From the IMG/VR virus record IMGVR_UViG_3300037336_000159, positions 1-31,597 of that record: a stretch of DNA of 31,597 nt; one strand, given 5' to 3'. Position 1 is the stretch's first letter. Every line of letters begins with the position of its first letter. The position numbers and the translations under genes are program-made. The DNA comes from a virus. This document shows positions 1 through 31,597 of the stretch, one piece after another. The notes beneath the pieces were generated by a model. That model was not told where the DNA came from. It did no database searches and saw nothing but the letters and a program-made list of their open reading frames with translations.

Positions 1-37
1 GCGTATCTATTAGTACGCAAATTTCTTCTTTTTTCAT
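1..37 (-). CDS. 5' end of an unknown gene, cut by the window edge
   Basis: An ATG at 37 opens a frame that runs off the left edge after 12 codons (MKKEEICVLIDT). It lies 3 bases after the stop of the YqaJ exonuclease gene on the same strand, so it is probably the next gene of that operon. Too little is present to assign a function. Confidence 0.45.
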   Translation of the reverse strand, partial: MKKEEICVLIDT

Positions 38-40
38 GGT

Positions 41-754
41 TTAAAAATTGTTTTTATTTGCTAATTCGATTAATTTAATTTGGGTTAATAAAGTATCGGC
101 TGAATTTTTTGATTTGACTACCCAACTATCAATTTCTAATAATAAACTGTTTGTAATTATTTTTGGTTTTATTTCTTGTCCTTTAACTCCGAACTGCTTT
201 ACTTCTTCTTTATATGTTTGCCCTAAATCAATAACCGTTTTTCTCGTCAACTCCCTAATAAAATGCTTATTGGCTTCTGGTCTAAAACATAAAAAATAAT
301 GCTTTTCAAGTTTAGGATTAACCGTAAAATAATGAAGGCATTGAGCTAAATTATCTAGCGGTATTTCATTGTGAAATAAAACGGTATGGTGTGCCTTTCG
401 TTCAAAGCATTTAATCTCACACGAATACTTTTCGCAGTCGCTAATTCCATCTGGCGAAATACCTAATAATTCGTTTTCTTCGCTCTGTAGCCATCCTGTT
501 TGATTAAATTGTATTCCTGTATAATCACAAAGGTACTGCCTTGCAAATGGCTCTAAATCATTACCACGTTGCATTGCTGTATTTTGAAACCCATCTTCTT
601 CAAACTCAAATTCTTCTGATCTTTGGCTTAAAATATCAATTAAAATGGTGTCCGATTTAACGAACAAACCCTTTGATAATGTACCACCAATTTTGCCCCA
701 TTTAATCTCATGCCATTCGGGGCTACCTTGAATAATGTTATCAAATCTAAGCAT
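41..754 (-). CDS. YqaJ-family viral recombinase/exonuclease
   Basis: A 237-aa protein of the YqaJ/lambda-exonuclease fold, which resects double-stranded DNA ends for phage single-strand annealing recombination. Family features are the N-terminal QGSPEWHEIKWGKIGGT stretch (about residues 9-25), RGNDLEP (63-69), and the nuclease core PDG (D102) with EIK (E113, K115). Length is normal for stand-alone phage members. The start is the ATG at 754; a TTG two codons upstream is also in frame, but the ATG overlaps the end of the preceding gene by 8 bases, which suggests translational coupling. The partner annealing protein is probably the upstream gene or lies outside the window. Function is inferred from motifs. 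Confidence 0.88.
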   Translation of the reverse strand: MLRFDNIIQGSPEWHEIKWGKIGGTLSKGLFVKSDTILIDILSQRSEEFEFEEDGFQNTAMQRGNDLEPFARQYLCDYTGIQFNQTGWLQSEENELLGISPDGISDCEKYSCEIKCFERKAHHTVLFHNEIPLDNLAQCLHYFTVNPKLEKHYFLCFRPEANKHFIRELTRKTVIDLGQTYKEEVKQFGVKGQEIKPKIITNSLLLEIDSWVVKSKNSADTLLTQIKLIELANKNNF

Positions 755-1286
755 TTGCAAGTTTCCCTTTCAATTTGTCTTTTAAAGAGTTAACGGTCGG
801 GAGTGCCTGCTCTAGTTTAGTTAGTTTACTCCAATTAGCGCTTAAATCTGCTAAGCTCTTAGAAGCGTTTAAAATAGTTAATCCGTTTTTGTCGGAAATA
901 TCAGGAATTGGACTTATTGGAGATACTTTTATACCTCCTACAATTGCACCCATCATTTTAACATTCGGATCAAATATCAATTCAATTTTTAAACCAGTCC
1001 AGTTGCCAATATTTCGGCTTTCTAAAGAGGTGCAATTTTTTAAAGTCTTTACAATGTTAGATATTGTTTTTCGATTGCCTGAATTAACAACCATCGGCTT
1101 AATATCTTCTACAAAAACCAAAAAATATCCGCTTGTTTTGTTTCCACTAACATCTACATTTGTGTCGTAAAAAGCTTCTTTTATTGTTAGTGTGCAATTA
1201 CCTTTTTCGGATATTATTGCTTCTACGTCTATACCTGCCAAATGCGTGGATTTACGGTATTTCATGCAGTCTATGTTCTTTTCCAT
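747..1286 (-). CDS. Conserved phage protein next to exonuclease, possible ssDNA-binding/recombination accessory
   Basis: A protein of 179 aa from the ATG at 1286. It has a beta-rich core (LTIKEAFYDTNVDVSGNK, then a region ending NWTGLKIELIFDPNVK and GAIVGGIKV) followed by a helical tail. I recognise this layout from uncharacterised phage proteins encoded beside recombination genes; an OB-fold ssDNA-binding role is my inference and has no diagnostic motif. The frame stays open to an ATG at 1370, but the 1286 ATG is preceded by TTTATAGACAAA, the same leader seen at 18074, so I prefer it. The stop overlaps the YqaJ start. Confidence 0.7.
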   Translation of the reverse strand: MEKNIDCMKYRKSTHLAGIDVEAIISEKGNCTLTIKEAFYDTNVDVSGNKTSGYFLVFVEDIKPMVVNSGNRKTISNIVKTLKNCTSLESRNIGNWTGLKIELIFDPNVKMMGAIVGGIKVSPISPIPDISDKNGLTILNASKSLADLSANWSKLTKLEQALPTVNSLKDKLKGKLANA

Positions 1287-1388
1287 TTTGTCTATAAAAT
1301 TTAAAGTGTAATTATTATTAATATTAATATTGCAACGGCTATGCAAACTAGCATAATCATCATGTTGCAATTTTCTTTTTCTTCGTTT

Positions 1389-1622
1389 CTACCTTGATTC
1401 ATTTGCTAAAGATTTATATAGTTCACGTTCTAAAATCTCACCAAAAGCGCAAACCTCTAGCATTGCAGTACAGTCTTTATTATTGATGACTACTTTTACG
1501 ATTTGTATTTCTTCGTCATTGCCAGGATCGGTTAATCCGATTGACTTTTGGGAGTGTGTTCCATCAAAGGTAATTTCAATATCTATTCCATCAATTACGA
1601 TGTCTTGTGTGTGGATGCTCAT
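1389..1622 (-). CDS. Hypothetical protein, 77 aa
   Basis: An acidic protein of 77 aa containing two beta-strand-like segments (DIVIDGIDIEITFDG and EIQIVKVVINNKD). No family recognised. The start ATG overlaps the stop of the upstream 75-aa gene (TGA at 1621-1619, ATG at 1622), so it is very likely translated from the same message. The spacer of about 100 bases to the next gene is the non-coding leader of the 747-1286 gene. Confidence 0.65.
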   Translation of the reverse strand: MSIHTQDIVIDGIDIEITFDGTHSQKSIGLTDPGNDEEIQIVKVVINNKDCTAMLEVCAFGEILERELYKSLANESR

Positions 1623-1846
1623 GCTTTTATTGATTTAATTACTAATGTACCTACTTTAACTACATCTATTCCCACTATACAAGATATACCTATATCAGAC
1701 CTTTGCTTATGATATAAATCGGATATAAACCCATACATCAAATCGGGGAATGAATAACGATGGTTATCTATTAAGGTTTGGTTTGATTCATAAACGTGAT
1801 GTCCTTCTTTCACATTATAGCAATCTATTCTTTGTCCTACTTTCAT
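1619..1846 (-). CDS. Hypothetical protein, 75 aa
   Basis: A protein of 75 aa with a mixed hydrophobic and charged composition and no membrane segment; not recognised. Its ATG at 1846 forms an ATGA overlap with the stop of the 51-aa gene upstream, and its own stop overlaps the next start. Tight coupling on both sides is the best evidence that it is a real gene of this small-gene operon. Confidence 0.65.
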   Translation of the reverse strand: MKVGQRIDCYNVKEGHHVYESNQTLIDNHRYSFPDLMYGFISDLYHKQRSDIGISCIVGIDVVKVGTLVIKSIKA

Positions 1847-1998
1847 ATTCTCTTCAAGTTTTTAGTCTTAGCTAATTCCTCCCTTATCATTCTGTTAATG
1901 TCTAAATGTAAAGGTTTAGGCTTTGGCATTCCAAATTTATAAACAGTTCTGGTGCCATTTGGATAAGCTGTTGATTTAACTTTTAATAACTTAGTCAT
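1843..1998 (-). CDS. Small basic hypothetical protein, 51 aa
   Basis: An ATG at 1998 opens 51 codons starting MTKLLKVKSTAYPNGTRTVY, with a proline/lysine segment (GMPKPKPL) and a basic C-terminus (KTKNLKRI). It is too short for default gene calling, but both ends overlap neighbours in the phage style: ATGACTAA with the upstream gene and ATGA with the downstream one. It fills what would otherwise be an unusual gap in a packed operon. Function unknown; the charge would allow nucleic-acid binding, which is only a guess. Confidence 0.6.
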   Translation of the reverse strand: MTKLLKVKSTAYPNGTRTVYKFGMPKPKPLHLDINRMIREELAKTKNLKRI

Positions 1999-2293
1999 TT
2001 GTAGCCTCCTTTATTAAATTTTGAATTGGCAAGATGTTAATTACTGCGTTTGGAGTTTCTAAAATCAAAAGGATGTTCTTTAGCATTTCCAGCATTTCTG
2101 GAGCTTTTGAAATTAGTATTGCATTTGCTCTACCTTGTTTGGGTTCAGGGTCATTCTTAGTCCAGTCATCAATACCGTAATTATAATGATTAGCTGATGC
2201 AATTCTTATATCTCCACATGAAATTTCAGTTTCTAATCTATTATATAATTCTTTAATAACCCATTTCCCATGAGTACCTTTAAACTTAGTCAT
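1991..2293 (-). CDS. Hypothetical protein, 100 aa
   Basis: A protein of 100 aa beginning MTKFKGTHGKWVIKELYNR and containing an 'ANAILISKAPEMLEMLKNIL' helix. That layout, a short beta N-terminus followed by an 'A..I..APEML..L' helix, recurs in small uncharacterised phage proteins; no biochemical role is known to me. Its start overlaps the preceding stop by 8 bases (ATGACTAA), and the same junction is repeated at its own 3' end (see findings). Confidence 0.7.
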   Translation of the reverse strand: MTKFKGTHGKWVIKELYNRLETEISCGDIRIASANHYNYGIDDWTKNDPEPKQGRANAILISKAPEMLEMLKNILLILETPNAVINILPIQNLIKEATND

Positions 2294-2534
2294 TTGTAGC
2301 CTCGCTTTCTTTCATTTCGGCTACCATTTCAGCTGCTAGTTCTGTATAACCTAATCTATTAGCTAGGTCGATACATGATAATGCTTTTACATCTAAGCTT
2401 GTAGTATCAAATACAAATCTAATTAACTTGCAATTGTTTACTTTAATGTCATCTAGCAAAGACGACTTTGTGTCTCTTGCTATTTGGTCAAACATTTCCT
2501 TGTTTACTGATAAAAATTTTCTTACTTTCGTCAT
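2286..2534 (-). CDS. Hypothetical protein, 82 aa
   Basis: A protein of 82 aa starting MTKVRKFLSVNKEMFDQIAR, with an alpha-helical C-terminus (ANRLGYTELAAEMVAEM) and the ending EATND shared with the next gene. Not recognised. It lies directly downstream of the small HTH gene, separated by 61 bases that contain a hairpin. Confidence 0.65.
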   Translation of the reverse strand: MTKVRKFLSVNKEMFDQIARDTKSSLLDDIKVNNCKLIRFVFDTTSLDVKALSCIDLANRLGYTELAAEMVAEMKESEATND

Positions 2535-2564
2535 GTCTGTAAATTTTAAGTGTTTTCAATAATT

Positions 2565-2593
2565 AGCGGAGTGGTTTTCACTTCGCTTTTTTT
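2565..2593 (+). terminator. Hairpin with T-tract in plus orientation, between two minus-strand genes
   Basis: Arms AGCGGAGTG (2565-2573) and CACTTCGCT (2579-2587) form a 9-bp stem with one G-T pair and a 5-base loop, followed on the plus strand by seven T residues (2587-2593). The flanking genes are on the minus strand, where the hairpin has no U-tract. It would therefore stop antisense transcription or act as an RNA element between the HTH gene and the next gene. The structure is visible; the role is uncertain. Confidence 0.4.
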
Positions 2594-2595
2594 GT

Positions 2596-2745
2596 TTAAT
2601 TAATTTTAATAAATTTAATTCCGTCAATTACTATCATTTCAAGTTTACCATCTTTTATCTGATTATAAACCCATGTAGTGCTTTTGTTGTTCTGAGTTGC
2701 GTAGGTGCTTACCTTTATCAACTTTTGTGGTTTTTCTTTTTTCAT
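2596..2745 (-). CDS. Small helix-turn-helix (excisionase/MerR-like) protein, 49 aa
   Basis: A protein of 49 aa resembling the single winged-HTH of phage excisionase/MerR-type proteins: a short basic N-terminus, then STYATQNNKSTTWVYNQIKD (helix, turn, recognition helix) and the wing GKLEMIVIDGIKFIKIN. The 'K.V.SVYNQIKDGK....IDG.KFI' pattern is typical of that group. It is the first gene after a near-consensus promoter, and the promoter -7 element ends only 3 bases before the ATG, so the message would be leaderless or nearly so. It probably regulates this operon or directs a DNA transaction; the target is unknown. Confidence 0.72.
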   Translation of the reverse strand: MKKEKPQKLIKVSTYATQNNKSTTWVYNQIKDGKLEMIVIDGIKFIKIN

Positions 2746-2748
2746 AAT

Positions 2749-2779
2749 CAAATATACTATTTAACTTTGAAACTACAAA
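2749..2779 (-). promoter_or_regulatory. Near-consensus Bacteroidota promoter
   Basis: Read on the minus strand, TTTG (2779-2776), a 19-base spacer, then TATATTTG (2756-2749). This matches the established Bacteroidota vegetative-sigma consensus TTTG-N19-TAnnTTTG at every specified position. It directs transcription leftward into the HTH gene at 2745 and the operon beyond, starting just after the terminator of the late unit. Confidence 0.8.
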
Positions 2780-2796
2780 CTTTATTTTAAAATAAA

Positions 2797-2831
2797 TAAA
2801 AAAACCCTCAACAAGTTAATGTTAAGGGTTT
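2797..2831 (-). terminator. Rho-independent terminator ending the late operon after the tRNA
   Basis: On the minus strand AAACCCTTAACA pairs with TGTTGAGGGTTT (one T-G pair) around a 6-base loop: a 12-bp stem at 2831-2802, followed by seven Ts (2804-2798). It begins only 7 bases beyond the 3' end of the tRNA, so it closes the lysis/tRNA transcript and separates it from the next promoter at 2779. Confidence 0.85.
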
Positions 2832-2837
2832 ATTTTG

Positions 2838-2912
2838 TAGCGGATACAGGATTCGAACCTGTGACCTCTAGGTTATGAGCCTAGCGAGATAGCCAAACTT
2901 CTCTAATCCGCA
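2838..2912 (-). tRNA. tRNA with CAU anticodon (Met, or Ile2 if lysidine-modified)
   Basis: A 75-nt cloverleaf. The acceptor pairs positions 2-7 (GCGGAT/ATCCGC), but positions 1 and 72 are T and T and do not pair. The D stem is GAGA/TCTC, the anticodon stem CTAGG/CCTAG with loop CTCATAA (anticodon CAT), the variable loop 5 nt, the T stem ACAGG/CCTGT with loop TTCGAAT, and the discriminator A. No CCA is encoded. The loop looks like an elongator Met tRNA; tRNA-Ile2 (reading AUA, frequent in AT-rich genomes) has the same anticodon and cannot be excluded. Its 5' end lies 12 bases after the spanin stop codon, so it is probably cut from the late message. Confidence 0.9.
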
Positions 2913-2924
2913 ATGCAATATTAC

Positions 2925-3539
2925 TTATTTATACCTAAACCACCAAATTAAACCACAACTTACCACGATCAAAACAATAGCAAATGGCAAAGGATCCGTT
3001 CTATGCTTCGTTTCTTTGTTATCGGTTTTAATTTTAACGTCCTTTAATTCTTTAAATGAACTATCATAAATGCTGTTTTTTATTTGACCGTTATTTGATT
3101 TTGACTTGCTTTTATCTAACTTTTCAAAGTCTTCCAGCTTTTTATTATCTTTTTTTTTATTTGATTCTTTTTTTAAGTTTTCGGTTTTCTTTTCACTTTC
3201 TGTAATAGATTTAATTTTTCCCGTGCTATCAAATAAAGTCGTTTTACTCTTTTCTGTTATAATGGTGCTTAGGTCTTTTTGAGTTTCATTTACTTTATTA
3301 TCAACTAATTTTTTACCGCTTTCTTTTTTATCGGTGTCAATACTTAAATTAGAAGTATCTGAACTTATTATTTCTTTAAAAACTTTTGATGTCGTTTCCG
3401 TTTGGTCTATCGTTTTGGACCTATCTTTTTTCTTCAATATATTGCATGACGAAATAAAACCGCAAGCTGCCACAAACGCAAACCAAAACATTACAGTTAT
3501 AAAAATAGTTTTTATTGTCGGGTCTTTCATTGTGTCCAT
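2925..3539 (-). CDS. Predicted single-chain spanin (outer-membrane lipoprotein with C-terminal transmembrane anchor)
   Basis: A protein of 204 aa. The N-terminus has charged residues, a hydrophobic stretch (about 11-28) and a lipobox ISSC with Cys32 followed by Asn. The middle (about 36-180) is a long, very Lys/Glu/Asp/Ser-rich, hydrophilic and probably helical region. The C-terminus has one transmembrane segment (about 184-201) followed by RYK. A lipoprotein signal at one end and an inner-membrane anchor at the other is the architecture of unimolecular spanins such as T1 gp11, which fuse inner and outer membranes in the last step of lysis. It overlaps the endolysin gene by 13 bases and follows the holin-like genes. 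Processing at Cys32 is predicted, not shown; ATG at 3530 is an alternative start. Confidence 0.68.
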   Translation of the reverse strand: MDTMKDPTIKTIFITVMFWFAFVAACGFISSCNILKKKDRSKTIDQTETTSKVFKEIISSDTSNLSIDTDKKESGKKLVDNKVNETQKDLSTIITEKSKTTLFDSTGKIKSITESEKKTENLKKESNKKKDNKKLEDFEKLDKSKSKSNNGQIKNSIYDSSFKELKDVKIKTDNKETKHRTDPLPFAIVLIVVSCGLIWWFRYK

Positions 3540-3916
3540 CTTGCTTCAGTCCCCCTTATATCATAATGAACAAAAGATTTATAAATTCCTACGCCGCCTT
3601 GCTTCATTTTACCTGCTAAAATTAGTTTCTTAATCCTTGCACCTAATTGTTTTGGAGTAAAAGATTTACTAACTAAATCCGCTGCTTCGGCTTCTAGGTG
3701 CTTACTTTTTGGACTGCCACCAATTTTATCATTATAAACTTTGTGTCGATAAGCCGAATTTATATGCAAAGCTTCGCAAATATCATCTCTTAAAACTTGC
3801 AAATTTTCTGCCAATTCTTTGACATTATCAAATAGTTCTTCAGGTACTTTTGTACCATCATTGCACTTAAACTCTCTAATGTGAAAGTTTGCCGTTAATT
3901 GTCCTTTGTCGCTCAT
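3527..3916 (-). CDS. Peptidase M15-family endolysin
   Basis: A protein of 129 aa with the peptidase M15 (D-Ala-D-Ala/L-Ala-D-Glu carboxypeptidase-like) fold. NSAYRHKVYNDKIGGS (53-68) is followed by SKH...AAD, giving zinc ligands H73 and D80; VGIYKSFVHYDIRG gives H117. Such proteins cleave peptidoglycan cross-bridges. No signal peptide is present, so release would need the holin-like proteins encoded just upstream. The 3' end overlaps the spanin gene, a normal lysis-cassette arrangement. Confidence 0.88.
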   Translation of the reverse strand: MSDKGQLTANFHIREFKCNDGTKVPEELFDNVKELAENLQVLRDDICEALHINSAYRHKVYNDKIGGSPKSKHLEAEAADLVSKSFTPKQLGARIKKLILAGKMKQGGVGIYKSFVHYDIRGTEARWTQ

Positions 3917-3919
3917 AAT

Positions 3920-4237
3920 CTATTTTTTTAATAAATCGTCAATTCTTTTATTTATGTTGTGTGTCTCCGCTTTAATATCTTGAATATTTGAATGAATATC
4001 TGGCAAAACGCTATCTAAAATCTCTTTCACTACTGTTTTTGAAACTTCTTTCGCTACTTCAGTAATAAAAGCTCTTTCTTTAAGTACCTTTGATTCGATA
4101 CGTTTTTGATAATTTTCTGAAACTTTCCAAATCAAATAAAAAATAGGAGCTGTAAATACTAATAAATTCTCTCCGATTGATTTAATCCATTCTAACATTA
4201 CGGTATTATTTGACATCTTTAAATGTAATGATTGCAT
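3920..4237 (-). CDS. One-TM coiled-coil membrane protein of the lysis cassette, holin-like
   Basis: A protein of 105 aa with one hydrophobic segment near the N-terminus (about residues 25-39, LLVFTAPIFYLIWKV), then a highly charged amphipathic region likely to form a coiled coil up to the C-terminal KRIDDLLKK. It sits between a second membrane protein and the endolysin, the usual place for holin or antiholin components. No holin family is recognised by sequence. ATG at 4237 follows the preceding stop by 2 bases; ATG at 4216 (MSNNTVMLEW) is an alternative. Confidence 0.55.
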   Translation of the reverse strand: MQSLHLKMSNNTVMLEWIKSIGENLLVFTAPIFYLIWKVSENYQKRIESKVLKERAFITEVAKEVSKTVVKEILDSVLPDIHSNIQDIKAETHNINKRIDDLLKK

Positions 4238-4239
4238 TT

Positions 4240-4593
4240 TTATTCTCTAGCTTTTAGTTGTAGTTTTGAAATAAGTTTCGCAACCTGGTCAAAACATGCT
4301 CCAGTTAAAAACGCTGTAAACATGCTGAAATCGTTTTGCAAAATTTGAGGTGCAAATCTAAAAGCGGCATAAGTCAATAAAAAACCTGTCATTAACCTTT
4401 GTAAATTATCCTGTACCAAAAAAGACCAGCTAAATTTATACGGTGTGTTATCGCTTGATATATCACGCTTTTTTGCGTTAATTCTTAGCATCAATATTGC
4501 ACCTACTAAAGCCATTATCATGCCACTAGCGTAACCTGCAATGGTTAAATCGCCTAGCATGTTGTTTTGAAATTCTGTTATGAAGTCTCCCAT
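4240..4593 (-). CDS. Multi-TM membrane protein, holin candidate
   Basis: A protein of 117 aa with hydrophobic segments at about residues 18-36 (AGYASGMIMALVGAILMLR), 68-79 (MTGFLLTYAAFR) and possibly 90-107. The C-terminus is charged (LQLKARE), as in many holins. Location directly before the coiled-coil membrane protein and the endolysin supports a lysis role. The assignment rests on topology and neighbourhood only. Confidence 0.55.
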   Translation of the reverse strand: MGDFITEFQNNMLGDLTIAGYASGMIMALVGAILMLRINAKKRDISSDNTPYKFSWSFLVQDNLQRLMTGFLLTYAAFRFAPQILQNDFSMFTAFLTGACFDQVAKLISKLQLKARE

Positions 4594-4594
4594 C

Positions 4595-4861
4595 TTAATA
4601 ATTAATTAGTATCTCTGGAGGTAAAACAACGTACCCCATTTCTAAAACTATTGCATCTGCTCTTTCTTCCTTAGTTGCTCCACAGGCTAAATATTCTACC
4701 ATTGTCATTTCTTTGGTTATCGTTTCTATAATGTTGTTACCCTCATCAAAAAGGCTAACGTTTAGTTTTAAAACATCATCAAAGAAAGGCTTAACACCCC
4801 AATCTAATTGGAGGGTTGTGGCGTTACGGTTAAGTCCGTATGGTATTGCTTGTATGTTCAT
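4595..4861 (-). CDS. Hypothetical protein, 88 aa, at the tail/lysis boundary
   Basis: A protein of 88 aa beginning MNIQAIPYGLNRNATTLQLD. It has alternating hydrophobic residues suggesting a small beta domain, followed by a helical C-terminus (EERADAIVLEMGYVVLPPEI). Not recognised. It lies between a receptor-binding-type tail protein and the holin candidate, so it may be a tail-fibre accessory or a lysis-associated protein; nothing in the sequence decides. Confidence 0.6.
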   Translation of the reverse strand: MNIQAIPYGLNRNATTLQLDWGVKPFFDDVLKLNVSLFDEGNNIIETITKEMTMVEYLACGATKEERADAIVLEMGYVVLPPEILINY

Positions 4862-4865
4862 ATAT

Positions 4866-5690
4866 TTAAAAATTAGCTCTCATTTTTTGTGCGAAATTTA
4901 GTATCTGGCTCATTTGTCTTGCTTCTGTATCTGTTAATCCTGAACCTATTGATATAAATTGATATGCTTCATTTGATGGATTTTGAAAACCACCTGGACT
5001 ATTAATTCCACCTATAAAAATACTTCGTGTAATTGTTGATACATTACCAGATGACGTATTGTTTGGTAAAAACAGGGTTTCGTTTTTAAAAGATTTTATC
5101 AAATTAGATATTATTTTTGTTTGTAAATAAAAACCATTTTCAGGGGTATTTGTATACGCTGATGACCCTCCAAACATTCTACCGCCCCATAAATTTCCAG
5201 CATACCTTAAAGACATATTAAAAAAATCAGTTCCGCTGCTACACCCTATGTCTGTACTCACCGCATCACCACTATTAGAATTACTAAATATTGAAACATG
5301 ACTTGATGTGTTACTTATGTGAGTTGCTGGTGCTAGGTAAGTATCTGCATATCCTGTTGTTCCATCTGCTTTAAATCCATTTAGATTACTATGTGTAATC
5401 GTTCCTGTATAAGTCAACCTAAAAGCTGCATCTAAATCCCTCATGTCCTTCCAATTCCATTTATGCGCTGCTGCTGTGCCTCCTAACATTCCGTATAGGG
5501 CTGTATTTTTAGTCCAAATACTTTCGTTAATTTCCATGCCTACTATAAAATGAGCATAAAATCTTGGAACTGCGTTTAATTGGTCAGTTATTTGTATGCC
5601 ATCCACCACCGCCTTGCTTTCGTTTGGGTAGTTATATTTAACCCTACCTCCGTAAACTTTTAAACGATTGTTATATACTTTTAACCTCAT
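4866..5690 (-). CDS. Tail appendage protein with LamG/concanavalin-like fold, probable receptor binding
   Basis: A protein of 274 aa. An N-terminal repeat-like segment (RLKVYNNRLKVYGGRVKY) precedes a region of the form 'MLGGTAAAHKWNWKDMRDLDAAFRL' then 'GFKADGTTGYADTYLAPATH', a pattern I know from phage proteins with a jelly-roll (LamG-like) carbohydrate-binding domain. The C-terminus 'FISIGSGLTDTEARQMSQIL' is also typical of these proteins, where it ends the binding domain. It follows the fibre gene with a 1-base gap. A role in host glycan recognition is inferred. Confidence 0.65.
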   Translation of the reverse strand: MRLKVYNNRLKVYGGRVKYNYPNESKAVVDGIQITDQLNAVPRFYAHFIVGMEINESIWTKNTALYGMLGGTAAAHKWNWKDMRDLDAAFRLTYTGTITHSNLNGFKADGTTGYADTYLAPATHISNTSSHVSIFSNSNSGDAVSTDIGCSSGTDFFNMSLRYAGNLWGGRMFGGSSAYTNTPENGFYLQTKIISNLIKSFKNETLFLPNNTSSGNVSTITRSIFIGGINSPGGFQNPSNEAYQFISIGSGLTDTEARQMSQILNFAQKMRANF

Positions 5691-5691
5691 A

Positions 5692-7866
5692 CTACCACCT
5701 CCTTACCTGGTTATCTGCGTAAGCGAAAAAAGTAAAAGTTCCGTTATCATAACTTTCGCCTTGTCTAAATATCTTACTTGCTGCTGGTGTAATTGTTGCC
5801 CTTGTTGTTGACATAGCATCTAAAGCTGTAATAATATCAGAATCGAGTGTAACACCTTCGTCTAATCCTGCGCCCCTTGTTATTGAACCATCGGCACCAA
5901 TAAATGCAACTGCTGTTCCTGTGCCTTCTAATGATTTATTTACGCCTTTAAAAAGAAAATCATCTGCCACACCATTACGGAAAATCTTTAATCGCTTACC
6001 TGTTGTTTCCCCCCATATAGAACCTTCAACCGTACCTGTATAACTTGCTCCAAAGGTTACTAGAAAAGAAGCTATTGCGCTTGTGCTTGCTGCTAAAACT
6101 AGCCATGTATTAGCAACCCCTGCTGTGCCAATTCCAATCCCTAAAAATTGCCATCTTGCTGTAATATTAACAACTATGTTTTTAATATTTGCCCACCAGT
6201 CAAATATAGTCTTAGCTGTTGTAAATTTTACATCATCTGTACCTGTGATAGTTTCGGCACTAGTTGCCTTTACATTTTGAGTTGCTCCAGTTGCTATGCC
6301 TCCTAACTTAGTTTCGTCCCCACTTGGATAACTTCTTTTAGCTGTGTTAGCTGTTACCTCTGTATTAGCTGTTACTCTTGCTTCGGTATAATATAAATTA
6401 GTTGCACCCTCTAATAATTGGTCTGTATCCGTTGCACCACTTCCTGAGCCGCCTTGTATCCATCCTTCTTCTGTGTCGTAATTGTAATTAATAGCATCAA
6501 CTCCAGCACCTGAATCTACTTGTGCATAATCTCCTGCATTTGCAGTAGGGAATGCAGTTTGTAAATTTGCAATTGTTGTGTATTTGCCCTTAAATCTATC
6601 GTTGTACGCTGAAATATCTAATTTTAAAGCAACCTCTGAAACTAAAGCAATATCAGAACCGTTAACTGTTGGTCTTAATTTAAAATCAAAAAGACCTGTA
6701 TCTCTATCATAGTCTAAATCTAACTGTTGTGTATTAGGTAGTTTAGAACTAAAAAATCCATACTTAAAAGAACCGTTTGCTAAAGATTTAAATGAAAAGT
6801 CTGGATAAACAGATGTGTATGGTTGCGAGCTATCTTTAATTCTATCATAGAAATAAATTCCTCTATTGGTTTTTAAAAAAGCATTCGTTAAAGATAAGTC
6901 ATTTGTAAAGTTTTTTTCACCACCTACATTTTGATTTGTATTAGTAGTTACAAAAGCACTCAAATCAACAACAGGTGCGTCAACTGCTGCATCCGTAATT
7001 AAAACATAGCTTAACAATACACTGTTTGCTGGTGCGTTTGGTAAAGTAGCTGCTGCGCTTTCTGTGCCCTCTACTTTAATTATAGTATTTACATCTGTAC
7101 CAAAAAAAGCTGCGTACCTTTGATTACCTGCCGAACTTAAAGCTATTCCTGTAAATGGTGTGATTGCATTTGTTGAATACCCCACCCCATTAAAATCCCA
7201 CGTAGAAACTCCAATAGGTAAATTACCGTTTGCAAAATCTGAAATATCAATTACACCACCTGATGTTAAACCGTCTATAATAGGAACCCCGTTAAATGGT
7301 ATGCCGTTAACCTTAAATGCTCCTGTTATATCTAAGTCACCATTATTTAAAGCGTTCATTACGGCGTAATTAACAGGCGTAACAATAGGCACCGTAATTG
7401 CGCCTCCTCCAGCAAAAACAAGTATGTTTTTAAGTCTTATACTATCTGCTGGTATGTTTGGCTCAAAAGGTGTTAAACTTTCAACACCTGCAATATATCC
7501 TAAAGTATCACTTTCTGTTGCATAAAATGAGTCTATACGATTTAATGTCGCATCGGCTGCGTTTATGTTAAAATTAGAGACTACATTAATCTGGTAAATA
7601 ATACCATCTTTTCTCCATTGTCCCTGTTGAAATGTAGCTACTTTAGGATTTGAAGAGTTATTAATAGATAAATCTAAACCGCTTAATACACCATTAGGAG
7701 CGCTTAAATTGCCATTTATTAAGCTGTAAAACTGTTGAGCTGTTAGCTTATAGGGGGTTTTAGTCAATGGATCTTCGATAATAACAAACCAATTTAAAGC
7801 CTGATTTAAAGAGTCTGGTAAATCGCTAATTGTTATAAGACTTACTAAGTTTGGATTTATTGCCAT
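5692..7866 (-). CDS. Large tail fibre/side-tail protein
   Basis: A protein of 724 aa rich in Ala, Thr, Asn, Gly and Val. The N-terminus (MAINPNLVSLITISDLPDSL) resembles attachment domains of fibre proteins. The segment TDQLLEGATNLYYTEARV (about residues 480-497) followed by TANTEVTANTAKR is a stalk motif common in phage fibres. A C-terminal tip ends in 'QGESYDNGTFTFFAYADNQVRRW'-like beta sequence. It lies between a baseplate-type protein and the putative receptor-binding protein. No enzymatic motif seen. Confidence 0.72.
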   Translation of the reverse strand: MAINPNLVSLITISDLPDSLNQALNWFVIIEDPLTKTPYKLTAQQFYSLINGNLSAPNGVLSGLDLSINNSSNPKVATFQQGQWRKDGIIYQINVVSNFNINAADATLNRIDSFYATESDTLGYIAGVESLTPFEPNIPADSIRLKNILVFAGGGAITVPIVTPVNYAVMNALNNGDLDITGAFKVNGIPFNGVPIIDGLTSGGVIDISDFANGNLPIGVSTWDFNGVGYSTNAITPFTGIALSSAGNQRYAAFFGTDVNTIIKVEGTESAAATLPNAPANSVLLSYVLITDAAVDAPVVDLSAFVTTNTNQNVGGEKNFTNDLSLTNAFLKTNRGIYFYDRIKDSSQPYTSVYPDFSFKSLANGSFKYGFFSSKLPNTQQLDLDYDRDTGLFDFKLRPTVNGSDIALVSEVALKLDISAYNDRFKGKYTTIANLQTAFPTANAGDYAQVDSGAGVDAINYNYDTEEGWIQGGSGSGATDTDQLLEGATNLYYTEARVTANTEVTANTAKRSYPSGDETKLGGIATGATQNVKATSAETITGTDDVKFTTAKTIFDWWANIKNIVVNITARWQFLGIGIGTAGVANTWLVLAASTSAIASFLVTFGASYTGTVEGSIWGETTGKRLKIFRNGVADDFLFKGVNKSLEGTGTAVAFIGADGSITRGAGLDEGVTLDSDIITALDAMSTTRATITPAASKIFRQGESYDNGTFTFFAYADNQVRRW

Positions 7867-7869
7867 TTC

Positions 7870-10812
7870 TTAATCTACTTTAAAAATGTTATTATTGTTA
7901 TCGCTTAATATTTGTAAATCATTGTAACCTAATGCTAAATCTGGTACTGGTATTTGATTACCTCCACCTGAACCACTACCCCCGCCTGTTGCACCTCCGT
8001 TTATTCCATCTTGTGCGTAAACTTGTGCTATTGTTACGTTTGCAATGCAATTTACAATATCTATGTTAAAACTCAAACAAACGAACTTAAATAAATTGTA
8101 AGCAGGTAGGTTAAATATACTTCTAACATTTATATTATTGCCTAAAATGTCTCCTTCAAATATCCTAAAATTATCTTGATATTGAGAAAGTAATTCTTTT
8201 GCTACTATGTTATTTATTGGCTCTAATTCGGTAACTCCTACTCTAAACCAGTTTTGAGTTTTTGCACCATTTAAAGTTCTTATTCCATCCGTTCTTAAAT
8301 CGCTTTCAACATCACCAAAATAAACATTAAAAATATCTGGTACAAATGAATACCTTTTTTTATTCTCAACCGTAATTAAAGTTTCTTCTAAAATCTTTGC
8401 ATTTGAAACGGGGCTTGTTTTAGTAATTTTAAAATTATCAAATCCTAAATCGGTGCCAAAAATTCCTGCTGATCCGCTACCTCCTATAATTGTAGTTGTT
8501 CTACCACTATCAAATTTAGTTGTAAATCTGCCTTGAGATGGAGCCGGAGGTAATGAAAGATTTATATTTGCTTGATCGCCTACTCTGTTGTCGTTAACTC
8601 CCTTTTCAATATCTAATAAAACGCTAAAAGAATATTTACCGTTATCTTGCACCCAAATAGGCTCAAACGCACCTTTACCAATTTCATTATTTGCACAAAT
8701 AAAAGTACCTATCTTTAAAATTAAACCTAAATTAATACGAATAGTGTCCTGTGTCATATTAGTAGGTATCACTTGAAATGATAGATTTATAACCTCTTGG
8801 TTAAATACAGTTATCGGTGCCGATTGAAATGATGGTAAATGATTATAATTACCAAATTTACTCTTTACATTCAAATAGTAAGTTCCATTTTCTATAAGCG
8901 TTAAATTACCAGTTGTAGGGTCGAATGTTCTATCAAATTTAGAGCCTCTTTCAAACCAATCATAAGGCGTTGATAATTGCCAAATATTCGGTATTAATTT
9001 TCCTCCATTGTCAATCCATTGTTCAAAATCTCCGTTTAAAATTATAGGTTGCGGATACCCTAAATTCCATCTTACAATTGATTTTTTATTACCAGGTATA
9101 AGGGATAAGTTACCGCCCCCTAAAACCTTACTTTCTTGTTGAGTACATGCAACATCTTTAGATAGATTTACAACATTTGAACTTACAAAAGTTAAATCAT
9201 TTAAGTAGGTGTTTTCTGTTGTATTTCCCCTAGCTTTTGCTCCTATATTTTCAAAAACCCAGTAACCGCCCGACTGTTTTATTTGAGCCGTAAATTGTTT
9301 AGCTATGTATTCTAAAACAGTTAAACAATTGGTATAATCTCCGTTCTCTTTTAAAAATCTATTAGTTTGTATTTTATGACTATAAATGATATCATTTGAA
9401 ACTAAGTAAGGAGATATAAGAACTGATATGCCTTGTTTATTACGTGTTATAGTGGCTATTAAAACAGTATCTACTGGAAGCCTACTATTTGTAGTCATTA
9501 CCAATAAATTACTTATACCATATACATAATATTGTTTATAAAATTTAAGTATTTCTAAAGGAGGTATATTAAAATCATAATCAGATAAGCTATTAAAACT
9601 TACATTATTTATTTTATAATTACCTATTTTAAGATTAACCGTATTGCCAAAAATAGAGGGTTCAAATCCATTTAACACACCGTTTTGATTATAAATATTA
9701 TTTACAATATCGACCATTGTTTTAAATGGCAATACTAATTCTGTTTTATCTAAACAATATTTAATAACCTCTAAAAAAGTCATCATATTATTTGACTGAT
9801 CAAAATCAATATCATTAAGCAATTTTATACCATCAAAAGCCGATAATCTAACAGGATAGGGAGTGTTTTTAAACGGTTCTTGCGCTCTATCTGATACTAA
9901 GTAACCAGTCCAATATAAAACACCTGCCAAATAAACCTCCATTAAATGGGTTTTTTCTTCAGCTATTAATAAATCTGCATATTGAAACTCGGTAAATGTC
10001 ATAAACTCCGATTCAGCGGAGCTGCCTAAAATCGGCTCAAACTTATCTTGTGAGGTACCCGGATAATCTAAAATTAAAACGTCTGAACCTGCCACCTCTA
10101 TATTTGTAGTTGTTCCTGCAAAGTTTTTAGTTTTTATAGAAACTTTTATAGGTCGTTCACCAAATCTTTTTTCGCAAAAATCAAAGAAGTATTTTTCTTT
10201 AAAGAACAAAGGCATAACGCTAATATTAAAATTTGTAGATAAGCAATTTGTATCTACATCAAAAGCGTTTAAATAATAGTCGTTTGGTAGTAAACCATCA
10301 AAAGTAAACGATATATTTGGAAAAGCTAAAACTATACTTTTAATAGGTGTAACTGTATTTACCAAAAATAAACCTACTTGTACACTACCATTTAATGTTT
10401 GGCTTATTGTTGCTGTTATTGTGCCATCATTAGCGTTTAATTTAGTTTGTGGTGTTGCTATTGCAGTTACCGCTAAATCACATGAAACAGGCGCTAAAGG
10501 CGGAAGAATTGGAGCTTGTGCAAAACCACATGATACTGAATTAACTTCTTCTATAAATGTAGCATAAGGCGAATAATAAGACGTGTAAAAGTTAAATTTA
10601 TTAAATCCTTCACAATAATAATTTAAAAATTGATTATCGTTTTTATTCCCTCTAGTTGTATAGTTTAATACTTGATTTTGGTAATTTGTAGCGTTTCCAC
10701 TTGTAAGAATTAATACTGTAAAACGCCTTGTAACCGTATCAAATTGAATGAGCCTAGCTATATTTAAAACACCATCTTGGTAACTAAAATTATCTACTAC
10801 AATTACTGCCAT
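7870..10812 (-). CDS. Large distal tail/baseplate protein with an SprB-like Ig domain
   Basis: A protein of 980 aa, the first long gene after the tape measure, where distal tail, baseplate and tail-tip proteins are encoded. Residues about 110-200 contain NDGTITATISQ... and GLLPNDYYLNAFDVDTNC, which read like an SprB-type or Ig-like repeat of Bacteroidota surface adhesins. The centre holds several beta-rich stretches and may cover the Dit/Tal function. The C-terminus is a Gly/Ser-rich hinge (about 950-965) followed by QIPVPDLALGYNDLQIL. Its start overlaps the tape-measure stop by one base. No lysozyme or protease motif found. Confidence 0.68.
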   Translation of the reverse strand: MAVIVVDNFSYQDGVLNIARLIQFDTVTRRFTVLILTSGNATNYQNQVLNYTTRGNKNDNQFLNYYCEGFNKFNFYTSYYSPYATFIEEVNSVSCGFAQAPILPPLAPVSCDLAVTAIATPQTKLNANDGTITATISQTLNGSVQVGLFLVNTVTPIKSIVLAFPNISFTFDGLLPNDYYLNAFDVDTNCLSTNFNISVMPLFFKEKYFFDFCEKRFGERPIKVSIKTKNFAGTTTNIEVAGSDVLILDYPGTSQDKFEPILGSSAESEFMTFTEFQYADLLIAEEKTHLMEVYLAGVLYWTGYLVSDRAQEPFKNTPYPVRLSAFDGIKLLNDIDFDQSNNMMTFLEVIKYCLDKTELVLPFKTMVDIVNNIYNQNGVLNGFEPSIFGNTVNLKIGNYKINNVSFNSLSDYDFNIPPLEILKFYKQYYVYGISNLLVMTTNSRLPVDTVLIATITRNKQGISVLISPYLVSNDIIYSHKIQTNRFLKENGDYTNCLTVLEYIAKQFTAQIKQSGGYWVFENIGAKARGNTTENTYLNDLTFVSSNVVNLSKDVACTQQESKVLGGGNLSLIPGNKKSIVRWNLGYPQPIILNGDFEQWIDNGGKLIPNIWQLSTPYDWFERGSKFDRTFDPTTGNLTLIENGTYYLNVKSKFGNYNHLPSFQSAPITVFNQEVINLSFQVIPTNMTQDTIRINLGLILKIGTFICANNEIGKGAFEPIWVQDNGKYSFSVLLDIEKGVNDNRVGDQANINLSLPPAPSQGRFTTKFDSGRTTTIIGGSGSAGIFGTDLGFDNFKITKTSPVSNAKILEETLITVENKKRYSFVPDIFNVYFGDVESDLRTDGIRTLNGAKTQNWFRVGVTELEPINNIVAKELLSQYQDNFRIFEGDILGNNINVRSIFNLPAYNLFKFVCLSFNIDIVNCIANVTIAQVYAQDGINGGATGGGSGSGGGNQIPVPDLALGYNDLQILSDNNNNIFKVD

Positions 10813-12686
10813 TATCCGCGTCTTTTACTCGTTTGACTCGCCTTGTTAAATACTACTATTAAATCTTGACCTGAAATTCTAACATCGGGTATAAAAGTAG
10901 TTGAAGCGCTTGAACCCCTAGAATTTATTAATTTATTAGTGTTTTGATTTGTAATTACATTTGATCCAGTAGGTAGGTTTAAGAGTTCTGGCCCACGTTC
11001 GCCTACCATTGCTAAACCGCCTTTGAAATTAGTTACACCTGTTGCAAATCCTGGTATTCTTGTTCCGTTTGCTCCACCGCTAGAGCCTCCGCTGCCTATA
11101 TTAGATGCTGCACCTTTAACAAAGGAACCTAAAGCGACTAAGGCTGCACCAGCTGCGATAGCTAATACTGGATTTAATGACATCAAAGCTGTTTTAATTC
11201 CTTTTACACCTATACCAACCCCGATTGCTAATTGTCCTAATTGTATTGCTATATTGCCTACGCTAGTTAATAAAACACTACCTAACTGACTTGCTATATC
11301 TGCTCCGCTTGCTAAACCTCCACCAATTGCAGCGGCTAAACCTCCGAATGTATCTGCAATACCACCATTTATTATTTGACTAGCATTATCATTAAATCTT
11401 TTTAAAGATTCAATAGTTTGTAATTCAAAATCGCTAAAAACGGTATTAATTTCTAGTACTGGCTTAATTTTTATTTTAAGACTATTTTCTCCTGTTGCTT
11501 TATTTATTTCTTCCTGTATGTTAAATAGACCTAATGTATCAAATGTAAAATCGGCTTTTATAGCTGTCGCTTTTACTCGTGTGCTATTTAATTCCTTAAG
11601 TTTATTATTAGCTTCTTTTAAACCATCATTAAATGGATTTACACCCGATTGAGCTGTAATTTGATTTATCTTAGAAACTAAATCTAATTGTTGCTTTAAA
11701 ATCTTTGCATTGTCGGTGTTTAAATCAAAAATGATTTTATCTGATTCAGCTACTTTAGTTTTTGCGCTGCTTAATTTTACAACATCCGATAAAGCTCCAC
11801 CATCTCGAGTGCTTCCGCTTGTCGCATTGTTAAAAGCCTTGTCAACTTCGCTCTGTTGCTTTAATAATAACTTTTGATTTTTAATTCGTTCATCTGTTAT
11901 TTTTTGCTCGTTTTCTAACTGCCTACTTGCTAATTGAGCTATTTTATTTTCTGCAGCTCTAGCTTGTGCAACCTGTATTAAAGCATTTTTTAAACGTCCA
12001 TAAGCTTCTGAACCTTTATCGGTTAAAACTTGCTCATTTGTAAGATTGCCAAAATAAGCAGGAAATTTAGCTTGTAGTGTGTCGACTGCTTTATTTCGTT
12101 CTGTTATTGATAAAGTTGTGTTTCTGGTTGCCCTAAATAATGTTTCTAATCCTGCTATTTCTTTTTGAGCATCTTGTGCACCTTTTAATAATGCACCTCT
12201 AACAGCATCTAAAGTTTCTACATAAGTTAGATTTTCTTTTGCAGCGGCTCCAGTTTCTTTGCGTGATTTTTGTTGATATTGTTGATAAAACAGAATTGCA
12301 GCTCCTACTACTGATAAAGCAATACCTAAACCAGCAGGGCCTATCAAAGACTGTCCTAATGCTTTTAATGCAGCGGAGTTGCTGCCCGATTCCTTTCTTA
12401 AACTTTGGAATGATTCTAATAATGGATTTAAGTTGTTTTGAATACCTATAAATCCGAACGGAGAATCCTGAGCAACACGACCTAAATTTTGTAATGCAAA
12501 AGCTGCTCTATTAGAACCTACTGAAAAAGACTGCAAAGACTGACCTCCGCTTTTTACGCTGTTGTCAAATTTAGAAAGGTTCTTTTGAGCGTTGTTAGAA
12601 AAATTACTTATCTCTTTATTTGCGGCTGCTAAACCAGCATTTAAACCTTTAATGTCCGCTCCAATGCCTACGCTTAAATCTGCCAT
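10812..12686 (-). CDS. Tail tape measure protein
   Basis: A protein of 624 aa: Ala/Ser/Asn/Lys-rich helical N-terminal part with heptad-like stretches, two hydrophobic segments (about 115-135 and 475-535), and the C-terminal signature GLAMVGERGPELLNLPTGSN seen in many tape measure proteins. It determines tail length in siphophages; at about 0.15 nm per residue this would give a tail of roughly 90 nm, on the short side. It follows the G/GT chaperone genes, the standard position. Confidence 0.9.
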   Translation of the reverse strand: MADLSVGIGADIKGLNAGLAAANKEISNFSNNAQKNLSKFDNSVKSGGQSLQSFSVGSNRAAFALQNLGRVAQDSPFGFIGIQNNLNPLLESFQSLRKESGSNSAALKALGQSLIGPAGLGIALSVVGAAILFYQQYQQKSRKETGAAAKENLTYVETLDAVRGALLKGAQDAQKEIAGLETLFRATRNTTLSITERNKAVDTLQAKFPAYFGNLTNEQVLTDKGSEAYGRLKNALIQVAQARAAENKIAQLASRQLENEQKITDERIKNQKLLLKQQSEVDKAFNNATSGSTRDGGALSDVVKLSSAKTKVAESDKIIFDLNTDNAKILKQQLDLVSKINQITAQSGVNPFNDGLKEANNKLKELNSTRVKATAIKADFTFDTLGLFNIQEEINKATGENSLKIKIKPVLEINTVFSDFELQTIESLKRFNDNASQIINGGIADTFGGLAAAIGGGLASGADIASQLGSVLLTSVGNIAIQLGQLAIGVGIGVKGIKTALMSLNPVLAIAAGAALVALGSFVKGAASNIGSGGSSGGANGTRIPGFATGVTNFKGGLAMVGERGPELLNLPTGSNVITNQNTNKLINSRGSSASTTFIPDVRISGQDLIVVFNKASQTSKRRG

Positions 12687-12688
12687 TA

Positions 12689-13015
12689 TTATTTATTTAG
12701 ATTCTTAAATGCTTCATGAGCTTTTTTAAGAGCGTTAATTGATATTGTTTTATTCTTTGGTATTACATCGCCTTCTAATGGCATAAACTCAAACTCTGAT
12801 TTAATCATTGTTTTAGGGTCTGCGTAGCTACAATATATTAGCCATTGTAATCTTCTTTGTTTTTTTGCATCGTCTAGGCTTTTATTCTTATTACCTAAAA
12901 CAAGCAAATAATATTGTTGCTCGGTTATGCAATAAAATTCTTTAGGTTTTAATCGTAAATTACCGTATGCAAATGATTCAATGGCTATAAAGTCGGTACC
13001 TCCTTTTTGCTTACC
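12689..13015 (-). CDS. T domain of the G-T tail assembly chaperone (made by -1 frameshift)
   Basis: A frame of 108 codons, open from the slip site at 13015 down to 12689, beginning GKQKGGTDFIAIESFAYGNL and ending EAFKNLNK. It has no ATG near its 5' end (the first start-like codon is a TTG at 12907), so it is unlikely to be translated alone. It lies in the -1 frame relative to the upstream gene and directly before the tape measure, exactly where lambda gpT is. The predicted G-T fusion is 223 aa (115 + 108). It should bind the tape measure during tail assembly. Confidence 0.75.
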   Translation of the reverse strand, partial: GKQKGGTDFIAIESFAYGNLRLKPKEFYCITEQQYYLLVLGNKNKSLDDAKKQRRLQWLIYCSYADPKTMIKSEFEFMPLEGDVIPKNKTISINALKKAHEAFKNLNK

Positions 13016-13359
13016 TTTTTTTTTACAGGGTTTAAAACGTTTATTAGTTTTTGAGTTGCTCTACTTTCTTTAAAAGCAGTTGCAATCCTTAAAACTTCAT
13101 TTGGTAAATCGTTTAAATCTTCTGTCAAAGAATAGGCATTTTCAAAAGTCGGATATTCTAAATCTTGACTTTCTGCATAGTTACACAAACCAGCGTAAAC
13201 TATATATGAAAAGGATTTAAACTCGTCAATAATTGCGTCCTTGTTAGGGTTACGATTTAGCTCATTTAAGTGCTTTTCACTATAAATCATTATAGCTTTC
13301 ATTCCAAAAAGCAAGGTATGTTCTACCTTGCCTATTTGTACTTTAACAATACCATTCAT
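12985..13359 (-). CDS. Tail assembly chaperone, G-like
   Basis: A protein of 124 aa between the tail tube gene and the tape measure: MNGIVKVQIGKVEHTLLFGMKAIMIYSEKH, a helical core, and a Lys-rich C-terminus (VKKKVSKKEV) that contains the slippery codons. Position and size match lambda gpG-type chaperones, which coat the tape measure and are absent from the virion. About ten codons after the slip site the zero frame stops at 12987-12985. Confidence 0.78.
   Translation of the reverse strand: MNGIVKVQIGKVEHTLLFGMKAIMIYSEKHLNELNRNPNKDAIIDEFKSFSYIVYAGLCNYAESQDLEYPTFENAYSLTEDLNDLPNEVLRIATAFKESRATQKLINVLNPVKKKVSKKEVPTL
13015..13021 (-). promoter_or_regulatory. Programmed -1 ribosomal frameshift site A AAA AAG
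   Basis: In the zero frame of the G-like gene the codons are GTA AAA AAA AAG GTA. The last seven bases of the run form A AAA AAG, the strongest bacterial -1 slippery heptamer (as in dnaX). After slippage the -1 frame is open for 108 codons into the T-like domain. A weak downstream stem (TACCG with CGGTA, 12998-12994 and 12967-12963) is possible but is far from the slip site. Confidence 0.8.
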
Positions 13360-13360
13360 A

Positions 13361-13831
13361 TTATATTGCTATTGTGGTCTGGTCTCCAGGTACTCCGATA
13401 CCTGTTAAAGTTCCGCTAAATTCTTGAATAGAACCTTTTGCGCCTGTATCGGAATAGCTATCTATTCTCATTAATCCATAGCGCAAAGTTACACTTGCAA
13501 TATCATACATAAAACCCCAAAAAACAGTTTTGTTTTTCCAAAGGTTAAATAATGCGTTTTGGTCTATTGAAGTATCTAAAGCTTGTAACTCTAAAGCTTC
13601 AGCGCTAAAATCCATAGTCCATCCTGCCGTGTCTCCTATTGATTCAGCCCACAATCCGGCACACTTAGAATTAGATTCTATTGTGTTCGTTGTACCGCTA
13701 AATCCGTTAGATGTTAAACACTTAACTAACTTAGCATTTGCCAATGTTACAGCATTTAAAGCAGTTGTTGCGGGCGTTGTAGTATCCACATAAAAAAGAA
13801 ATTCCGTTCCTTTTAAATAATTTTCAGCCAT
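13361..13831 (-). CDS. Major tail tube protein
   Basis: A protein of 156 aa, MAENYLKGTEFLFYVDTTTPATT..., with beta-rich sequence, DTAGWTMDFSAEALEL and the C-terminal SIQEFSGTLTGIGVPGDQ typical of TP901-1-like tail tube proteins. It assembles as hexameric rings forming the non-contractile tail tube. It lies just upstream of the chaperone genes. No sheath gene is present, which supports a siphovirus. Confidence 0.85.
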   Translation of the reverse strand: MAENYLKGTEFLFYVDTTTPATTALNAVTLANAKLVKCLTSNGFSGTTNTIESNSKCAGLWAESIGDTAGWTMDFSAEALELQALDTSIDQNALFNLWKNKTVFWGFMYDIASVTLRYGLMRIDSYSDTGAKGSIQEFSGTLTGIGVPGDQTTIAI

Positions 13832-13835
13832 GATA

Positions 13836-13958
13836 TTATTTTATTTTATTGTTAATGTAATTTTTACGTTTCCAATCAATTTGAGCCTTAATTATCCAGC
13901 AACATTTTAGCGGATATGGATATATTTTTTCGGCTTTAATCTCTTTTTTAGACTTCAT
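13836..13958 (-). CDS. Small basic protein, 40 aa, in the tail operon
   Basis: ATG at 13958 opens 40 codons (MKSKKEIKAEKIYPYPLKCC then WIIKAQIDWKRKNYINNKIK). It overlaps the 3' end of the tail completion gene by 11 bases and stops 4 bases before the tail tube ATG, filling an otherwise empty 116-base gap in a packed operon. Two adjacent cysteines and high lysine content are its only features. It may be a real small tail-region protein, or only a spacer. Confidence 0.45.
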   Translation of the reverse strand: MKSKKEIKAEKIYPYPLKCCWIIKAQIDWKRKNYINNKIK

Positions 13959-14358
13959 TAAGGGTTATTCTATACCTTATTAACTGCCTAAATACATTTT
14001 CGGTATCTGTTAAATTATCAAAACTAACAGAACTTTCTAATTTTATATCAAATATAGTAAAATTATCAATTACAAAGTTATTCATTTGCAATATAACTAA
14101 ATCTTCTAAGTCGTTTAATTTCAGTCTATCTCCTGTGTTACCTGTTGCTGCATACCTAGTAATTAAATCTAGCAAAACGGTACATTGCCATTGACCGCCA
14201 CATTTCGAGTTGTCGGTATCTTCTTTAGTTTGAGTTGATATAATAAGATATTCGCTAGGATTAATATTTGCAGGTAATCTATAATCATAAACATTAACCG
14301 CACCTATCAAAGCTAGTTTAACACCTTTTCTAATCCATTTATCGGGATTTGTTAACAT
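13948..14358 (-). CDS. Tail completion/terminator protein
   Basis: A protein of 136 aa with the pattern of the DUF3168/gpU-like tail terminator: an N-terminal helix (NPDKWIRKGVKLAL), central VYDYRLP and YLIISTQT..., CTVLLDLITRY, and a C-terminal strand VFRQLIRYRITLNEV. These form a ring at the head-proximal end of the tail. It comes between the gp10-like and tail tube genes, the usual place, and its start overlaps the end of the gp10-like gene by 20 bases. Confidence 0.72.
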   Translation of the reverse strand: MLTNPDKWIRKGVKLALIGAVNVYDYRLPANINPSEYLIISTQTKEDTDNSKCGGQWQCTVLLDLITRYAATGNTGDRLKLNDLEDLVILQMNNFVIDNFTIFDIKLESSVSFDNLTDTENVFRQLIRYRITLNEV

Positions 14359-14794
14359 TTGTAGTTAATATTTGTAGTTTCTTTTGTAAAGATGCAATAT
14401 ATTTTTGTCGATTTAAAGTGAATGCAGGATATAAAAACGGTTGAGGTCTTATATTTATTTGTTTAACTCCTTTGCCTTTAAATAGTATTGCTAATTCTTT
14501 TAATTCGCTTGGTACGTTTACTAGTCCACCTGTGCCAAATTCAACATAAGCCGAGTAAGGAGCATTTGCAAATATTCTAGCTCCTAATCCTCCATTTGAT
14601 AATTTGTAAGTAATTTGCTGTTTTAATGAACCGCCTATAATATTTTTAGCCTTATTTACTGGAGCTAATCTTTTAGCGTCTGATTCAATATTACGTCCTG
14701 TTAATTCTGTTTGATCTATTACAAATAGTTCAACATCTTTGCCAAATTTTATGAGCTGTTTTTGTACAAAATCTACTCTATTAACTTTGCTCAT
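14339..14794 (-). CDS. HK97 gp10-like head-tail/tail completion protein
   Basis: A protein of 151 aa. The signature 'ESDAKRLAPV..' near residue 40, followed by 'LKQQITYKL', 'ARIFANAPYSAYVEFGTG' and 'RPQPFLYPAF', matches the HK97-gp10_like family, which links the neck and tail. Its start overlaps the stop of the upstream adaptor gene by one base. Confidence 0.88.
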   Translation of the reverse strand: MSKVNRVDFVQKQLIKFGKDVELFVIDQTELTGRNIESDAKRLAPVNKAKNIIGGSLKQQITYKLSNGGLGARIFANAPYSAYVEFGTGGLVNVPSELKELAILFKGKGVKQINIRPQPFLYPAFTLNRQKYIASLQKKLQILTTNVNKSR

Positions 14795-15126
14795 TATAAC
14801 TCCGCTTTAACACAAAATAAATCAACTAATAAACCAGCTTCATTAACATTTCTACTACCTTTAATAACATACTTTTGATTTTTATAAAGCATGTAAATAT
14901 CTTTGCCGTTGTAGTCAAAATCTTTTCTAAAACGTAATTGAATTAAAAATGGATTATTAAATTGATCTAATCCAAAATCTGTAAATTTATAACCTACTCC
15001 ATTAGTGCTTATTTTTCCCCATGATCTAAACAAAAAAGCATCTTGCATAGTATGACCTGCAAAATCGTTCGGTACTGCAGTTGTTTGCCAAAATTGAAAA
15101 CGCTTATTGTATTCTCGAGATATCAT
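14794..15126 (-). CDS. Head-tail adaptor (stopper) protein
   Basis: A protein of 110 aa of the SPP1 gp16/Phage_H_T_join type: MISREYNKRFQFWQTTAVPN, a long beta region (LIQLRFRKDFDYNGKDIYML, then KNQKYVIKGSRNV) and a terminal strand. The 'I.LRFR.D.......I...N..Y.I.G...V' pattern is typical of the family. It plugs the portal channel after packaging. Start and stop overlap the neighbouring genes by single bases. Confidence 0.78.
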   Translation of the reverse strand: MISREYNKRFQFWQTTAVPNDFAGHTMQDAFLFRSWGKISTNGVGYKFTDFGLDQFNNPFLIQLRFRKDFDYNGKDIYMLYKNQKYVIKGSRNVNEAGLLVDLFCVKAEL

Positions 15127-15593
15127 TATAAGAACCTCCTATATTGGTCTAAAACTTGTTGAACGCTAATTGGTATTAAAGTGCTATTTACTTGCTTTTC
15201 TGATTCATAGTACCAAACCTTTATAATCTGTAAGGCGGCTTGTATTAAATCGTCTGGCACCTCTGTTGTATCTTCATAACCTGCAATATATACAAATGGT
15301 GTTTGAGCTGCAAAGCAATAAGTAGTATGTAAATTTGCTTTTGTTTCGGTTAAAATTACCGTTGTTACCGATATTATCGGAAAATTATAAATTCTAATTA
15401 CACCATCATTTACATGCTTGGTAAATGTTTTAGTTTTAAAAATATGATTTGTTGACTTTTCTAAATAGATAAATGCAGCGTTAATCATTTGCTCAATTAG
15501 CAAATCATCTTCGGTTAAGTCATCGTCTATTTTTAAATAGTTCTTAGCGGATATTAAACTAATAATATCAATATAATTTACGATTTCGGCCAT
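15126..15593 (-). CDS. Head-tail connector protein, gp6-like
   Basis: A protein of 155 aa from the ATG at 15593 (MAEIVNYIDIISLISAKNYL). It shows the mostly helical gp6/gp15-type adaptor layout: an N-terminal 'SAKNYLKIDDDLTEDDLLIEQMINAAFIYLEK' helical pair, a middle beta part and a C-terminal helix with 'LIQAALQIIKVWYYESEKQV'. It binds the portal and extends the neck. An upstream in-frame ATG at 15629 exists, but it lies inside the preceding 50-aa gene, so 15593 is preferred. Confidence 0.78.
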   Translation of the reverse strand: MAEIVNYIDIISLISAKNYLKIDDDLTEDDLLIEQMINAAFIYLEKSTNHIFKTKTFTKHVNDGVIRIYNFPIISVTTVILTETKANLHTTYCFAAQTPFVYIAGYEDTTEVPDDLIQAALQIIKVWYYESEKQVNSTLIPISVQQVLDQYRRFL

Positions 15594-15720
15594 TACTTTT
15601 AGGTTTAGTATATGCTTTAACCACTCCACATCTAATTAAATAGTTTGCTAATGGGTCTTGTAAATCTACAATCTGTCCTTTTTTACTAAGGTCATGATTT
15701 TTAATAAATTCTACTTTCAT
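15568..15720 (-). CDS. Small conserved-looking protein, 50 aa, between capsid and connector
   Basis: ATG at 15720 opens 50 codons: MKVEFIKNHDLSKKGQIVDL then QDPLANYLIRCGVVKAY and a basic tail. The 'KGQIV.L.DPLANYLIR.GVV' pattern resembles short proteins often found after the capsid gene in phages, with a single small beta domain; the role is unknown to me. It overlaps the connector start (15593) by 26 bases and starts 14 bases after the lipoprotein stop, so it is well embedded in the operon. Confidence 0.65.
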   Translation of the reverse strand: MKVEFIKNHDLSKKGQIVDLQDPLANYLIRCGVVKAYTKPKSNGRNRKLY

Positions 15721-15734
15721 GATATAAAGATAAA

Positions 15735-16007
15735 TTAATATGTTAGTAATAACAAATCGTTAATTTTTATAAATTCATTGGTTTTTAATTGATTAGGTTT
15801 TACTTTGTCAACCACTTTATAAAATTGATTTTCGCATTTTATGCTATCTTTTGAAACAAAGTAAATCTTAAATAATTCATCTTTTACCAATAATTTATTT
15901 ACTCCCTTAATGCTTACAACTGGCTTATGGTCTATTTGTAAGTTGTCTTTTTTGCATCCTATTGTTAACAAAGCAACAAATAAGATAATTAATTTTAGTG
16001 TTTTCAT
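15735..16007 (-). CDS. Small phage-encoded lipoprotein
   Basis: A protein of 90 aa from the ATG at 16007: MKTLKLIILFVALLTIGCKK, a signal peptide with a lipobox ending at Cys18, then a short soluble domain of mixed beta character. It should be exported and lipidated in the host envelope. Phage lipoproteins beside late genes often block superinfection or DNA injection (Ltp of TP-J34, Llp of T5), which is a possible role here. It comes after the terminator that follows the capsid gene, so it may be expressed separately from the late message. An in-frame upstream ATG (16055) lies within the terminator and would hide the signal peptide, so I reject it. Confidence 0.68.
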   Translation of the reverse strand: MKTLKLIILFVALLTIGCKKDNLQIDHKPVVSIKGVNKLLVKDELFKIYFVSKDSIKCENQFYKVVDKVKPNQLKTNEFIKINDLLLLTY

Positions 16008-16021
16008 TTTGCTAATATAAC

Positions 16022-16051
16022 AAAAAAAGCCGCTATAATTAAATAGCGGCT
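16022..16051 (-). terminator. Terminator downstream of the major capsid gene
   Basis: On the minus strand AGCCGCTAT (16051-16043) and ATAGCGGCT (16036-16028) form a perfect 9-bp stem with a 6-base loop, followed by seven Ts (16028-16022). It lies 28 bases after the capsid stop and inside the tail-gene operon. Partial termination here would give more capsid than tail transcripts, and the genes to the left would depend on read-through or an unseen promoter. Confidence 0.85.
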
Positions 16052-16078
16052 CCAAACCTATAAACCAATTATGAAAAC

Positions 16079-17302
16079 CTACGCTCTGGCTGTTGTTCCT
16101 TTAATAAAGAAATCAGGTCCGTAAACTGGTAAAGCATAATCGCCTTCCACTCTTACTGTTACCTTATTTTCACGAACATTTGTTCCATCTTGTTCAAAGA
16201 ACTCAATTCTCATTCCATTTTGGGTTAATAATTGTGCGCCCATTTGAAAGTCTCCTACTACATAATCTCCAGCATTTGGAGCGGTAGAAGCAAAAACAGG
16301 CACACCACTAATGAACAATTGACTGCCTACAAATTGTACATTGCGTGGCATGTCGTATTCGCCTGATCCAGCGGTTTTGTTGTTGTAAAATGTTGCAATA
16401 TCAATTGGACGTAACAAAACGGCTGTTGCGGTTCTATCATAAGTGTCTTCTAATACTGCGATATCAGTAGTGATTTTTTCCGCTAAAAAAGTATTCAATG
16501 GAGCTGTTGATGCAACAAAGTTACCAGCTGTTAAAATACCCTTTAAGTTTGGAGTTGTTCCGCTACCATACAAGATTTGAGCATCTAATACTTTTTTGAA
16601 ACGCTCTGGAATACGAGATTGTAAAAAAGCAATAAAGCCCGGTATGTTTTGCATTGCTTTACGCGTTACTCTCATCCATCCTGCAATAGTTTCTACTGCT
16701 ACAGTAGATTCTAAAAAATCAAAATCAAATTGCGACTTTAGTGCGCCCTCTGCTGTTGGTGCAATTGAGCCCTCTCCTGAACCTAGTTCCCTCATAAAAG
16801 TGTAAGTATTACCTGGCCCTAGATTACCACCTGGCATTAAGTCCATAATATGAACTTTACGATTTGGATTTTCGATTATTCCGCTTTCGCTGATTTGACC
16901 GTATCTTGATCCGCCCGTAACATTACCAGTTGAAAAGTCTCCTACTGCTTTAAGCTCAATAATTACGCTCTTTGATTCTTTACGCTGAAATTTCTCTATT
17001 TCATCCGTTTGAGATTCCATTGCGGATTTAATTTCGTCTCCAAATGATTTATTTGTAACGCCTTCAATTTTCTTGGCTTGCAATTTAACGTCCAATTTAT
17101 CAGCGTGATCTTGAACGACTTTGATTTGTGCTTTAAAGTCAACTTCTAAGGCATCTTTCATTGCCTTAATTTCATCAGCAAATAAACCTTTTGCCGTTGC
17201 TTCAAAAGCTTTTATCTCAATAGAGATTTGCTCTTTGTTTTTTGTTTCTAAAGCGGTTTCTAATCCTTTTTTTAATTCCGCTAATTGCTCTTCTAAAGTC
17301 AT
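16079..17302 (-). CDS. HK97-type major capsid protein
   Basis: A protein of 407 aa (Phage_capsid family). Residues 1 to about 85 are charged and coiled-coil (AELKKGLETALETKNKEQIS...), the scaffold-like delta domain normally removed by the prohead protease. The HK97 fold follows, with 'IIENPNRKVHIMDLMPGG', 'AIPTAEG'-like APTAEG, 'VETIAGWMRVTRKAMQN', 'LDAQILYGSGTTPNLKGIL' and the C-terminal 'NGMRIEFFEQDGTNVRENKV' then 'ALPVYGPDFFIKGT'. Its start overlaps the protease stop by one base. It forms the icosahedral shell. Confidence 0.93.
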   Translation of the reverse strand: MTLEEQLAELKKGLETALETKNKEQISIEIKAFEATAKGLFADEIKAMKDALEVDFKAQIKVVQDHADKLDVKLQAKKIEGVTNKSFGDEIKSAMESQTDEIEKFQRKESKSVIIELKAVGDFSTGNVTGGSRYGQISESGIIENPNRKVHIMDLMPGGNLGPGNTYTFMRELGSGEGSIAPTAEGALKSQFDFDFLESTVAVETIAGWMRVTRKAMQNIPGFIAFLQSRIPERFKKVLDAQILYGSGTTPNLKGILTAGNFVASTAPLNTFLAEKITTDIAVLEDTYDRTATAVLLRPIDIATFYNNKTAGSGEYDMPRNVQFVGSQLFISGVPVFASTAPNAGDYVVGDFQMGAQLLTQNGMRIEFFEQDGTNVRENKVTVRVEGDYALPVYGPDFFIKGTTARA

Positions 17303-17967
17303 TATTTAATATTTAGTGATTGAGTGAATGATTTAATTATATTGATTTGCTCAATCGGCTCTACTATAAGAGTGTCTTTAAACGGCTCTAAAGTGAGTGA
17401 TTTTAATATGTCCTCAACCTGCATTAGCCTTGCATCTGAATAAGGTATGTTGTACATTTTTGTTAATAGTTCTATAAATTCTTTTGAATTGTTAACCGAT
17501 TTAATACCAGTTGCAAAAGCTAAAGAATTAGCTCCCCATGAGGTTAAAAAAGAATATTCCTTTAAATTGTATTCTTTAATAATCTTGCTGTTTTTAGTGT
17601 CTCGTTGAACAACTGAATATCCAATTGACAAATCAGCATCTTGGTTGTTGTCGGTTGTGAGTTTAACATCATAAAACATGTCTCTACCTAACTCCGTATT
17701 CATGTTAAATTGAGTTATCGTTTTAAGACCGTAGGTGTCATATGCATCTATTTCAATAGGTACTCCAATCATTAACTTGCGGTCATGATTCTTATATACC
17801 CTAAGCTTTCTAATATTTTCAGATACAGTTTTTACAAATGAACCATAAGCGGAAATGTCGCCATCGCTATCCTCGTTATTATAGGCATTTGCATACGCTT
17901 CGACTACTCCCTTAGTAGGGTCTAAATCTTTAATCTCTGATAAGAATTTTTTTTGCATTTGTTCCAT
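17302..17967 (-). CDS. Prohead maturation protease (HK97/U35-like)
   Basis: A protein of 221 aa. 'KGVVEAYANAYNNEDSDGD' is the typical opening of the family, 'VYKNHDRKLMIGVP' carries the catalytic His (H61) and 'DADLSIGYSV' the Ser (S114). It digests the capsid delta domain and itself before packaging. A GTG at 17970 is in frame one codon upstream, but the ATG at 17967 is preferred. It is the first minus-strand gene after the plus-strand block, so its transcript must either cross that block in antisense or start in the intergenic region 17968-18073, where I see no good minus-strand promoter. Confidence 0.88.
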   Translation of the reverse strand: MEQMQKKFLSEIKDLDPTKGVVEAYANAYNNEDSDGDISAYGSFVKTVSENIRKLRVYKNHDRKLMIGVPIEIDAYDTYGLKTITQFNMNTELGRDMFYDVKLTTDNNQDADLSIGYSVVQRDTKNSKIIKEYNLKEYSFLTSWGANSLAFATGIKSVNNSKEFIELLTKMYNIPYSDARLMQVEDILKSLTLEPFKDTLIVEPIEQINIIKSFTQSLNIK

Positions 17968-18020
17968 CACATGTAAAATTAATTAAAAAAACTAATAAAC
18001 TATAAAAAATATTAAATTTA

Positions 18021-18051
18021 TTTCGTTTTACGGTATTTTGTGGTATATTTG
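18021..18051 (+). promoter_or_regulatory. Promoter of the plus-strand cassette
   Basis: TTTC (18021-18024), a 19-base spacer, and TATATTTG (18044-18051): one mismatch from the Bacteroidota consensus TTTG-N19-TAnnTTTG, with ideal spacing. The first plus-strand ATG lies 22 bases downstream at 18074, leaving a short leader. This supports the plus-strand genes being an independent transcription unit. Confidence 0.72.
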
Positions 18052-18054
18052 TGT

Positions 18055-18330
18055 TTATTAATTTATAGACAAAATGGAAGAGAAACTAAAAGAAATTATT
18101 GAAGCTCACGAATTGAATTTGGTAAAATACACACAAGAACGTGATGATAGAATTTATAAAATGAAATTTCTAAAAGAGCATAAATTTGAAAAAGATTATG
18201 ACCATTTATTTACTCAAAATACAGCAACAAGTTATATGTTTTACGATTACAGAAATGCTATTGATGGGCTTAGAAAAATTTTAAATGCGTGGCAGTCTTA
18301 GTTTTTTATTATTAATTTATAGATAAAATG
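18055..18330 (+). repeat. Two copies of a 22-base leader ending in ATG
   Basis: 18055-18076 and 18309-18330 are identical except for one base (C versus T in TATAGAYAAAATG). Each ends in the start codon of a different gene. The core TATAGACAAAATG also occurs at 1284-1296 on the minus strand. The repeat looks like a translation-initiation region rather than a mobile element. Confidence 0.7.
18074..18301 (+). CDS. Hypothetical protein, 75 aa, first gene of the plus-strand cassette
   Basis: A charged, helical protein of 75 aa (MEEKLKEIIEAHELNLVKYT, ending RNAIDGLRKILNAWQS). Likely a small two- or three-helix protein; no family recognised. Its ATG lies 22 bases after a near-consensus promoter. 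It is coded opposite to the surrounding structural genes, which suggests a role outside virion assembly, for example host takeover. Confidence 0.72.
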   Translation: MEEKLKEIIEAHELNLVKYTQERDDRIYKMKFLKEHKFEKDYDHLFTQNTATSYMFYDYRNAIDGLRKILNAWQS

Positions 18331-18507
18331 AAACTAGCAGAATACATCAAAAACAATTTAAACGAACTAGAAAAAAACCATGATTATCAAATCGGTACAG
18401 AAACTGTGAGATCATGGATTGACATTTTTAATCATGAAAAAAAACCAAAAGTAACAAATCACGAGCTTAAAAAACTAACTGAAAAATTCACAGATGGGCT
18501 TGATTAA
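18328..18507 (+). CDS. Hypothetical protein, 59 aa
   Basis: ATG at 18328 opens 59 codons: MKLAEYIKNNLNELEKNHDY, IGTETVRSWIDIFNHEKKP, ending KLTEKFTDGLD. Strongly helical and charged; the TETVRSWIDIF segment could be a DNA-binding helix, but no family is recognised. It starts after a near-identical copy of the 18055 leader, which supports it being a real gene, and its 3' end overlaps the next frame. Confidence 0.65.
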   Translation: MKLAEYIKNNLNELEKNHDYQIGTETVRSWIDIFNHEKKPKVTNHELKKLTEKFTDGLD

Positions 18508-18514
18508 AATAAAT

Positions 18515-18775
18515 ATGGACGAAAAATTAGTATTGGTACAGGGTAAAATTTACTATTTAGATTATGGTAACAATACTCAAATAATTGGCAGATTTAAAGA
18601 TACAGATATTTGTCAGCACAACTTTTATGACTTGTTGCATTACTGGAATGGGTACGAAAGTTTTAGACACACAAATCAATATTGTGTAACAAACGGAATT
18701 GAAAAAATACGTAGAGCATCAAAGTCGGAAATTCATAACTTAATAAAACACGAAATTGAACATGGATGTATTTAA
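18515..18775 (+). CDS. Hypothetical protein, 86 aa
   Basis: A protein of 86 aa (MDEKLVLVQGKIYYLDYGNN then IIGRFKDTDICQHNFYDLLH). It is probably a small beta domain with several Tyr, His and Cys residues and a helical C-terminal part (RRASKSEIHNLIKHEIEHGC). ATG at 18515 follows the preceding stop by 7 bases in an AT-rich context; an in-frame ATG at 18494 would overlap the 59-aa gene and is the alternative. Not recognised. Its C-terminal HEIEHGCI does not form a convincing metalloprotease motif. Confidence 0.62.
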   Translation: MDEKLVLVQGKIYYLDYGNNTQIIGRFKDTDICQHNFYDLLHYWNGYESFRHTNQYCVTNGIEKIRRASKSEIHNLIKHEIEHGCI

Positions 18776-18811
18776 GGTATCCGCTGCAATCGTTAACGTA
18801 AAAAAATAAAT

Positions 18812-18949
18812 ATGAAAAAAATAAGAATAGAGACAACTGTTTTACCTACAATATTAGCAAAGATTGCCGAACAAGCAAAAACAGAAAAGCGATCACCTAT
18901 GAGCGTAATTAGGAATATTATTGAAAGTTTTTATGAAGATAGGAAATGA
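18812..18949 (+). CDS. Ribbon-helix-helix-like small protein, 45 aa
   Basis: A protein of 45 aa: MKKIRIETTVLPTILAKIAE then QAKTEKRSPMSVIRNIIESF. A short N-terminal strand, a helix, a turn with RSPM and a second helix (SVIRNIIESFYEDRK) match the ribbon-helix-helix (CopG/Arc) fold, which binds operator DNA as dimers through the strand. It could repress the promoter at 18021-18051 or another phage promoter; that target is inferred. Its stop overlaps the next ATG (ATGA). Confidence 0.7.
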   Translation: MKKIRIETTVLPTILAKIAEQAKTEKRSPMSVIRNIIESFYEDRK

Positions 18950-19205
18950 TAGTAATACATAAGTTTGAATTAAAAATAATTGATAGACAAAATATTGATT
19001 TGCGTAATGGTTTTCAAATCCTTGACATACAATTACAAACCGATAAATTATTTGTATTGTGGCAAAATTAGACACTGAAAGAGATGTTAAAAATGTTACT
19101 ATTGTTTGTTTTTTTACTGGCGAGCCATTACCTTCAAATGAAATGATTTATATAAAAACTATAAAAAACATGGGATTAGTTTATCATTTTTTTTACTTAC
19201 CCTAA
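18946..19205 (+). pseudogene. Frameshifted DUF7352-like phage gene
   Basis: The first frame, from the ATG at 18946, reads MIVIHKFELKIIDRQNIDLR, NGFQILDIQLQTDKLFVLW, then QN and a TAG at 19069. The next frame continues from 19062 with AKLDTERDVKNVTIVCFFTG, EPLPSNEMIYIKTIKNMGLVYHFF and a stop at 19203-19205. Together they match the small phage family I know as DUF7352 (N-terminal 'IHKFPLEI.D.Q', 'IL.VQ.Q...LW', then 'TG.P', 'YI.T...LV.H.F'). One missing G after TGG (19060-19062) restores the whole frame of about 86 codons. No slippery heptamer is present, so this is a mutation or a read error. It ends overlapping the convergent minor head gene. Confidence 0.65.
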
Positions 19206-20017
19206 ACCCTAATAGCAAAACCATCAGCATCTAAAACAGGTACCCATGCAAAAGCGCATCGGCAATTTATAACATTGCCTGCGCTGCCTGTTACATCGCC
19301 TGGATATTCCATTTCATTAATTACGCCCTTAGTAGAAGTCATTATAAAATTCTCGTTCTTACCTACTCTTTTTTCGTTCATTGATAAATGATTCCAATCT
19401 TCGGGTCTTCCATCCCTTGTCCTTTCGTTTTGCGCACTTAACCAAACCTTTTCAAGTAGTATTCCTGAACTATTGCCACTTATCATTGCAGCATGATTAG
19501 CCGCTGCTGTTGTTTCTGTCCTAGCTATTCTCAAAGCTTGATACCTTGTAAAGTTTGGCAAATCTATTGAATGTCTTATAAATCTTTGCATTTCTTCAAT
19601 AGATAGGTTTTGTTCCTGAGCTTGAATTACTAACTTAATTATTTCTTTGGCTAATGTTTCACTTACCGAAGTAATCCGCTGTCCTGCATTTTCTTTAACC
19701 CATTGAATAATAGTATTTAGAAATTCATCAGAAAACAAGGCTCTATTAAAATCTTTAATATCCTTATTTATTCCTGCACCTACTCGTTTACCATGAACTA
19801 AACCAATTTCGCTATAAACCTTTATATAAGCGTTTTCAATTGTTCCAATATTTAATCCTATGTTTAGCTTAATTGAAGCGGAGGCGGTTAAATAACTAAA
19901 TGTGATAGGTATTTTATCCGCTACCTCTCTTAGTGATTTGTTAAATACCTTGTAAGCCATATTTTCATAAGCTTTATGATATTTTAACCATTGGTTTAGG
20001 TATTGGTTTGAGTTCAT
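19202..20017 (-). CDS. Minor head protein, SPP1 gp7/Mu F-like
   Basis: A protein of 271 aa. The C-terminal half carries the phage Mu F domain: ARTETTAAANHAAM (166-178), ERTRDGRPEDWNHLSMNEK (about 198-215), then EYPGDVTGSAGNVINCRCAF (237-256). The N-terminal half is helical, for portal contact. These proteins enter the capsid with the portal and assist head morphogenesis and DNA ejection. Its stop overlaps the convergent stop of the plus-strand cassette by 3 bases; its start touches the portal stop. Confidence 0.9.
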   Translation of the reverse strand: MNSNQYLNQWLKYHKAYENMAYKVFNKSLREVADKIPITFSYLTASASIKLNIGLNIGTIENAYIKVYSEIGLVHGKRVGAGINKDIKDFNRALFSDEFLNTIIQWVKENAGQRITSVSETLAKEIIKLVIQAQEQNLSIEEMQRFIRHSIDLPNFTRYQALRIARTETTAAANHAAMISGNSSGILLEKVWLSAQNERTRDGRPEDWNHLSMNEKRVGKNENFIMTSTKGVINEMEYPGDVTGSAGNVINCRCAFAWVPVLDADGFAIRV

Positions 20018-21421
20018 TTAAGCTCCCAAATTAAAAGCCTTACTAATTGATAAATCACTTATTAAAGCATCTTCTAAAGGTATTAATCCTGTTTTAATAA
20101 AATGCTGTTTCATTTCCGACTTACCAGTTTCGGGGTATCTTAATGCAACCCTAAACTCTTCAGGTGTAATAGCAGCATTATCTAAAGCTATTGCTAACCA
20201 TTCGCAAAGGGTTTTCATGTCGCCCTGCATTTCTGGCAATTCTGAAATATCAAAAATACATTTTACATTCCCTAAATCTTTAAATCTTGGATAGTAACTA
20301 TTATTTAAAGCATCTTCATAAATCTTTAAATCTGGAGCTATACGGTTACTTATCGCCTGAACCCATGCAGCATTCATATTGTCGTACTTAGCTCCATCGT
20401 CATTATTCAAAAGCTTATCCGACCAGCCTAAAGCATTACAAATAGATTTTTGAGCATCTTTTTTAAACTCTAAAGGCTGCAAATCTTTAGTATCTACACT
20501 AACTTTTGTAAATCCTAATGGTGCACTTGATCCGGCTATCCTGCCTAAATTATCTTCACTTGCTTGCATTTCAATTAATCGGCTTTTTATATCCGTTGCT
20601 TGGTCTGGTGTTAAAGGGGTTTGGCCATCTTTTGCATGAATAAAGCCATAAGAACCGCCCGACTTAATAGTTTTAATAGAATTGTCATTGATTACGTTTT
20701 GAAGTTGAATGTCTAGTAAAATAGCTGCTAATGGTGAGCGACCGTATAAATGTGAACCACTTAAATCATAATTAGGATTTGCATACTTTGAATGTATAAT
20801 GTCCTCTTCTTTAAATTTAATATAAACATTTCCTATCGTTAAAATATAATAATCAATAGGGCTTTCTAATTCTATAAATTTAGCTTCTGGCTTTAATACG
20901 ATTTGCATTAAGTGAGCTGGCAATAAAAACCGTTGCATTGGTTTACCAGTATTAGCTCCTTCTTTTGGTGATAAAATATATTGATAAGCATTACCTGTTA
21001 ACAACATAAAAGTTTCCCATAACTCCTTAAATTCTGTATCGTTTTGATAATAGTTTGGCTTTGTTAATGGGTCGTCAATCTCAATTTCATTAAATGCTTT
21101 CTTTTCGTAAATCCTTTTGTTTGCTAATTCTGCAGCTCCTAAAGATTTGGTATATAGTTTCTCAAATGATTTAAACGCTTTCTTATCCTCAACCGTTTTC
21201 AATATACTTGGAACGCTTGCGAATTTTCTAGCTATTTGACTAACTAAGGAATATACATCGCTATTGTGGTTGTAAGCTTTCTGTACATACGATATATTGT
21301 TATTATCGTACTTTGTATATGAGCCACCTAAAAACGAAAAAAAAGCTTCGTTAAATAGATTAGTCATTGCCGTTTTTTGACTACTTATCATTTTAAACGG
21401 ATTGCGAATAATTAATGCCAT
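20018..21421 (-). CDS. Portal protein
   Basis: A protein of 467 aa of the HK97-type portal family: 'AYNHNSDVYSLVSQIARKFASVP' near the N-terminus, then 'FMLLTGNAYQYIL', 'DIIHSKYANPNYD', 'LYGRSPLAAILLDIQLQ', a stem/clip region with 'GSYGFIHAKDG' and 'LGWSDKLLNNDDGAKYDNMN'. It forms the dodecameric ring for DNA entry and exit. ATG at 21421 is the start; a TTG two codons upstream is in frame but less likely. It lies between the large terminase and minor head genes, the canonical order. Confidence 0.92.
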   Translation of the reverse strand: MALIIRNPFKMISSQKTAMTNLFNEAFFSFLGGSYTKYDNNNISYVQKAYNHNSDVYSLVSQIARKFASVPSILKTVEDKKAFKSFEKLYTKSLGAAELANKRIYEKKAFNEIEIDDPLTKPNYYQNDTEFKELWETFMLLTGNAYQYILSPKEGANTGKPMQRFLLPAHLMQIVLKPEAKFIELESPIDYYILTIGNVYIKFKEEDIIHSKYANPNYDLSGSHLYGRSPLAAILLDIQLQNVINDNSIKTIKSGGSYGFIHAKDGQTPLTPDQATDIKSRLIEMQASEDNLGRIAGSSAPLGFTKVSVDTKDLQPLEFKKDAQKSICNALGWSDKLLNNDDGAKYDNMNAAWVQAISNRIAPDLKIYEDALNNSYYPRFKDLGNVKCIFDISELPEMQGDMKTLCEWLAIALDNAAITPEEFRVALRYPETGKSEMKQHFIKTGLIPLEDALISDLSISKAFNLGA

Positions 21422-21435
21422 ATTCAAAGATATAA

Positions 21436-22638
21436 TTAAAATGTGAAAAAGTTATTTTTGTTTCCTATTTGGCTAAAAACAGAATACCTTACAGCATCTA
21501 AACAATGATTAAATGCATCTATTGGAGTATTAGACTTTTTATCACTCCAAACATAGTTATTTAGTTCCTTTATAAGATTTAAACTATCGGCATCAATAAT
21601 CAATTCAAAATCTAATAAAACGGCTATACCTGCAATAATAGATCCTTGACCTTTAATAGTTTCTTTAATATTTAATCCGTAATCTTTTATCTCTGTAATA
21701 AGTCGTGGTTCCGCACTATCGGCATAAATTAATGAGTTTCCAGCATGGTGTTTATTTAAAGAAGCTATTTCACTTGTCGTAAGTTTTGGTCTGCAAAAAC
21801 ATTCTTTTATATATATTTTTTTATTATCTAAATCAATAGACGTTTTAATTAATGTAGTCGGATCAATGCTAAAACCAAAATCTTGACCAAATATAGGAAC
21901 TCCGACTTCTTTAAAAGAACCTATTTTCCAATTATTAAATATTACGCCTTCCGCTTTATCTAGCCATCCGCCTAAAACAACATGATTGTATTTATTTATA
22001 TTTTTTATCTTAATTTGTTCAACTTGAAAAATAAAGCTTTCATCTAGGTTGTTTTTGTTTTCTAAGTAAGTTGAATGTATATATGTTGTATTGTCTTTTG
22101 TTTCGGTAGAACCCGATTGAACTCCGCATCCCTCAAAGAAACGTTTATAAATCCAATGTTCCTTAGTGCTTGGATTCATTATTAAAATAACTCTATTTTT
22201 AATTCCCTTTTGACGTACTGATAAATCTATTCTATCAAATGTAGGCTCGTCTGTTAGTTCTTCAGCTTCATCTATTACAAGTGTATTAATACCTTGTAAA
22301 GACTTTAAATTAGCTGTATTATCTTTTGAACCTGTTTGAATACCTCTAAATAAAATTGAATTGCCGTTTTGTTTATTTATTATTTCTGTTTTAGTAATAT
22401 CAAACATAAACGACAAACCTAATAAATCTATTTTTTCCTGAAATTCTGGAATAATTGAAAGGTAAGCAGACGTTAAGGTTTTACGTAAAAATAGTATTTT
22501 TTGATTGTCCTCTAACATTAAAAGACAAAGAAAAGTATTAACGCTAAATGATTTACCCGAACCTCGTCCACCAGTTATTATAAAATACCTACTTTTATCT
22601 AAGATTAAAGATTCATATTTTTTATTAATTGTAAGCAC
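21436..22638 (-). CDS. terL: Terminase large subunit
   Basis: A protein of 400 aa. ATPase domain: Walker A GGRGSGKS (23-30), Walker B LVIDEAEE (120-127). RNase H-like nuclease domain: GQDFGFSIDPTT (D253), IYADSAEP (D307) and DAFNHCLDAVRY (D381). It cuts and pumps DNA into the prohead. The frame has no ATG before the Walker A motif; GTG at 22638, directly after the preceding stop, is the likely start. Family: Terminase_3/PBSX-like by overall pattern. Confidence 0.93.
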   Translation of the reverse strand: MLTINKKYESLILDKSRYFIITGGRGSGKSFSVNTFLCLLMLEDNQKILFLRKTLTSAYLSIIPEFQEKIDLLGLSFMFDITKTEIINKQNGNSILFRGIQTGSKDNTANLKSLQGINTLVIDEAEELTDEPTFDRIDLSVRQKGIKNRVILIMNPSTKEHWIYKRFFEGCGVQSGSTETKDNTTYIHSTYLENKNNLDESFIFQVEQIKIKNINKYNHVVLGGWLDKAEGVIFNNWKIGSFKEVGVPIFGQDFGFSIDPTTLIKTSIDLDNKKIYIKECFCRPKLTTSEIASLNKHHAGNSLIYADSAEPRLITEIKDYGLNIKETIKGQGSIIAGIAVLLDFELIIDADSLNLIKELNNYVWSDKKSNTPIDAFNHCLDAVRYSVFSQIGNKNNFFTF

Positions 22639-22639
22639 A

Positions 22640-22900
22640 CTATTTAAACTCGATTAAGTCTTTTAAATTGATACCTGTAATATTTACATTGCTTTCGGAT
22701 TCAATAGTCATTTTAGGCTTACCATATCTATATTCCATAAATAACTTTAAAGCGTTAAAATCGCCATTGATTAAAAGATTTTTAAGTAGATTTAAGGCGG
22801 TTTCATCCATCGGAGATAGTTTATCTACTAAACTAGCTTCGTCTGCTTTAGATTTTCGTCCTGCGCCTATCCTTGCGCCACCCCTGTTGCTCTTGTCCAT
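22640..22900 (-). CDS. Putative small terminase subunit
   Basis: A protein of 86 aa with an N-terminal GGARIGAGRKSK basic motif (residues 7-18), a helical middle and LKLFMEYRYGKPKMTIE. Proteins of this form stand directly before the large terminase in many Bacteroidota phages and are usually called the small subunit or a terminase-associated protein. At 86 aa it is short for TerS and lacks an obvious HTH, so the function is inferred from position. It ends next to the TerL GTG. Confidence 0.6.
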   Translation of the reverse strand: MDKSNRGGARIGAGRKSKADEASLVDKLSPMDETALNLLKNLLINGDFNALKLFMEYRYGKPKMTIESESNVNITGINLKDLIEFK

Positions 22901-22930
22901 TGATTAAAAATTGATTATTCAAAAACAAAT

Positions 22931-23125
22931 TTACACAAAATTTTGAATTAACCTATCAACATTTTGCCTCAACTGATCTATATCAGATTGATTAAAGCTT
23001 TTATTTATTCCTGATGACTTATTTTTATAACTACCATAAGCTATTCCCATCATTTGGGCCATCGCTCGATTGGTAAAGCCAAAATAGTCTTTTATCTTGG
23101 CTTGTGTTTCGTGGTGTGTGTTCAT
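22931..23125 (-). CDS. Small HTH-like protein, 64 aa, upstream of terminase genes
   Basis: A protein of 64 aa: MNTHHETQAKIKDYFGFTNR then AMAQMMGIAYGSYKNKSSGI. The 'TNRAMAQMMGIAYGSYKNK' stretch resembles a Cro/C1-type helix-turn-helix (helix, G turn, recognition helix), but the domain is minimal and I am not certain. It could be a late regulator, or a DNA-recognition subunit acting with the 86-aa protein. It starts 3 bases after the stop of the 57-aa gene. Confidence 0.6.
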   Translation of the reverse strand: MNTHHETQAKIKDYFGFTNRAMAQMMGIAYGSYKNKSSGINKSFNQSDIDQLRQNVDRLIQNFV

Positions 23126-23128
23126 TGG

Positions 23129-23302
23129 TTAGTTAAAAGATTGGTTTAGTAAAGTTTTATAATTTGATACTGAATTTAAAAAAACATCGCTTGTCATGTA
23201 TTCTTGTAATTCTTTAATATTAGTATGACCTTTTTCAATTGCATCCATTATTGTTAATTGGATTGCCTTTTCTGATATTGTTTCGTTTGATACGTATTTC
23301 AT
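23129..23302 (-). CDS. Hypothetical protein, 57 aa, first gene of the packaging operon
   Basis: ATG at 23302 opens 57 codons (MKYVSNETISEKAIQLTIMD then AIEKGHTNIKELQEYMTSDV). It is probably a small helical protein; not recognised. It is supported by a promoter with correct spacing 30 bases upstream and a 3-base gap to the next gene, which leaves no other use for this stretch. Confidence 0.6.
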   Translation of the reverse strand: MKYVSNETISEKAIQLTIMDAIEKGHTNIKELQEYMTSDVFLNSVSNYKTLLNQSFN

Positions 23303-23331
23303 GTCTTTATTTTTTAGTGTTTTGCTATGCT

Positions 23332-23362
23332 CAAATATATGGTTATTAATTGGTAACCTAAA
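23332..23362 (-). promoter_or_regulatory. Candidate late promoter with embedded inverted repeat
   Basis: On the minus strand: TTTA (23362-23359), a 19-base spacer, TATATTTG (23339-23332); one mismatch from TTTG-N19-TAnnTTTG. The spacer contains the inverted repeat GGTTA-N8-TAACC (23341-23345 and 23354-23358), placed like an operator between the two promoter boxes. It overlaps the stop codon of the VRR-NUC gene and would drive the terminase, portal and minor head genes. Confidence 0.7.
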
Positions 23363-23699
23363 ATAGTTTTGTCATAATAATGTCATTTAAACTTTTGACT
23401 AATAAATATACTTTGCCTAAAGCTTCTAATCTTTGTTGAAAATCTTTTTGTTCAGGGCTTTGAATACCCTTATCTGTCTTAACTTCTATATAGTAAGTAC
23501 ATTTGTCCGTTTGAAATATTAAATCGCTCACACCTTTTAATAAACCTGTATTTTTTAGTGTCTTTGCCTCTCTTGCATCTCTTTTGCCTCCATTTGGCAC
23601 CGCAAACACTATAAATCTAGGCTGGTGATGCTTTAAACAGTATTTATTTGTTAAATAAATAACTATTTCCTGCTGTATTAAATTTTCTGTTTTTTCCAT
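23358..23699 (-). CDS. VRR-NUC domain nuclease
   Basis: A protein of 113 aa that is a single VRR-NUC domain (PD-(D/E)XK fold): AVPNGGKRDAREA (33-45), GVSDLIF (D59), YIEVKTDKG (E72, K74) and SPEQKDFQQRL (81-91). Phage members are structure-specific (Holliday-junction-like) endonucleases, so resolution of replication or packaging intermediates is likely. It lies between the replication module and the terminase genes, as often seen, and is preceded by a 247-base non-coding region. Confidence 0.9.
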   Translation of the reverse strand: MEKTENLIQQEIVIYLTNKYCLKHHQPRFIVFAVPNGGKRDAREAKTLKNTGLLKGVSDLIFQTDKCTYYIEVKTDKGIQSPEQKDFQQRLEALGKVYLLVKSLNDIIMTKLF

Positions 23700-23946
23700 T
23701 TAGGTAACAATTTAGTTGTAAGTGTTTGATTATCAAGTGTTACTTTTTTAGCCCAAAATAATTTTAAACATATAGAAATAAACCAAAAAATATTTTGGGT
23801 ATATATTTACATTTATTTCTTTTGTATATTATAAAATTAAATATATTTAAGTAACAGGGTACAAATAATTTTATTTATATGATAATCAGATAGTTAAGTT
23901 GTTACCTTTTTGTTACCTTTTGTTACTTTGTTACTTATTAAAAAAT
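23700..23946 (-). promoter_or_regulatory. Non-coding AT-rich control region, 247 bases
   Basis: No open frame longer than a few codons exists on either strand. It holds seven GTTAC/GTAAC motifs (23704, 23739, 23851, 23901, 23912, 23922, 23930) and a 9-bp inverted repeat, CCCAAAATA (23752-23760) with TATTTTGGG (23791-23799). I see no promoter with consensus spacing; the best candidate (TTATTTTG at 23761-23754 with TTTG 22 bases upstream) is poorly spaced. It may be an operator region for the VRR-NUC gene or an origin of replication. Confidence 0.6.
23899..23936. repeat. Four direct repeats of TTGTTACYTTT
   Basis: Between the 3' end of the primase gene and the control region, GTTAC occurs at 23901, 23912, 23922 and 23930 on the plus strand, each within the unit TTGTTAC(C/T)TT and spaced 11, 10 and 8 bases apart, close to one helical turn for the first three. 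Such arrays are typical of iterons or repressor sites. Confidence 0.75.
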
Positions 23947-26163
23947 CTAATTTTCTTCAATATAGCTGCTCAAACCTGAACTATTAAGCATATAAAATTT
24001 AATACCTTTTTTTAAATCTCCATTTACTCGATAAGTTGTATAATCAAGTTTATTTTTTTCAATTACGTCTTTTAGCTCGTATCTGGTAGGCTTTAAAACG
24101 GTTGACTTATTTAAGTATTCTAATATTTCGCCCTGGTTCATTACGACTTCAATAGAAAAATTAATATTATACGTCAAAGAAAAATGATTGAAAAATACTT
24201 CTTCTAAAGGTATAATTACCTCGTTTTTTTGAGTATTAGACCGTATATATTCAATATCTTCATTAGTTCTAATGATCCAGTCAAAACCCGATTTATAAAG
24301 ATTATAGGCTTCAATTATAAGATCAGTCTTATTAATCAATAATAGTTCATCATAATCAATACGTTCAACGTTAATTGGTAAAATCCGCCTATTACCTGTT
24401 ATATCTTTGAGAATATCAATTTCATTGGTAGTTCCGCAAAGCCCCGAAATACGTTTAAAAATACTATCCTGTCTTGCAAAAGGTCTTCTTTGCGTAACCA
24501 TATTAATATCCGATACCGATTTAAAAGCTTTAACATCTTTAAAACCATCTCCTCCGAATTCATCATCAAAAATAATAAGTGCTGCACAAAGTCGATACAT
24601 GCTGTCTTTATCTTTGCCGTTAATTTTCTCCTGAATAAAATAATCTTGAAGCTCCTCTGGAAGTAGGTTCCTAAAAAATGATGTTTTACCGGTTCCATGT
24701 TGCCGGCCAGTTAAAACTAAAGTAAGCGGAGATATAAGTTTTTCGGTCTTATCACTAAGCCAATTGTGAACACTACCTATAAGCCACTTTTTAAAAGCCC
24801 ACACGTTATATTCTGAACGTGGATGCACTAAGTTAGCATAAGCATCAATAATGCCAGTAGGTGCGCTCTTATTATCTTTTAAAAAATCCTTTAATCTATT
24901 GCGTTTTTTAATAATATTAGAATTTAAGATTGATGCTATATCTGAAATAGGCACCTTAAAATCAAAAGACTTTTTGCAGTTCAAATAAATATCGTTCAAT
25001 TCTTTATCTTCCATTATACGGTCATTTACAAAAATATAATTGCTTATTTCGTCATAATAAGGATTATAGGTGTCAATAATAAATTTTTGTACCTGCTCAA
25101 TTTCTGTTAAATCTTCGTTTGCTTCTTTTGAATAGTCAACTTTAGAAAGTATAAGTTCGTTTATTAGTTTTTTATCTGCATCGCTTGCCTCAATATTATT
25201 AGCTGCTTTTAAATTAGATACTATGCTTTCAATTGTCGGGCTGCCTTGTGATTTGGCAATTTTAACCCTGTTAATTATAGTTTTTGTTTTAGGTGTGTAA
25301 ATGTCAATCCCAGCTTCTTTGCAGTAATAATAAAACGTTCCTATTCCTACACTACCAGGTTTACATAGAGATTTCCATTCGTGTGCTTCATTCTTTTTAT
25401 TAAGGTTTGGGTTAAATGAATTTATTATCTGAAAATAAGATTCTCCAGCATGTCCTAATTTATCGAACAAAGCAAAACCTATTCTTATATATCGGAAATA
25501 ATCGCCTTGCACCAGGTCAATCTGTTGCGCCTGTATTTGTCTAAAAATATTCTCAAAGTCATCGGTATGATAAATATAATTAGTTTCGGTAGATTTTGGA
25601 GGAGCAAACTTTTTTATATTTTTTGCGGTAAATCTAATTGCCTTATCATTTTTATAGATTTCAGGATCGTAAGATAAAAACCTAAGTCGATTTTTGTTTT
25701 TGCAGGATTGATCAATCGAAATATTAAAAGTGTTATAATAATATTCCGCAAGTCCATCAAAACTATCTTCAAATCTGTTGCTATCAATCTTGACAAAAAT
25801 ACAAAAGCCATCACCACCAAATGACCTATGAATAACAAAACTATATTTATCATTTTTTAGCTCATAATATTTTTCAATGCTTACCTCAATATCAATATCA
25901 ATAACAATTAAATTATTTAATGCCTTAATATTTTTAGCGTGTTTTGAGGTGCCCGATTCAAAAACGGCTGAACCTGTAATACATTTGCTTAAACTTTTAA
26001 GCTCTTTGTATTTTTCGGAGTTGCCCTTTTGTTTTTCTAATCTAGCATTAATAACGAGGTCTTGATTAGTTCCTTGCTGAACCATGCCAATATAATTTTC
26101 GATTGATAAATCAGAAGCGCTAAATCCCTTAACGCTTTCATAAAGTGAAAATTTATACTCCAT
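23947..26163 (-). CDS. Primase-helicase: BT4734-like primase domain, PriCT-2, and VapE-type ATPase
   Basis: A protein of 738 aa. Residues 1-190: BT4734/VirE-N primase-like domain with the acidic pair in IVIDID (D89, D91) and RSFGGDGFCIFVKI (113-126), the analogue of the second primase motif. Residues about 215-290: PriCT-2-like DYFRYIRIGFALFDK...FYYYCKEAGI. Residues 450-620: VapE/DUF5906-type helicase with Walker A GRQHGTGKT (486-494), Walker B LIIFDDEF (529-536), sensor CGTTNE (N580) and TGNRR (589-593). It probably primes and unwinds at the phage origin. Adjacent genes are spaced by 1 base. Confidence 0.9.
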   Translation of the reverse strand: MEYKFSLYESVKGFSASDLSIENYIGMVQQGTNQDLVINARLEKQKGNSEKYKELKSLSKCITGSAVFESGTSKHAKNIKALNNLIVIDIDIEVSIEKYYELKNDKYSFVIHRSFGGDGFCIFVKIDSNRFEDSFDGLAEYYYNTFNISIDQSCKNKNRLRFLSYDPEIYKNDKAIRFTAKNIKKFAPPKSTETNYIYHTDDFENIFRQIQAQQIDLVQGDYFRYIRIGFALFDKLGHAGESYFQIINSFNPNLNKKNEAHEWKSLCKPGSVGIGTFYYYCKEAGIDIYTPKTKTIINRVKIAKSQGSPTIESIVSNLKAANNIEASDADKKLINELILSKVDYSKEANEDLTEIEQVQKFIIDTYNPYYDEISNYIFVNDRIMEDKELNDIYLNCKKSFDFKVPISDIASILNSNIIKKRNRLKDFLKDNKSAPTGIIDAYANLVHPRSEYNVWAFKKWLIGSVHNWLSDKTEKLISPLTLVLTGRQHGTGKTSFFRNLLPEELQDYFIQEKINGKDKDSMYRLCAALIIFDDEFGGDGFKDVKAFKSVSDINMVTQRRPFARQDSIFKRISGLCGTTNEIDILKDITGNRRILPINVERIDYDELLLINKTDLIIEAYNLYKSGFDWIIRTNEDIEYIRSNTQKNEVIIPLEEVFFNHFSLTYNINFSIEVVMNQGEILEYLNKSTVLKPTRYELKDVIEKNKLDYTTYRVNGDLKKGIKFYMLNSSGLSSYIEEN

Positions 26164-26164
26164 G

Positions 26165-26368
26165 TTAAATAGTGCCTAAAAATTCAAAGAAATAAACATC
26201 TTCTTTAACCGATTTAAAGTTAAAAATGCAGTCTCTTGTTAAAATTTGAATTGGAATAAACCCATTTGAAACAAAGGTTGATAATTGTGAGAATGCGTTT
26301 TGGTGCGCATCTTTAGAATTTTGGCAGTCATGCTCAAAATTGTTTTTGTTGGTGATAAATAGTTTCAT
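26165..26368 (-). CDS. Hypothetical protein, 67 aa, between helicase and primase
   Basis: A protein of 67 aa (MKLFITNKNNFEHDCQNSKD ending KEDVYFFEFLGTI). A short beta-alpha protein with an FEHDCQNSKDAHQNA helix; not recognised. Its ATG forms an ATGA overlap with the helicase stop and its stop is 1 base before the primase start, so it is co-translated with the replication enzymes and may be an accessory to them. Confidence 0.65.
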   Translation of the reverse strand: MKLFITNKNNFEHDCQNSKDAHQNAFSQLSTFVSNGFIPIQILTRDCIFNFKSVKEDVYFFEFLGTI

Positions 26369-28020
26369 AAAAAATAAAATTTGTCTAATTTAATAATTGT
26401 TCGCTCTATTAAAGAATTTATTGTTCTGTTATTATCGGCTTTAATATCTGGTTTAGATAGAAGCGAAAAATAGCATTTTTGTATTAAAGTTTTTATACGT
26501 TTCAAAAGTCTGCCGTCAAGTTTATTACTTTGATATTGTTGTTTAGGTACCCGATAAAATTTAAACAAGTCAACTATTTGGCTAATCAAAATTTTAAATG
26601 CAAAGTTTATATTTTCATTTCGTGAAATAGTGTACTTATATATTTTTTCAGCATTCGGCGGAGGTATCTTTCTAATTGGCAAAAGTATGTTTTCGCTCAA
26701 TGATTTTGGAGGTTTTGGTTTTGGTATTATTTCGTGTCCACATTCGGGGCAAGCCTGTAAAGATTTAGGATATAAAGCCCCGCAGTTTTCGCAACCGTTA
26801 ATATCAAAAGCATCTTCTTTCTTCATTTTTTCTTTGGCTTCCAACCCAAAAAAAATACGTTTCCAGTCTCGTGTCGGGTCGCTCCATTCTTGGTGTCTAT
26901 CTATGTTACCACCTCCATCAACTAATATAAATGAGTCTTTATATATCAAATCCGTAACACGTCCTCCACGCCCTGCAATTTGAATAAATAAAGAAAGTGA
27001 ACCTATCGCCCTATTTATAATTATAGCTTGTATATCTTGAACGTCTAATCCAGTAGTGAAAACCGCAACATTTAATAGAACGGCATCGTGATTTGATTTA
27101 AACCAGTCCACTATTTCATGCCTTGTATATTCGCTTTCATTAATTGAATCATACATGCGTACGTTATAACCTGCCTCTTTGAATTTAATAAATAGTAAAG
27201 CGTTTATTTTTGCGGAGTTGTTAAATATTAATGTTTTTTTGCCTAAACATAATTTTTCATAATTTAGTAAAACATTAAATACGGCATCGTCTGAACCGTA
27301 TTGCGTGTCCATCGATTCCGCTGTAAATTCGCCATCTGCATCGGTTTTAAGCTTGTCGCTATCAATGTAAGATTCAACAAAAGATATTTCTTTTACCAAA
27401 CGTTCCATTTTTATTAAATCTTCGATGTTTGGCCCGCAAATAATATCATCGTAAATAGATGACAATGTAAAAGGTTTAGACCATTCGTCTACAATTTCAT
27501 CGCAGCATTCAACTTGCTTGTCATGCTTTGTTTTGCAATATTTACATTTATAAAAATAAACACGCTTCATTACTACTGGCGTAGCTGTGCAACCTAATAT
27601 TTTAGCATCCTTAAAATACTCGAAAACCTTGTCAAAAATAAGTATATGGCATTCGTCTGCAATTAATAAGCCGACTTCTTTAAAGAAATAAGGATCTTTT
27701 TTTAGTCTATTGTTAGCCGTTTCAATCATTGCCACATAGCATTGGCTAGAATGATTTAGCTTTTTAACTTTAGATGTAACTGCTTCGCAGGTTACGCCCA
27801 TTTTATTAAGCGTTGCAATTGTTTGATCTACCAGCTCAATTCTATGACAAAGGATTAAAACACGTTTATTAAATTTATCGTTCCAAAGTTTCGCAAGTGC
27901 CGAAAATATTATAGTTTTTCCCCCTCCAGTACTTAATTGATAACAGATTTTGTCATGCTTTTTAAAGGCTTTCCAAATCTGGTTTATATTCTCTTTCTGA
28001 AAGTCAAATAGTGTTATCAT
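26365..28020 (-). CDS. DEAH-type SF2 helicase with two zinc-binding segments
   Basis: A protein of 551 aa. Motif I STGGGKT (30-36), Ia LCHR, motif II ADECH (121-125), motif III TATP (145-148), and motif VI 'FIQIAGRGGRV' in the second RecA domain. Two Cys-rich segments are inserted: CKYC...CC (C159, C162, C172, C173) between the RecA domains and CENC...CPEC near residues 405-430. It resembles UvsW/type III restriction-type helicases used in phage replication or recombination. Its ATG follows a terminator-like hairpin by about 20 bases, which suggests regulated read-through. Confidence 0.88.
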   Translation of the reverse strand: MITLFDFQKENINQIWKAFKKHDKICYQLSTGGGKTIIFSALAKLWNDKFNKRVLILCHRIELVDQTIATLNKMGVTCEAVTSKVKKLNHSSQCYVAMIETANNRLKKDPYFFKEVGLLIADECHILIFDKVFEYFKDAKILGCTATPVVMKRVYFYKCKYCKTKHDKQVECCDEIVDEWSKPFTLSSIYDDIICGPNIEDLIKMERLVKEISFVESYIDSDKLKTDADGEFTAESMDTQYGSDDAVFNVLLNYEKLCLGKKTLIFNNSAKINALLFIKFKEAGYNVRMYDSINESEYTRHEIVDWFKSNHDAVLLNVAVFTTGLDVQDIQAIIINRAIGSLSLFIQIAGRGGRVTDLIYKDSFILVDGGGNIDRHQEWSDPTRDWKRIFFGLEAKEKMKKEDAFDINGCENCGALYPKSLQACPECGHEIIPKPKPPKSLSENILLPIRKIPPPNAEKIYKYTISRNENINFAFKILISQIVDLFKFYRVPKQQYQSNKLDGRLLKRIKTLIQKCYFSLLSKPDIKADNNRTINSLIERTIIKLDKFYFL

Positions 28021-28037
28021 AAATAAATAAATAAATC

Positions 28038-28128
28038 AAAAAAGCCTTATCAGCCTTTCCCGTCTCTGAACTCGGTACTAAGCTAATAAGGCTATCTAAT
28101 ATTTTTAAATCGGCTTAAATTCAGAGAC
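28038..28128 (-). ncRNA. Structured leader with terminator and interlocked stem, upstream of the helicase gene
   Basis: Minus-strand order: a = GTCTCTGAA (28128-28120), b = AGCCTTATTAGC (28093-28082), a' = TTCAGAGAC (28070-28062), b' = GCTGATAAGGCT (28054-28043), then a T-run (28043-28038). a pairs perfectly with a' (9 bp, extendable to 12 with two G-T pairs) and b with b' (12 bp, one G-T). b:b' plus the T-run is a terminator; a' lies in its loop, so the arrangement is a pseudoknot or a steric switch. It fills the 122 bases between the C5 methyltransferase and helicase genes. Confidence 0.65.
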
Positions 28129-28142
28129 TGCCAATTGTTACG

Positions 28143-29222
28143 CTAATATAGGTAAACTTTACTTAGCCATTGTTGGTAAATATTTGATGCAATTTGAGCT
28201 GTCATTATTGGAGGTACCGACATGCCAATAAGATAACCTGGTTTATTGTTTTTAAAATTGTAATCTTTTGGAAAACTGCCAGCTTTTATAATTTCACTTT
28301 TACATAAAGTTCTTTTTTCATCATGCAACATGTTTTTTTCGCCCCCGAGTATTGTATTCAAAATTTTATGTTTCGCAATGTACTTTACTGAAAAAAACTT
28401 TTCTATTTTTTCAATTCTCATAGTAGTTTGACTCATGCAATATTCTGTTTGTAATCTTAAATCGTAAATTTTAGAATAACTTGGAGGTATAGATTGTTCT
28501 CCAATTCCATTTTTTTCAAATATTTCTACAAAAGGTATTTCCTTTTCATTAAAAACCATTTCAATTTTTGGAATCTCTGTAAACATATCAGCATAATGCA
28601 AAAATGGTTTTGCTAAATCTTTACGTAAACAAATAAAGAACAATCTTTCACGTCTTTGAGGTACGCCCATTTTTGAAGCGTCTAACAAAAAGTGTTGACA
28701 ATAATAACCAGCTTTATCAAATTCTGTATAAATTTTACGAACGTATGCTTTAGCTTCTCCCATAAGTAAACCCTTTACATTCTCAGCTACTACAACTTTT
28801 GGTTGCAACTCTTTTGATAAATCAATAAAATCAAAAAACAAAGTATCTAAAACTTGCTCGGCTTGCCCCTCTCTAAATACTTTTTCTTTGCCCCAGTCTT
28901 TTTCTCTATTTCCTGCCATTGAAAAAGAGCTGCAAGGTGGCGAACCGTCTAAAATATCAAGGTTATAAAGTTCTTTTGGTAAGTCTTTTCTTTTGGCAAA
29001 AGTTGTAATACTTTCTAAAAAACTAAATTTAGGATTATGATTTTCTTTGTAAACATCAATCATTTTTTTATCAATATCATTATGTCCAATAACATCAAAA
29101 CCAGCTAATTTGTAACCCATTGTAGAGCCACCCCCACACGCAAAACAACTAAACACTTTGCCTTTGTCCTTTGTAAATACTGCATCTTTTAAAGTCCAAT
29201 TGTAATTAAATTTGTTTTTCAT
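28143..29222 (-). CDS. DNA cytosine-C5 methyltransferase
   Basis: A protein of 359 aa with the ordered C5-MTase motifs: I (VFSCFACGGGSTMGYKLAGF, 23-42), IV with the catalytic Cys (SPPCSSFS, C97), VI (AENVKGLL, 146-153), VIII (VPQRRERLFF, 187-196), and a C-terminal motif X-like GMSVPPIMTAQIA. The recognition domain between VIII and IX is about 90 residues, suggesting a single target. No cognate restriction gene is next to it; probably anti-restriction self-methylation. It forms an ATGA overlap with the preceding 63-aa gene. Confidence 0.93.
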   Translation of the reverse strand: MKNKFNYNWTLKDAVFTKDKGKVFSCFACGGGSTMGYKLAGFDVIGHNDIDKKMIDVYKENHNPKFSFLESITTFAKRKDLPKELYNLDILDGSPPCSSFSMAGNREKDWGKEKVFREGQAEQVLDTLFFDFIDLSKELQPKVVVAENVKGLLMGEAKAYVRKIYTEFDKAGYYCQHFLLDASKMGVPQRRERLFFICLRKDLAKPFLHYADMFTEIPKIEMVFNEKEIPFVEIFEKNGIGEQSIPPSYSKIYDLRLQTEYCMSQTTMRIEKIEKFFSVKYIAKHKILNTILGGEKNMLHDEKRTLCKSEIIKAGSFPKDYNFKNNKPGYLIGMSVPPIMTAQIASNIYQQWLSKVYLY

Positions 29223-29410
29223 AACCTTTCTATCCTCCCAAACTTAATCCACCGTTCCACATCCTCCAGCCGATTACTAATTTCATTATTTTCATTGGTC
29301 AACCAGTCATAATAAAACGGATTAACTTTGCCAATTCTAATTAGTGTTAAATCTTGCGTAAAATTGTCCATAATAGTTATACGGTATTTTTTAGTGGGTG
29401 TTAGGGTCAT
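29219..29410 (-). CDS. Hypothetical protein, 63 aa
   Basis: A protein of 63 aa (MTLTPTKKYRITIMDNFTQD, then a short acidic helix SNRLEDVERWIKFGRIERL). It is located between the small acidic gene and the C5 methyltransferase, overlapping the latter by 4 bases. Not recognised; real by tight coupling. Confidence 0.62.
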   Translation of the reverse strand: MTLTPTKKYRITIMDNFTQDLTLIRIGKVNPFYYDWLTNENNEISNRLEDVERWIKFGRIERL

Positions 29411-29443
29411 TTATGATTCTGTTTAGTTGCGCCAATAAGGTAG

Positions 29444-29653
29444 TTATAAGCAATTTATAGTTACCACTTCATCAATCCAATTATGGTATCCGTCGTCAGT
29501 TATTTCAATTATTTCTATACTGTTATCAGTTATTTGTATTGCTAAATTTGCATTTTCTTTACCATTTGCTATTGCTATTTCTTTTAAAAAACTGCTTATA
29601 AAAACGTGTATATCACATTGCTTTTTATTATTTAACTCTCTATTTTCTGTCAT
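29444..29653 (-). CDS. Hypothetical acidic protein, 69 aa
   Basis: A protein of 69 aa from the ATG at 29653 (MTENRELNNKKQCDIHVFIS ... WIDEVVTINCL), with a beta-rich acidic C-terminal half. The frame stays open to an ATG at 29734, but the 29653 ATG is preceded by AATAGATAAA, close to the leader seen at 18309-18330, so I choose it. Function unknown. Confidence 0.6.
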   Translation of the reverse strand: MTENRELNNKKQCDIHVFISSFLKEIAIANGKENANLAIQITDNSIEIIEITDDGYHNWIDEVVTINCL

Positions 29654-29677
29654 TTTATCTATTTTATTACTTATTAA

Positions 29678-29743
29678 ACTATACAAAATAAAAGCCCTCA
29701 ATATCTCCGCTGATCTTGTGATTGTTGTATGCAATTTTTTTCA
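29678..29743 (-). CDS. Possible 21-aa peptide
   Basis: ATG at 29743, three bases after the methyltransferase stop, opens 21 codons (MKKIAYNNHKISGDIEGFYF and one more) ending 24 bases before the next start. It fits the spacing of the operon but is too short to trust; it may be only leader sequence. Confidence 0.25.
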
Positions 29744-29745
29744 TT

Positions 29746-30765
29746 TTAAAATAATTTTTCCTGCTTAATAGTTTTTTTAAATCGTTTTGCAGCTTCTTTA
29801 CAATTTAAAATAGCTTGCTTATAATAGCTATCTTTAAGTTCAATTCCAATAGCCTTTCTACCCATGCTAACAGGACTAAAAACCTCACTACCTACACCCA
29901 TAAAAGGAGTTAAAACAACTTCACCAGGATTAGAATACAATTCTACTAATCTATCAATAACATCTAATTGTAATGGGTGTACGTGTTTTTCGTCGTCTTC
30001 CTCTCTACTATCTTTAAATGGTAAAACATTATCAATTCTAACATCATCCCAAACGCTAGAAGCGTAACGCTGCCAAATGTAATGGTTTAATTTAGTTATA
30101 TTTTCATCTTCGTTAATAGCTTTTAAATGATCCCAAAGTGTAACCTCGTTATAGTTTGAATTATTAGCATTGTTATAAGCCCTTAAAATGTTTGGCAAAA
30201 TTGGAGTTTCACCAGCATAATGATTAATACCATAAGGATGAACTACAGGTACTAAATTTTCGCCTTTTTTTGTAAAAACTAATACATAATCTGGCATAGC
30301 CGTGAAACATTTAGTGCTATCTTCTACTATAAATTTATGCATTAAAGATTGAACCATTGTTCTCATTCTAACCTTTAAAGGTTCTTTCCAAATCGTAATA
30401 CGATTACGATATTCAAATCCGTACTTAATATGTAGTCTTATAATTTCGTTTGGAAAATCCCAAAGCCTACAAGTGTTATCAAACACATCCGTACAATGAA
30501 CGGCGGTAATACGACCAGGTTTTGTAACTCTTGAAATTTCTTTTATTAAAAATTCGTATTGATCTAAAAATTGTTCTTTGTTTTCACAATTTGAAAAATC
30601 GTTTTCGCTCGAGCTGTAATTATATAATCCAGCAAACGGAGGACTATAAGCTGATAGGTCTATGCTTTCATCTTTTAATGTAGGCATTACTAGCATGCAG
30701 TCAGAATTATATAAGCTATAATTATCTGTGTGTACTTGGTCTTTTACTTTGTTTTCTTTTTTCAT
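29746..30765 (-). CDS. DNA amino-methyltransferase, SPPF type (N4-cytosine or N6-adenine)
   Basis: A protein of 339 aa with beta-class order: catalytic motif IV SPPF (41-44) near the N-terminus and the SAM-binding FMGVGS motif near the C-terminus (about 293-299), followed by GRKAIGIELKDSYY. SPP(Y/F/W) is commoner in N4-cytosine enzymes, but phage N6-adenine enzymes also use variants, so base specificity is open. With the C5 enzyme it gives the phage two modification activities in one operon. It starts 2 bases after the SNF2-like helicase stop. Confidence 0.88.
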   Translation of the reverse strand: MKKENKVKDQVHTDNYSLYNSDCMLVMPTLKDESIDLSAYSPPFAGLYNYSSSENDFSNCENKEQFLDQYEFLIKEISRVTKPGRITAVHCTDVFDNTCRLWDFPNEIIRLHIKYGFEYRNRITIWKEPLKVRMRTMVQSLMHKFIVEDSTKCFTAMPDYVLVFTKKGENLVPVVHPYGINHYAGETPILPNILRAYNNANNSNYNEVTLWDHLKAINEDENITKLNHYIWQRYASSVWDDVRIDNVLPFKDSREEDDEKHVHPLQLDVIDRLVELYSNPGEVVLTPFMGVGSEVFSPVSMGRKAIGIELKDSYYKQAILNCKEAAKRFKKTIKQEKLF

Positions 30766-30767
30766 GT

Positions 30768-31597
30768 CTATAAAAATTTTGGTGTAATTAATTCTTTATT
30801 AAATTCTTTTTGTGTGTGTGTAAAAACTCTATTTACGTTATCTGTTAAGTTTTTATGTAACTCAATAGCTTTCTTTGTCTTTTGGTCTAAGGCTTCTAAT
30901 ACCCTAGTTTGACCATCTGATATGACCATATCAATAGTTACATCATTTTTTTGACCAAACCTCCAAAAACGTCTATAAGCTTGGTACATTTGTTCATAAC
31001 TCCATGTAGGAAAAAACACAGAATGATTGCAATGCTGCCAATTTAAACCCATACCAGTCATTTTAGCTTTAGTAATTAAACGTTTTATTTGTCCATCGGC
31101 AAAAGCTTTTAATATTTCTTCTTTGCGCTCAATACTTTGACTGCCTATTATTTCAACCGCTTCTTTATCATTTGCTTTTAATATTGCGCTTTCATTGTTA
31201 GTATTGCACCAGTAAACAGAAGTTTTGCATTGTGCTAATTCGATTGCTTTTTCACATCTTTTTAGCTCTGTTTGTTTTTGTTCATGCCTTACTTCTGTCA
31301 TAGACTTTGCAATAGGTGTAAACATTTGAACCTGACCGCTTATATCAATTAAAGATTGATTTTTTACAATATGTTTATTTACGATTAATTCTGGTAGAAT
31401 ATATCTATCATTACTAAAACCCAAATCGCTTGGCATTTTACACATAATAGACCATTGATTAACCCATGCAAAAAAATCCTTTTCAGCGTGTGGCTTTAAA
31501 TAAAACTTTTCGCCAATATTTCTATTTGAACTATCTACGCTGTTTTGATTGTTTTTAAAAAACTTACCTAACATGTCAACATAACCCATATATCCTA
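30768..31597 (-). CDS. SNF2-like/SF2 phage helicase, C-terminal part (cut by window edge)
   Basis: 276 codons are visible; the frame is open to the right edge, so the N-terminal ATPase half lies outside. The segment GYMGYVDMLGKFFK then KPHAEKDFFAWVNQWSIMCK and PSDLGF is typical of phage SNF2-type helicases between the two RecA domains. 'ITKAKMTGMGLNWQHCNH' (motif V region) and 'YQAYRRFWRFGQKNDV' (motif VI) finish the second RecA domain. A role in phage replication or recombination is likely. It ends 2 bases before the methyltransferase start. Confidence 0.85.
   Translation of the reverse strand, partial: GYMGYVDMLGKFFKNNQNSVDSSNRNIGEKFYLKPHAEKDFFAWVNQWSIMCKMPSDLGFSNDRYILPELIVNKHIVKNQSLIDISGQVQMFTPIAKSMTEVRHEQKQTELKRCEKAIELAQCKTSVYWCNTNNESAILKANDKEAVEIIGSQSIERKEEILKAFADGQIKRLITKAKMTGMGLNWQHCNHSVFFPTWSYEQMYQAYRRFWRFGQKNDVTIDMVISDGQTRVLEALDQKTKKAIELHKNLTDNVNRVFTHTQKEFNKELITPKFL

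Follow-up and report, generated by a model that had tools for sequence, protein, structure and literature searches.

The leader of an SF2 helicase gene on the minus strand of the window (the whole of IMG/VR virus record IMGVR_UViG_3300037336_000159, 31,597 nt) appears to belong to a family of structured RNAs that is widespread in Bacteroidota phages and has not been described before. Sequence comparison supports well its structure, the conservation of that structure, its coupling to a promoter and its position as a leader. As to function, we consider it slightly better than an even bet that the element is a cis-acting switch, in which a loop-loop ("kissing") contact between two hairpins, the second of them terminator-like, is the ON state.

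Predicted architecture of the leader

The element lies between a C5-cytosine methyltransferase gene (28143-29222) and the helicase gene, which is followed on its 3′ side by a 67-aa ORF and then a VapE/BT4734-type primase. A first-pass annotation had described two complementary pairs in the order a-b-a′-b′ followed by six Ts, and on the minus strand at 28128-28038 this is what we find. The core of a (GTCTCTGAA, 28128-28120) is complementary to that of a′ (TTCAGAGAC, 28070-28062), the core of b (AGCCTTATTAGC, 28093-28082) to that of b′ (GCTGATAAGGCT, 28054-28043), and TTTTTT (28043-28038) comes directly after b′. Both helices are longer than had been noted, with 11 pairs in a:a′ (28128-28118 with 28072-28062, including a G-T) and 14 in b:b′ (28093-28080 with 28056-28043). 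When a is required to be at least 9, b at least 12 and the tail T-rich, the window has a single instance of the interlocked pattern, and 200 dinucleotide shuffles of its full length have none.

The minimum free energy (MFE) fold of the predicted transcript, computed with no pseudoknot as input, consists of a 5′ hairpin (P1) and the b:b′ hairpin (P2), with a total of -29.1 kcal/mol (z = -3.6), while P2 and its inner stem P3 have -22.1 kcal/mol in the window (Table 1). In this fold, a lies inside the 15-nt loop of P1, and a′ lies inside the apical loop of P2, capped by the CCG/CGG pairing of P3; therefore, a:a′ would be a kissing-loop contact. The earlier proposal of an H-type pseudoknot, or of a switch, thus stands as far as pseudoknot topology goes, whereas a simple H-type stem is rejected, as a is carried in the loop of a conserved hairpin (5/5 pairs of P1 covary) and the contact is between the loops of P1 and P3/P2.

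Table 1. Predicted features of the leader, and the gene behind it, in the order of the minus strand
Feature	Position	Strand	Basis or remark
-7 box TATATTAG (TAnnTTTG, one mismatch)	28143..28150	-	predicted promoter; overlaps methyltransferase stop codon
Hairpin P1	28136-28108	-	carries a in its loop
P1 5′ arm AATTGGC	28130..28136	-	MFE fold; P1 covariation in relatives
a, P1 loop, GTCTCTGAATT	28118..28128	-	
P1 3′ arm GCCGATT	28108..28114	-	MFE fold
A/U-rich P1-P2 linker TAAAAATATTAGAT	28094..28107	-	A/U-rich linker typical of relatives
P2 5′ arm (b) AGCCTTATTAGCTT	28080..28093	-	MFE fold; P2 covariation in relatives
P3 5′ arm CCG	28073..28075	-	MFE fold; P3 covariation in relatives
a′, apical loop of terminator hairpin, AGTTCAGAGAC	28062..28072	-	kissing helix covariation in relatives
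P3 3′ arm CGG	28060..28062	-	MFE fold; first base shared with end of a′
P2 3′ arm (b′) AGGCTGATAAGGCT	28043..28056	-	MFE fold
U-tract of predicted terminator	28038..28043	-	U-run enrichment in relatives
A/U-rich initiation region GATTTATTTATTTATTT	28021..28037	-	
SF2 (ResIII/Helicase_C) helicase	26365..28020	-	gene downstream of leader

Upstream of P1, the leader is predicted to have its own -7 box, of the Bacteroidota type, and to form its own transcription start. The TAnnTTTG box covers -12 to -5 in Flavobacterium psychrophilum (PMC9723704), and applying this spacing to TATATTAG places the predicted +1 at about 28138, two nucleotides ahead of P1; there is no clear -33 TTG in the window. Across relatives, P1 begins 4-6 nt past the box in most copies, which coincides with the predicted +1. 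Generic sigma-70 and terminator scans of the window call neither the -7 box nor the terminator, as the promoter is of a different type and the loop is large. With only 17 nt between the U-tract and the helicase ATG, the earlier argument that no promoter fits in this interval holds. The helicase and primase would thus be expressed by read-through, as had been proposed, but from the element's own box some 100 nt before the U-tract.

Conservation by pairing rather than by sequence

Single-protein and exact-pattern scans of viral contigs for close homologues return no relatives, and a first comparison with isolate phages whose helicases are about 30% identical gives few results. An alignment-based scan of IMG/VR yields 80 helicase loci, the closest being 52-60% identical. 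The leaders of these loci share essentially no DNA similarity with that of the window outside the A/T-rich tail and start region, and yet the a-b-a′-b′ layout recurs with different sequences upstream of the closest homologues (L008-L011; in L012 it is present by eye), indicating that the element is conserved by pairing and not by sequence. The leader of L008 reads GTCGTAC...CCCAGCAA...GTACGAC...TTGTTGGG-TTTTTT, those of L010 and L011 contain GTCGAAG...CTTCGAC, and that of L009 contains ACGGCTAA...TTAGCCGT. Linker letters alone are rejected as a diagnostic, with the pattern TATATTTG-N-AAGAAATTATT having the element at only 14 of 80 matching places.

In the collected loci, a search for interlocked stems that end in a T-rich tail finds 59 matches, versus 1-6 in four shuffles, and the exact TAnnTTTG box accompanies 41 of the 59, versus none in the shuffles. 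Scanning for promoter, P1, kiss and P2 together gives 84 matches (2,049 candidate boxes) versus 0 in one shuffle, while 80 bacterial chromosome loci (1.17 Mb, 1,619 boxes) give two low-scoring matches only, both judged false. The element is found upstream in 47 of the 76 helicase loci examined, and in 30 of the 47 the promoter-anchored scanner places it less than 60 nt from the start; many of the more distant helicase homologues are without it.

Covariance models give a view of the kissing helix that does not presuppose it. Model R1 was built from nine related copies using only P1, P2 and flanks, with a:a′ and P3 left out, and ranks the window element as the top match in the window (24.4 bits). 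In 50 of its 61 distinct matches, the P1 loop can pair with the P2 loop of that copy over 7 nt or more, compared to 4.8% for swapped and 5.5% for shuffled loops. A second model trained without the window (R2) recovers the window element at 39.6 bits (E = 8.8e-5).

MAFFT misaligns these diverse copies, and a model-fitted alignment was used instead. In 21 model-aligned copies, 98.1% of 572 cells are paired (shuffles, 64.7%; slid controls, 39-47%), and 26 of 28 pairs have changes on both sides: 5/5 in P1, 6/8 in the kissing helix, 11/11 in P2 and 4/4 in P3. Eight of these copies are seeds first found by a scanner that demanded a:a′ and are thus not independent for the kissing helix; the others were placed by the model only. 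Covariation of both proposed stems is thus present in related phages, and homologous leaders keep the stems through compensatory changes instead of losing either one, a loss that the first pass had named as grounds for abandoning the element. The loops themselves are variable, with 66 distinct a sequences among 86 copies.

Distribution and downstream genes

The suggested search for the same element elsewhere in Bacteroidota phages finds it, including in Flavobacterium isolates. Among cultured phages, Muminvirus snusmum has three copies, tooticki and mumin two each, and hattifnatt one (by near-identical DNA), while FCL-2 of F. columnare has a copy at 37475 and the Arctic phage 11b at 33621. We find no element in 6H, phi10:1 or the examined 50 kb of phi14:2, where one low-scoring match was judged false, and by covariance model there is none in phi46:1, lotta, P12024S or PF672P2. 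Among 396 Bacteroidota genomes there is no match in the 10 candidates scored per genome, too few to be informative. In ten single genomes, one weak match occurs in a Flavobacterium genome (G047:C4:729143-729219, L278; 46 bits, 77 nt), which could be a truncated copy or chance.

Phages carry one to several copies, and the loops within one phage differ and mostly do not cross-pair. In one genome (G001) with elements at 22577 and 27515, the two P1 loops, GTGAGACG and GTCTCAG, are mutually complementary over 6 nt, and cross-talk between these two leaders is conceivable; other multi-copy phages are without such loop complementarity. In snusmum, the hypothetical gene gp042 overlaps the promoter and 5′ part of one element (MN812235.1 14631-14726; L279 6132-6227) and may be a spurious ORF.

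The genes behind the element are diverse. In a survey that is biased towards helicases by search design, we also observe NUMOD4/HNH and GIY-YIG homing endonucleases, DUF3987, Prim-Pol, DUF6291 and Phg_2220_C/Lin1244-type replication proteins, and others. The earlier description as the leader of the replication helicase is right in that the helicase and primase genes have the element as their 5′ leader, but it is not particular to helicases, as homing endonucleases, DnaD-like initiators and primases follow it as well. A model match at 1515-1625 of L015/L016 lies about 1.4 kb upstream of a helicase that has no adjacent leader, a placement that suggests a leader able to serve an operon rather than the gene itself. 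Although the downstream genes differ, the C5-methyltransferase beside the leader shares 71% identity with its counterpart in Flavobacterium phage tooticki (loci: 28143-29222 of the window and L006 1002-2129), which suggests a mobile methyltransferase cassette.

Two apparent expression platforms

In 95 of 100 copies, 2-31 nt separate P2 from the start codon of the next gene. Five or more consecutive Ts precede the ATG in 67% of the elements that lack a third copy of a (see below), versus 11% of 278 ordinary ORFs of such phages, and this enrichment supports an intrinsic terminator over a merely A/T-rich start region.

In other leaders, a third copy of a overlaps the ATG or lies shortly before it. 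With a minimum length of 6 nt, this is seen in 19 of 103 elements versus 1.3% for swapped copies, the 19 including a few chance matches within genes and reducing to 14, one of them doubtful, when near-duplicates are collapsed; at 7 nt or more, there are 9, versus 0.07% for swapped copies. About 1 in 7 elements has such a copy. A typical true third copy begins 8-15 nt after P2 and ends a few nucleotides from the ATG; by inspection, none follows the U-tract in the window. Leaders in which it lies right at the start codon include L330, L331, L328, L303, L364, L387, L305, L314, L009 and L096. Third-copy leaders often precede homing endonucleases or replication initiators. Their U-runs are weaker, with the longest run being at most 3 in 7/17 versus 4/88 (Fisher p = 2e-4), and together they make up what appears to be a translational class. 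Such a copy ahead of the ATG implies that P1 and the start site are alternative partners of a′, and the occurrence of two expression platforms on one fold, terminator and start-codon masking, argues for regulation.

A model for control of the downstream gene

An attenuator, which the first-pass annotation had raised as a possible role, is the best reading of these data: the stems covary, the second is terminator-like, and the helicase and primase genes lie directly behind the element, with -7 box, P2 plus U-tract, and ATG following in the order of an attenuator. That termination occurs, that kissing acts in the ON direction and that something regulates the choice, we infer from the sequences.

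Under our model, transcription from the TATATTAG promoter would start near 28138, and P1 would fold first, presenting a in its loop. As a′ emerges, P1 would compete for it, a pairing with a′ to form the kissing helix, while P2/P3 and the U-tract could form an intrinsic terminator just ahead of the helicase ATG. In the kissed state, the apical loop would be held on P1 such that P2 could not zip fully or quickly in the RNA exit channel, and the polymerase would read into the helicase and primase; in third-copy leaders, the kiss would keep a′ away from the start site. Were the kiss lost or blocked, P2 would be completed and transcription terminated, or a′ would mask the start codon, and expression would be OFF. 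That a:a′ limits formation of the terminator, as had been suggested, is plausible.

We take the kissed state to be probably the ON state for two reasons: it is hard to make sense of third-copy leaders unless kissing releases the start site, and the guanidine-IV riboswitch, which has the same two-hairpin layout with a terminator stem inside, is an ON switch. The trigger could be the terminated leader RNA, an RNA-binding protein of phage or host, or loss of the 5′ hairpin. An extension that we regard as a long shot is dose sensing, in which the terminated leader RNA of about 100 nt, carrying both a and a′, would pair in trans with newly made leaders of its own gene, with the loops acting as orthogonal addresses. 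If true, rising phage copy number would feed back on replication genes, several leaders of one phage would be kept apart, and phages would have a self-targeted equivalent of the antisense copy control known from plasmids.

The opposite sign, in which the kiss stabilizes P2/P3, deserves weighing first. The leader would then normally be OFF or strongly attenuated, giving a low fixed level of replication proteins until relieved by a phage factor. P2/P3 in the window is indeed strong, and a:a′ and b:b′ share no bases, so there is no exclusion at the sequence level. By a rough reach estimate, the linker allows both helices at once in most copies (median slack of about 39 Å before P3 is counted), with the window at the limit, and across copies there is no correlation between linker length and P2 length. 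A stretched-linker mechanism is thus not required by geometry in most copies, and the kiss could equally strengthen the terminator. What points instead to ON is that the kiss in third-copy elements would free the start site, together with the ON behavior of guanidine-IV as the closest architectural analogue, and we consider terminator enhancement unlikely.

The promoter, structure and terminator form a compact unit of about 101 nt that could itself be the product, a stand-alone small RNA with the downstream gene expressed by rare read-through or from another promoter. The close spacing of the ATG, the free variation of a and a′ and the third copies at start codons all indicate that the gene behind the element is controlled in cis, which makes this explanation improbable, while a trans role of the terminated RNA alongside cis control is possible. 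There is a slim chance that the element is instead an operator bound by a protein, either an autogenous regulator or an RNA-binding protein used phage-wide, an SSB for example. In T4, gp32 represses its own mRNA via a pseudoknot and A+U-rich leader (PMC3014915), and the element likewise combines a pseudoknot with an A/U-rich linker and tail at replication genes; but simple autogeny fails because the genes behind the element are diverse, HNH and GIY-YIG nucleases included, and a common protein would need to read shape and linker rather than the variable loops. A passive role in mRNA stabilization or transcription insulation, with no switching, would fit P1 at the transcript's 5′ end but has no need of the U-tract enrichment in one class or the start-codon complementarity in the other, and is very improbable. 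We also consider DNA-only readings (recombination site, origin hairpin) unlikely, given that P1 coincides with the predicted transcription start and is followed in register by the U-tract and ATG.

The element brings its own promoter, follows a simple sequence rule (the loops need only be complementary) and has two types of output, transcriptional and translational. Throttling of replication and homing-endonuclease genes in these phages may be explained by it, and where phage genomes are poorly annotated it serves as a marker of operon starts.

Comparison with known systems

In Rfam 15, the whole window has only a tRNA at the gathering threshold, and neither the leader region nor any of nine loci that carry strong copies has a relevant match even at relaxed E-value. 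The window has a tRNA-Met (CAT) gene at 2837-2912 (minus strand) with a strong terminator behind it, where our covariance model of the leader gives a weak false match (2794-2923). In the open-access papers covered by our searches, we find no description of a matching element. The STAXI motif, a tandemly repeated pseudoknot, is rejected as an identity, as we observe single units, each with its own promoter, and no Rfam match.

The leader belongs, as judged from its predicted features, with structured attenuator leaders. The pT181 leader controls a plasmid replication protein. In antisense attenuators of this type (PMC3753616), loop-loop pairing is likewise linked to an intrinsic terminator in the leader, but the partner loop is on a separate antisense RNA, whereas here both loops are in one transcript and we came across no antisense gene. 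In the cobalamin riboswitch, the L5-L13 contact (PMC10907184) also joins an upstream hairpin to an expression-platform hairpin and thereby controls expression; there, the kiss hides the ribosome site and needs a large ligand-binding aptamer, whereas the phage leader lacks an aptamer and its kiss would leave the start site exposed. Among phage leaders, that of T4 gene 32 (PMC3014915) shares the pseudoknot and A+U-rich region ahead of a replication gene, but it is a single H-type pseudoknot bound by its own protein, has no terminator and is not used by multiple genes. T4-type homing-endonuclease leaders (mobE, I-TevI; PMC3014915) are also structured and limit expression, but through simple structures that hide the ribosome site, in contrast to the promoter-linked kissing terminator found here, which is common to other genes.

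The closest likeness is to the guanidine-IV riboswitch (GGAM-1 motif), a 5′ leader with two hairpins, the second an intrinsic terminator within the fold, that acts as an ON switch and whose pseudoknot has been discussed as possibly two kissing hairpins; in the proposed mechanism, the rigid kissing hairpins stretch the linker and the outer terminator pairs are blocked (PMC7736828). The leader shares the two hairpins, the loop-loop pseudoknot and, by sequence, a terminator as the second hairpin. Unlike guanidine-IV, which has conserved binding-pocket nucleotides in its loops and precedes sugE and other guanidine genes, it has freely varying a and a′ that form a sequence-variable Watson-Crick helix of 6-11 bp with no evident ligand pocket, precedes helicases, HNH/GIY-YIG nucleases, DUF6291, DUF3987 and Prim-Pol, occurs in Bacteroidota phages and has a second, apparently translational class with a third loop copy. 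Given the other genes and the lack of conserved pocket nucleotides, our sequence comparison places the leader as resembling the guanidine-IV platform but not as a member. It would thus be a minimal guanidine-IV-like platform without an evident ligand pocket, whose natural variants make it testable how kissing hairpins that include a terminator stem yield antitermination.
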